Below, one piece after another: positions 1 to 64,000 of a stretch of DNA of 64,000 nt. Origin of the DNA: Aphelidium insulamus (Eukaryota > Aphelidiomycota > Aphelidea > Aphelidiaceae); contig JAZDSV010000002.1 of the NCBI GenBank assembly GCA_036784855.1, positions 16,001 to 80,000 on the forward strand. The letters run 5' to 3'. The position numbers were made by a program, and so were the translations under genes. Below the pieces are notes generated by a model. That model did not search any database, was not told the DNA's origin, and was given only the letters and a program-made list of their open reading frames with translations. Each line of letters begins with the position of its first letter. Position 1 is the stretch's first letter.

Positions 1-46
1 TTTAACGGCATCACACATCTGTATTAAAACATTGTGACCAGAGCAG

Positions 47-1537
47 CTAAACCTTTTTCACGATTTCGCCGTTCATTTTTGCAAAAAGAAGTCTTAGTAC
101 TTTCTCTTTATCTTCCCACGTTAAGGCGCAAAAATCAAACTTTCCATTTCTGCTAAGGCGACCACCGTGCGATTCTTCAACATACTGCTTACGTTCCCGC
201 TTAATCGTTTGAAGTGCTTCCATAAAAAAGAGCTCCATGTCCGATCGTTGTGCTACCAGTTGACTACTTAATGCCTACAAAAGTCACACCATATCGCTTA
301 GCAGAATAATCGATCAATACCTTTAAAGCCGCTAGCTCTGCATTTTTACGCACTAGTTCTTCATTTAGCGTGCGAGACAGACACTGTACATCGCCTAATT
401 CTTGATTCGTGATTCGTACCAACTCATCCTTTTCTGCCCTAAATTCCCTGAAACCTTTGGTTAATGCAAGCTCCAGATTCTGAACTTTTGTGCGCAAGTC
501 ATCCGTCTAAAGGATGAATTAATGGGTATTTCAAGGAACTAACGCAAACCTCTTTTGCCGTTGATTTGCAGCTTATTATCTTTTCACGGATAATGATATT
601 CTGCATTTCCAGATCAACCGAGTTTTTGTCAACAATCGTTTTAAGTCGATCATTCTCTTTTCGAAGACGATCAGATTCCTTGCTATGGGAAATAATAGCC
701 TGTATCAAGCGTTGGTTTTCGCGAAAAATTGACTTGGCTGTATCGTCCAAATTAATTACAGCATCTGTGTGAGCCTGGCGCTCCAAATCGCTTTGTTTCG
801 CCATCATATCTTTCTGAAACTTCAATTTTTCCTCGAAAAGCTGTTTTTCCAAGCGGACGTTTTGCTCTTCGTGCTTCTCATTGATATGAATTACTTCAAG
901 CTTTTGCTTTTCTAACTGCTCCAAAATAGCATGACGATTCGACTACTCCGAGTTAGCGCCATACCATACCATACCATATGTAGCTGCATACCGTAAATTC
1001 ATCTATGTTTGCTACTTCGCTCTCCAAGATTGATATTCGGGAATCCTTTTTTGCAATGACCTCACGGTATTCTACACGTCTGTCTTAGTCGAAGCATTTC
1101 ATGAAGATCTCTGTACCAGCTATCTTGAATTCAAATGTCTTTGCAGCCTTTTCATTCTCCATCACTAGAATGCTTCGGTCTCGTTCAAATTGATCCAGAA
1201 GAACAAGTTTTTCGGCATCTAACCTGCGCTTTTCGTCGCTTAAAGCGCTTATCAAGCTAGCCTATAGCACTTTAGAAGCAATCAATATACGATCTGCAAT
1301 TTACGGATTCTGTCTGCTGGCTACGAAGCTGCAGTTTTAGCTGCTCATTGTCACGGGACCTGCATCGATTATTACTAGTCACAATGAAAAAACGTACAGT
1401 TGTCCAAGTTGAGTACTTAGTTGCTGTATCGTTGACTCCATGGCTCTGATTTTCCAAGTATCAAGCTGCTCTATGCTCTCCGCATCTGTAGCCACGTTTG
1501 CCATCGTCAGCGGTTTTGAAAATGTGTTGCTGCTCAT
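47..1537 (-). CDS. BBOF1-like coiled-coil ciliary protein, multi-exon
   Basis: A multi-exon gene read right to left. It starts near 1537 (protein begins MSSNTFSKPL) and stops at 47. Coding blocks are visible at about 1537-1408, 1380-1270, 1260-1090, 1070-1000, 924-499, 497-264 and 250-47; the joins between them are not all certain. Nearly the whole product is heptad-rich coiled coil. The block at 924-499 contains LDDTAKSIFRENQRL, and the C-terminus contains LTWEDKEKVLRLLFAKMNG. Both resemble basal body orientation factor 1 / CCDC176 (DUF4515), which acts at the ciliary base in multiciliated cells. The assignment comes from remembered family motifs, so another member of the same coiled-coil superfamily is possible. 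The neighbouring dynein light chain gene agrees with a flagellar role. Confidence 0.55.
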
Positions 1538-2776
1538 CACAAACACAAAATCTATTTTAAGCCCAACAAATTCATCTCCAGGAGGCTCTATTGGAATCCA
1601 CAATGCAACAGTCACTCACACACAGTTGTCAGAAATATTACTGAGCAACGTCACCAACAACGAACGACACTGTCAAGCAGCACCTGATGCCAGGGATAGA
1701 TTGACGCTCGCGGCTATAGAAGACGCGCATAACAACTTCTTCCTGCAAAGTATACGTTGAAATAGATTACGTGTATCCTCATAGACACGCCATATCAAAG
1801 TCATGTATGGCGCGTGCTTAGTCACTGATCTCAACTTTACATATCGTTTGCAGTTAAACAACGCATAGAGTACATAGAGGCCTCACGGGCCTACCATGCA
1901 AAATACCTTAGGCATTCTTGAATATGTATGATCGTTACGTTACTCGACGTTGAAACTCAGTATATGCGCGACCTTATCGCAATAAGGTATCTTGCGGCAG
2001 CAAGGCGCTGCGTTGCTTTCTTATTACAAGAAGCAGAAAAGACAAGACATTTCTTTGCCGTATGCAGTACTTTCATCGGCAAGGGGTTGATTGTTTAGAG
2101 AGTAACAGAGAGCATGGGTCTTGGCAGACACCCGTGAAAAATCCGTGCTAATAAATCTGACATAATGGACGTCATTTTTCATATTCCAATAATCAACATG
2201 TAACCTGAACCTAATCGTGACGCATACGGCCATTCACAGGGACATCCATTTCAGATTGGGGTCCTAAGCAGATTTTATTCCGTATGTGTGCGACTTTAAA
2301 GCTCACCTGCGGTGTGTTGCAAATAGCAGCGTCCACATAGACCCTTCAAGCACCTGATTACAGGACCAATTTCCAGCGTCGCATGGCGCAAAATGGAACA
2401 CTACATTGATGCATGTAGTAGCTCCCGGAATCGTGTCAAAACCATTAGCGGCTTGCTGAAGTGCAGCAGCAGCAGACAGTGGTGGGATGGCGGTAGACCG
2501 CCTGAGGTTAGAATCAACTTCAGCACGACACGTAGTGTTAGGGTCGTGTCCACTTATTGGATGAGAGAAAGGACGCTCCTACAGTTTTTTCATACTAGCA
2601 TACTCACGCATAAACGTATGGCAGCCATACATATCCATGAAAGTAAGCCATTTTAGTAACCATATTGGATGTATTGCTATTGTGCCAGTAAATCCTGTCG
2701 TTACTCAAAGTAGCATGCAAACACTGTGCCGATGGCAAACAGCACAGACTTAGCTGTGTTACATAAAGATAAAGAC
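1538..2776. other. Intergenic stretch, no convincing gene
   Basis: About 1.2 kb without an ORF I would call. It contains one copy of a diverged dispersed repeat (about 2165-2320), listed separately. The short ORFs here show no family resemblance and lack consistent splice continuations. Confidence 0.5.
2165..2320 (+). repeat. Dispersed repeat, copy A
   Basis: This stretch matches the reverse complement of about 43940-44085 in the same window. The shared blocks, in order, are an AACCT(G/T)AACCTAATCGT segment, a TTTCAGATTGGGG segment, a GATTTTATTCCGT segment and a GCGACTTTAAAGCTCACCTG segment, with substitutions and small indels between them. No coding potential is seen. It is probably a fragment of an interspersed element; the family is unknown. 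Confidence 0.6.
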
Positions 2777-3363
2777 TCAATCAAAACGTACATTCTTGAA
2801 CTGCGCAGACACCGTCGCGTCTGTTGTTGGCTCCCACAGACAACGGGAGTTCATTCGCAAACCCTGGCCTTTGCTTTCGCCGATGGTAATGCTTACAACC
2901 AGTTTGTATTCCAGGAAGCCCAATTCTGGAGTTGCATTTTGTAATTATACAGGACACTATAGCCAAGGGATACGTCACTTACTCTTGACTTCAGCGAGAA
3001 TGTTTTGCGATATGACGTTTGTAAGATCGTTGATCTGCGTTGCATCGTAGAACGAACAGCCAGATAGGTGCTTTTGCAGCGACGTTTGCACGATTTTACG
3101 AGCCGGTTCTGAAAGAAATCTAAGCATCGTGTGAGATCGCACCTGGTAACAGCTACGCTGCCGTACTTTTGGTCAGGCTTAGTCTTGTATGTGTTCTCCA
3201 TTGTGCGCATTGCACTGGCATTGTCAAGACCGGCGTTGGCATCGCCCAAGGATGACAATTGTTGTTGTGCAGAGGCTTCAGCGCCGTCCAACGCTGCAAC
3301 GGACTTGTTTACCGCACGGCCACCAGCCAGCGCACCGCTACTGCCTGCGGCTGTCGATATCAT
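2777..3363 (-). CDS. TCTEX1-type dynein light chain
   Basis: Three exons (3363-3167, 3119-2983, 2925-2777) give 160 residues. The exon joins restore the TCTEX core: ENTYKTKPDQKFLSEPARKI, then a KHLSGCSFYDATQINDLTN segment, then LGFLEYKLVVSITIGESKGQ, and finally a SRCLWEPTTDATVSAQFKNV segment near the C-terminus. These are the hallmark elements of the DYNLT/TCTEX1D family: an N-terminal helix, the 'Y..V..V.IGE..GQ' strand and the 'R.LW....D' motif. The first 45 residues or so are an Ala/Ser-rich extension. The family includes light chains of cytoplasmic, axonemal inner-arm and IFT dynein. I cannot tell which complex this one joins, although neighbouring ciliary-type genes favour an axonemal or IFT role. 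Introns are GT-AG. The start codon lies 124 bp from the divergent EF-hand gene. Confidence 0.85.
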
Positions 3364-3487
3364 TTCGTGATATGTAGTTTGAGTGATTGATGAAACACTG
3401 AAACCTGACAACCGTAGTTTACATGCCACATTGTTGTATTTAACCCGTACATAATTGTGAAACTGCTGTGTATCTGATAACTCGATA
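3364..3487. promoter_or_regulatory. Shared intergenic promoter region
   Basis: Only 124 bp separate the start codons of the divergent TCTEX dynein light chain (-) and EF-hand gene (+), so both promoters must lie here or extend into the 5' exons. I see no clear TATA box. Confidence 0.45.
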
Positions 3488-4150
3488 ATGGCAGCTGCAA
3501 GTGCCACGTATCCACTGGTCAAACTGTCGGCCAAGGAAATCTGCGACGCTTTCGCCTTTCTGTCGGGAGATGGTAGCGCAATTAATCGCGATGACTTGAG
3601 GGTGGTGCTGGAACAGTATTTGGGGACTTCCTTATCCTTGGAGCACTTTCGTTCGTTGATAGCGGCACCATTGTCTCAACCAATACCACCAAAACATGGC
3701 GAAAGGACGCCGCCTGCGCGCAGAAGAACATATTCACGTTTACAACGCGATGATAGTGATGTCATGACGTTGCCGGCTCTACTTGCACTGTTCCACATGA
3801 CTGAAGATGAATCCGAAACTGCCGTGCCATCGCATCATTTAAAATCATTTGAAACGATGCACGCGAGCAAAGCCAGTATGGACGCCTTTCATGTAAGCTT
3901 TTGATTAAATAGCATCATGTGCGACTTCATTTGCTAGCTACTTGCTGGCAACAGCAACTTCATCCCAGATGAAGTACTGCGTGACCTTATTGTGGTGTAC
4001 AACAAAAGAAACGAACTCAGGGGTGCGTCCTCCTTTATTGTAAAACCCGACAAAGAGCGACTTCTCTACGAATTTGATCGAGACGGTGACGGCGAGTTGG
4101 GTTTAAACGACTTCCTCGCCATGCATCGGAAGGACACTTCATCCAAATAG
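3488..4150 (+). CDS. EF-hand protein
   Basis: Two exons (3488-3892 and 3938-4150) joined by a 45-bp GT-AG intron encode 205 residues. The N-terminal third has a degenerate EF-hand-like helix-loop-helix (FLSGDGSAINRDDL). The second exon supplies a second degenerate loop (LLAGNSNFIPDEVL) and then a canonical Ca2+-binding loop, FDRDGDGELGLNDFL, with Asp/Asp/Asp/Glu at ligand positions. A basic, Pro/Arg-rich linker (ERTPPARRRTYSR) separates the two halves. This layout fits a calmodulin-like regulatory protein; no specific ortholog is recognised. It is divergently paired with the dynein light chain gene, so a flagellar role is possible but unproven. The start is the first ATG of the open frame. 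Confidence 0.75.
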
Positions 4151-4206
4151 ATCCGTGGCTATAACAAAACGTATCTGAATAATATAAGTTCGTTGTGCTG
4201 TCACTG

Positions 4207-4280
4207 GCTTTCATGGTGTAGTCGGTTATCACATTCGCCTTACACGCGAAAGGTCTCCAGTTCGAGCCTGGATGAAAGCA
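4207..4280 (+). tRNA. tRNA-Val (TAC anticodon)
   Basis: A full cloverleaf of 74 nt with no intron. The acceptor arms are GCTTTCA/TGAAAGC with discriminator A. The D-arm, the anticodon stem TTCGC/GCGAA with loop CTTACAC (anticodon TAC), and the T-arm with GTTCGAGCC are all present. A run of seven T's starts 3 nt downstream and is a Pol III terminator. The internal A and B boxes look intact. Confidence 0.93.
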
Positions 4281-5483
4281 TATTTTTTTGTTAAATTCTT
4301 CTGTATACTCCTGACCCGAATAATTCGTTATCAGGATACATAGCCCATGACACCTCTATTTTTCCCACTAAATTAATTGATATTGCCCTGGTATGGTATG
4401 AAACAACGACAACAACTGTGATCTCATGTCCAACATCGTCACTCTTCACTTTAAATGCTTGAGGCTCCTATGTACAGTGGCACCGTCACATTTGATGCGC
4501 CAATCATGTGCCGACCTTGACCGAATGTAATAAGGGTCAAATATAAAAGCAACTGGGTGGCCGACTCAGGGAGACGCTGCTGCAATAAGGCGTAAATTTA
4601 ATAGTGCTGATTATTCCCATTGTACAGTAACTTGGCCACTACAATCCAATCGCGTAGTTATAGATTGCTCTTTGACACATTAGAATCACGCTGCATAAAC
4701 TGCACGTGTAAATAGCATATCATCTTACAGTTAAACCCAACACCGTTACCTAAAACACCAGTCTCACTCACTTACTCTCCAACGCGCCATGCCTGCCTTC
4801 TCACCGGCCCAGTAATCATAACTACGTGTACCCGGACGACTCGACGCGCACAGCTCGCACTGGATCCACAGTTTTGCCAATGTATTTGCCGGCACCTCTA
4901 GCACACTCATATATATCATATTGCACACTGCCATTGGTAAAGCTGCAATATTCCCACAAGCTGCTCCAACTAGTATGCTGGAAATGAGATCACACTAATC
5001 AACAGACTGCATATTGATTTCTGAACAATATGCAGTCTTTTAGCAAATCATCTTGTCAAAGTTGTTGTTAAAGCCTAGTTTATTAATCTGCAATGCCTAT
5101 GTAAGAAATCTGCTTTAAAAGTAAGGTGGTGGATCTCAACAATATTGGCACCCTACCAGCATTGCTTTTTCTTTTTTTGGGTTGTAGTACCACGTCACAA
5201 ATTAGGCCCCTCAGCACCAAGTCAACTTAATCCTCAGCCCTTCCATTAAGTGACAATTATATCATGCTTACCCATACACTTTGTAAATTCCACGGGAGGA
5301 AGCATCCACGTGTTACACACGGGACATGGTCAGCGCAACCACGGTGCTTTCAAACGACCCCTGGAATCCCATCCTTTGAAGGCCAAGCTAGGGCGTCATT
5401 GTGAATACCTATGCTGCCTGCACACCTCGCAGTGCTCTGAAAGCTGTGCTGTATAATATAAGTTAAACTGCCATCATACAACA
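4281..5483. other. Intergenic stretch with one decayed gene fragment
   Basis: About 1.2 kb between tRNA-Val and tRNA-Arg. Apart from the degenerate exon copy at about 4761-4905 (listed separately) I see no gene. The sequence is AT-rich with scattered short ORFs that lack family signatures. Confidence 0.5.
4761..4905 (+). pseudogene. Decayed copy of first exon and leader of the 28639-30331 gene
   Basis: This stretch aligns base by base with about 28610-28757. The match covers the CACTCAC-rich leader, the GCGCCATGCCTGCCTTCT start context, the AACTACGTGTACCCGGACGA core and the CTGGATCC...GCCGGCACC end of exon 1. Relative to the intact gene it has lost several bases within the first 10 codons and elsewhere, so the frame is broken. 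No downstream exons of that gene follow. It is a truncated, non-functional duplicate. Confidence 0.75.
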
Positions 5484-5556
5484 GCTCGGCTGGCGAAATG
5501 GTCATCGCGTCAGACTTCGGATCTGAAGGTTGCAGGTTCGAGTCCTGCGTCGGGCG
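5484..5556 (+). tRNA. tRNA-Arg (TCG anticodon)
   Basis: A cloverleaf of 73 nt without an intron. The acceptor arms are GCTCGGC/GTCGGGC (two G-T wobble pairs) with discriminator G. The anticodon stem CAGA/TCTG encloses loop CTTCGGA, giving anticodon TCG. The T-arm is CAGGTTCGAGTCCTG. A run of six T's follows within 8 nt. It is very similar to the tRNA-Arg at 5903, which differs mainly in the anticodon arm. Confidence 0.92.
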
Positions 5557-5902
5557 TATTGTTTTTTGACTTTTTGTCATCTTTGATCACTTTGGAATCA
5601 TCACGGAATACATGTGCCAGATCACGCCATGATATTAGCAGCTTTTCCCTCTATATCGCTTCAGCAGCCGACAAGCTTCATTTCATTCATCAAGTTTCAA
5701 AAATGAAGCTTGAGCGTTTTTCCACAGCCGTGCTTGCAGATAAATACAATACATCGTAATGATATGCAGTGCACGCATGGGTATTGCCTCACAAGCTCCG
5801 GCGGTCAAAACAGAGCATACAGAGCAAACATGGTTTTCAATTAGACATGATGTAAAATATCGATGCATGATAATTATAATGTTAGTCATACTGGGCAGCA
5901 GT
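5557..5902. other. Spacer between two tRNA-Arg genes
   Basis: About 350 bp. No gene is recognised; the short ORFs here run into the tRNA sequences and are not credible. Confidence 0.5.
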
Positions 5903-5975
5903 GCTCGGCTGGCGAAATGGTCACCGCGCCAGACCCCGGATCTGGAGATTGCAGGTTCGAGTCCTGCGTCGGGCG
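5903..5975 (+). tRNA. tRNA-Arg (CCG anticodon)
   Basis: A cloverleaf of 73 nt without an intron. Its acceptor arm and T-arm are identical to those of the tRNA-Arg at 5484. The anticodon stem CCAGA/TCTGG holds loop CCCCGGA, giving anticodon CCG. A T5 terminator follows 2 nt after the 3' end. The pair probably arose by local duplication followed by change of the wobble base. Confidence 0.92.
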
Positions 5976-5979
5976 ACTT

Positions 5980-6155
5980 TTTGAACGCCAAACTTTAATT
6001 TACACACGCGTCACAATATGCCCGACGCCAAAACGCCAAACTTTAATTTACACACGCGTCACAATATGCCCGACGCCAAACACCTTTATTTTACACACGC
6101 GTCACAAAATGCCCTTATTTTACACACGCGTCACAAAAGGCCCGACGCCAAACCC
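5980..6155 (+). repeat. Short tandem repeat, four units
   Basis: Four imperfect units share the core TTACACACGCGTCACAA, three of them followed by (TAT/AAG)GCCCGACGCCAAA. Unit length varies from about 31 to 49 bp through loss of internal segments. The array starts immediately after tRNA-Arg(CCG). No coding role is seen, and the region 6155-6273 is likewise empty. Confidence 0.8.
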
Positions 6156-6273
6156 TTGCCAAACACACGTATGCTGCCAGCGGATACTTTGTAGTGCATT
6201 TCACTCCCTTTCCACTTGTCGCCAATGCTAGCCACAGCACGTCCGCCGCGCATGAGCGCAAGCTATTCAATTT

Positions 6274-7073
6274 TTAGTATGTGTATGTACTACAAGAGCA
6301 ATTATGCAAGTAACCGAGTACAACCTGTCCATCGATTTCTGGTGAAGTTCCCGTTGACAACTTTCTGCAGCGGAGTACATAGTCGCTGTTATGCAGCAAA
6401 AGCCGCAAGACATATTCGTATTCGGGTGGCTGCGTTGCCCACTGGTCCGTGTGCATAAGGTGAACAATGCTGCGCGCGTCGCTCGACCACCAGGCACGCA
6501 ATACATGCACCACTGAGTCTAGCAACATCCCGCTCTCCAGCAGTAAACCAACATCATCCACCAGCAGCACCGTTTCCCTGTCCAGCGACTCGGCACAGGC
6601 CAGAAGCGCCGTATTCTTTATAGCCGCGAAAGCTGCCGCGTAATCACCTTCAGCACGACAGTTGACGATTTCCGAACGGCCGACTGCGACTATCGCCACG
6701 CTGTCCACCGTCTCACTGGCTAGCAGGCCCTGAACAGCGTGAGCAGTGATCGATGTGGCGGGTGAGTGGAGGCTGGTGGCTGGGACTGGAGAGCCCCCAC
6801 CGGCAGCCTGCGCCAGCCACACACGCGTCAACCCCACCACCTCTACACTTCACCCACCATCGATACTGAACGGCGCAAAAAGTCTTGAAAGTAGTGGGCG
6901 TCGCGGTGCAGCGACAGGACCACTACTCTGGTGGCAGGCGAATTGTCTCGTAGCGCGCCCAGCAGCAAGTGGCCCAAAAACACGCTCCCATCGGCACCGG
7001 CATCATCCAGCACGGTGGCGACAGCTGTGGCATGACCGCGCCGCGGTGGCAGCAGGTCATCGATAGGTTGCAT
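6274..7073 (-). CDS. ELP6: Elongator complex protein 6 (ELP6)
   Basis: Starts at 7073 and ends near 6274, with at least one intron between about 6860 and 6735 whose exact borders I could not fix. ELP6 is part of the Elp4-5-6 RecA-like hexamer that helps Elongator make cm5U-type modifications at tRNA wobble uridine. Family features seen are the N-terminal DGSVFLGHLLLGAL strand-helix followed by the RVVVLSLHRDAHYF segment, the Walker-B-like strand TVLLVDDVGLLLESG, and a C-terminal IDGQV motif like the 'DVHGQ' of animal ELP6. As in other ELP6 proteins there is no true P-loop. The gene lies head-to-head with WDR6, which also acts in tRNA position-34 modification; the start codons are 34 bp apart. 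ELP5 is a less likely alternative. Confidence 0.7.
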
Positions 7074-7107
7074 CTGCTAATCAGTCCCTAAAAGGTCAAG
7101 GCGGAGT
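7074..7107. promoter_or_regulatory. Ultra-short divergent ELP6/WDR6 spacer
   Basis: Only 34 bp separate the two predicted start codons. Core promoter elements for each gene must overlap this spacer or the opposing 5' coding exon. Confidence 0.5.
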
Positions 7108-10100
7108 ATGTCAGCGGAGTGGGATGGCGCAGATGGTGACGGTGCCTCTACGGGACTCGTGCCGCGGCTGGCAGTTACGCGCGATTCCTTCATGGGCCAG
7201 GTAGCGGCCGCAGAGTTTGCTCTCGGAGGCACCGTACTGCTTGCAGGTGTGTAGATAGGTGTCCGGTATCGCGCTGTGCTCAACTCACCCACCGGCAGCC
7301 ACCGGGCCCTACGTGAAGGTGTACGGCGTGGCCACCGGCGAACTTTTGTGCGATGTATATGCCTTGTCCGGCACTCAGATACTTGGTCTGCGCGTGCAGC
7401 ATGATACCGCGGGTCATCGGGCACGGTCGTCTGGCGCCACGACCGTGGACGCGGGATCGCTGAAAAGTCGGCAACTGGTCGTGCTAGCATTCGGCTCACG
7501 CAATCTCTCCGTGCTAACCATTCACGTGGACTATGCGACGACTGCCGTGGAAGTTTGTGGTTCCACGGCGCTTGCCGCGTCTGTGGAGCGTATTTGTGAG
7601 CACGGCCCGTTTCCCGACTGGATAAAGGATGTCGCGTGGATTCCGGCGCCCGCATCCGACGGTGCCCATCCGCATCCACGGACGCAGCGCGGCTTGGGGA
7701 GACAGCATGACACCCACCCACTGGCACGGCATGGCACGACGAGACAGCAGGACACCCACGCACGGGAGCAGTACAGCACGCCAACGCAGAGACTTGATGG
7801 TGATGATAATGCACAGGGAAATGCAGCTGTGGATTGCAAGTTTACGATAGCGCTCGTGTATGCGCACAATTTTATCGAGATTCGGTGTCTGGACTTGACC
7901 GCCGCTGACAACAGTCTGCTGTGGCGCCGAAACTGTGAGGTCAAGTGTTTGCTCTACTCTGCGCGCATTCAAACCACTCCTCCGCCTTCTGTCTGCCAAG
8001 TTGTGGTTGCGGTTGGCACGGTATTCAATCAGGTGCACCTGTGGACGGCGACGGTGGATCAGGATGGCGACTGCGCCGTCCAAGCGCAGTTTGTCGGCCA
8101 TGAGGGCGTGATATTCAGCGTGCGATACTCGGCGGATGGCACCCAGTTGGCATCGGTATCAGACGACAGAACGGCTCGTTTGTGGTCTATTGACGGCAGT
8201 AATGCTCCAGTGATACTTTACGGACATTCGGCTCGCGTGTGGGACTGCATAGTGACCGGGGAGCATGCCGTCACAATATCAGAGGACTGCTCGTGTCGCG
8301 TGTGGGATCTAACTACGGCGCGAACCATATATAAATGTTCTGGACACAGCGGCAAGGGCATTTGGGCACTAGCGCTGTCCCAAACCCATGTGGTAGGTGT
8401 GCCCTTTACACATACGTACTTCATCTCACATGATTTTTTCATAGGCGACCGGCGGCAACGACCATGGTATATGTTTACGCGAGTGGCTGCCGATGGTGGG
8501 CGAGTCGGAGTGGGCGACATTTGAGACGAAGTACATTCTCCCGCCGGGTAATGAAGTTGTGCCTCGTAAACAAAAAGTGGCGAAAATGGCGCCCATCACC
8601 CGAATGGCTGTCAGCCACGACGGCATTTTTGCCGTATGCAAGAATGGCACACTACACGTCGCCACCGCAAATCCCGGTCGCCCGCTGCCGCCCACTCTAT
8701 TCACATATGCAGCCGATAATAATTATTGTGGTTCAAACTGCGTGTCACTCACCGTGTCCGACTGCGGTACGTTAATGGCATGTGGCGATATAGCGGGCGG
8801 AATCGCCGTGTATGCTTGCGGGTCTTACCGAAAATTGGTGCATCAAACAGCTTGTTGGCACGGGAAAATATTTTCACTGCGCCTCTGTAGTCGGGGGCAC
8901 AATGATTCGTGGCAATTACTTGTTATCGGACAGCAGCAACTGCCAGTGCAGACTGCCGATGAGTCATTACTTTGCGTTCGCTCGTTTATCCTCACCCAAA
9001 GTTGCCGCAATGGAGAATGGGAAATGAACTCTGGTTTGGATTTCAAATTGCAGACATATGACGTGTATCCAGCAAGCAAAGCGGATTCTGCAGTCGGTGG
9101 ACTGCCACTTGCAATGTCCGTCGCCCTCACCGACTTCAGTTCACATGGCTTAGCACCGTTGTGCGCTGTCGGGCTGCGACACGGCGCCATTGCCGTGTTT
9201 AACGCCCTGACTGGATCACAGCTTGTTTACTTAACTGGAGCACATCACCGTGATGCAGTCTCCGACTTGAAGTTTTTACCGTGCTCCGTTAGCGGCACTG
9301 ACTATTCAATGCTTCTGTGGTCATGTGGTCGCGATGGCTTTGTTCGACTGAGCCGTCTTGAGTGGTGTTCTGACTCGGATGGTCGGAGGATGCTTGATGT
9401 GTCAGAGCTGCACCTGAAGCGTCTTACAAAAGGCTGGGTCGACGCGGTGAGTTGCATCACAGAGATGCTCAGCGCGCTCATTTCACACACTAACAATATC
9501 TAGATTAGCGTGTGCCGCCAGAGCGGAGATGTATTATTTGGTTACTTTTGGGACAAGAGATTTACCGTACATAACCACTCGAGCGGCCACGATTTGTTTT
9601 CCGTGTCGTGCGGGGGTGGAAACAGGCAATTTTATATGCGCGTTCGCGATGTTGATAGCGGTTCGATGGTGCAGTTTACGTATTTGCGATGCAACGTTGT
9701 GCACCAAGTCACACACGTACACTGCACCCAGGATGGGCCTCGCCGCGCTGTGCAGTACCTGAATGACGGCAAACTGGCTGGCAACGGATGCGTATTTCAT
9801 GGACGTGAGACGCGTTGCGTGCTCCGGGTCGATATAGACGGCCAAGAGCTGCTGGCAACGGGCGGCGAGGATTGCTCTGTAGGCATTTATCAGCAAGTTG
9901 TACAACCGAGTAATAAGAGTGTACGTGATACACTGCGTCCTCTACGACTCGTTGCATCGCTGCAAAAACACTCGTCATGCGTGTCCGACATCGGCTGCGT
10001 GAAAATCGCTAGCCGTACACACCGACAGCGATTATTGTTTTCGTGCGGCGCATGTGAAGATATCCGCGCCACACTCGTAACCTTGGAGCAGGATCCGCGC

Positions 10101-11159
10101 GGAATATCGGCTGTTCAGCTTTCGATGTGCCCGTTGGTGTCGTCGTTGCCAGATACACGCGTAATGTCTGTCGCCGCCGTTCCCGTGGCAGAAATATTTC
10201 CTGGTAGGTCATTCTGCGACCGCGCAATGAAACACGGCGTTATTTTGGCGGCCGTTTATTCGGATTCGAAGCTACGTCTCTGGCTGTACGATGACAGTGA
10301 TGATCGCCGCTTCTACATTGTCGGCAGCGGAGAAAATAAGCGCGATGGGCGGTGCTTTCTGTCGGTTAGGCAATGGCCAGTAGCCACTCGAGGGACATGC
10401 TGTTTTATTACTGCTGACACCGGTGGCTATATAACAGTCTGGAATGTCACGGATGATATACGAGCATTCATGGACGAGTATTCAAATACGAACACAATGA
10501 ATGCCGTTCGAAAGGTAGATCGACTCTCCAGTGGGCCCATACGGGTGCAGTCACGTCACAATTACCGCCTTTCGGACCAATGTGTCACTGCCAGATTACG
10601 GCGCCACCAGTCAGGGGTCAAATCGATGGACGCCTTGATGCTGCCACGCCGTGCAGATTTGCCCGGTTCATCACAGCGCTGTTTGGTCATGGTGGCCACG
10701 GGCGGCGACGATAATGCCGTACGTTTGGCCACCATATGTGGCGATTCGTGTACAATAGTTCACGAATATAGTATTCCCGCGAACGTGCACGCATCCTCTG
10801 TACAAGGTGAATCTTTATTGTTCGCGTACCACACATTTCTCCTCTTAATTCTCATTGTAGCTGTGCAGCTGGTTCAGGCTCTTGATGCTGTCTTTCTGCT
10901 AACTGTAGCTCTGGACCGGCGCTTGATTGTGTGGCGAGTACGCGGCGATGCAATTGAGCGCACAGACACAATTTTTGTTGACGTACCAGACGTCAGCGAT
11001 ATGTCTGCCTGGCTGAACGCCGACCAGTACGTAGAAAGTGTACTTGGCATCGTTATCCACTATCCACGTGTTTAATACCAATTTGCAGCACAGCAATCAA
11101 TGTGGTGATCACAGGAGTGGGATTACAGCGGTTCTCGCTGCATATTATTCAATCCTGAC
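7108..11159 (+). CDS. WDR6: WDR6 / Trm734-type WD40 protein
   Basis: Six exons: 7108-7246, 7299-8392, 8445-9446, 9504-10806, 10861-11026 and 11089-11159; all introns are GT-AG of 50-62 bp. The start at 7108 was chosen because exon 1 supplies the family N-terminus that flows into the TGPYVKVY segment. WD repeats run along the whole protein, for example GHEGVIFSVRYSADGTQLAS, the RVWDC and ISEDCSCRVWDL units and the GHSGKGIWALAL unit typical of WDR6. The C-terminus INVVITGVGLQRF also matches the family. WDR6 (yeast Trm734) partners the FTSJ1/Trm7 2'-O-methyltransferase for tRNA position 34. An insert around 7670-7800, rich in His/Thr/Arg, is not a WD repeat. The gene is convergent with the bL36m gene. 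Confidence 0.85.
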
Positions 11160-11268
11160 CCGCACTGAACCGTGCACAAATTCAGCTTTGCCTAGAGGAA
11201 TATCATGGATCCCCGCACGGCGGCATGGGACTGATGGAGCAATAGATATAGATTATATTGCGGCAGGA

Positions 11269-11610
11269 TTACAGTTGCCGTTGCTTGTGACGCGGATTCG
11301 CCGTGCAATACACATACCACTTCTTGTTCTTCTTCCTTCGCACATAGCAATGTTCGCACCGTTTCTTGATGGAGCTTTTAACCTTGAATTGACGCGATAG
11401 CATCAAGGCTGCGAGTGGTAGCATGGCTGGAGTGGAGCTTGGCACGGGTGCCACGGTGCCACGGCTTTGCCGACCTGCGATTCTTGGCGCGACAGCCAGA
11501 CACATGAATGTACGCGTCAGAGAGGAAATTCCACTGGTTAGCGGTGCAGAAATGGCACTGACGCGTGGTGATGGTACGCCACGGCCCGCGAGGACGCGTA
11601 GAGCTAGCAT
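11269..11610 (-). CDS. MRPL36: Mitochondrial ribosomal protein bL36m
   Basis: A single-exon gene of 113 residues. The last 38 residues are a clear bL36 domain, [18 protein letters not shown] followed by [12 protein letters not shown], with the Cys-Cys-Cys-His zinc-ribbon pattern (C..C...C....H) of this large-subunit ribosomal protein. The first ~70 residues are Arg/Ser/Ala-rich and nearly free of acidic residues, as expected for a mitochondrial targeting presequence. Length and layout match eukaryotic nuclear-encoded mitochondrial L36 proteins. It is convergent with WDR6, with about 110 bp between stop codons. Confidence 0.93.
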
Positions 11611-11712
11611 GTACCGGGCAGCGAGTGATTGCAGTACTACAAATTGCCTATTACCCTGAACAATGCACTTGGATCATAATATATATTACATCAACGCAAC
11701 GCCGCAAACTCA

Positions 11713-12904
11713 TTAAAAGTCCTCGTCGAGACTGAATTTCTTCTCCATCTGCGACGTCATCACACCCGCCTTCTGGTACTCGGACACGCGTTTCTCGAAA
11801 AAGTTTGTCTTTCCCTGGAGGGAAATTAAATCCATAAAGTCGAAAGGGTTTTCGACCTTGTAGTGCTTTGGAAGGCCAAGTGCAACCAGCAGACGGTCCG
11901 CGACGAACTCAATGTACACTTTCATCAGTGTTGCATTCATGCCGATGAGACTGACAGGCAGCGCCTCGACGAGAAACTCTTGCTCGATAACAACAGCTTC
12001 AACAATAATCTGCAGCACCGTCTCTGCGGTTGGGCGGTTGCGCAGCAGACTGAACAGTAGGCAGGCAAAATCCGTGTGCAGTCCTTCGTCGCGGCTGATT
12101 AACTCGTTTGAGAACGTCAATCCCGCCATTTTGCCGCGCTTCTTCAGCCAATAGATGGATGCGAATGCTCCTGAAAAGAAGATCCCTTCGATGGCAGCGA
12201 ATGCAACCAGACGCTCTCCAAAGTGTGATCGCTCGTCGCTGATCCAACGTAGAGCCCAGTCGGCCTTCTTTTTAATGCAAGGAACTAAATGTCAACTAGG
12301 CAATACTTAAGTAAAGCGTGCACGTACTATTGTCGGTCGCATTGAACAGATAGTCACGCTGGGCCGGATCTCGGATATACGTATCGATTAGCAAGCTGTA
12401 CATCTCCGAGTGAATGTTTTCAATCATAATTTGAAAGCCGTAAAAGCAGCGCGCTTCCGGCACCTGCACCTCTTGACTGAATCGCTCGACAAGGTTTTCA
12501 TTGACAATGCCGTCGCTTGCAGCAAAGAACGCCAGAATGTGAGACACAAAGTATCGCTCGTCATCCGTCAATGACTCCCAGTCGCTGGCATCTTTCGACA
12601 GGTCCACTTCTTCGGCCGTCCAGAAGGACGCCTCGGCCTTTTTGTACATTTGCCAGATCTGCATTTATGTGATGTATGTAACTGTGGCATATAGGGAATA
12701 TTTGGATCAGCCTACGTCGTGGTACTTTATAGGAAATAAGACGAATCTGTTGGGGTTCGGAGTAAGAAGTGGCTCATCGACGGCAGCAATGCCGGCTGGC
12801 TGGGTGAGGTCAATGCCGGCAATTTTGGCCGCGAGCTGCTTGCGTGGCGACACTGTTTCAGCGGCGGACCGAGGCTGTAAGTCGGTACTGGCGGTCATTT
12901 TCAA
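11713..12904 (-). CDS. RRM2: Ribonucleotide reductase small subunit R2
   Basis: Three exons (12904-12716, 12658-12328, 12284-11713) joined by GT-AG introns encode 363 residues, normal for class Ia R2. R2 carries the di-iron site and tyrosyl radical that the large subunit uses to reduce ribonucleoside diphosphates. By my numbering the metal and radical residues are Asp112 (FFAASD), Glu143 and His146 (IENIH) and the radical Tyr150 (SEMYSL); the second Glu/Glu/His set lies in exon 3. The C-terminus FSLDEDF is the family peptide that docks R2 onto R1. The N-terminus contains SPRKQ, resembling the family's phosphorylation/KEN-region segment. It is divergent from the GOST gene across a ~690-bp gap. 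Confidence 0.96.
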
Positions 12905-13595
12905 GCGATTTTGGTCGGTAAAGTGGGCACGGAAGGGACGACGAGCGAAATGCGTATGAGAAAGTGCAAGTGCAGTGCAGAACGGCTAATGTGAAAGAGA
13001 AACGCGACGAGTGCCGATCGGGGGCAAACAGCAACAACAAAACAAAAATGTTCGTGACGTCACTGTTTAATTGGCGCGTCCCTTTCTTCGCTCCTCAATT
13101 ACATATGTATGTAGCACTGCAAGTTATTGACCCGGCACTGCAACTTGTAAATAGACACAACAGTTAATACTGTGTGAACAGCCATGCGAGATAGTCACCG
13201 CGATTATGAGAGATTTAACAATGTTGAACCTTTTGAGTGATATAACCAGTAGGGCATTGAGACCGTTATACACTAGACTACGCAAAACGTTGCACATATT
13301 TATGCAAATTGTGGTAAAAAATAAGCGCAATTTAGCACGATAAGCGAAAATAGCATCATGAACACCGCCCTTGCAGGCAAGCGAATGCTTCTTAGCGCCC
13401 CAAACCGTGGATATTCTTGCAACACTTATTTAACGTCAACATATGAAAAACCAGTTTTTTTGTATGATACCGCTGGCATATATTTCAGTATGTATTTGCG
13501 GCATGCAAGTATGTAGTAAAAAGTTCTTACTTGCAAAGATCTTACTACATACATACTGCAAAGGTTCTTACTAAGATCTTTCAGCTACGAAAAAG
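12905..13595. other. Divergent intergenic region RNR-GOST
   Basis: About 690 bp with no credible gene. It holds an 11-bp inverted repeat (GTATGTAGTAA at 13509-13519 and its complement at 13542-13552, 22-bp spacer) plus repeated GTTCTTACT words. It should contain the promoters of both flanking genes. Confidence 0.5.
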
Positions 13596-15573
13596 ATGCG
13601 AATCATTCAGTCAGCCGTGGTTGCGGCAGCTGGTGTAGCTCTGAGCCATGCTCGCACTTTGGGTCCTATTGTAACGCCACTTCATTGCTGACACATTAAA
13701 CTCATTGCTGGCAGAGTTATGGGCCCTCTGGTTCCAATATGCCTATCGACTGCTTCCCGATGTGGAGTCGTTCGGCGATTCCCGGTGGCTCCGTCCCGTC
13801 GATTCAGGGCACGTGTAGCAGCGTAACGTGTATCGCCATTCTCGCTTACTGCCGCAGCCTATTTTGCCCTGCAGGGAGATGGTAGCAATGGTGCAGCCGG
13901 CCGAATAGCTGTCCTTTTGTTCGAGTACGGCGACATGAAGTATTTGGGCGTGCGCGCCCCCAACTCGACCCAGAACGACGATCGGGTTTGTTGGCTGCTA
14001 GATATGTACAGGGCGCGCATGCATAATTAAACCGTTTGCAGCGCTATCTGGAATGTGACGCCGATGCCATCGCCTTACAACTGTGCCAGGAGGGAGACAT
14101 TGGCAAGTTTCTGATCGAGCCACTCTCTGACATGGCCGTACCGGGGCAACTTCGTCACGGCCATATTCTGTCGGAAGTAATCGATGTAAACGACACCGCT
14201 TCTCCAGTAGTATCGCAGGTTACTTATACGCCGTACCAAACTGGATTTTATTGTGCATACCTGCGCTATGTCTCGGGAAGCGATGTAAATTTGGAGGTGC
14301 AAGTAGTCAACCCATACGGCTATTTGCCCGGCGAAAAGTATCCTCTGCTGCCGGTGAGAGAGCGGTTATCTTTAGTAACCGTTAATGCCACGCTAGTTTT
14401 ACGGTGCAGTGGCCTTGTTCTACTTGGTTGTTGGGCTTGGATGGGTGGTGAAGTCGGCGTTGCATTGGCGCGAAATATTGCCCGTGCAAAACTATATTGC
14501 TGCGCTGATATTTTTGATAATGTTGGACTACTCATTTCTTTATGGACTTTACGAAAATTGGAATAGCAGTGCAGATTCGCTCGCTTGTACGTTGCCATGT
14601 GTGTGTTTATATCATAGGTGCTTAGGTGATGCAGCAAATGGGTTGTTGTTTACCTCTATTGTTATCGGTGCCGCGCGAAATGCCGCGTCATTCTTCGTGC
14701 TGCTTATTGTGTCGATGGGGTACGGTGTGGTCAGGCCGACACTCGGAACCGAAATGCGCAAAGTAATTGCGTATGGCATAATGTTGTTTTTCTGCTACGT
14801 GATATACTCGGTCGGGCTGTATCTGGACAATCGTGACAGCTTTTTCACGATGCTTCTTACTGTCTTGCCGTTATCGGTGGCATTGACCATGACTTTTACG
14901 GCCATATTGAACGCTCTACAATCAACGCTGGAGCACTTGGAGGCTCGCAGGCAAACTTACAAAATAGCAATGTATCGCTGGCTGTGGAGAATGCTCGCGG
15001 CTGCTGGCGTACTGATGCTGATCTTCATTCTGGCGTCTACAGTCATCTTTCAGTATTCGCGCGATGAAGACTGGTATGCACAGAATTGGGGATCTTTGTG
15101 GTTTTTCAAAGGTTTGTCATTCTCGCCCATGCTTCTACACTCAACACCACGTATGACGTACAGAGGGATGGACAAACTTGTTGTACGCCTTTTTCTTTGT
15201 CGCAATTTCAATGCTGTGGCGTCCTACATCCAACAATGCCAGATATGGACTGGAAGAATTGTCGGATGGAACTATGGAAAATTATGACTTGGAGATGGCG
15301 GCTGCAACGGGAACCGACGTCTTTTCCGGGCCACAACAGCGCTCGTCGCGTTCCCCCGAGCGAGACGGCGACGGCGGCAAAAGTAAGGTGTTATACGATG
15401 CCGGCGAAGATGAGAATAATCCTCCTGCTGGCTCGCCGGCTCCCGCGAAAAAGGATTTGTATTCTATTGACTACGATGGAGAAAATACAACCGATGACGA
15501 TGACGTGCAAGGGGAGTTCTCGGGAATGACGCTGGCGACTAGCCGCGGTGACGGCTTCTCCAAGCTTCAGTAA
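13596..15573 (+). CDS. GOST-family seven-TM protein (Ptm1/TMEM87-like)
   Basis: Seven exons (13596-13670, 13715-13814, 13858-13985, 14042-14353, 14397-14586, 14626-15111, 15164-15573) give 566 residues. The order is a signal peptide (MRIIQSAVVAAAGVALSHA), a luminal domain of ~230 residues, then seven membrane segments beginning at LLPFYGAVALFYLVVGLGW. Family hallmarks are LPFYG before TM1, SMGYGVVRPTLG, and the tail LWRPTSNNARYG after the last TM. GOST proteins (Golgi-localised seven-TM receptors: TMEM87, GPR107/108, Ptm1) act in Golgi-endosome trafficking. The acidic C-terminal tail (SPERDGDGGK...DDDDVQGEF) is cytosolic. The exon 2/3 junction is the least certain. The gene is multi-intron with no GC donors. 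Confidence 0.85.
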
Positions 15574-16014
15574 TAAAACCATACGCAGATTATGTAATAG
15601 AGCCGAGTGATTTGTCCAGCGAAGCACACGGACGGCAAACAAAAATTGATTTATAAGGGGAAAGATTTTGACAAAACAAAAAATCTGTCTGAAGACTGTC
15701 GGCGCGAGGGTCTCCTGTTCTCACAATTTGTGGTCACTAACACTGGCATATTCGGTCAGCGGGCTCTACAGATTGTGCGAACTATTGACGTGGGGATTGC
15801 ACAGCGCTACGGCATGAAGGAATGTCTTGCTATACACCGGGCACATCAGAGGCTGCAATTCATCACAATGCAGCAAATCGGTCAGGCCATTGTTGATCGA
15901 ACTCGCCAGCTGGGACGTTCTGGACTGCCAATTTAATTGTAAATAAAGCTGGTCAAAGGTAAAAAAAACAACAAAAAATTATACTTAATATGATTTACAG
16001 AGTGAAAAAGCAAA
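15574..16014 (+). other. Possible retroelement C-terminal remnant (15607-15936)
   Basis: An open frame of about 110 codons at 15607-15936 lacks a proper ATG at its head; the first Met is well inside. Another frame (15586-15651) reads through a related-looking segment and then stops, suggesting a frameshift. The product contains DCRREGLLFSQFVVTNTGIF followed by an amphipathic tail. That pattern resembles the C-terminal domain some reverse-transcriptase retroelements carry after the RT, but I recall it only loosely. No RT motifs are present. I treat it as a possible decayed fragment rather than a gene. The remainder up to the tRNA is A-rich. Confidence 0.3.
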
Positions 16015-16088
16015 TGCTCTGTACAGGGGTCGAACCTGTGACCTTGGCGTTATTAGCACCACGCTCTAACCAACTGAGCTAACAGAGC
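16015..16088 (-). tRNA. tRNA-Ile (AAT anticodon)
   Basis: A 74-nt cloverleaf on the minus strand without an intron. The acceptor arms are GCTCTGT/ACAGAGC with discriminator A. The D-arm is TTAGCTCAGTTGGTTAGAGC, the anticodon loop is CTAATAA (anticodon AAT, read as IAU after editing) and the T-loop is GTTCGACCC. A T5 run follows on the minus strand (16005-16009). Confidence 0.94.
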
Positions 16089-16186
16089 TGGTCGTTGGTG
16101 GTGATCATGCTAATATAAAGTATTACAAGTGCAAGTTCGTAACAACCACGAATTTGTCTCAACGCTCTCACGCTTACATCGCACAG

Positions 16187-18333
16187 ATGCTTCCCCGCCG
16201 ACTTATCGGACGCCATCTCTCGACTGCGGCAGCCGTGCCAAAGACGCCGCTCTACATAAATGGCGAGTTTATCCAGTCGAAGACCACGGAGTGGATCCCG
16301 GTTCTCAATCCGGTATGCTCGGCGGTCCTCGCCTGACTTGCTTTTAATCCTACTCCCGTCACAGGCCACGCAACAAGTAGTGACGCTAGTGCCACAAACT
16401 ACACCAGAAGAGCTTGATTATGCGGCAAAGTCTGCAAAGAACGCGTTTCAAACATGGCGACACTCATCTGTTCTGACTCGGCAGCGCGTGATGCTGGATC
16501 TGCAGCACCTGATTAGGCAGAATATGGCACGTGCCGTAGCATATTGTGCCTCAGCTCTCACAAAATATTCACTTCGTACCTGCTAGGACGATATTGCTAA
16601 AAGTATTACCACTGAGCAGGGCAAAACATTTCCGGACGCTAAAGGGGATGTGCTACGCGGATTGCGCAAGTGACACTCACCCGCGCCATTTCATCACATA
16701 ATCTTGCGCGCAGAGGTTGTCGAGCACGCATGCTCAATCCCCACCCTGCAGATGGGCGAGTTTGCAGAAACCGTCTCGGCTGATATGGATTGCTATACCC
16801 TACGGCAGCCGCTGGGAGTCACTGCCGGCATTTGTCCATTTGTACAGGCTATGATGATGATGATGATGTATACAATAGTTAAATTGTTGTGATAGAATTT
16901 TCCTGCAATGATCCCGCTGTGGATGTTCCCCATGGCGTTGGCGTGCGGAAATACTTCCCTCATGAAGCCATCAGAGAAGGATCCAACTGCAATGATGATA
17001 TTGGCTCGTCTTGCCGAGCAAGCGGGCGTGCCAAAAGGTGTGTTGAATGTCGTTCACGGTTCAAAACCAACGGTCGATTTCCTATGCGATCATCAGGAGG
17101 CACGTGGTTATCAGTTTTTTGTGTTGGTTGTGAATTCGCGCTTGTAATCATGCTCATGGTTGCGCTGGCAGATCAAGGCCATTTCGTTTGTTGGTGGAGA
17201 TAAAGCTGGAAAGTATATACATGCACGTGGCACCGGCAATGGCAAACGTGTTCAGGTATACCTAGCTAGTGCATGATGCATTCTCGTACGCTGATTGTGC
17301 AGGCGAATCTCGGGGCGAAAAACCATGGCGTTATTATGGCGGATGCAATCAGAGATACTACTCTTAATCAACTGGTTGGGGCCGCTTTCGGGGCAGCAGG
17401 TCAACGGTAAGCGGATCTATTTGCTGTACAATTATCAGATACAGATTGTTCCTGATCTGTGCAGATGCATGGCTCTGTCTACTGCAGTTTTTGTTGGACA
17501 GGCCACAGAATGGCAAGTTGTGTTCTTTGCGCAAAAAGAATCGTACCTTGTATAACTCTTAGGATCCCGGACCTGGTTCAGCGTGCCAAAAAGCTCAAGG
17601 TCACTGGTGGAATGGAACCTGACGCGGATGTTGGGCCTCTTATTACGTGCGAGGTAGGTCGACTCTGGGAGTTCATTTTGTTTAACTCCTTTAATTTCCA
17701 TCAGTCTAAATCTCGCGTTGAACGACTGATTGACTCGGCTGTTCGTGAGGGCGCCGAGCTGTTACTTGACGGCCGAGGAATATCCGTAAAAGATTATCCG
17801 GCAGGCACGCAACATGTTTTTAATCGAGGAAAACGTTGCTTACCTAACAGGAAATTTTGTGGGTCCCACGGTGCTGGCGGGCGTGAAACCACACATGGAA
17901 TGCTATCGCGAGGAGATCTTTGGCCCCGTGCTACTGATACTTACTGCGGAAACCCTGGAAGACGCCATTGCCCTTATCAATCGCAACCCCTATGGCAATG
18001 GAACAGCACTGTTCACCACGAGTGGCGCCAGTGCCCGCAAGTTCCAGACCGATGTTGATGTGGGCCAAGGTACCTAATATTGAAAATTCCCCTCATTTTG
18101 CATCTCTCATTTGTTCGCATATAGTGGGAATCAACGTGCCTATTCCCGTGCCATTGCCAATGTTTTCCTTTACTGGATCACGCGCGTCAATTCGCGGTGA
18201 CGTGCACTTTTACGGCAAGCAAGGAGTTCAGTTTTTCACGCAGACAAAGACTGTTACGTCGCTGTGGCGGCAGGCAACTAGCGAGTCGTCCTCTAGCGGC
18301 AAGGCCCACGTCAACATGCCCACGATGAAGTAA
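16187..18333 (+). CDS. ALDH6A1: Methylmalonate-semialdehyde dehydrogenase (mitochondrial)
   Basis: Twelve exons: 16187-16312, 16365-16526, 16587-16665, 16714-16841, 16896-17099, 17172-17255, 17303-17406, 17465-17512, 17563-17653, 17705-17804, 17851-18069 and 18125-18333, giving 517 residues. The enzyme oxidatively decarboxylates methylmalonate semialdehyde (valine and pyrimidine catabolism) with CoA and NAD. Motifs seen are [34 protein letters not shown] with the catalytic Cys near residue 297, and GNFVGPTVL followed by an EEIFGPV segment. The N-terminus ([16 protein letters not shown]) is a mitochondrial presequence. Introns 2, 3, 5, 8 and 10 can be joined in frame and in register with the family only if they begin with GC (GCACGT, GCAAGT, GCACGT, GCAAGT, GCACGC). 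Confidence 0.93.
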
Positions 18334-18475
18334 GGGCGCGGTGTGCTCTGTGCGCCGAGCACTTAGCGATATTATTTCAGACCGGAAATAAAGTCGGGCT
18401 ACATGCATACGATGAATGATATGTCTTTCAGCGGTAGAGTCCTATTACACAGACATTTTAACCGTGAATTTATGC

Positions 18476-20790
18476 ATGACGGCCACTGCGCCACCAGTCG
18501 CCATTGATGCCGCCCAGGGTGCGGAGGCAAACCAGGCAGAGCGGCAGCGCAAGAAGGCCAAGAGCTCTTTCCTGCAACTCTTTCAGCTCTCTGCCGCCAC
18601 ATATGACGACGATGATCAGGATGATGAGGAGTACTGCGGGGGCGCCATGGCCGCCGCAGCTACATCCTCAAGACAGCGACCTCGGGACAATAGCGGCGAC
18701 TTTGTGCCTGCGTCTGGACCTCTGGCGCTTCACGAATCCGCCACCGGTGCCCACGCTCTGCAATTGGACTTGTCGAGCATCGGTAGCCAGGCGGCCGACG
18801 TCATTCAGACACACGGCGGAACGTTTCCTGTCGCTTCGTCACAGGCGACCAGTGAAAGTGCCGGAAACCATGCAGCTGGCGCCAACGAGCTCGAGCTCCT
18901 TGTGGTTCGGCGTCGTCATGCACTGCGAAGGCTAGACGAAGATGTGGACTATCCCGATGCCGATGCCGCCGTTGACAGTGACTGCGAGGAGGATGAGTGT
19001 GCCTTTTTCTTGCCGCTGAAGCCACTGGACGAGGTGGTGTTTACCCAGGCACTTCACCGGAACGCATCCGTACCGATACATGCTGCAGCAAACTCCACGG
19101 GGCCTTTCGCAGTTACGGACTCTCCGCCGCTTGTGTCGCCGAATGTGCATACCGACACCGACACCGCAGACGCAAAGAAATGCGGAACGCAGCCACTCAA
19201 ACAGGCTCTTACAGTACTGCGCAATGACGCGACCAACATTGCCCAAGACGGCAACAGTCCCGAGTCTCCCTTGATGGACCGTCTGCGCACAGAAGTAGCC
19301 AAACAGTTGTCGGCCGCCACGGAAACCTTTCCATCACCACGACCTCCGTCCGGTGTAGACGCGGCAGAATGGTGGCGGCGCTGGACCCCGTATGTTGTCG
19401 GCAAGCAACAGTTCAAGGTGCCCGCTGTCCCTGCACGCAGTGCGGCCTTCCCCTCAAAGCAGCCTCCACCCACACCTGTTCTCGATTTTGCGCGCCCGCG
19501 ACTGAATGCTACTGGTGTAGTACCAGAAGTGGATACGGTGACTCCGCTTGCCGCGACCGACACGCCTCGTTTGGCGGCGCCTCGAGACACTGGCCGACCG
19601 CCATACACCACTCCACAACTTCCCGTACCTGCCACTCCCGACCGCGATGGTGGAATGACGCCCACTCCGCTGTTGGTCCGTACCACTGCCGCATGCAAGT
19701 GTACGTGTATAACAACATACATATGTCTGTTGTATATTTGTGCATTATGTGTCTGGTCGGTGTACATTGTCTACATTGTACCTGTTGGAGTTGTACTAAT
19801 TGATGCTGCGGTGTAGATGATCCTGCCGCAGAATCTTGCCTTCAGCACAGCTCACCGCAGTCTGACATCTCGCGGGCAGATTGCGCGGACATGTTCATTT
19901 CGCGCCCCGAATCCGCACGCCAGCCGTTACGCATCGAATCCCCGCAGCTTTCGCCGTCCCACACCGCTTTCTCAAACTCTCCGTCCATCGCCACGTTCTC
20001 GCAGCACTGTCTGCGCGTGGTTGCCAGCAGCCAAGTTGAGGAGGCGGTACACCCACCGCCACCGTTCGATACTGATACTCATATCGCCGACGTTGTCCCC
20101 AACATGCCGCCTGTCGATGCAGCCATATCTGCCTCCTCCACTCCGCTGCAGAATAAGCGGCGACGAATATGCGTCGACCAGACTGCCGAGAAACATGTTC
20201 CTGCATCAGCTCATGCAGTGACAGTCGTTCCACGCGGAGAGTTGGTGTGGGCGCGGTGGCCACTAGACGGCTACTTGTACCCGGGCACACTGTGTGATCC
20301 CGTGGCGGAACTTTCAGCGGCGACAAGTAACAACGGCGAAACTAACAAATCTGGAAATTCCACATCTGTCACAGCCGGCGTCCGATTTTTGGACGGCACT
20401 CGGACTAGACTGCGGCAGCGAGGCGATTTTGTCGCGTTGACTGGTTCTGTTGATACGCAGACAGTCGGCCTGTGGGCCAAGGTTGACCCGCGAGTTGCCG
20501 CGGCAATTTTGCAGTGCGATTGTACACCTGACATGCCGCTGTCATCGCCATCATCATCATCCAAGGCGAAGCGGCGACGCTCGCGAGGAGCACATCAGCA
20601 GCACCAGCCACACAACAACGATGCTTACTACGCAGTCAATGTGAAGGCGGTGTACTCTTGTGACACATTTTTGGTGGAAGGCCGCGACAAAAGCGATTGC
20701 GGAGACTCGTTGACCGAGGGCCACTCGCCATTCTCGGGCCTGCTGTGGGTGACCACTTGGGATCAGATGCGCTGGTCGCTGCCTGTTTAG
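18476..20790 (+). CDS. Tudor-like domain nuclear protein, unrecognised
   Basis: Two exons (18476-19700 and 19817-20790) with a 116-bp GT-AG intron encode 732 residues. The first ~540 residues are Ala/Thr/Pro-rich and acidic with no known domain. A basic stretch ending in NKRRRIC looks like a nuclear localisation signal. Around residues 545-620 the pattern ELVWARWPLDGYLYPGTL, then FLDGTRTRLRQRGDFV, is what Tudor folds look like: an aromatic-rich strand pair, then a 'F.DG....V...D' strand. A second half (WVTTWDQMRWSLPV) ends the protein. A chromatin or DNA-damage reader such as a 53BP1/Crb2-like protein is conceivable, but no BRCT repeats follow, so I do not assign one. The upstream in-frame Met at 18416 is less likely. 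Confidence 0.6.
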
Positions 20791-21252
20791 ATAATAATTT
20801 CTGTACTATTTCTTTGATAGTTGTATGAATTTATGCATACATATGTGCCATACAGAGACGAATGCTGAGAGAACTTTCAACAAAAGTGTTTCTTCGGACA
20901 TTGTGGACACGGCTGTCACAATGAAACGCATTAAATGCATCTCTGCAGCATTTAAACAATGCACTGCGGTAGAACAGATCCTACATCCCTCGAAGTGAAG
21001 CTTAACGTCAAAGTCCGAGAACGATGGACACTGAATTCTGTATCTTGAATTCACCATTCTCCAGAGGATAATCGCCGCTCACAGGCAGCACCTAAAACAT
21101 CTATGGGCATCAGTTTGAAATCAAGTGGACCCCCATCTCCACCTTCTTGCGTAGTATTCAAGTGCAAGTGATATATCACCTCAAGTCGGTTAAAGTGTGC
21201 TCACATACGCCCAAGTGTAAAGTAACTACAATAGTACAATACAATAACCAAA
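20791..21252. other. Intergenic region, likely holds the 5' exon of BRAP
   Basis: The BRAP frame opens at 21253 on a non-ATG codon and is preceded by an acceptor-like AACCAAAG, so a short first coding exon with the ATG probably lies in this stretch. I could not choose it with confidence. Confidence 0.4.
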
Positions 21253-23532
21253 GTGGAGACGCCAATATTCTACCGGCTCGTGTTGGAACAGGCGTTTCCC
21301 AGCGGCGCCGAAGCCGAGGATCCCGCGCCGATTATCGAGAGCTTACAGCGCTTCTTGGCCATCGAAGAGTCTGGTGCCGCCACACTGAGTAGTGCCCTTG
21401 GCCGCCTTGCGCTCCAGGTGCCACCCGATTCGACTGGACACACAAACCCGTCGCCATCCAAAGTCACTACGGCTGAAGCTGGCGCTACTCTTGCAGCCGC
21501 TGGCACAGACGCTTTAAGCCTGGGTGACGGCCTGCAAATTGTGAGCGGTCCTGGAGGCATCATCGCCGAGTCCCTGTTTCTCCTCGCGCGTGACCGCACT
21601 TCACTCCCGTTTCTCGACTTTCGCTGCGGTCGCCTGCTTATGGAGTCGGTGGATGTGGCACCGGTAGACGGTCCGGCATCTGAATGGATGATTCCGTTTG
21701 TATCCGGGCAGAGCTCGCAGCTAAACTTTGGCATCTTGCACCTGTTCAAGGAGCAACAGGAAGCGTGTACACCAAATGCTCAGCACACCGCCACGGCCGC
21801 CCATAATACCAGCCTTCATGGACACGCCGACTATTACACCGCTGGCGGGGCCAAAGGTGGCACGGTTCTTTGCGTGCTGGCCGTGCCGTCATATATGCCG
21901 CTGTCGGGGTTTCTGGCGTTTGTCGGCGCCGCCCAGTCCACCATCACGCATATCCGAATTGTGCGCGACAACCAGCCTAATCGGTACACGGCGCTGCTAA
22001 AGTTCCGGGACGCCGACTCCGCCTGGCAGTTCCGGTGCACATACAATGGTCGACTATTTTCATCGCTGTCGGCAGAGCTATGTCACATTGTCCACGTGCG
22101 CTCCATCGAATTTCGACGATCCTCGGTACCAGACAGCCAGCACAGTCACATCACCATGTTCCCTTTGGATGATGATGGTGACGCCACCATGCACTCTGAT
22201 ATGAAGATTCCTGCCGTGGAGCTGCCAACATGTCCCGTGTGTTTGGAGCGCTTGGACGCTGCAGTGTCGGGCATTGTGACCACGTTTTGTCAGCACACAT
22301 TCCACTGCCAGTGCTTATCGCGCTGGGGCGACAGCAAGTGTCCCGTGTGCCGCTACGTGAATCTGCCTCGGCCTTCTCCGCGCCGCGCCCTAACCCGTAA
22401 GTTATGTATCTATAGTTGAATGTACATAGCATAATCTTTGTACATTGTGAGTAAGCTGTACGTATGTATTTAACTGCGTGTCCTTCTACTTAAGATACTA
22501 ATTTGAGAATCGCGGGCAGAGGAAACGGATTCGACTGGACGTCGAGCCGCCGGATTTGAACAAGACTCGGAATCCAGCACATGCGCAGTATGTGCTTGTC
22601 GAGAAGATCTTTGGATTTGTCTCATTTGCGGATATCTCGGCTGTGGCAGATACAAGGCGGCGCATGCCCATCGTCACTTCATGGACACTTCTCATCTGTA
22701 TTCTATGGAGCTGGAGACGCAACGAGTGTGGGATTATGCCGGAGACGGTTATGTGCACCGATTAATTCAAAATGCATCAGACGGAAAGGTTGTGGAGGTT
22801 GCGCCACCAAACCGTACCAGCATCACTGCCTCGTCGCCCTCAAGGTGTCAGGAAGATTTGGCCACGCACGTTGCTGACGGGAAGGGTCCAGACAAGGATC
22901 CATTTGACTCAGAAAGGCATCACGTGGATTATCAGGACAAGATTGATGCACTGGGTTTGGAGTTTAGCTATTTGCTGACAACTTCGCTCGAGTCACAGCG
23001 CGCTCACTTTGAAGCTCAGATGGACCAGGCGCTATGTCAGTTAGATGAGGCCCAGTTGCAAGTACGGCTGGCGCGCGCTGACTGCACTGCCGCATCCGAT
23101 AGGTGCTCACTGTTGGAAAGTAAGCTTGCGGAGCAGCTGTCACAATCACAAGCTGACCGCGCAAAATTGGCGGAGCTTAATCGGCATTTACGTGAAGCCG
23201 AGAAGAAGGCGGCGGCTCAATCTCGTGCATTGAAGACTATTCGCAGTGAGCTAGACGACGAGCGTGCAATGGCCGAGTCTATGCGCGGCGACCGGGCTAC
23301 ATTCGACCGTCAGCAAGCCGAATGGGAGGCGGAGCGGGTCGAATTGCGCGAGCAAATAGTCGACTTGATGGCTTTTCTTGACGCAAGAAGCAAGATAGAT
23401 TCCATGATCCACCAAGCAGCGGACTCGGAAGCGGCTCGCCGAGATATCGTTGCCGGATCTGTTCAGATTGCACCGCCCACTGCCCCACAGTCGCCCAGGA
23501 ATGCAGCGAACAAGCGCAACAAAAGGCGCTGA
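21253..23532 (+). CDS. BRAP: BRCA1-associated protein (BRAP/IMP) E3 ubiquitin ligase
   Basis: Visible exons are 21253-22396 and 22520-23532, joined by a GT-AG intron; the initiating exon is upstream and not resolved. Domain order matches BRAP: a BRAP2 RRM-like domain (TVLCVLAVPSYMPLSGFLAF onward), a RING finger (CPVCLERLDAAVSGIVTTFC, continuing to the CPVCRY segment), a ZnF-UBP (CAVCACREDLWICLICGYLG followed by a CGRYKAAHAHRHF segment), a VWDYAGDGYVHRL block, and a long coiled coil. It ends in a basic tail (AANKRNKRR). In animals BRAP modulates Ras/MAPK signalling and retains NLS proteins in the cytoplasm. All zinc ligands I can place are present, so it should be an active ligase. It is convergent with the AT-hook gene. 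Confidence 0.92.
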
Positions 23533-23646
23533 TACATGATGAAACAGTCCCACAGAACAGGTCAGTCTATTGAGGCTCTATTTCGCGGGATGGTACACAC
23601 TAATACTGGCACAACATTCACGTCGCGGACAAAGGTCAAGTAGACT

Positions 23647-25564
23647 TCAATTCGACATTATTGTCGCCGACGGCAGATCGTGCTGGGTAATAGATTTCGT
23701 TGTTGTCGCGTCCACCTCGGCATTTATCATCTGCTGCAGTTTAGCGAATACCTCTTCTTCATCGGCGTTCATGGCTGCCACAGAATGCAAAAATGCTTGT
23801 GGGCGCGATGGCACTGCAGCCGTTTCTGATGATGACAACGGCGGCAAACAGGCAGATGTTGGCGAAGCAGACATTAAGACCGGCAAACGCCGCTTCCACT
23901 GCTTAAGCGACGACAGCTCACGGCGAACTCGCATCAAGTCTTTTGTCAGCACCGAGTATCGCTGTTTGAGTCCGTGCATTTGTTGCAGCTGCAAGTCACA
24001 CAGAGGCTGCAAACTCTCAAGCGGCCGTGGATGAGCCATATACTCCCGAAACATACTCGGGTCTTGTGGCGGCGAGGTTGACAGACCGCTGCGGCAAAAC
24101 CCGGCGAGAAATTCAGCGATTTCATTTTCCTTACTCAAAGTGACGTCCGGGTCTTCGATGAACGGGCAGAATCGTGCGGAAATGGCCTGTGCCTCCAAGG
24201 CATCAATATCGGACACTATGCTGCACGACGATTCGTTGTCGCTGCTGTCACACGGCTGTTTTCTGCGCCGCAAACCGCTTTCCGCGACGTTAGCACGGGG
24301 CATCGGATGTATTCGAGGACGTCCTGGACGCCGTCTGACTTCACCAGCAATGTGCTTTCCGGGTCGCCCGAGTTGCTGTGCACTGTCGGTGCGGTCAAGT
24401 GATGAAAGCTGCGACTTTTGCTGCTTCACACGCGCCATAGCCACTATTCCCCGCACATCGCCCGTATCGAATCCGGTAGGCTCCACGGAATAGTCTAAAC
24501 CATATCCAAAGTCATTTAAAAATATCCGTGCCTGACCGACAATGTCTTGCTCAGCGCGATTCAAACGTTCCAGACAATCAGAAATCGATTCAAGGGACAC
24601 GCCGTCCATGTCGATCTCTCCCGTGACGCTATCAATCGCCAAATTCGAGTTGCAATGTGCGTCGCAACCAAAGCGCGATGAGGCGGTAGGCGAAATCTTT
24701 TGACGTTTCGCTCCGATGAGCAGACGCGTATAGCCGCCTGTTTTGGGTGCAAATAGTCGCCGTTCCAGACAGTCAGGTTTTTTACCGTTTCGGCGGCGTT
24801 GCCAAGCATTGAACCAGTCAGGCAAGAGAAATCGCGGACATCTCGGGGCTGGATCTTTCGCTGCGACTGGTGCCACATTCTGAGTCTCGCCATAAGATAG
24901 CAGCCAAGTTCGCTTGGCGCCGAGCAGCTGCTGTCGTCGGCTGATGGAACCAGCCGTGTCGTTCTTTGAACGTGTTTCTCCGTGTGACAAGGCAGAGCGG
25001 TTGACGAACTCGAGGCCTCGAGGCAACGGAGGCGGCGGCGACAAAAACTTATCGTTATACGCACAGTAGTTCTGTTCTATGGCTTGTGGAAACACATGCA
25101 AGTCGGCCATTTCCAGAGCTTCTGGCGACAGTCGCTGCAACCTTGCGGCTTCACGTCGATCAGCCAGCAGATTTTTAGTGAGCACGGGCCGAGGCTGCTT
25201 CATATTCCCACTCTTTGCTTGGCCCCATTTTCGCCAACGAAAATACATTGGAATCTTTCCGTAGCGCACGTAGTCCAGCGCCATGCGCATCTCTTTGATC
25301 TGACACAACCCGGCCACTACGGCGCGAAACGTGTAATACGGTTGCGAATAGGGCGAAAGCAAGCACAGTTGACCCTTGTCGAGCAAATCACTGCAGCATT
25401 GCAGCATGTCAGTATGAGACAGAAGGTGTTATGGACGTCACGCACTATGTTAGCGAGTCAAAGTACTTGACCACTACTTGTGCGCCACAGGGAGTCGGCG
25501 ACGGCATGGACTCGTCAACCTCTGACGGCGGAACAATCTGCACTGTTGGCTTCAGATAGTGCAT
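23647..25564 (-). CDS. AT-hook protein of unknown family
   Basis: Two exons fit: 25564-25467 (starts MHYLKPTVQIVPP) and 25390-23647, giving 613 residues. An alternative donor for intron 1 is a GC site about 12 bp further on, so the joint is tentative. An AT-hook, RRRPGRPRIHP, lies in the central part and predicts binding to the minor groove of AT-rich DNA. The N-terminal region has a conserved-looking folded segment (MALDYVRYGKIPMYFRWRKW) and the C-terminus is mostly helical. No catalytic motif is seen. A chromatin-associated subunit is the likeliest role, but I do not recognise the family. Its stop codon faces that of BRAP 115 bp away. Confidence 0.55.
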
Positions 25565-26498
25565 TACTGCGCCCTACCATTGCTGGTTTCCAGTAGCCTG
25601 TTTGCCGTAGTGTGGCCGCGGTACCTTCAATGAACACTGCGCACGCCTGTGTGGCAAAGTGGCGCTCCTCCACCGATTGACATTCCTTGCGACATTTGGC
25701 GGTCAGCACGCCTTTGCTCGATGCATGCGTATGGCAGCCTGATACTGGCCGCTGCTGCTGCTGCTGCTGTACACAGGCAAAGATCAGACGTTGTATGGGC
25801 AATGCAGCCTGCTGTTACCGGCGACGGCGAAAGCATTCGGCCTGGCGAACAATCGAATCGATTGTGTTTGTGTTTTTCTTTTTTCCGCCAACGGCCCAAA
25901 CACGGCAATGTGTGCCGGATATGGCCGGTATGGTATGGCACTGGCCGCGCGGCAATATTTAATACTGCAATCAATAAATCACATTGCACACTGAAGACCC
26001 AAACAGCTTCCGTGCATTAGCGCACACAATAGATGTATTTACATATGTAGCTACATGCATATGTAGCCTCTATTACGGTGCACATATACATTGAGGCAGG
26101 ATAGAATCATTCTTTGCGCAGATTGTCAGCAAAATTCTCCTCATGCATCATCCGGGGTATGAAACACATATATAGTGTATGGCATAAAATTGTGCAGTCA
26201 AATTCGTTGCAGCGCATCAAGAAATAATAACGTTATGCTTTCACCTTATTGTTCAGCGTATTCAGTATGCTGCTCAAGAAAGCGATTTCTCATAGCTGAT
26301 AGACATTAAAGAAAAGAGATCTCATGCAGCATATCTAGCTCTACTCATGCATAATAAATGACATGAGCAATATTGCTCTCAATAATCATGTGCAAGCATG
26401 TTATTTAAATGTCTTGCACGCATTGAACAAGTGTTACGGCGCTTTGTTTAGCATATTTGATAGTTCTACATCATCAGTGTTTAAAGCACTCCACACAC
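25565..26498. other. Intergenic region with a trinucleotide run
   Basis: About 930 bp. It contains an uninterrupted (GCT)6 tract near 25752-25769 and AT-rich sequence after 26000. ORFs of up to ~120 codons on both strands around 25627-26020 overlap each other and show no family resemblance, so I do not call them genes. The AP-2 sigma promoter must lie in the right half. Confidence 0.5.
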
Positions 26499-27122
26499 AT
26501 GGTTGAGTGGCTGTGCTCACTGCGATACTACTCACACTCACAGATACGGTTCATTCTCATTCAAAATAGACAGGGCAAGACCCGCCTGGCCAAGTGGTAT
26601 GTGCCGTTCGACGATGACGAAAAGGTCAAGTTGAAGGGGGAGATTCACCGCTTGGTGGCCGCCCGTGACCAGAAGACGCAGTGCAACTTTGTCGAGGTAG
26701 GTAGTGTACACACATAGTGGTGTGACTGCGGGTGTGCTCGATATGTGTGCTGGCTGTTGTTACTCCGTGTTGACGGTAACGTGCCTTACACAGTACCGCA
26801 ACTTCAAGTGCGTCTACCGACGATACGCCGGACTATTCTTTTGTTTCTGTGTGGACGTCAGCGACAATGAGCTGGCGTACTTGGAGGCGATACATATGTT
26901 TGTGGAGATCTTGGACGAATGCTTTGGCAATGTGTGCGAGCTGGACTTGGTGTTCAACTTTTACAAGGCTAGTGCGCAACATAAATGCCTGCTTTCCACG
27001 CAACTCATCGCCGTGCGCAGGTGTACGCCATCCTGGACGAGGTGTTTCTGGCAGGCGAGATTCAGGAGAGCAATAAGCGTCTGGTGCTGAATCGACTTGC
27101 CCAACTGGACAAGCTGGAGTAG
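26499..27122 (+). CDS. AP2S1: AP-2 adaptor complex sigma subunit
   Basis: Four exons: 26499-26501, 26544-26696, 26794-26967 and 27021-27122, giving 143 residues (human protein 142). The sequence follows AP-2 sigma closely: [60 protein letters not shown] and GEIQES. Sigma-2 is the small chain of the clathrin adaptor at the plasma membrane and helps bind dileucine cargo motifs. The first coding exon is only the ATG, followed by a GTTGAG donor. Intron 3 begins with GC (AAG|GCTAGT). The stop codon is the first of five consecutive in-frame TAG triplets. Confidence 0.95.
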
Positions 27123-27253
27123 TAGTAGTAGTAGTGGTCATGGCGTGTAAACATTGTGCACTTTACTAGAAAAGTTGTGGAAATAGCTGACCACGTCGAG
27201 CTTGTCGTGTCTGTGCTGTGCGCCGATATTGCATGCAGGCCCCGCATGCTTCC

Positions 27254-28228
27254 TTAGAATTCAAAGTCACACTGCGCACGCTGGAACACGTAGTCGTGTC
27301 CATTAACGTTGGCGACACCGTCCTTCAGCACACACTTCCACTTGTTCTTGGTTCGCGACACCTTTTCCCACTGGCAGAGCATTCGGTTCGCAGTCTCCTG
27401 GTCGGCGGCATCATCGCCGTCCTCATCCTCGTCTTCGTCGTCCAAATCGGAGCCGAGCTGGTCGTCGGCGTCTGGCGCGGCACTTTGCTGCTTCTGCTTG
27501 GCGTCTGCGGCCGACTATAGTGTTAGAGAAAACGCCACGAACTATCACAGTCGTACACATAAGCGCAGCATCCAAATATGCATATATAATATTTGCCCAA
27601 TACCTGAGTAATATCACCGGCTTCGTCTTCATCGTCGTCATCATCATCTACGTTCTCATCGTCTGCTCCGTCATCAAAGTTGCCATCTAGCTGCCGGATT
27701 GTTGCGGGCGGGGATTGCTGCTGCTGCGTCGATGTGGGTGGCTGGTGAGCAAACTGGCAGTAAATACTAGTTGTTGACACATTACGTAGTCTATAGGTAA
27801 TACACACCGACTGAGTAGCAGTGGCCCCGCCGTACAATTGATGCGGTATTGACGAGACAAATGGATGTAGAAGTGGGTTTTGCGCGGTGTACAGCACGTC
27901 GTCATCGTCGGGAGCGTGCAGTAGAAAGTCGGCCGGATTCAGTCCACCATTCTCGTGCGACAGGACACGCGATGCGGCCAGCTTGTGCAGCCAAATCTTT
28001 GCACACATGGCATCTCAGTCATGTGGCTGTGAGCATGGGGGTGCGCGCGGCACTAACCGTTTTCAGGTCCACCAGCACCGACTCGTCAATGCCAGCGTTC
28101 ACAAACTCGCTCTGCACCTTGTCGGCCACGTCATCGATTACAGCGCGGTATATGGCGGTAGTCTGCGCGCGATAATGTCAGGCACTGGCTAGGTTACGCG
28201 CGCCCATATGCCCGCTTACCGTGGCCAT
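27254..28228 (-). CDS. GTF2A1: TFIIA large subunit (alpha/beta)
   Basis: Five exons (28228-28220, 28162-28058, 27996-27808, 27753-27604, 27514-27254) encode 237 residues, all GT-AG. The N-terminal four-helix part has IYRAVIDDVADKVQSEFVNA and VLVDLKT, as in TFIIA alpha. The middle is Gln- and Asp/Glu-rich. The C-terminal beta-barrel ends with the family signature NKWKCVLKDGVANVNGHDYV followed by FQRAQCDFEF. TFIIA stabilises TBP on the TATA box. The first coding exon is just nine bases (Met-Ala-Thr). In animals this protein is cleaved into alpha and beta chains; I see no obvious cleavage motif here. The linker is much shorter than in animals. Confidence 0.93.
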
Positions 28229-28638
28229 TGACGCAGGCGCTTAAAATCAGCTGATGGTTGCCCGGGCCTTGTCTCAAAAAAAAAGTCCTTATAGTCGCCA
28301 AATCATATTATAAAAGCGCCCGACAACTAATTTACAAAAATGTGCACTTTCTGCCCCGATTGGCCCTCTCCACCTTGACGACCAATCCTCGCTCCTGCCT
28401 GAAATTACGTGACACAAACTTCTGCCGCAGCATAAAAGCCGCGCCTGCCTGAAATTACGTGACACAAACTTCTGCCGCAGCATAAAAGCCGCGCGTCGCA
28501 GCGCTCGCAGTCTTCGTTGAGCACATTTCAGCACTCTGCAAGCCACATTTATAGACTGTGTCGCTTGCCTTTCACGTTTTCACTACACTACATACTGGAA
28601 ACACATCGCGCACTCACTCGCTCACTCTCACGCGCGCC
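28229..28638 (+). promoter_or_regulatory. Promoter region with 50-bp tandem duplication
   Basis: The region between the TFIIA start (-) and the 28639 gene start (+) contains an exact 50-bp tandem duplication (28394-28443 and 28444-28493). Each unit has an E-box/CRE-like TTACGTGAC and a TATA-like CATAAAAG. The second TATA-like site lies about 155 bp upstream of the ATG at 28639. Confidence 0.6.
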
Positions 28639-30331
28639 ATGCCTGCCTTCTTCATCGGCCCTGTCATCATCAACTACGTGTACCCGGACGACTCGGACGC
28701 GCGTGGTTCGCGCTGGATCCGCAGCAATGCCACGGTTTTCGCCGGCACCACGCACCGTAAGCACATTGTGATTGCTGTGACAGTGCCGTGTAACGGTGAC
28801 TGACAGTGTCTCCTGATGCAGCCGTGGACATCATGATGGTGTCGTGGACGGACGTGGATCGCGAGGTGGTTGAACCCATGCCGACGTGCACCTACATCCT
28901 TGAAGGTCGCGTCACCACGCGTTCTTTCATGCTGGTGGAGGCAAGCCGTTTGCTCCCGCTGCATGGCGATCAGCGTACGTTTACTCACACGCATACACGT
29001 GTATACATGCATTCATACTGACACACAAAACTGCAGCGCCGTTCTCGCCGCGTATCTGTGGTGTGGGCGCGTACAACGGCCCCAGCAACACGGCAATCCA
29101 GATCGAAACGCCTCTGTACGCCAACAGCATTAGTGCCACTGTCACGGTACGATATGCTTTGATATATCTCGCAGTCACTGACTGGATACCGTCAGTTCGA
29201 GTGCGCCTACAACGTCACTCAGTATGGCAACATGGTGGTGAAGATGCATCGCCGCTCTGTGTTGTTCTTCAGCGGTACGTGCCCAGTGTTTTACTCTGTG
29301 TAATAACTAATCTGCTGTGCAGGCTGCCTGGGTGATGTTGTTGTTGCGGACAACACGGTGACAACGATCTGCCTCGATCCAACCGACTTCACGTTTGCAT
29401 CTGTCACTGGAGGACGTAATGTGATTGCCGCCGCTACGCCCGGTGTTACGTCGCCCGCTGCCAGCTCGCTGTGGAACTTCCGCCGACCTACGCAACCTGC
29501 GCCACGCGACTCTGACCCGTCTGAATTGTTGGCCCCGGCAGGTTCGTCTCGTGCAACGATTACATCGTCGCCGCTTCCACCAGCTACGCGCCGTGGTACT
29601 GCGGCAAAAGCTGATGCAATGGGAACCCCTGCTGTAACGGCCGAAGCAACCACTGCGGCATCCTCCACGGAACCGCCATTGGGTTTGTCGGCGAACAATG
29701 ACAAATTTTGGCGGACTTGCTCGAGCAGATCGATGCTCATGACAAAGAAGTTGCTGCAGAGGCGGCACGCACTGCCACAGCTACGCGTAAGACGGTAATT
29801 ACGCTGATTGACGATGCCGATGATGCTGACAACAGTGGTGGCGTGGACAATGATGCCGGCTCCAGCACTCAGCATGCCCAGCGTGCGCGCACCGCTGCCG
29901 AGAAGGGCAAGATGCCGTCACATGACTTTGTTGAAATTGTCGACCATCCACGCACTGCGGCCGAGAAGGGCAAGATTCCGGCACGTGACTTTGATGGCAG
30001 CACGCTTTCTGGGGACCCGAATGTCTCGGATGCGCTTCGAAACTTTCACAAAAATGCAGCGCCAAAACAATCAGCGCGTAGCACTGCTGCGGGCAAAGGG
30101 AAGACACCAACACGCAATTCTAATGCTGCTGGCCCAAGTCGTGCAATGTCCATGGCTGAAGCCAGCTGTAGCTCCTCCTCGGCTGACAGTGGTGTTGACA
30201 CACCTGTAATGCCCATTTCGGAAATAGTAACACCCGTCCCTGTTGCCAAGCGCAAACCGGCGCTTGCCGCCATGGGTTCCAGCAAGCAGCGCAAGGCAGC
30301 CACGCCGCGTCCAGAAAATGTGATCTGCTAA
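28639..30331 (+). CDS. Unrecognised multi-exon protein next to Fanzor
   Basis: Exons 28639-28756, 28822-28974, 29037-29146, 29196-29274 and 29323-~29630 join in phase through GT-AG introns. A last exon of about 29730-30331 continues in another frame after an intron I could not place exactly. The N-terminal ~190 residues alternate hydrophobic and polar positions (FFIGPVIINYVYPDD; YILEGRVTTRSFMLV; AIQIETPLYANSISATVTFE), suggesting an all-beta domain. No family is recognised. The C-terminal ~200 residues are low-complexity Ala/Ser/Pro/Lys with repeated AEKGKMP-like and KGKTP units and a basic KRKPA patch, perhaps nuclear. A decayed copy of exon 1 sits at 4761-4905, so this family has been duplicated in the genome. 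Confidence 0.6.
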
Positions 30332-31067
30332 CGCTTCCGGATGAGATCACGTACGCACTTACAATACACAGCAATGCTTCATAGTAAATCAATGCTTCCA
30401 CAACAAAAATCTATTTTTTATGTTGTCTGTGTTGCTAAGCCAGTTCGTGTTTAATGTATAGTATACATTACCATTAAGAATACAGTATATGCTACAGTTG
30501 TATGGGAGGGGACAAAGGATGAATTGGAGGCGTGATTGCACACTGTCTGTGTATCACAAGCTCAATCAGAAAAATCTTCACTAAAATCCGTACAGACGTC
30601 AGTATGTAGTGTGTGCCTATTTGTTTTTGTGATCTGAGGTGTCGTACAGGCGGCGTAGCTCCGATTCGCCAGTTGTTAATTTGTGAATGCCCAATCAGAC
30701 AATTTTTTGTTACACTGGCGGAAAAAGTGGCAATCACTGTCAATTATCAAACTGTGCGCGCACACATTCTAAATTTGTGATCCACATCTCGGTACTGCGG
30801 ATCGCCCATATTACTGCATATTTTCTCCACGCATAACACCAACCGGAGCTAAGGAGCAACAGAGCTACAGTATTGCACAGCACGTTCTGGGCGGCGCTCA
30901 TTGCAGTGCACACATCATAAGGTATGCCAATATCTTCAGTTCTGTGCATCCCAAACTTATGTGCGCAGTTTCATCGCACACCGTTACGGCTACATCTTTC
31001 TCCACAACCAGGATTGTTGGGACAGTGACAACTATTGAGTGGCCACGGGTGGCATAGCTGGTATGTC
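30332..31067. other. Left flank of the Fanzor locus
   Basis: About 735 bp with no gene. A near-palindrome AATGTATAGTATACATT lies at 30457-30473. I looked for a terminal inverted repeat shared with 33663-34150 and found none by eye. A 10-bp word, GCATAACACC, occurs here (about 30833) and on the right side (about 33999) in direct orientation, which may be chance. Confidence 0.4.
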
Positions 31068-33662
31068 ATGCATCAGATGTGTCACCTGATTACTAATATT
31101 CAGCAGCTGGCTGTCCATATGTCACGCAGACACTTGGAGCCAGTGCCTGGACGGTATCAGACAATTAAAACGCGACTCAAAACCATTTTACGCGCGGAAA
31201 ACGCTGAAGTTACTACTACCACAATTCAGCATGCTGTAACACGCGCCAATGGCATAGTGGTGCATGCATATCAATTCTTGAAGCTCTACCTTCTTCAGCT
31301 ATACAATGACGGGGCCGCGTTTCCACACATTGATGAGAATTTCATCATGTCGGTTATTCGAGTTGTTGCAATTCCGCCATTGGTACGGCATCGTCGTCCC
31401 ACAGCTGAGCATCGGGAACAGCTTGCCATGTTGCGCACATTTTACGACCAGCATTTTTGTGAAATTGCACCAGAGCAGAAAGATTATGTCCATCTAACCC
31501 AGGTCATGCAATACCTTGCAAAACAAATGGCAACAATGTACGATAACAACATCAAGAAACACTTTGTTGAATACGTGGAACGTTTTGTCAATGTTGTGTG
31601 GAACAAACATGCCAAAAGAGCCGCCATATATGCCCAGCATCCAGCGGGGCAACACCGAAAAGCTGCCATGCAAATGATGTGTGCGGAGCTGCGGCATGTC
31701 AAGGAAGATCTTCTTAATCCGGGCCGGCAAATGATGTGTGCAGAACAATACCACACATGGGTCCAGATTCAGCGCCTGAGAGTAATGCCACAACGACGAC
31801 TGCGCATGGATAGTGTCTATTATGATATCAAGGCATCACCACAATCTTACTTGCCAGCAATGATATATATGATGGAGGCAGTTGAAGCAAATAAGCTGCG
31901 CATGTTCAACGTGTTTCCGCTGCGCACCAGTATGGTTCCACGGCACATTCTCTTGGACACTACGGCATTGGCACGCATATGCGGGATAAAACAAGGACAA
32001 CATCTCACCCCCACAAGAAAAACACCGAATATGGGAGCAGCACTTAACTTGAACAAGAAGTGCTTCAAGTTGCGACACAATGCCGATGGGCATCTGAAGT
32101 ACAAGTACACATTTGACTATGAGATGCAGACGGATGGGGTAAGCTGCTCGCTGCTAATGCAACCCGTGGTCAGAGATGCTGCTGGTGATGATGGCATAGC
32201 TGTGGCAGCAGTTGAGGCTGGAGATGCAAATGATGCACGAGGCAATCAAGTAGCCAGTGCATGTATAAATGCAGTGGCAAATGAGAATGCCGCAGAGCAA
32301 GTGGCACTGGAGGCTGGCAGCATCAGCAATGATGAGGTAGCACTCCACAATGCTTCACAAGAGGGTGTGGCAGCTGGTGCCAATGATATGCAACGCAGAT
32401 CTGCACGTGGCAGAGGCAGAATGCAGGCAAGGTCACGCTCACCAATGGACATGCCAGCATCTGCACGTGGCAGATCAAGGTCAGTACATGGCATGGTCAC
32501 ACGCAGTCAGGCACAGAGAGGCAGTAGTCATGTGGCAGGCAGCAGTAGACTGGTGCATAGATATGGCGTGGGAGAAGTAGCACCTGGTATAGGCCAAGCA
32601 GCAGATTTTGGTAGACAAAGATCTGGAGACAGAAGTGGTAGACAAAGATCTGGAGACAGACGTGGAGCACACAGAGGTGGAGACAGACATGGAGCACACA
32701 GAGGTGGATACAGACGTGGTGTACATGGAGGTGGAGACAGACATGGTGCACATGGAGCTGAAGATGGACATGTTGGACATGGAGCTGGAGGGCATGAACA
32801 TGTCAGACATGCTGGACAAGTGCATGCTGAACCTGATGCATACATTGATGAAGTGGACAGTGCACCTCTGCGCAACAAAGACATTGTTGGAATTGATCCA
32901 AATATGGGCAACCTGCTGTACTGTGTGAGTGGTGCTGGGCCAGATCAGACCAAGTTTCGATACACTGCCAAGCAGCGCCAACACATGACACGACCAGAAC
33001 ATATGCGCTATCAATTATTGCACAACCTGGTACGCCCAATTGTTGCCGGACATCCAGTGAAGGAGTGGGAGCATGTCCTATCCGCCTACAACTCAAAGAC
33101 ACTCAACTTTGTGCAATTCCAGCAGTATGTGGCTGCCAAGAGTATTTTTGATGCATGGTGTGGCCCACAGTATGCACGCCCCAACAGCTACCGTGAACTG
33201 CGGCGCAAGCAGTTTAGTTTGCGTCAAAAGTCTGAAGCTATTATGCTCAATGGATTCCGGAACAAGTTTGGACCACCTGCTGACACCATTGTTGCCATTG
33301 GTGACTGGGCACAGCACCAGCACAGGCGCTATAAGGAACCCATCAAAGGCAAGGGGCTTCGCACCACGCTTCGCCGAGGTGGCTATATGGTGTACTTGGT
33401 TGATGAGCACCGGACAAGTGTTACGTGCAGTACATGCGGGCACCGACTGGAGAATCCACCACGACCTCCCATTATTGACTGTTGTCGGCCATACCGCACA
33501 ATCCGCGATGATGAATATTGTGTGCGATGGTGTCCAAATTGTGAGCATCCATGGGCACGTGACAGGAATGCTGCCACCAACATATATATTGCAGCACTCA
33601 GCGCAATACACAATGGTGCACGGCCGGTTCATCTACAGCATGGTGCACATGCAAACCAATAA
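31068..33662 (+). CDS. Fanzor (eukaryotic TnpB-like RNA-guided endonuclease)
   Basis: An intronless ORF of 864 residues from Met at 31068; Met at 31119 is an alternative start. Fanzors are eukaryotic relatives of IS200/605 TnpB that use a guide RNA to cut DNA with a RuvC nuclease. The N-terminal helical part has the family block AVTRANGIVVHAYQFLKLYL. RuvC-I is VGIDPNMGNLLYC with Asp610. IVAIGDWAQ, which precedes the finger in this family, is present. The relocated RuvC-II Glu is probably Glu780 in VDEHRTS. The zinc finger has CSTC and CPNC pairs, and RuvC-III is RDRNAATNI with Asp832. TDGVSCSLLM (ending near residue 364) normally lies close to RuvC-I; here about 240 low-complexity residues intervene. 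All catalytic and zinc residues I can identify are intact, so the protein looks active. Neighbouring host genes have many introns and this gene has none. Confidence 0.92.
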   Translation: MHQMCHLITNIQQLAVHMSRRHLEPVPGRYQTIKTRLKTILRAENAEVTTTTIQHAVTRANGIVVHAYQFLKLYLLQLYNDGAAFPHIDENFIMSVIRVVAIPPLVRHRRPTAEHREQLAMLRTFYDQHFCEIAPEQKDYVHLTQVMQYLAKQMATMYDNNIKKHFVEYVERFVNVVWNKHAKRAAIYAQHPAGQHRKAAMQMMCAELRHVKEDLLNPGRQMMCAEQYHTWVQIQRLRVMPQRRLRMDSVYYDIKASPQSYLPAMIYMMEAVEANKLRMFNVFPLRTSMVPRHILLDTTALARICGIKQGQHLTPTRKTPNMGAALNLNKKCFKLRHNADGHLKYKYTFDYEMQTDGVSCSLLMQPVVRDAAGDDGIAVAAVEAGDANDARGNQVASACINAVANENAAEQVALEAGSISNDEVALHNASQEGVAAGANDMQRRSARGRGRMQARSRSPMDMPASARGRSRSVHGMVTRSQAQRGSSHVAGSSRLVHRYGVGEVAPGIGQAADFGRQRSGDRSGRQRSGDRRGAHRGGDRHGAHRGGYRRGVHGGGDRHGAHGAEDGHVGHGAGGHEHVRHAGQVHAEPDAYIDEVDSAPLRNKDIVGIDPNMGNLLYCVSGAGPDQTKFRYTAKQRQHMTRPEHMRYQLLHNLVRPIVAGHPVKEWEHVLSAYNSKTLNFVQFQQYVAAKSIFDAWCGPQYARPNSYRELRRKQFSLRQKSEAIMLNGFRNKFGPPADTIVAIGDWAQHQHRRYKEPIKGKGLRTTLRRGGYMVYLVDEHRTSVTCSTCGHRLENPPRPPIIDCCRPYRTIRDDEYCVRWCPNCEHPWARDRNAATNIYIAALSAIHNGARPVHLQHGAHANQ
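32610..32850 (+). repeat. 27-bp tandem repeats inside Fanzor
   Basis: About eight degenerate 27-bp units encode 9-residue repeats of the type GRQRSGDRS, GRQRSGDRR, GAHRGGDRH, GAHRGGYRR, GVHGGGDRH and so on. The repeats are rich in Gly, Arg and His and lie just upstream of RuvC-I. The preceding 32160-32600 segment encodes Ala/Asn/Gly-rich and then Arg/Ser-rich low-complexity sequence, so the whole insert looks disordered. Confidence 0.85.
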
Positions 33663-34153
33663 GGGATTATTGGAGGCCAGACGAGGGCCAACTCTTACCG
33701 TTGTTTCAACTAGTAAATATACAAAGGGTGTCAAGTTATTTAATGTGTCATTTAGACAGTATCTAAATTGTATATGTCTTTTTCTTCGGCACCAGCAAAG
33801 TCAAGACTGGTTGGAAGTCATGCTGGCGTGCATAATTCTTTTCTCTTTATCCCATACGCCCACTCCACTACTTTCATAGCGCTCATATGTACTAAGTATG
33901 TACATTGCTCGGTGCTTGCCTTCCAAATATTTTTTTTCAACTTTCTCAAGTGGCTCTGCATACCATATTACGATATTGCGACACTGCATTATTGCATGCA
34001 TAACACCCTGAAAGCTGCCAACAACCCAAGCCCCTAGCTGGCAACCCTAATGCGTATCGGTTACACACGCTGGCGGCCGAAACACACAGTCGACACACAG
34101 TGGGCGGACGCAGTTCATCTCTCCCGTAGCCCGCCATCAAACAGGCTGTGCAT
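33663..34153. other. Right flank of the Fanzor locus, candidate guide-RNA region
   Basis: About 490 bp between the Fanzor stop and the RhoGEF start. No coding gene is convincing. In characterised Fanzor loci the guide (omega-like) RNA is transcribed from the 3' end of the ORF and the adjacent noncoding sequence, so 33663 to roughly 34000 is where I would look. That is inference; I cannot fold or compare it here. Confidence 0.35.
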
Positions 34154-36450
34154 ATGGATGCAGCAACGGCGGACGGCGGCCAGGAACTGCTGGCCGAGTA
34201 CAGAACTGCATCGCAGTGGCCCGCCACTGCCGACGCCGACAATCAGCCACAAGATGAAGATATAGCCCCGCGGCAGCAGTTGATATGCGTGCGGCGCAAA
34301 AACTGGCTGGGAGTCGAATGCGACCGCAACTCACGCATCGTCACAACCAGCATGTCGCACTATCTGCATCGGTTCCACGCGGAACACGGCTCCATGCTGC
34401 AGCGAGGCATTGCTTTCTTGCTGCGGTCAATGGCAGCATTGCACCGTCCACCGACACGTTCCGCAGATATGGTGTACCTGGAGAAACGTAAACAATCTAT
34501 GGGCCAAGCGCCGCGGCAATTAGAAGATGTAAAGTGGCGTTCGCGTGCCGCGTCTCGGCCCATTTCGATACCAAGCGTGGTGTCTCTACCCATCACTGCG
34601 GAAGCTATACCGCTGGCAGATTGCTGGCACGACAAGTGTCCCAATGCGCTGCTGGAATCGTTGTCGCGTCAAGAAATCCGGCGCCAAGACGCAATCTATG
34701 AGTTGATAGCGACAGAGCGTGACTATGTTCGTGACGTTGAGATGTTGCTGCGGGTGCGTGGTTTGTCTACCTGCTACACTACTGGTATATCTATTATATA
34801 TCACGTCTGCAGCTGTTTCTTTTGCCGCTTCGAAAGAGTCGCATTTTGTCGTTGAAGGAAACGGAGCAGCTGTTCAGCAACTTGGAGTCGCTTCTTCCTG
34901 TCAACAAGGCGCTGCTTCGTGGCATGGAAGAACGCGTTGGCATCGATATGTACGTCGCGGCGGTCGGTGATATTGTTCTCAAAACGGTACGTCGGATGGT
35001 ATTTACATATAAATATATACACTTGTTTTAATTGATGTGCTAGGTTGGCTACTACAAACTGTACGCATTTTACTGCTCCAACTACGCGAATGCACAGCTG
35101 TTTCTGCAGAACCATCCGTCGCCAGCATTTCAGAAGTTCGTAGAGGTTTGTTTCGCGGCACCGTACGACGCTGGCTGTAAACTAACGTATACTGCGATTA
35201 GAAGCAGCAGGCCGACCCAGAACTGCGCCGATTATCTCTTGGATGCTACCTTATTAAACCGGTGCAGCGTATTTGCAAGTATTCGCTTCTATTCGAGGTA
35301 TGTACATTGGGGCTGTATTGGTGTGGCAATAATTAAATATTGCCATTGCAAAAAAATATATTTAATTAAATAATTGAACCACAGGCGATTCTTAACAACA
35401 CGGAAAGCTCTCATCCGGACAGCGGCCACTTGCGCGAGACAATAGATCAACTTGCTCATGTCCTCAGTGCCGTGAATGCCGGCGCCTCCATGGCAGAAAA
35501 TATACATCGCGTGGTGGAGGTGTCGCATTCCTTTGTTGTGGTAGGCGGCACTTTCTTGGATGTACTGTGGCCACACACTATACGTTGACATGTAGAAATT
35601 GGACATTATCGAGCCGACGCGTCGACTCGTCAAAGAGGGTGCCATGAATTGTCTGCACACCAAATCGAATGGACAAGTTGTGGCAAAGCCTGTGCACGTA
35701 TTCCTCTTGAACGACATCATCATAATTGCACGGAAGCGGCACGGAAAATTTCACATCGTGCGACTGTCCCAGCTTGAGAATGTCTTGTTCATATCGCTAG
35801 CCAACTCGCCAAATTTGCCTTGCTCCGATGGCACCCCGGCAGACGAACAGTTGGCCGATGTGCACGACACTAGCGGCCAGTCCAACCCAAGCACGGCCGG
35901 AACACGGTCCTGGTGCGAGCCATCATCAGGTCGGCCAAAGTGCTTCCAGTTGCTCTGTGACGGCCGCGGCAAGTTCACACTGGTGGTGGACACTGCTGTC
36001 GAGTACATGGATTGGGTGGAGTGTCTGCGAAAGTATTTGGCGATTGCGGCCAGCAAGCACTCCAACTCCATGGCGACCGCCTCACTTGCTCTCCATTCTG
36101 GTTCTGTTTTCCGTGACAGTGTGTACCGGCGAAAGAATTCCATGTTCTTACAATCGTCGGCAGTACGTGGCGCAATTGCTCCAGTGACCGGAACAACGGA
36201 TCGCCTCATTGTTCCTCCAGCAATCGTTGAAGAGTCTGGACTGTCCTCGGGAAATGCGACAAAGCGTCACTTGCTGCACGCTGGCGATAGGCGCAAAATT
36301 GTATACGGAGCGGGAACGCTTACTAGTGGACTGACAGCAAGCGCGACCATCTCTCTGCCACCGAAAAGTAGTACGAGTGAGCACACCTCTACTCGCCGCA
36401 CTTCAAAAGCACAAACAGTGCTGCGGCAAAGTTTGGACCACAATGTATAA
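34154..36450 (+). CDS. DH-PH domain Rho guanine nucleotide exchange factor
   Basis: Six exons (34154-34753, 34813-34986, 35044-35145, 35202-35297, 35385-35540, 35596-36450), all GT-AG, encode 660 residues. The DH domain starts at AIYELIATERDYVRDVEMLL (CR1), continues with YCSNYANAQLFL (CR2) and has CR3 in LSLGCYLIKPVQRICKYSLL, the helix that contacts Rho-family GTPases. A PH domain follows (VFLLNDIIIIARKR through FTLVVDTAVEYMDWVECLRK). A ~170-residue N-terminal extension has no known domain, and the Ser/Thr-rich C-terminal tail has none either. The protein should activate a Rho, Rac or Cdc42-type GTPase; the target cannot be read from sequence. Confidence 0.92.
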
Positions 36451-36616
36451 TAGCAATGTATATATATGAGCACGGTAAAGTGACACGTAACAAGTTCACT
36501 TGCACCGCAAGTTTGTCAGATTCCACGACTATATATATATATATATATATATGTATGTAGCAGCTACGGAAGATAGCATTATGCCAACAGATTGTCACTG
36601 TATTGCGTCCTCATCA

Positions 36617-38166
36617 TTACTGCTTGGATGACTTGCGAGTAGTGGCCGCCAGCCGCTCTCGGATATTCGGCCGAGACTTTGCGGCCGGTATCGGTTGATG
36701 CCGGGCAGAGGAAAGGCTATTAGTATATTAGAGATATTAGACGATTTAACGAACGGAGAGCACATCGTACCTCGGCTGTTGTGGCTTTTTGGTCGGGCTC
36801 CACGGCAGGGACTTTTCTTCAATGGTGCACTGCCGTTTGGACACATGAGCCCGCTCCGGGCTGACGCAAACCTTTTCAAAGGTGCTTAGTAAATTTGTCG
36901 GGCTCTTGCTGGGTGAATTGTGAGCGGGGCGCCCCGAGCGGGTCACGCGAGTCGTCACATCCGGCGACGATGATGATGATGCTCCGTATCCGGCAGCGTT
37001 GAAGCGAACGGGCGATGTGGGCAGCGATGATGCCATCATATTGACATCTCCACCACCGCTGCGGTACGACGAAAACTTGGCTCTCGATTTTGGCGAGAAC
37101 ATTGATGACGCTGCATCCACAAAATGGTCCGAACCTCCGTTGTTGTGGACCATGGCTGCGTCAGGTTCGGTTCCTTGCATGATCTGTGGGGGAGCGGTAT
37201 TGATTGCCGATGGAGCAGCATCCTCCTTGCTCTCCAGCAAAAACATTGTGAACTGACCACCGCACCGCGCCCAGAAACACTTGCGCGTTTTCAAATCAAC
37301 ACGAAATGGAGTTGGCTCATCCGCCATGTCTTCATTGCCCAGCTGGTAGCAATGTCCAGATCCCCAGGTGTACAGCTTTCCCGCCGACGTTACTGCCACG
37401 GAGAATCGAGACTGTGCGTCCACGGCGATTATGTGTTCCTTCTGCGTCACTGGCGAGTGACCATCGTCGTCTCCGCCATTCGTGCTGTAGAGCGGCGGCA
37501 CTTCTCGCGGCCACGGCTGATATTTCAATTTGAAAGCATCCCGATCGGCAAGTCCGACAGGCACATCGCCATGCGGCTTATGGGGGGAATTCTCGGCGGA
37601 TGAAATAGCGCTGCTCGACGGCGATGCTTGCGTGTGGCTACGTAAAAGTTGTTCAATGGGAAGTTGGTCGCGATAGTCTCCAAATAACGGCCGATCCCCC
37701 TCGAATCCCAATTGACCCTCCAAATTGGCGCCTACACAGCACCGATCAATAAGAACATATAGCAAGCAAACATGCAAATGGCACTAACCCCAGGAGAATA
37801 TGCGACCGTCTGCCGAGACCGCGAGAGAATGCGACTCACCGGCTGCAATGTCGACAATGGGCGGTAGAGGTTGCATCTGACCGTCACCGTGGCGTATATA
37901 GTACTCAACTCGCTCTGGTCCATTCAAATGGGACTCGGTATCACCCAGACCAAGCTGGCCACAATTGTTACAGCCGAGAGCGTACAGCTCTCCGCGAGAG
38001 TTGATGTAGAGTGTGTGGTAGGCGCCACCAGTGATGCGAATAATATTGTGCAGCGTCTTATTGCGTCTGGCACGTATCGGATACGGTTCAAGATAATTTT
38101 TAAATCGCGAGCTGGCCTGTTGCCACGTTTTAATTCATGCAATGCAAATATCGACTATATGTATGC

Positions 38167-38200
<34 letters not shown>

Positions 38201-39039
38201 TCATAATGCAAGAATATAATTGTAAATCGTACTCGGTGGCCCAATTGCATTTCATCATTGGCACCAAAGGCCCATAGCGTGTCGTCTTCAGCCACGGCAA
38301 AAATGTGGTTCTCGCCGCTGCCGAGCAGGACAATTTTTTTGGTGCCGAACGCGAATATCCGTGTGGGTTTTCGCTGGGACTGTTTTTCCAAACTCTTGCT
38401 AAAGCCCAGCACGCCACTTGGATCGCGAAATGAGCCCCACGCGTAAACATGGCCGGCATCGGTCAAGACTGCGGAAAAGGAATCTGCACAGACCATCTAC
38501 ACGGACATATGTATGAGATATATATATATATGTATGCATGTAAAATGATGCATTTTCAACAAGGACTCCAGCCAACTTGCCTGCACCACTGATACGTCCT
38601 TGCCAGACTCATCATCACGGATTTCAACCAGGTTGGGTGCCCACGCCTCATTTCCCTTCAATTTGGCGTCGGCATCATCGTCGTCGCTGTCACTGTCGTC
38701 ACCGGCAGCTGCATGCGGCAAGTCCTCGTCCGTCACACGTCCCAGGGCACCCTGGTCATTCACGCCCCAAGACCAGACGCGTCCCAGCCGGTCTAGAGCC
38801 AGTGTGTGCTGTCCACCACACTCCACCGCCACAATGCCGACGCTATTCAGATCGTTCACTTTGACATTGCCGGGTTTGCGGCGTTCATGCACGGCACTGC
38901 CCAGGCCCAGCTCCCCCGCCACCGCCGATCCAAACACAAACACCTGCCCACTCTTGGCTGGTGGAGGCACGTGTGACCGCGGTGTGGCCAGCGTCATGCC
39001 GCCGCCCCGAACGACAATTTGTGCCAGCGCTGCTTCCAT
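36617..39039 (-). CDS. RCC1: RCC1, Ran guanine nucleotide exchange factor
   Basis: Five exons (39039-38581, 38496-38233, 38056-37789, 37731-36771, 36716-36617) encode 683 residues. RCC1 repeats with the GGxHT/LG pattern run from about residue 25: VFVFGSAVAGELGLGSAVHE, VECGGQHTLALDRLGRVWSW followed by GVNDQGALGR, VYAWGSFRDPSGVLGF (diagnostic of true RCC1) and LGCNNCGQLGLGD. The protein charges Ran with GTP on chromatin. The start at 39039 (MEAALAQ) is preferred over an upstream frame extension. Intron 1 starts with GC (CAG|GCAAGT). The last ~200 residues are a Ser/Pro-rich tail with basic patches not found in animal RCC1. (TA)n runs sit in introns 1 and 2. Confidence 0.88.
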
Positions 39040-39086
39040 TGATGTGTTTATTAATGTTTGCAGAATAATTGCGCGTGTGCTGATTG

Positions 39087-40039
39087 TTGGCCCCCATTCC
39101 ATACGCGCACCAGCCACATTTGAAAAAAATTCAAGTTGAAAACGCACCCACACGATGCACGGATGATTTTAGTTATCATTGACATCGATTTTATTTATGG
39201 TCGCAGACGCGGTGAGATGTTATCGCGTTCTAGTATGCGATTTGAAGTTATGCAGAGGATGGGTTTTGGTAGTTTAAGTAACAAACTCAGACCGATTATT
39301 ACCTATCTTAATGACGCAACAATGTCAGCGTTTAAGGCATGTCACTCTGACCAGGTGGCCCTTTTACTCAAGTTTTATTATCGCCTTCATTGGTGCAGAA
39401 GTATATCAATTGGCGCGCTTTGTCCCGGCCGCAATTGCATCCGTGCCAGTCTGCCAAGTTTATACCTTGCGCAATTAATGAATCAATGTCGAGAAGCCGT
39501 GCGGAGCTATCCTGGTCTCCAACTCTCGTGTATGTAAATTTCTGACATGCCGACATGAGCATGCAGACGTGAAGCAGTGCAATATATTAATCAGAGAAAC
39601 CAATATACAACGCCAGCGGATGCATGCAACTAGAGAAGATTATCAATGTTACCTCAATAATGGCATTGTCGAGCGTTCTGTATAGTTTGGTGACGTTAGC
39701 GCCGATCTACAGCACTTGGTGCTAGTGTATTATCCCAACAATATGTAACTAGCATAGTCAACAGAATATTGTCGCACAGCTCGTATAAGGTGCTGCAACT
39801 TCTATCCGCGGCGCATACATGTAGCGCACTATATTGCGATGCCATTAATGTAGCTGCGTTGTGGTTGCATGCATTATTGATGATAGCTGTATGGTGTCAC
39901 AAACGTTCGAACGGCCGTTTTAAACACTCAACGCTCATTGGTAGTTTAAACGCTGGCTTCTCATTGGTAGTTTAAAGTTTTAAACTCTGGCTTCTGATTG
40001 GTAGTTTAAACCGGTGCCTATATGATTTGACGGCCCGTT
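39087..40039. repeat. Tandem duplication, copy 1
   Basis: A 953-bp unit beginning 48 bp upstream of the RCC1 start codon and repeated immediately as copy 2. It includes the probable RCC1 promoter side and, at its far end, three ATTGGTAGTTTAAA motifs (39937, 39963 and 39997), which are reverse-orientation CCAAT boxes for the minus strand. An ORF of about 130 codons (39136-39537) is damaged by an indel in the other copy, so I do not call it a gene. Confidence 0.9.
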
Positions 40040-40990
40040 TTGGCCCCCATTCCATACGCGCACCAGCCACATTTGAAAAAAATTCAAGTTGAAAACGCAC
40101 CCACACGATGCACGGATGATTTTAGTTATCATTGACATCGATTTTATTTATGGTCGCAGACGCGGTGAGATGTTATCGCGTTCTAGTATGCGATTTGAAG
40201 TTATGCAGAGGATGGGTTTTGGTAGTTTAAGTAACAAACTCAGACCGATTATTACCTATCTTAATGACGCAACAATGTCAGCGTTTAAGGCATGTCACTC
40301 TGACCAGGTGGCCCTTTTACTCAAGTTTTATTATCGCCTTCATTGGTGCAGAAGTATATCAATGGGCGCTTTGTCCTGGCCGCAATTGCATCCGTGCCAG
40401 TCTGCCAAGTTTATACCTTGCGCAATTAATGAATCAATGTCGAGAAGCCGTGCGGAGCTATCCTGGTCTCCAACTCTCGTGTATGTAAATTTCTGACATG
40501 CCGACATGAGCATGCAGACGTGAAGCAGTGCAATATATTAATCAGAGAAACCAATATACAACGCCAGCGGATGCATGCAACTAGAGAAGATTATCAATGT
40601 TACCTCAATAATGGCATTGTCGAGCGTTCTGTATAGTTTGGTGACGTTAGCGCCGATCTACAGCACTTGGTGCTAGTGTATTATCCCAACAATATGTAAC
40701 TAGCATAGTCAACAGAATATTGTCGCACAGCTCGTATAAGGTGCTGCAACTTCTATCCGCGGCGCATACATGTAGCGCACTATATTGCGATGCCATTAAT
40801 GTAGCTGCGCTGTGGTTGCATGCATTATTGATGATAGCTGTATGGTGTCACAAACGTTCGAACGGCCGTTTTAAACACTCAACGCTCATTGGTAGTTTAA
40901 ACGCTGGCTTCTCATTGGTAGTTTAAAGTTTTAAACTCTGGCTTCTGATTGGTAGTTTAAACCGGTGCCTATATGATTTGACGGCCCGTT
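40040..40990. repeat. Tandem duplication, copy 2
   Basis: Nearly identical to copy 1, with a 2-bp net deletion near 40365 and a few substitutions (for example the GCGTTG/GCGCTG difference near 40808). It carries the same three CCAAT-type boxes (about 40888-40953). The high identity points to a recent event. Confidence 0.9.
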
Positions 40991-41441
40991 TTCTTTTGTG
41001 CTTGAATGCAATACATAATGCGCTTGTTACATTATGCAAAGGACAAGTATGCACATAGGCAAAAGTATGTGAATAAGGACATAATTCAGCGAATTTGTAC
41101 CGTGTTTGCAATACAAGAAAGTACTACTCTGTAATCTTTCAATGTAGTCATGGTGCCAGCCATCACACACCCAATACTAGTGGTCTGTCCATCATACATC
41201 TGCGTACATGTTAAATAGCCATAAGGTGTGTGGCTAGCCTATCTATTTACATGCTTGTGTATGTACTTGCCTTTTTTTACCGCAATTAATCTGTCCATTA
41301 AGTGTAAGAGCAAAATTGCGCGCGGACTCGCCGTGGTAAAGCATTAAATCTGAATCTATATGTGTAAGTCCTGAATAACTGAAATATAAGTTGAACACGA
41401 GAACGGCCAGTACCTATAAATAGTATCATCATCAGCAGCAA
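40991..41441. other. Intergenic region, promoter of the coiled-coil gene
   Basis: About 450 bp of AT-rich sequence with no gene. A CTATAAATAG TATA-like box lies at 41414-41423, about 20 bp before the ATG at 41442. Confidence 0.45.
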
Positions 41442-42447
41442 ATGTCAAAGGGTGCACCAAATGGCGCAGACTCTGATGTCAAACTGTTGACTAAGGAGCT
41501 TGAAGTAGCAAACGGCCGCATTAAAGAGCTGTAAGTGAAAAAATGATGCACCACATGCACATTTCATACAACATTTTATTTGCAGGACCCAAATTTGCGC
41601 ACACCATGTGGAAAACAGCAGATTGCTAAATTCGCGCGTGGAGCAGCTGATACGCGACCATGTACGTACACACCTACGTTTATAAATGAAGGTTTACTGA
41701 GCGCACAAGGCGGATGCAATGGAGTATGAACGCGCGGCCGCAAGGCAACTACAGACGGACAACAGAGCGCAGGCAGAACAGTTGGAAAAGTATCGCACGG
41801 ACGTGCTTAAGCTACAAGAGCGTCATAAAGTTGAACTCGACACAGCCGCCGCAGAGAGTGCCGCAAAGTTGGCAGAATGTCAGCAACGTGTGGACGAGAT
41901 CACGGGCGAATTGGAGCACGTGAAGGCGTTTCGGCAAGAAAAGGCAAGTTTTTATACTAATCTGACCGCCACAAAAAGTTGATAATCCTTCCAGCAAACC
42001 ATGGAAGACAAATTGCGACAGTTGGAGCAGACGATTGCTGACATGTCAGCTGCACATTTGGTTCAATTGGCATCGGTGGAGCGACAGATGCTCGAGGCCA
42101 AGGCCAAGGCTAAATCTGATCTGTCAAGCCAAGTTGCAGCCCTTGTCGACACGGTGCGCCACACTACACACCAGAATGTGATCGCGGTATGCACTACATG
42201 CGCTGTCAATGAACTTTTACAAAGCGTAGGTATATACTAACACAATGACGGCTAGACATCGCGGCGGCTGCTGCACGATAATGCCGAACTTAAAGCACAT
42301 GTGGACCAGCTGTCCAGCCGATCAGCCGCTGTCCTGGCAGACAATGAGCGGCTCGCGGCAGAGAATAGCGCGCTCAAGCTGGACAATGAGCTACTTCAAA
42401 TGGCACAAGACAGGCGCCGTCACGCCGGGCACATCGCCGTCGACTGA
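41442..42447 (+). CDS. Coiled-coil protein, possibly of the BBOF1/CFAP157 type
   Basis: Five exons (41442-41530, 41586-41661, 41710-41943, 41995-42186, 42256-42447) encode 260 residues. The protein is almost entirely coiled coil (QRVDEITGELEHVKAFRQEK; MEDKLRQLEQTIADM; SALKLDNELLQMAQDRRR). The 'FRQEK' segment before the second helix, and TSRRLLHDNAEL, recall DUF4515-like ciliary coiled coils such as BBOF1 and CFAP157. Coiled coils are poor evidence for family, so this is tentative. Intron 3 has a GC donor (AAG|GCAAGT). Confidence 0.65.
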
Positions 42448-42551
42448 CAAGAAAACACGACTGCTGCATGGATGAAAGAACCTGCATAAAACGATCTAAA
42501 CGTCGTGACAAGTCTTATCAATATTCATGTGTAGCCAAAGCGGATTTCCTA

Positions 42552-43568
42552 TCATCCCTGCTTGTTGAATAGTGCCGCACGCTCCGCCAACCTAGCACGA
42601 CTCTCGGCTTCCTTGGCCTTTTTGGCGGCGGCCTCCGATTCCTTCTTTTGCTGTAGCACCACTAAAAATAATATGTTAACAAGTAGCAGTCATCGATAAC
42701 AGAGCAAGCACTTGCATTCGCCGTTGGACTTTGATGCTTTTCGCTTGGCGGCATTCAGTGTCAGCTCCAGTCGGTTAAGTTCGGTAGGATCCTCGCATTG
42801 CATCTGCTCCAACTCATTCTTGGCCGCCAGTCCTTTCACTCCGCCTTTAAATGTATTATATATGTTTTTACTTCGTAGCACCACATATATATGGTCATAC
42901 CGGCAGCGGCGCGCGCCTCTAGTTCATCGACGCGCTTCTTGCGCTGCTTCTTCATGGCGGTAAAGTTTTCCAGCGCCTCCTCAATTGCGGGGTCCAGTCC
43001 CACAGGGAGCGTGAACAGCTCGTCCAGCAGTTGGTCGCCCACGCCGACTCTGCATTAAATTATTATATATGTAACATACTTTTAAAGATAGACAGGCATA
43101 GGTATACACAACTAAATATATGCAATGCACTACGTACACGCCAATTGCCCCATTTTCAAGGCTCTGCGAGGGGGTCTTCTCAGTGCGGGTGTAGTACTCC
43201 TCCAGCACCATTTGCTTGTAGTGCAGCAACGCATACTCAATAAATGAAATGCGGTTGTCCGTGTTGAGGTCAATGTCCTTGATCTCGGCAGAGCGTTGAG
43301 ACGCGGTTCGCGTGACACCGTACTTTTGCAGAAAGTCAGACGCCTGCACCGCGTTCAAGTCCATGCGACCCTCACCGCCGTCACGGCAGTACTTGGCAAA
43401 CTGCTCCGACAGGCGCAGCACCTCCTTCCACTTGTCCCCGAGCGCGAATATGAAGGATTTGAGAAAGAATTCAACCTGGTCCTCGACGGCTGTCTGGCAC
43501 AGTGCTTGGAACCGCGTCACAAGCTCCTCGCGGCGCTTGGCCGTCATAACCGCTGTCTTGGCGTCCAT
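42552..43568 (-). CDS. Calcium-regulated actin-bundling protein (ABP34-like)
   Basis: Four exons (43568-43138, 43049-42901, 42844-42716, 42661-42552) encode 272 residues. The N-terminal half resembles the Dictyostelium 34-kDa actin-bundling protein: FQALCQTAVEDQVEFFLKSF, then DLNAVQASDFLQKYGVTRT, then DIDLNTDNRISFIEYALLHY, which holds an EF-hand-type loop. The C-terminal third is a charged, Lys/Glu/Ala-rich helix (KKESEAAAKKAKEAESRARL). In this family Ca2+ binding inhibits F-actin cross-linking. The family is known from amoebae and other protists, and its length (about 270-300) fits. Intron 3 has a GC donor (AAT|GCAAGT). Confidence 0.8.
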
Positions 43569-43691
43569 GGCGTGTTACGTGAGTAGTAATGCTAATAATG
43601 TGAAGAGATGTGTGCGAATGCAAAGTTGTGGCGTTAAAATCAAAGTGGCGCCGATCACCGTTCTGCAGTAACAGTTAATGTTATGTATAGG

Positions 43692-43742
<51 letters not shown>
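43692..43742. repeat. Compound (TA)n(TG)n microsatellite
   Basis: About thirteen TA units run directly into about eleven TG units upstream of the actin-bundling gene. Similar (TA)n runs occur at about 36529-36551, 38168-38195 and 38518-38531. Confidence 0.9.
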
Positions 43743-43743
<1 letters not shown>

Positions 43744-43939
43744 AGTGTATATGAACTGCTTAGTATAGGTACAACAATGCAGCATCTGTGCTTTAGGTTC
43801 AGCCAGTGTTTAACGCACTTTTTTACTCACACACTCTCGGTACGAGAGTCTCGTATATAGTCCGTATTAGAGCGGACTTATCATAGGTGGTTAGGTCTAT
43901 TAAATAGGAGTTACTATTATTAAAGGAGTTACTATCATT

Positions 43940-44085
43940 TATTGCGAGCCGCAGGTGAGCTTTAAAGTCGCATAAAACACACGGAATAAAATCCGCTTCG
44001 GGCCCCAATCTGAAACAGGTGTCGGTGGTGTTACGATTAGGTTAAGGTTACCTATTGACTATTGGCAATTGAATGATGAAAGACA
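43940..44085 (-). repeat. Dispersed repeat, copy B
   Basis: Inverted relative to the copy at 2165-2320. The conserved blocks include CAGGTGAGCTTTAAAGTCGC, ACGGAATAAAATC and CCCCAATCTGAAA. It is diverged by substitutions and small indels. Confidence 0.6.
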
Positions 44086-44406
44086 AAAAGCAAGGTACTC
44101 ACTTCTGGCCTTCATGCGTGCTACTCGCGTGCTCAATATTGCTCTGTTTTCCCTGCAATACTTCCATGTGCTTAATATGGAATGAAGTCTGCGGACATGC
44201 TTTCGGATAACAATCTCAATATTGCTTTGCACGCCATACCCTTTTACATTGCACTTTTACGTTTGAAGTTTACTTTCAGTATATAGTCAGCTAGAAAGGT
44301 TAAACTTTGCTTATCGATATACACCATCCGGCGAGCTTTAAACCCTGGTTTGTAATACTTACAGAGTACATATATGGCTGTATTAAGTGCGCGCGCGTGG
44401 AACTGT

Positions 44407-45996
44407 TCAAGACGATGGGTCGGCACGAACGGCCTCATATATGCGCCCAATTGCTAGAAGGGCATCGGCGCGCCGCTTAAGCACGGCCTTGTCCACCACA
44501 GACACGGCGGCCACCTCGTCGGTGGCATCTTCGACGTTCAGCGGCCGGCCACTCAGAAGCAAATCGCACACATTTCTAATGACACCCTCGATCTCAAGCT
44601 TGCTTCCCTTCCACACAACGTCCATGCCGCGCTCCGTCATGCGCTGCTCCCAGTACGCCTTCTCCTCGTCGGTCAGTGGCGGCGGTTTCGTGGCACTCTG
44701 CGACTTGCCCGGAGTGGTATTTCTAGTATCGGGCGCCGCCGTCGCTTCATTATCGGCGTTCAGCTTGGCGAACGCCTGCTGCAGCTGCACGGCACTGCGA
44801 ATAGTGTCGATTGTCTCGGACATTAGGTGTCCCTTCTCGCGCACATTGTGCCACAGTCTCCCGATGCCAAACGGGGTTTCTTCGCGGCCCAGCCACTGTC
44901 GTGCCCGCAGTGTATACGTAAAGCCCAGTGTGTGCAGCAACTCAACGCCGTACGACGCCTGCTTCAGATCCTCTGCTTCCACCGCGATACGTTTCTCAAA
45001 CTCGGCCAGAGCGGCTGCGCGCACCGCCGGCGTACAGTCTGGCGCCACCATTGCCGGGTGACTGACGTAGAAATCCATCTTGTGTTCCAGGTTCCGCGCA
45101 AGACGGAGAACACGCTGCCGCATTTGCCGCTCCCTGGCCTCTGGGCTCACTGTGTTTGACGACGTTGCTCCAGCACCGTTAGCAGCGGGCGATGATGTAC
45201 GACCAGCCGCAGGTGCGGCGCCGTCGGCTGCGTTCAATGTGTCCCCGCCGCCGCCACCACTCTTCATGGCATCGCCCAGGTCCCGCGAGAGAGACAGCTC
45301 GCCAATTAAGTCCACAAACATGTCGCCGCCAAATAGTTGCTGGAACAGCGCCTCGGGGTCAACCAGGCCTTCCTGGCCGTTGATGTCATCGTCGCCGCCA
45401 TCTCCATATCGATCATAGCGCTCACGCCTCGTTGGGTCGTGCAATATTTGGTATGCATGTGATATGGCTTTGAACTATGTATAATAATGTAAGCATACTG
45501 AAAACAATATATATATATATAGTATCGTATATCGCACCTTCTCCTCATTGGAAGCAGCATCCGAGCCAGTATACTTGTCAGGGTGGTGCTTCATGGCCAG
45601 TTTGTAGTAGGCGCGCTTTATTTGCTCCGGGGTGGCCGTTCTCTCCACGTCCAGCATAGTGTAGTAGTCGCCAATGATGGCCCTCTTGTCCCCAGTGCCC
45701 GGATGATTCCGCGTAGATTGACCGCCTTTACCAGCAGCGGGCATTGATGTGGAAGGGCGAACGCTCTGTTGGACCAGCGGGGAGTCGGCGGGGCAAACCA
45801 GTCGACCATACGCGTCAAATGCATCAGTGGCCAGAGAAACATCTAGCTGCGCGGCGCATTTATAGCACTCGACATGCACGGACGTCGAAGGCAACTCTCC
45901 GTCGCCCGCTAGCTCGACGTATCCGGCCACCGCGCAGGCCGGGCACTGCAGGATAATGCATCGTGGTGCCGCACGTGTTTTCATTATTATTGGCAC
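44407..45996 (-). CDS. DnaJ protein with DnaJ-X C-terminal domain
   Basis: Two exons (45996-45538 and 45474-44407) give 508 residues; Met at 45984 is an alternative start. The N-terminal ~105 residues include a CPAC...CYKC putative zinc ribbon. The J domain follows (DYYTMLDVERTATPEQIKRA, then a KHHPDKY segment with the HPD triplet) and ends in ISHAYQILHDPTRRERYD. The C-terminal half matches the DnaJ-X domain of yeast Caj1/Djp1 (DLKQASYGVELLHTLGFTYT, then LWHNVREKGHLMSETI). Such J proteins stimulate Hsp70; Djp1 acts in import of peroxisomal and mitochondrial precursors. The extra N-terminal zinc-ribbon-like segment is unusual for this class. Confidence 0.87.
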
Positions 45997-46067
45997 TGCA
46001 CAATCACGTAGTGTACACGGCAGTGCCGATTAGCTTGTAAATTATATTTGTGCATTTAGAGCGCAGA

Positions 46068-46511
46068 TTAACCACGGGCATGCTCCGTGGAATGAATACA
46101 TACTCCGTGCACCACGGGAGGACCATCCGGCGTGGTCTCCAGCAACTTGTCGCGAATTACCAGAGTTCTGCCGTCTGCCAGCACTCCCGTCTCCTTCTCC
46201 TCCTTGGTGGAAGTCATGCCCGCGGCAACTGCTACAGGCAAAAACAGGGCACCACCCGCAAATAGACTCGATGCCGTCACGGCCACAATCTTGCCAGCGG
46301 CCGCCAGTTCACTGGGTTCGCGCGCTTTCTCATACACCTCCACGGAAACAGTGAACCACACTCGCCCGCAAGCAATGTGTTCCGTCTGCTTTGGTTCGAT
46401 ACGACGCCAGTACAGCGGTGACAGCTGACTCAATACGCACAAAATTGTGAAGCTAGACTCGTTGCGAATGTTCATTCCCGGCGCCATCATGCTCTTGAAC
46501 TGATCCCACAT
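46068..46511 (-). CDS. Small conserved-looking protein with one hydrophobic segment
   Basis: A single-exon gene of 147 residues. The N-terminus (MAPGMNIRNESSFTILCVLS, then QLSPLYWRRIEP) looks like a folded beta-rich domain. A hydrophobic Gly/Ala-rich stretch (TASSLFAGGALFLPVAVAAG) could cross or insert in a membrane. The last ~40 residues are polar (GVLADGRTLVIRD). I have a weak memory of similar small proteins in other protists but cannot name a family. Start and stop are clean, and the gene sits between DnaJ-X and CHO2. Confidence 0.6.
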   Translation of the reverse strand: MWDQFKSMMAPGMNIRNESSFTILCVLSQLSPLYWRRIEPKQTEHIACGRVWFTVSVEVYEKAREPSELAAAGKIVAVTASSLFAGGALFLPVAVAAGMTSTKEEKETGVLADGRTLVIRDKLLETTPDGPPVVHGVCIHSTEHARG

Positions 46512-46768
46512 GGTCGCAGACTGTGTATTTCAATACTTTGACGAAGACTTCACTGTAAAGAAGGTCCGCACGGGCCGCCCTTTGACCGCCTGACTGACGC
46601 TTCGTCATTTACGCCAGTTGCCTGAACGGAGTCCAATCACACTATGCCTTAATCAGGGCATCAGCCAGCACAGACAGCCACAGCCGAGTCCACAAACAAA
46701 TACAAATACATATACATAGTATGACGGACTCAATACTCGAGGATTATTTTATGATATTGATATTATTC

Positions 46769-49700
46769 TTATTGCGATACCGAGGCGCTAATGTCGTCGC
46801 TATCAATATCCGTAGAGCGGTGGCGGTCGCGGTTGCCCAGTGCGCTGCTTGATCGGCGCCGCTTGATGCGATCACGCTTCTCCTTCTCAATCTTTATCAG
46901 ATGCAGGCAGCGGTGTAGAGCCGTCGTAGACATGTCGGCAAATGCCAAGTCACTAATTTCCTCCTCCTCTTCGGTAGTGGCAGCGGCCGTTTTTGAACTG
47001 ACTTTCTTGAAATCTCCCATGGCCACGGACGGCTCAAGAATCACTCGAGCTTCCTGAATGCGTTCGGCCATCTTCTCAACGGTGGGCGCAAATGCCAGCA
47101 CCACTCTCGGACTGAATTCTATGCCAAACAATTGGCGAATACCGTAGCACACTCGTTGCGCATGCTTCATATCCCCACCGCCATCCACTGCAAAGTGTTC
47201 CCGCAGACTGAAGGTGGGTACGCCAAGCGCGCGGCGATATAGCGGTAGTAGCTGCGACGAGATGGCAAAAAAAGAGTTTGGGTGTGATGGTGGCAACGCG
47301 TCCGGTGACGACAGTGTACTTTCGCCATCACCAACTGTGTTCCAGCCAGTAGCTGGCGCGTCAATGGGCGACAGTGCCGGGTTGGAGTAGGCGTCGAATA
47401 GTGGTTGATCGCCATGCGCCGAGTATGGCACGGGGTCCACTGTGCGGACAAGTTATACGTTACAATTACTGTTAATACAAATGTGGAAGCGTACATCTGA
47501 TCTCAAACAGTGGCGAGGTGGCCACCACCAGGTACTTGTCTGCACAGTGCATGCGCATCTCGTATACGCCCAGTTCCCACGGCAGCCGATCGCTTTCAAA
47601 CAAGCACTGGCCGGCAGTGCTGAAATCTGATGTCTCTCCACCGTCAGCGCCGCTGACATACTGCCACAAGCCCTTGCTACTGGTGGTGGTGATGGTTTTG
47701 CTGGCGTTGGCGGTCACTTTGTATATGCCGATCCAGTCGGTGGCGCAATGTTCTCTGGGTGCCGTCCAGTACACGCTGATCGGCTCGCCGAGCCTGAATG
47801 TAAGACCTGTCGATTCGCTATATATCGGCGATGAAGCCGTGACGGCCATGCGCAGCGAGTACTCTGACACATCAATATCTGTGCGCTGCCCGTTAAAGTC
47901 ATCTGTGCGGCGCATCAGTGTGTCAGAAATAAAAATGTAAACACGCTAACCCAATGTAACAAGGCGCGCCGTAGTCTCCGTGATGAGTGCTTTGGTCTCT
48001 GTGAGCACTTCGTCGAGCCGCGGCCTGGTGCTGTCAAGGACCTTGTGCACCTCGGACGCCAGTGACTCTTTCAGAGTGTCAGCCACAAAGCGCTCCACAC
48101 GTTGCACCATCTGCGAACCGGTGTCGAGAATTTTGCTCACCTCGCGGATAACAGTATGCTTTTCCAGAAGCTTGGTGACTGGCGCAGAGAAGCGCGATCG
48201 AATCGTTTTGACCACTCCGGACTCGTTGCGAATCTTTTGACCATATAATTTGCGCATGTGCGGCGTCTCGACATACTCCAGAAACCACCAATTGCAGAGG
48301 TGGCTCACCACTGCTACGGCAAACATGGTTCCACTGCCGCTAATCAGTGCCAGACCCCAGAAGGCTGCATGTCCCAGTACTTTCTCGGGATTATTCAAAT
48401 AGCTGCGCAGCACCACACAGTATGAGGTTACAAACAATGTACAAATATATATAAAATACATCAATTAATTTACTTGCCGATAAATTCCAGAGTAGTGCAA
48501 TTCGGCAGGAAATTCGTCGATGTGAAAGTCACCGTAGAACCAGCCGAAATCACCCAGCACTTCATAGATTGCTGAGGACATCCAGGTTTGTAGCGCTATT
48601 AGCAACACTCCCGTGGCTTGGCGGAGTAAAAATGAACCGACAAAAGCGTCCGCCAAGGTTGCCGGCAAATTCAGTGATCGAAAACAGGCCACCGCGAACG
48701 AGACATATGTCATTGTCAGCGAAAAGTTGTAAATGATTTTCCAGTGCATGAAGGCCTCGCGATGACTGGCGCCATTCTTGATAAAATGCTTTGTCCACGC
48801 CTTTGTTGCGCTCTGTCTTCGCAGTACATACCCCAGTCCGAATGTGTGTATGATACGCCACAGCACTGCATGGCAGACGAAAAACCACGCCGGAACCGAC
48901 AATCCAAGGCCGACAGGGAGCGGAAGCGCCATCAGGAGCGTGAAAAGTACACTCCAGGCCAGAAATAAATCTCCGCTCCGGTAAAAATCCATATTCTTGA
49001 AGATGATGAGATCATGGCGAAAATAAGGTCTCTCCGCGCTGTCGCCATACAATATCTCGCGCGTGCGCGCATCGGTGCTCAGCATTGAATTCTTGCTAAC
49101 CACGCTGCCGTAAACCTTCTTGATGTGCGGTTCCTCCACTACGGCAAGAAATGCAAACTGCGCCGCATGTGCCAGCAGTGACACAAAAAAGACCGTATAT
49201 GAATTCGTCATCAACGATATTCCGTAGTAACCCGCATAGCCCACAGAGTACATGGGGTGTGGAGCCATCTCAAACACGCCATCAAAAGTCAGGTTCTTTT
49301 CCACAACGAAGAAAAAGTCTCCCCAGTCTGCAGCGAATGTTATCCAACCTCACGTGGACGCACTCCGATATATACCGACACAAAAATTACGTACACCAAG
49401 CAAAGTCTTTGACGACACGGTGAGCATCGCGCTTCACCCACCAGTTGAAACCAATAAGAACGGCGCCACCGACAAAACGAAGCACATCCACCAGCCCAAA
49501 CTCACTATAGCTGGGCACTTCAAACATTGCAAGCGCAAAGACAATGTACGATGCAAAGTCATTGACAAGAATCAAGTCCACAATGCTACGAAAAAGCAGC
49601 CAAGAGTTAAACTCTATCGGCGCCGACTGGAAACCAAGAATTAGTGTCACTATGTACATGTGGCATGTGGAATTTGCACGGAATTTACGCACGTCAAAGT

Positions 49701-50234
49701 TGTAGTCACTGCCCATCTTCTTTGATAGCTCTTCTTTGACACGCGTGTATCCAAGTTTTGCGCCATCCGATTTACCGTTGGCGCCGTCGAACCATCCAGT
49801 TGACTCGCACCAGCGCGTGAATTGCCGGTCCACGCTCTGCCCCTTTAGCAGATAACCTGTCCATTAAAAAGTGAGGTTTGGACAGCCATAGATCATCGCG
49901 CATCCATCAAAATATATGCACACACACACATACCCAGTCCAACGTTGTAACCAGCACGCCATGCCATGAACGATAGCATGCTAACGGCACGTAGCCAGCT
50001 GGGCAAGGTGCCAAAGCCAAACACGGCAAAGGCCGCCAGTAGCAGCGACGCCTGACACGCGACAATGCCCAGGGTAAGCAGCTCGAGGACGGTGTGTGTG
50101 CGGCGCGTCGGAGGAAAGTGGGAAAAGAGGTTATGTAGCATGTCCTCCGTGGCCGGTACGGGAAACAGCTTGCCGCTGGCCGTGCGACCCCACATGATGT
50201 CGCCAGCGTGATTATCGCCGTCTTCGTCGGCCAT
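46769..50234 (-). CDS. CHO2: Phosphatidylethanolamine N-methyltransferase (CHO2 type)
   Basis: Six exons (50234-49934, 49856-49395, 49327-48478, 48402-47951, 47902-47495, 47439-46769) encode 1047 residues; an in-frame Met at 50318 is possible. CHO2 performs the first SAM-dependent methylation of PE on the way to PC in the ER. It is polytopic with two methyltransferase repeats. Signatures are AWYWGDFFFVVEKNLTFDG, MAPHPMYSVGYAGYYGISLM, the second-repeat SGIYRYLNNPEKVLGHAAFW, and VETPHMRKLYG. A C-terminal beta-sandwich segment (PISVYWTAPREHCATDWIGI) resembles the SKICH-like region of fungal CHO2. The product is longer than yeast CHO2 (869) because of the tail. Intron 3 has a GC donor (CG|GCAAGT). 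Confidence 0.93.
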
Positions 50235-50438
50235 TTTTGTTGTTGACAGTGTTGTTGAAACAGCGAATATTTCGGTGCGCACATGTATAACCAACCTTGT
50301 TTTTTGCGGTGTATCCATCGCTTACACGCATGGCAGGTACACTTTGTTAGTCAACTATAAAACACTCATTAAAGAGAGAACACGGCTATTGCAATATCCA
50401 TTAAAATGCTGTTTTCGGCTGTGAAACGGCATGGTTGA

Positions 50439-53400
50439 CTACTTCAACAATTCCTTCTGGATGGAGGCGGCCGCGGCAGGCTTCGGGTCTTCATCCACGC
50501 GCTCCAGCGACTCGCCGAGAACGCGCTTGGCCACGTCGCCGAATGCGGTGCTGGGCCGCGATGCACTGGCCGAATGTGTGCCAATGTGTGCGTTGGTCAC
50601 ATTGGTGCCGGAAGCTGCGGTGCTACTCATCTCCATCGACGTGCCGTCCAGACCAGACTCTTGCGACGCCGAACCGTGTCGCGTAGTGCCACGCAGAGCG
50701 CGGAACACGCTAATCTGTGTGCGCACCTGGCCGATTGTGTGTTGCCATTGCAATCGCTCTTTGGTCATGACAATGCGTTCATTGTCAGGCACAGCCACGC
50801 TAACGCCAAACACATGGCACCCATCCCAAGTAGGCAGGAGCCGAATGATAACGCCGATCGGAATGGTCAACGCTCCCACCACAATCGATGCTAGCCACAT
50901 GGCTCCCGTAATGGGCACCGTGTCAAAGGCATAACCACCGAATTCGATGATCAGAATCTGTGCCACTATAACCGCGACCATAATGACCATGAAGAAGGTA
51001 TTCTTGGTTATTCCCTGCAAAAAGTTGAGATTGCTATCGATGCGGCGGCAGTTGACTTTATGCACAAAGTTAGCCAAGTGTAATGCAATAACAGAATGGA
51101 CATACATTCGTTGAATATCTGGAACATGACAAAAGTGTTGAATACAAACGAGCGTAGCTGCCGCATTTCCACCTCAACAGACAAATTCAAATGGAACAGG
51201 CTCGGACCAATACTGAGGCAGAGAAGAGCCGCGGCAACCTGGAACACCGCCTGGCCAATTATCATCTTCCACATCGCAACGGAAATTAGCGGCGAGCGCT
51301 TGGATTCCGGATAGCGATTCAGAAGTTCTTCGGTGGGCGGGTCAGTGGCTAAAGCTAGCGCTGCCAACGTGTCCATGATCAAATTAATCCACAGTAGCTG
51401 CACGGCGCCCAGCACAGACTGGTTGTCCGTGGAAGACACTGACGATATAAAAGCGATCAGTACTGCCGAGATATTAACAGTGAGTTGGAATTGCAGAAAT
51501 TTCTTGACGGCATCGTTAACGCTACGACCCCACATCATGGCCTTCAGGATGGAGCTAAAATTATCGTCCATCAACACAATGCTGCTGGCTTCCTTGGCCA
51601 CTTCTGTGCCGGCAATACCCATCGAGAAACCAACATCGGCCATCTTCAGCGCTGGACCATCATTAGTGCCGTCGCCCGTGACAGCAACAGTTTCACCAAG
51701 CTCCTTGAGGCGCCGCACCAAGATTTGCTTATCGGTCGGCGAGCTGCGAGCGAGGACTTGCAATCGCGGCAGAATTGCATCCATGTCGTCCTGGTTGAGA
51801 CGCCTGAATCGGCTTCCTTCCATAGCCACGCCACCTTTTGAAAGGATGCCACATTTGGTCGCAATCGCTTTGGCGGTATTGAGATTGTCTCCGGTGACCA
51901 TGCGCACGAAAACGCCCGCACTCTGGCACTTTGCCACGGCTTCAATAACGCCGTCTCGCAGCGGATCTTCAATACCGGTGAGTGCCAACATCACCAGATG
52001 CTCCTGAGCATATTTTTCCAAAGCAGCGCTGGCGGCGGGTGGCAGGTCGTACTGTTCGCGGTTGCTGAGCGCGGAAAATACCTCGTCACCAACCACGGCC
52101 TTGAACTCGTCAGCCGTCAGGTCACGGTAGCCGAGGATAATGGTGCGCAGGGCCTCGTTGGCAAATCCCGAGATCGACTGGGTGATGTGAGTGCGTAGCT
52201 CCTTGGTGATGGGGACCGTGGAGAACACTTTATGCTCCGGGGACCAGCTGACGGCTTGCTCGCAAAATTTCAACACAATTTCCGAGGCGCCCTTTGAGTG
52301 AATACGATAGACCAAGCTACCATCGGCAGCGAATCGTTTGATAACCGCGCTCATGGATTTACGCTCGGATGAGAATGGGTACATCTGGACGACCATCTTG
52401 GCGGCATCATTTCTAATCTGCTGGTAGTTGGCACCGCCCAACTTTTTAATCCAGTCCAATAGTGCCATTTCCGTCTTGGAACCTGTTATGGGTAAGAATT
52501 GTATTTGCAGAGAGTACAATCACTTGCCGATATACTGCACCACGCCATTATCGTCCTTTTCCTCAAATGCAGTAGAATTCAGCGCCACGCCGTCAATCAG
52601 CAGATGCCAATACTCAGCGGGCAGCAATTCTCCATTAGAGCCAGGGCGAACGAGCTGCGGCGCCTGAGCACCGGCAGATAAGCGCTCCTTTAACTTCGTT
52701 ATACCGGTATCCTCTTTAAATTCAATCTTCAGTCCGATCAATCCGGCAACCACAGTCATTTTGTTTTGCGTAAGCGTTCCCGTCTTGTCGGAGCATATTG
52801 TAGTCGCGCCACCCATAGTCTCACACGAGGCAAGCACGCGCACCAGATTATTGTCGCGAAGCATGCGAGACGTAGCATAAGCCAGCGCCAGCGTGACCGC
52901 AAGTGGCAAACCTTCCGGGACGGCTACCACGATTATGATGATGGCCTGGATAAAGATCTTTGTAATCTGATGTCCGATCTCCGCCCCGGCAGGCCAAGTC
53001 CCATCAATGCTTTCCGACACCAAATACTTGATGAGTAGAACAATGAGCAAAAGCAGCGATATCGCAGCTCCCAGTTTTGCAATCACTTCTGCAAGACCAT
53101 CCAATTTCTTTTGCAGCGGCGTGTCGTCCATAGACACACGCAATCCTACAAAAACGCTTCAACATCAAGCGAAACTGATCATAAGCGGCTTACCCATCAT
53201 GGTCTTGCCAAAGTAAGAATTCGGGCCAACGGCGCACACGACAAACTTGCCCACACCCTCGCTCACCTTGCTGCCGCTGAGAATAAACGGGTCCTTGCAG
53301 TCGGGTGCGTTGGAGTAGGCCATCTTGCGTATCAGATCAGACTCGCCAGTGGCCGACGACTCGTCACACTTTAAATTGTGTGCCGAGATCAACACGCCGT

Positions 53401-54265
53401 CCACCCCGATCATGTCACCCGGCTCCAACGAGAGAATGTCGCCCACCTGCACGTCGAATATGGAAATCATTGTGTTTTGGCCGTCGCGGATTGCGCGAAC
53501 TTTACGATCGTCCTTCTTGGCATTTAGCTTGCGAAACTGCTTTTCCTTCTTCCAGTCATTGATGCTCGCCACCAAGACGACAATTGTGACGGCCACCAGG
53601 ATGGCGACACCTTCGATCCAGTTGACCTGTGGTTTGCCAGCTTCATGAGTTGGACCAAAGTCTGTAAAAATTAATTTTATATACGTGCGTGGATTATATA
53701 AACTGTAGAGCAAACCTTCATATAGGCCAATCGCAAGCGAAACTAGCGCGGCCACCGACAGCAGAATCAAGGTCTTGTCCTGCAGAGCTGCCAGCATCAA
53801 CTCCAAGATTGTTGCAGACGGTGTGGTGGGTAAGACGTTGTGGCCATATTTTGCAGCGCGCACAGGGAACGCGGTTGGACCAATGTCCTTCTTCGCAGCT
53901 GGTTTGAAGATACCATTCATTAGGCGCGTCAGCCCAGATGGCTGTGTGGCTGATGGGGCGGCAGATGACGTGGTACCAGCCACCGCGCCCTGCATTGCAT
54001 CTTCGTCGGCGTGGAGGCCAATGGCTGGGTCCACGTCCAGACCGCGCAACAACTCTTCCACGGACGGGGCCGTCTTCTCTAGCAAGCTCTTGTCCTTGGG
54101 ATCAAACAGAGACTGCAACTCGGTAACTGAGTAGCGAAAGCGCTGCGAATGGAGTGTTAGAGGGCGTGGGTGGCGCATGCAGCACCCTACACGTACATTG
54201 CCGCTCTTGCCGGCGTCATTGTTATCGGGGACGGGTTTACCGTCTGCTTTGTCGTTGGCGCTCAT
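50439..54265 (-). CDS. Plasma-membrane-type Ca2+-ATPase (P2B)
   Basis: Six exons (54265-54197, 54142-53716, 53661-53194, 53145-52528, 52482-51106, 51055-50439) encode 1191 residues. This is a P-type ATPase: ATGESDL in the actuator domain, CSDKTGTLTQNKM with the phosphorylated Asp, IKKLGGANYQQIR in the nucleotide domain, and GDGTNDGPALKMADVGFSMG in the hinge. TM4 carries VAVPEGLPLAVTLALAYAT, the PMCA Ca2+ site. The C-terminal QWQHTIGQVRTQISVFRAL is the expected calmodulin-binding autoinhibitory helix, so Ca2+/calmodulin probably activates it. The start at 54265 (MSANDKADGK) is preferred, although the frame is open further upstream. Intron 4 has a GC donor (TCG|GCAAGT). Confidence 0.95.
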
Positions 54266-55322
54266 GGCGGGCGAAGACGGATCTGTGGAGAGCGTGTCTC
54301 GGGTTGTGGGAACGGTCGCTGATGGCAGGGAAACAACAAGCAGTTGTTGGGTGGAGGAAGACGCCTGTGGCAGCTCGGCGTCGGCGCTCTGCATTAAAAA
54401 GTGTGCAAAGAGCAAACGCCGCAAAACTGCTTTCAGGTGGCGTCGGTTTGCCGTGCTCCGATTGGCTGCCGCTTTTTTGTTTTGGCTCTGCCTTGTTGTT
54501 TGTCGATGATGGGAAGAAACTCTGGCTCAGTCCGACGTGACTGACGACCTTGAGTGCTCTGTTATTGAGATTCTCCGGTAGGACTCTCGTGATCTTCAAG
54601 CAGAGTGAGTGCAAGCAACGCCCGCTTCACCTCAAGTCTTATCAAGATCTATTACCTTCAAGCAGAGTGAGTGCAAGCAACGCGCGCTTCACCTCAAGTC
54701 TTATCTAGATGAGGAAGCAGCGCGGGTGCTTCAGTCACTAATGCTCAAATCGTTGCTAGGCAACTAGCTAAACAAAGGCGTAAGCTATGCGGTATTTGAC
54801 AGATGGTCACTAGAGTCCCATGAACAATCAGAAATATATAGAACACGAAGGTCGTCAGTAATTGTGGATTGAGCAAGAGTCATCAAATTTCTCTAGCGCC
54901 ATAGTCGTGTCATGTGCCATAATGTGTCGGCAGAATGGAAGAAAGTCGCTGCAACACTCGCACGGACCTAATCTGTGAGGTTGTCGGTTTCTGCCAATGC
55001 GTCTGACAAAGGATAGAAATTGTTCGAGTGCCAAACGCCCCGAGAGATTCGATTAATGACAGGGAGAGAGTCGGCTTGGCAAATTATAAGAGACTCTACA
55101 AGATATTTTCCGCTGTATTCCGAGCTGCATTTTTCGTTAGCAGTACTGCTGGGTGACTATTTAGTTTAGGAATATGTACTACAAAACAGCCTATTAAATA
55201 TCGCTAGCACGCTACTTCTGCCATTATTAGCACATATCTAGCCGCAACAATATATGTACATACGCGAAAATATCATGTCGGCATTGCCGCAGACGCTAAA
55301 CAATCAATATCAACCATAATTA
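54266..55322. other. Intergenic region between PMCA and MCMBP
   Basis: About 1 kb with no gene beyond an upstream-open frame of PMCA. It contains a ~55-bp direct repeat (54594-54648 and 54656-54710). The right half is AT-rich and should hold the MCMBP promoter. Confidence 0.5.
54594..54710. repeat. Direct repeat, two ~55-bp units
   Basis: The units CTTCAAGCAGAGTGAGTGCA...CAAGTCTTATC(A/T)AGAT occur twice at 62-bp spacing and differ by only a couple of bases. They lie about 350 bp upstream of the PMCA start. Confidence 0.85.
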
Positions 55323-57556
55323 ATGCCGAGCGCGGAAATCTCATCGGCGCCTTCATGGCAGCACAGTCCGCTCACCTCCCTTGTCCAGCCTCTGTTGGGT
55401 GCGTGTTTGTTTGTGCGCGGTAACCATTTGTGCGGCGCATTGACATTTCAGATGCGTGGTGTGAGCAGTCTCCCCCAGGAGCGGCAATTAACGTGGATGC
55501 CCTGCTGGCCAGGGTGGAGGAGGCGCTGTTTCAGCACGATTCACGATGGCAGCAGCGGGTACGTAGCCGCTTAGATGTGTCTGGTACACCCACTCAAACG
55601 GTAATTATGCAGGTACCCTCGTTGAATGTGGTCGACGTTGAAACGGTGCCCAGTGGTTCGCTGGTCCATTACCGATGCATGGTGCAAGACAATGGATGCC
55701 AGCCAGAGATCTACGTTCTGTCGGCCTTGCTGGCCAGCGACTACACTGCGGTTGCCAGTAATAATTTGTCGTCGTCGTCGTCGGGCATGACGCGACAAAG
55801 AGTCACATCGCTGTTGCAAGATTTCTCTGTCGCCGCTCCCTCCTCTGCTTCAATGGACCAAAAGTCGATTCAGTTTGGTGATAGGCAAGTGGTAGTATGC
55901 ACATATATATGTCTATCTCTATAGTATTATATGTGGAAATACATGTATCTCAGCCTTAGTCGGATGTATACTCTCAGTGTACGTTGATGATAAACGCGAC
56001 CTAGATTTCCGTACTATGCATGTGCTGTTGCCGGTGAAACAGCATGGGTAGTGCAGGAGCGTGCTGACCCCGAGTCCAATCTGCTCACGGCCATGTCATC
56101 ATTGTCCATGCGTGATTGCACAGTGCCCAAACCAACCCAGCGAGTTCTGCTAAAGAATTACGGCACAAACGGCGTCGGCGCGTGCAAGTTGAATTCTGTG
56201 TTGGACGTGTACGGTGTGCTGGAGCATGGTACAGAAGGTTGCCCGTCGCCAGTGATTCACATTGTGACTCAAAGTGATGCGCACACATCCGGTCGCCATC
56301 CTGCACTTTCTAGCGCTGTGCGTTTCGTCATATATTGTTTCGGTATCAGTATCTGACATCGTGGTTCTTGATAGAGTTTTACTGCATCACCTAGTAGCGT
56401 GGAGGAGGTGCGTGCCGCCAATGACCGACTGTTTACAGAGCAATTGGCGGCGGCTGGCATTGATGTGGAGCAACTTCGCGCAGAATTGATCAACTGGCTG
56501 GCTCGAGAGGCGCTGCTTGGCGACACTTTGACCGCCGAATTCCTCGTCATGCACTTGACGTCCCGCATATACTCCCGAGTTGGCGGCTCGGCCGTGGGCG
56601 CGCTTTCCATGACCATCAACCGATTACCAGTCATTACGGCGACAGCATCCATCCCAGACATGACGGCTGTATCTGACAGTGGCGCAGTTGACACGGTGAA
56701 TCTGATGGTTGGGCGGATGGAACAGGTGTTGCAACTGCTTGTGCCATCTGTTACCACCGTAGGTTTGTCGGTAGAGAACCTCAATGCCGAGTCCATGCTA
56801 CCGACGATTTCATTTGATGAGAATACCGACAGCAACTGTGTCAAGAGTGGCTGCGCGCTGCAGTTGCCCGACGGACATTCGCTCATACTGGACGAGACGG
56901 CGATGAAAGCTGGCACCTTGTCTACGACCGGTTTGCGCAATCTGGCCGCTCTGCAGCAACTTTTAACTGCGCATGAGCATCGATATTGCATGGATGTCGG
57001 GGGCGCAGAGGAGCCAGTAGTTGCCGTTGAGACCAGTGTGAATGTGCTACTTTTGTCAGAGGGCAGCAGCAGCATGGCTGCTCGCGGGTCCTCCTCGACG
57101 GCGGCGATGACACAAAGTGGTCCGCTATTGGCAACTGATGTCGCGATTCCTCTTGTTCCCCAGCTGGACGCACATGCTGTGCTCGAGACAGAGGTGACGC
57201 CTCATCCACGCTTGCCATTGTTTCGGCTTTATGTCGCGTGCGTGCGATCCGGCGGCTCTGTCTCTTATCGCTACAATATACCCGACCACATGGCCGATTT
57301 GATTGCCTCAGACTTTGTGGAATGGCGCAAAGCGTCTGGAGGCGCTGGCAGGCCTGCATGCACCGAAGACGACTTGTATCGCCGCTTGAACTTGGCGCGA
57401 TATGACCTTTTGGGCCGCGATTGCTACCAGCTGGACGAGCTGGCTTGGCGTAATGCACAACGCCTGGATGAAGGACGTTTATTGCGCTGCAGCCATCCAG
57501 CCACTTGTGAAACGGGGGTAACTACCGTCCCAAGCGGTGATCGCGTAGGGATGTGA
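55323..57556 (+). CDS. MCMBP: MCM complex-binding protein (MCMBP)
   Basis: Exons 55323-55398, 55452-55884, 56005-~56316 and ~56390-57556; the last junction is approximate. MCMBP binds MCM3-7 and helps assemble and unload the replicative helicase. Family signatures are MQVPSLNVVDVETVPSGSLV, then the HYRCMVQDNGCQPEIY segment; YYACAVAGETAWV; REALLGDTLTAEFLVMHLTS followed by RIYSR; and LQLPDGHSLILDETAMKAGT, continuing into a GLRNLAAL segment. Intron 2 restores frame and family register only with a GC donor (ATAG|GCAAGT) and the acceptor CCTAG at 56004. The N-terminal exon gives MPSAEISS. The gene is convergent with KNTC1, with 56 bp between stop codons. Confidence 0.88.
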
Positions 57557-57612
57557 CAGCGTAATGCCTCGCCGATATGTGCAACAGGGAATCCAAATCC
57601 AAATGATGTATT

Positions 57613-60600
57613 TCAGTTGACACTTACCTGCTCTTCTATTCCGTGGAGGTCCAGTGCGGTCTGTGAACATGTATTAATTGAACACGAGATATAATTACGC
57701 ACTGGTCTTGCCTGTAATACATCGTTGCTGTTCAGGAATTTGTTCGGCCACTTCTGAGCGTATCGCGTTACCAATGCTCGAGCGTGCTGAAAAGAACCCG
57801 CCTCGATCAGCGTGCGTAGCAAATCCGCAATGCAATCATGTTCTATGACGAACGTAGCAAACAAATCCATGCACCGTTTGGAGGCGGTTAACAGCTCATA
57901 GTGGCGCTCTGAGGCAATGTGGCGGAATATTTCTTGCAGTATAGTTGACGGCTAAAAAAATGTTACACTTCAGATATTTCCACCTGATGCCAACCTGACA
58001 GTATCGCAATCTATCATCATCGTTTTGACTTGATGCAGGATAAAAGAGTGTTGATAGAACGTGTTTGATGCAAAACGGATCTCGAAGACACAATTCGTGA
58101 GACAATTTATGCGAAGAAACCTGATCACAGCCTGCATTCATGGTAGCTTCCAAGGTGAATGCGCTCCAAGTGTACGAAATATTGCGCCAAAGCATTTCGA
58201 CAGCAGCTTTCAGTAGATGTTCGTCATGTAACATGAATATCGATGTGCAGTCTTGCATCGCTAGACATATCGCACTCGTTGTATGTTCTGCAGCGTAAAT
58301 GTTTGATATTCAATGAGCAAACGTGTATTGTTACTCACCCGTGCATTGCGTGGCGGCAATCAGAGCTTTAGAAGCGATTTCGGAAAAGTGTATCGCCATT
58401 GACGGTGGAAGTGAGCGCAAAATTCTTAGCACCGCGTCGTTATCATTGATCGCCAGCAATGACACAAGTACGCTGTCAACCAAGTTTGAGTCCATAATTT
58501 CGTAATCAATGGCCAAGCAGGCAACAAATTTGAGATTCTGCGCGTCATATTTAGAATGGGAACCTATTCTGACGTCAATTACCATTACACTGGCGCGGCA
58601 ATAATTCTTCCATACGGATTGTGCTAATGCGTATTTTTTCACTGCATTGAATTCCTGCGAGTTTATCGATATATTGCACACATCAGCGGCTTCCAGGTAG
58701 TGTTCGGTGTGGAGAAACTTTCTATAGTGTACAGGTTAATCACTTGTTCCCCGCAAAAAATAGTAGCGCGTACTGGATATCGTCGATGCGAGCGTATTTT
58801 TCAATATCCTCGGGCGGAAGCAAAAATAGCAAGACGTTAAGGGATCGAATACGCTGAAGCCGTGTTACTTTTGAAGAAGGATCAAAAGCTACGCTGAGAA
58901 GCAAGCTTGCTGCGTCCTCCTGTGGCCACAGGTTTAACAGCAATCGCAGCTTCATAGAATGTTCAGCTTCGGACTGCAGCCACTTAATCGCCAAATCCGA
59001 CCAAAAATCAGCCAGATTTGCCTCGGCTAGCGCTGAAATTACTGAAAATAATTTCTTCAGCTGAGCAGCAGAGTTCTTGCTATCAGTTCTCAGGCCTGTA
59101 TGAGTACTAAATGCAACTTGGGCAATGTCATCATGCAGTTTTTGCAACAATATTCTTGGGGCATCTAGCCACTGGCAGTATTTTTGTAAGCGTAACACTC
59201 CAAGTAAATGACAAGCTTCGGCCTTTAACTTGCATTGATAAATGGTTTCAAGTGATGAAATGTTACTTTTAGTCGGAGTCTAAAAAGTTTGATGCAGTAA
59301 CTTCACAATTGGGTACGAACCAGTTGGGCCAACTTTTGTGCGATTTTTTCCGCATTAGACCAACACTCAATAGGAAACTCATAGTCGCTGTTCGAGTAAG
59401 ACTCTGCTGATCCGATCCAGAGCTGCAGCGCTCGCCTTTGATCAGTCATTCTGGAAGCGATATTAGACAAGGATTCAGTGACATTGCTGCCATTGTCGAT
59501 CTGTATCTGTGATCGCACTTGATCAGATCGCGGCAAAATCGACAGGAGATACCTTTTTAATCATTTGCTTGGCAAGCAATACATAAAAGTCGTCCGTGGA
59601 TCCCTCTAACAATCCTGCTAAAGGGAGGAAACTAGTAATATTGTTTGAGTTGATTTCGTTCGACAATGTAGCTTCAGGTGAGACAACAATCTCGTGATAC
59701 GGCAATCTCGTAACTGAACGTGGAAATCGAACTTTAAATGCTTTCTCGTCCAACTTTTCGTTCAATCCCATTCGAGAGACTACACGGTTGCGTTCAATAT
59801 CCGATGGCGGCGCAATTCGACAATATGAATCCAGAATTTGGAGAATCCTTATCGCACGCTGGGCAATCTTGTCGTCAGAGTCAAAGCTAACAATCGTAGT
59901 GAAAATAAATAGAGCCTTTTCGTAATCGTAAGGCGAAGAGCAATTGTGTATCTCCTCCAGCACCGACCGGATGCCAGGTAATTGTGATTCGTCTGAACAT
60001 AACGCTCGGACTTGATGAACCTGCGGCGAGCTGGCATCGAAACTGTCCGCAGTAAGAATGTGCTGAACGTACTGCTTTCGCACAAAAGTATCTTAGATAC
60101 ATTAAAATTCGATTTGCGAATTGTTTAGGAAAATCATGCTTGCCTACCATCAATTTCGTAATCAGCTGCAAACTCTAGTGCGCTCTCAAGCCCAGCTTTT
60201 TTCAGCAACGGAATAATTACCGCTTGACGTGCGCCACTGTCAGAACGAAATTGCGCCTCGTTGAAATGGATTTGGAGAAGTGACAGACGGTTCCACCAAA
60301 AGGCATTTACGGTTAGCTTTTCGAGTTGGACGGCAAACTTTTGACGCTTCCAGAGTTTGGAGATGATGAGCCCAATTCGCGAAATAGATACCACATGAGT
60401 AAAGTTGTTATCTGCCACCCTGAGACAATTGCGCAAAGCGTCAAATGAATTTTGTAATGGCAGCGCAAGAATTGCAGCCGCGGCAATGTTTGAGTCGATC
60501 ACGTTCCGCGACAAGACCTCCATATTAAGTGGTTCGATTACACAATCAGGCTTCCACTTACGACTTTAATGGCTCTTGCCAAGTGATTTTGCGTAATTTC

Positions 60601-63600
60601 CTTAACGTGTAGATAGGAAGGGTCGGTTAAAAAGCCAGGAGTGGAGTGCAATGACGCGCGATAAATAAGTGCGATTTGAAATGCGTCAAGTTGAAGTGAC
60701 AATATCGGCATTCTCGCGTTATCTGGTGCGCGGTATATATCTTCAACCTTTGATTTTTTTCGTATGTCATTTGCATCAATCGTAGTACCGACTTCGAATA
60801 GTGATAATATTGGGAGAAGAACTTCAGAGGCTTGGAGAACGAGACCCACTTCTCTATAACGAGTATTCCACGCTTCATTATTGAAGAAGAGAAACTGACT
60901 GCTCAAGAAATCGCCTAAAGACGTAATTCGCGTTGGACCCTGGCAATGTTTGGATGCCAAAAAACTTTTATAGTCGCCGAGTTCGGAGCTAGTGAATACG
61001 GCTTCTGCTAGTTGCAGCTTTTCGTAAAGTAACAGTAAACCTTGTAACCATGAATACAACAAGATCGATTTACGTATGTACATACTTTCTAATTGAGACT
61101 TGTTTGAGCGCGACAAGCACCATTTGCAAATTGCTTTCAGGGAAGAAAAATATCGAGCTGGAATGTTCTAAACAGTCAGATGGTTCCAAATACGGACAAC
61201 TTACTTCCAATGAGACGATATTAACTGCAGAAAACAATCTCGTCGCTGTGGCCAGAGCAGTGTCAGCGGCGATGTCGAAAGTATCTGCCATCACGATGAT
61301 ACTTTGACAAATTGTCAGTCCACAGATTAGATTTCCGGAGGAGACAGCTTGTTTCGCCAATATTTCGTATATCATCGGTATTGGCATCTCCAGTAACTCT
61401 CCCAAACGAAACATTTTACAGTCTTGAACACGGTCGGCGCCTAGGTCAACACACTCTGACGAGGTTATCCATTTTTGAGCAAGGTCCAGGAAAATTTTGA
61501 CTCGCTCTGCATCAGAACCGTATATCTTGATAGATATTGAGAAATTGAATTCATTCTTCAACTCTACAAGGTGCTTATACCGTGAAATCTCCTTCGGCTG
61601 GCACCTGATATGGTTGGATTCCAAAAATGTGGCAATCGTCATTGCTGCCCGTGAGCACCATCCTGTATGATCAGTGATATATCTATGTAAAATACAAGGT
61701 ACCTGGAGGAAATGTTTTGGCTAGGTAAAGACGACTCCAACAAAGCAATTCTTTTGCAATCGAGATGGCAAAGGACTTGTTTTCGACAATATCTTCAAGG
61801 ACTTGTTGGCAGCGGCTCAACTTTTCGCAACGAAGAGTTTCTTTTAAGTAAAGCAAGTAAACCGATCTTTGCGAAATGTTTGGGCAAGACTCTGCAAGCA
61901 ACAGACCGTCCTTAAGGCTATCATCATCTCCGCAGCACAAAATTATTTTCAGTGCGTTTCGCAATAGTTTACGATTGCTTATGTTGATAGCATGCAAACC
62001 ACGCCCAGAAAGCATAGTTCGGGTCTCCATCAGTTTAAGTTGATCCTTGAGTTCATTAAATTTTGCGAACGGTACTGAATTGGATTCAGATAATATGTTG
62101 ACCACAAAATCATGCATGTCGGGAGGCCAACAAGCGCTAAGCGACCGAGAAATCGCCAATAGCGCTGCAATCTGACTCGTCTTGTCCGTTATGAGTCGAC
62201 AGGCTTGAAAGCTGCGAACCGGCCATACAGAAACATCTAATTCATAAACACTTCATTATGGATCAACTAATTACACAAATTACCCGATTTTGATTTTGCA
62301 AGCGCAAGTACAAATTCATGTAGACATGCATCGCTGGTCAAGTCGCCATGTCGCGCCAAAATCGGTTTTATAACAGCTTCAACTGCCGTCGAAGTAAAGT
62401 CATCGGACGAAACGTCTTGAAGAAAATGGGCAGCAACCGCAGCCGGAGATCCCAGCTCGGAGAAGGATTCCAGGGTCAGCCTCAATGAATTATTCTAATT
62501 GTATGTAAAACTCATGATATTGACAGCGTGATTATTGTTACCCAAAGATAAACTAGTTCTGCCAAACTTTTTGAAAGAATGTGAACTCGGTCCACAACAA
62601 AATGATATTCGTTCCTCATCCGGTGTTCAAATGTAGCGCTCTCTGTCATGTAGTGAACTGCTGATATCGGAGTGTCTAGAGTATCGTCGAAACGGGGAAA
62701 TACAGTTGAGAGGTCAACGCCGACGGATGCAACTTCATGGGCCCTAAAAGGATTACCGTCCAACTGCTCAATACATTGTGCGGTGCCGCTTAACCATGTA
62801 ATAAGTGATGAACTGAAACAAGTTAATCACATAATCGGCATCGTTTGACTTGCCGGTCTTTCGGGCAAACTACTCTTGGACCAAGACGTTCTTTTAGCCA
62901 CGAAAGAAAAAGAGGTTCCGCAACGTCAATTACAGGCGTCAATTTAAGTACGGCCACATCAAACGTCTTCCGCCAACCTGTGTCACGTCAGCATACTTAC
63001 TACATTTTGAATTGTATCATACGTAAGAAATGCCGTTCCAGTACTAGAATGGCCGATCGCACATGGCCATTAGCGAGTTCATTCTGCAAAAACACCATCA
63101 AATCGGCCGATCGAAACTGCACCCATGTTACAAATGATGGTTTGCCGCCGGCAAAGAGCATTTTAAAAGTTATTGCCCGGTGCTGCATTTCTACCAGCTG
63201 TGGCGATGTTTCAACCGCGGCAGCGCCAAAATTCTTTAGTAATGATAAAAAATCGTCGACCTTCCCCGGATAGTTTAAGCAAAAGTCAACGTTAAAAGTC
63301 GAGTCCTGCATCAATATCAACCTGGATATGAAGTATTCCAGTATTAGTTTACCGTTACTTCATTTATCAGCGTAACGATAGCTTCAAATGAGAGTCGATC
63401 GGCATTGGAGCTTTTGAATTGCAACAAGGTTTTAAGTTCTTGCTAAGATATGTAAGAAGAATCGAATAAACATTTGGAAGCAATATATACCTGTAAGTCT
63501 ATATCGTTAGCGTCGCAATACTTTATAGCCTCACTTAATTGGCATGCTGAGAGCAGACGGCGCAAACATTGGAGGCCCTTGTTTCGCATAATACAACCCA

Positions 63601-64000
63601 CAGTCAGATGGTCATCACTTTTTTGTACAAAGCAAGCTCGATCTAGTGCCGAGCGTGAAGAATGGCCGAGTGTAATTGCTCCGCCGCTAAACTCTATCGT
63701 TTCCAAAGTTGCCCATTTTGCAATGTCCAGAACGTGGGCGACTGCCTCGTCTTTGTAGTGCACAATAAATACTGGCAAATCTTGAGCATCACTATTGCAC
63801 ATCCAAGGCGCCAGTGACGATACCGGAGAATCCATAACACTTCGACCGAGCACCGACAGCCTAAAAGATTATATATCAAGTTGATTTTCGACCACACTTA
63901 CATGGAAAGATCAACTGACATCATCGTTCCACCATGTAAATGCAGCGTCACCAAATTGGCTTGCGATGTCACATAAATTCCCCTCAAACCGGTTAAATCA
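57613..64000 (-). CDS. KNTC1: KNTC1/ROD-like kinetochore protein, 3' part
   Basis: A long multi-exon gene entering from the right edge and ending at 57613; the 5' part lies outside. Coding blocks fill almost the whole interval, for example 63853-63443, 63320-63000, 62485-62267, 62159-61683, 61642-61070, 61116-60538, 60523-60134, 60083-59523, 59198-58740, 58681-58331, 57951-57712 and 57660-57613. The product is a helical repeat protein. RNKGLQCLRRLLSACQLSEA, RLPYHEIVVSPEATLSNEI and ILQEIFRHIASERHYELLT resemble ROD, the subunit of the Rod-Zw10-Zwilch complex that brings dynein and Mad1/2 to kinetochores. The last intron has a GC donor (CAG|GCAAGA at 57711). Another long alpha-solenoid such as an NRZ/Sec39-type protein is the main alternative. 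Confidence 0.62.

Follow-up and report, generated by a model that had tools for sequence, protein, structure and literature searches.

Fanzor1 proteins carry the signature D-X(125-275)-[TS][TS]-XX-C4 zinc finger-X-RD (PMC3627910), a relocated RuvC-II glutamate (Ealt) that precedes the zinc finger by six residues, and a TDG motif in the WED domain (PMC10711439). The loop between WED and RuvC is where Fanzor1 proteins start to unwind DNA, and one of them, PpFz1, has the TAM 5'-ATN (PMC11423790). Fanzor1 genes within Helitrons are already known, as elements of the Helitron2 type, and Bao and Jurka described Mariner, IS4 and Sola2 Fanzor elements with shared 5' and different 3' parts (PMC3627910). 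Helitrons of the Helitron1 type have 5'-TC/CTAG-3' ends, an A|T target and a subterminal hairpin, and Helitrons can gain new 3' ends by read-through (PMC4778049). For the type as a whole, the expected marks are 5'-TC and CTRR-3' ends with no TIRs, and insertion between A and T that leaves no TSD. As late as 2023, an account of Fanzors described the biological role of their cleavage as unknown (PMC10432273).

The locus described here lies in a window (the whole 64,000-nucleotide stretch that was analysed) from Aphelidium insulamus. Its Fanzor1 ORF, the gene of a predicted RNA-guided endonuclease, makes up the 3' module of an element with two genes, which is probably Helitron-like and non-autonomous and would rely on a presumed mobilising enzyme and on a putative omega RNA for whatever role its predicted nuclease plays. 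The 5.4-kb element, its ends, its partner gene and the swapping between its subfamilies were all absent from the first-pass annotation, which had noticed the ORF and its motifs.

The Fanzor1 gene and its insertion

The gene has the following features, all on the + strand:

31068..33662, +, Fanzor1 ORF of 864 aa, with an alternative start at Met19 (31122)
32208..32867, +, WED-RuvC linker with the Gly/Ala/Arg-rich insertion, residues 381-600
32609..32790, +, 27-bp tandem array coding GDRHGAHRG-type repeats (Tandem Repeats Finder)
32895..32897, +, D610 of RuvC-I
33405..33407, +, E780, the relocated RuvC-II glutamate
33426..33542, +, C4 zinc finger C787/C790/C822/C825
33561..33563, +, D832 of RuvC-III

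What had been claimed for this gene is confirmed in part. Positions 31068-33662 (+) are 864 codons in one uninterrupted ORF, so that the Fanzor gene needs no intron, and the motifs are found as described, with D610 in VGIDPNMGN, E780 in VDEHRTS, D832 in RDRNAATN, and the finger halves CSTC at 787 and CPNC at 822. When the query was aligned with 55 of 119 homologues, D610, E780, D832, C787, C790 and C822 were invariant; C825 falls outside the invariant and near-invariant positions of these 56 rows. The Fanzor1 signature is present starting at D610, six residues separate E780 from C787, and the TDG motif (T355-D356-G357) is likewise invariant. Matches to PpFz1 (E 2.6e-29) and SpuFz1 (E 1.5e-25) exclude a chance similarity, and the ORF is nearer to Fanzor1 than to Fanzor2 or TnpB. 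Sequence, fold and motif tests agree on the Fanzor identity that had been proposed; judged by its sequence, the ORF encodes a Fanzor1, a eukaryotic relative of CRISPR Cas12. A giant-virus origin was also considered, and IMG/VR held one relative, at 32% identity.

The architecture had been called atypical, and the reason proves to be some 210 residues between WED and RuvC, which bring the protein to 864 aa where all 119 homologues found span 477-706 aa. The 220 residues 381-600 include 37 Gly, 35 Ala, 29 Arg and 16 His, with 29 basic residues against 25 acidic ones, and AlphaFold predicts residues 411-587 to be disordered (pLDDT <50). Such a composition suggests a possible RGG-like nucleic-acid-binding role. 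This Fanzor1 has its long linker, predicted to be disordered, at the place where proteins of its kind begin to unwind DNA.

It could be argued that the insertion is an unspliced intron or an annotation artefact and that, once mature, the protein is a Fanzor1 of the usual kind with ~650 aa, as the shorter homologues, the absence of the insertion from the related B and C Fanzors that were read (see below), and a donor-like GTAAGC at 32139 might suggest. We consider this very improbable. The 220 codons of the linker contain no in-frame stop, and only one of 5000 first-order simulated stretches stays open; the GTAAGC falls within a TDGVSCS stretch whose TDG is invariant; and the introns of the upstream gene, by our splice reading, measure only 48-65 bp.

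Ends, copies and module exchange

Copies elsewhere in the genome define the element to which the gene belongs. Its remaining landmarks are these:

28303..33713, +, whole Helitron-like Fanzor element (TC...CTAG), 5411 bp
28303..28320, +, 5' terminus TCATATTATAAAAGCGCC, with host A (28302) directly before it
28390..28494, +, 50-bp subterminal tandem duplication, 2.1 copies (Tandem Repeats Finder)
28639..30331, +, partner gene, intron-containing and orphan (splice reading)
30395..30410, +, switch point at which the shared 5' module ends and the subfamily-specific 3' module starts
33656..33713, +, 3' terminal hairpins and CTAG end (DNA fold z -2.56)
33714..33735, +, host flank T-A..., the expected guide source if a putative omega RNA passes the element end

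At least 21 Fanzor loci were found in the genome (52 of 71 candidates scored), and 20 of these fall into three subfamilies by their Fanzor and 3' end: A with six members including the window, B with six and C with eight; C117 is the one locus outside them. In their main matches, four A siblings (C118, C140, C115 and C96) reach 98.8-99.4% identity with the window and C12b reaches 88%, and the siblings have the same ends as the window wherever the contigs extend far enough. Comparison with C118, C140 and C96 on the left and with C118, C140 and C115 on the right set the exact ends at 28303 (TCATATTATAAAAG...) and 33713 (...CAACTAG). As these repeat ends lie ~2.8 kb upstream and ~50 bp downstream of the ORF, the reading as a lone gene was rejected.

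The base before TC is A in nine of the ten copies with this 5' terminus (counting C98, which is not among the Fanzor loci) and T in C129, while CTAG is followed by T in all 18 readable right ends, C95 and C96 being cut off and C117 not included. C164a and C151, whose flanks are identical, were counted as one insertion. Right ends read without demanding T after CTAG, or C in subfamily B, gave the same result as with that demand. Inspection revealed no inverted repeats at the element ends, and a TIR transposon (Mariner, MuDR and so on) was ruled out on this ground; a TC start and a CTAG end without TIRs are the ends of a Helitron1-type element. The 3' hairpin is strong in subfamily B, with a z of -5.45 and its end 12 nt before the terminus in the one copy folded. 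The corresponding structures of A (z -2.56) and C (z -1.58), again from one copy each, are weaker, and this counts against the Helitron-like reading. The same hairpins probably also serve as the 3' part of an omega RNA scaffold.

The left end of the element and the start codon of a TFIIA alpha/beta gene, encoded on the opposite strand (PF03153, E 8.3e-13), are 74 bp apart (window 28228-28303); the element lies upstream of that gene and may affect its promoter. Older solo matches to the 3' end occur on C97 and C82, where no clear junction was seen.

The partner gene, by splice reading, has exons at 28639-28756, 28822-28974, 29037-29146, 29196-29274 and from 29323. Because the element's own upstream gene has introns, the lack of introns is by itself no marker of the element. 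An A-run near 29703 is one base shorter in four subfamily A copies than in six B/C copies, which by our own reading shifts the 3' part of the partner frame. The partner protein has no Pfam match, its best match among PDB sequences is an antibody chain at E 0.53 and nothing meaningful, and no homologue at E <=1 appeared among 1858 scored candidates from 5.8 billion proteins; an intron-bearing gene of this kind may be poorly represented in protein databases. By our tally, 16 of the 21 loci have a partner match in the same orientation as the Fanzor and no more than ~5 kb upstream of it. The remaining five comprise C115, C12b and C151, where contig ends cut the element, and C152 and C108b, where there is none. 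Relatives of the partner gene also occur at sites with no listed Fanzor match (C89:130k, C46:8k, C94:92.6k, C53, C6, C11, C54, C150:226.9k, C156 and C160), perhaps as a wider element family lacking Fanzor.

Nine of the 14 B/C copies match the 5' half of the window up to ~30395-30410, at 88-97% DNA identity in the main matches (one C1 segment at 80%), and beyond that point the similarity ceases. C108a matches weakly (73% over 240 bp and 91% over 110 bp; 67% in another comparison), and C152, C151, C38 and C108b showed no 5'-half match in the stretches examined. With the 5' halves alike and the Fanzor-bearing 3' halves distinct, the halves have been exchanged between subfamilies. The Fanzors themselves are only 40.5-43.3% identical in amino acids between subfamilies. 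On long branches, they group together as a single clade with support of 100/100 in a 63-row tree (one Fanzor per subfamily, plus 60 of the 119 homologues that are >=600 aa long), which carries a long-branch warning and whose homologues were collected with the A query. By analogy with other Helitrons, 3' read-through offers a route to such an exchange.

State of the Fanzor copies

The window copy had been described as apparently intact, and here the earlier description holds in part: the frame is open, but a short patch within it reads out of phase with the sibling copies.

32008..32045, +, patch off register against the sibling copies, near-invariant Trp lost

Relative to C118, C140, C115 and C96, the window differs by +1 base and then -1 base between ~32008 and 32045, leaving ~12 residues around TPTRKTPNMGAAL out of register and the near-invariant Trp missing. 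The error-rich C12b likewise differs from the window at both patch sites, and C140 reads the same 12 residues as the window by way of its own extra base upstream. AlphaFold gives residues 310-318 a pLDDT <50. Either a genuine frameshift with a second, compensating one or a fault of the assembly could account for the patch, and it weakens the case for a working programmable nuclease in the window copy.

All five sibling Fanzors are broken in the present assembly, lying in several frames or containing internal stops, which speaks against the reading preferred here. Together with the patch, this gives substance to an alternative in which the Fanzor1 is real but a decayed passenger, no longer functional here, in an element that moves by other means. 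A frame difference near 31317 is common to C118, C115, C96 and apparently C12b; it is not easily explained by read error and thus appears to point against an assembly fault. On the other side, BLAST gap openings between the window and four siblings are about as numerous as mismatches (15/17, 16/16, 17/18 and 15/15), and 130 gaps open within 2.5 kb in C12b, a copy at the end of a contig, so that assembly error is a live possibility, to which the private differences of each copy, leaning more to substitutions, run opposite. The frame of any single copy, including that of the window, is therefore best taken as provisional on the present assembly. Both ends of contig C12 are gap-rich against the element (130 and 53 gap openings) and look like uncorrected read error rather than decay.

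Other observations bear on decay in both directions. Active-site Asp has become Asn in two of the three B/C Fanzors read, at the third catalytic position in C1 and at the first in C108a, which again tells against the preferred reading; C86b retains D, E and D, spread over two frames. C1 nevertheless has an open 653-aa Fanzor (subfamily B), and GtFz1 is an active enzyme whose third catalytic residue is naturally Asn (PMC11423790). The dN/dS values of subfamily C, 0.21-0.44 (five copies, six segments, first 430 codons, one reference copy), oppose decay, whereas those of subfamily B reach from 0.26 to 1.43 (five copies, six segments, one reference) and favour it. The range of 0-0.58 in subfamily A (four copies, one reference copy) is built on tiny counts, at most six changes per pair, and like the B values is set against the preferred reading. 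On balance we regard the decayed passenger as possible but doubtful, and retain as the probable account a Fanzor module, with predicted nuclease activity, in a Helitron-like element.

Insertion motif, mobilisation and known systems

Direct repeats were sought in the nine copies with both flanks available, by matching the sequence that starts directly behind CTAG against the left flank. The longest shared prefixes were 3, 3, 3, 4, 5, 6, 6, 11 and 12; among 206 mismatched pairs, five reached >=6 and none reached >=8. Seven of the nine copies thus have no direct repeat longer than 6 bp, which was counted against the preferred reading, and the full-length copies show no clear repeat. The 11- and 12-bp repeats belong to the two copies that lack a 5' terminus (C164a, C149), and for 5'-truncated Fanzor-Helitrons of Chlamydomonas the same has been reported, with TSDs of ~7-19 bp (PMC3627910).

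A further regularity concerns the base after CTAG-T. It is A in four of five subfamily A ends (G in the error-rich C12b) and in all seven readable C ends, and C in all six B ends, which represent five independent insertions. Where AT occurs in the host part of the window, the next base is A in 23.3% and C in 22.7% of cases, so that chance would give seven A in seven with a probability of 3.7e-5 and five C in five with 6.0e-4, and the A versus C split by subfamily has a Fisher p of 2.3e-4 with C12b dropped, all on small numbers and with independence assumed. The left repeat copy of the truncated elements also carries the motif, ATC in C164a and ATA in C149, hence in both cases it belonged to the target; since the third base varies by subfamily, the insertion motif follows the 3' module. 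To judge from these junctions, the favoured site of insertion seems to differ with the version of the Fanzor that an element carries. The motifs agree with the type of TAM used by PpFz1, the solved relative that matches best, and we propose A|TA and A|TC as candidate TAMs; a rival reading is that the 3' end is recognised by a putative transposase.

The base after CTAG-T, near-constant within each subfamily, the non-canonical direct repeats at truncated copies and the failure to find a Rep domain (PF14214) could also be taken to mean that the element is no Helitron at all, with ends that merely resemble TC...CTAG, and belongs with TIR-less types such as Crypton-like or single-strand IS200/IS605-like elements. 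We judge this unlikely: TC/CTAG ends, an A|T target and a subterminal hairpin make up the Helitron1 signature, and repeats at truncated copies are known for the Chlamydomonas elements. PF14214 had no match in the genome, which weighs against the Helitron-like reading, and because the control was silent too this null leaves absence unproven. PIF1 gave 21 matches in the genome, several in long multi-copy ORFs, and none of the loci read was tied to the element.

The PIF1-like helicase matches lie on C165, C162, C10, C63, C154, C32, C124, C22, C1, C97 and C150. In two stretches that were read, the helicase sits toward the C-terminus behind ~500 residues without a convincing Pfam family, and these ORFs are perhaps the replicase of another mobile element. 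A second PIF1-type gene has at least two copies (C3:17650 and C18:12166) with shared flanking ORFs, the C18 copy differing in its 5' part.

For the Helitron-like element, the mechanism we favour would start with a trans-acting Rep/helicase that moves it as single-stranded DNA. Transfer would stop at the 3' CTAG and the element would insert between A and T. By analogy with SpuFz1 (PMC10432273), transcription of a putative omega RNA would continue past the 3' end, and the stretch of host flank included in it would supply the Fanzor with its guide. Loaded in this way, the Fanzor would cut the matching site beside its TAM, and the cut might promote retention or copying of the element, a role suggested earlier for TnpB.

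A bolder joint reading, which we offer tentatively and think unlikely to hold as a whole, is that the Fanzor sets where elements persist. The motif (ATA in A and C, ATC in B) would be a TAM spanning the junction, made of the A of the left flank with the T and A or C of the right flank, and guided cutting of the empty site would favour or trigger one-ended Helitron-like insertions at sites with the right TAM, from which the direct repeats at truncated copies would arise. Swapping the Fanzor module would give the transposon a new address, and the Arg-rich disordered linker, at the DNA-unwinding loop, would act as an added nucleic-acid-binding tail.

Three types of Fanzor share one 5' module in a single genome, and the insertion motif varies with the Fanzor. 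What had been a loose parallel to TnpB becomes a prediction, namely that sister elements encode ATA-TAM and ATC-TAM enzymes. Judged by titles and abstract starts, none of the papers listed in searches on Fanzors and Helitrons reports this element or a Fanzor-dependent insertion motif.

Among described systems, PpFz1 of Parasitella parasitica (9cf0) carries an extra FRI domain within RuvC that binds cyclophilin; the insertion in the present protein is instead a predicted disordered stretch between WED and RuvC-I. SPu-1 of Spizellomyces punctatus, which bears SpuFz1, is bounded by TIRs of 33 bp and putatively by TA TSDs (PMC3627910); the present element has no visible TIRs and no regular TSD. 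Helibat/Helraiser shares the 5'-TC/CTAG-3' ends and A|T target, has a 3' hairpin 11 nt from the end and captures sequence by 3' read-through (PMC4778049); it encodes RepHel, and the consulted part of that account mentions no Fanzor. Closer in cargo are CRe-1, -2 and -3 of Chlamydomonas, in which, as here, a Fanzor1 rides in a non-autonomous Helitron with repeats at 5'-truncated copies (PMC3627910). Those elements insert after TTTT and have Helitron2 ends and a multi-exon Fanzor, whereas the present one combines Helitron1-type TC/CTAG ends, an A|T target, an intronless Fanzor and a partner gene. The Sola2, Mariner and IS4 Fanzor1 chimeras (DFa, PPa, PGv and ESv) resemble it in joining a common 5' part to varied Fanzor-bearing 3' parts (PMC3627910). 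Their shared 5' part encodes a transposase, lost in some families; here it encodes an orphan protein, in a transposon of another type.
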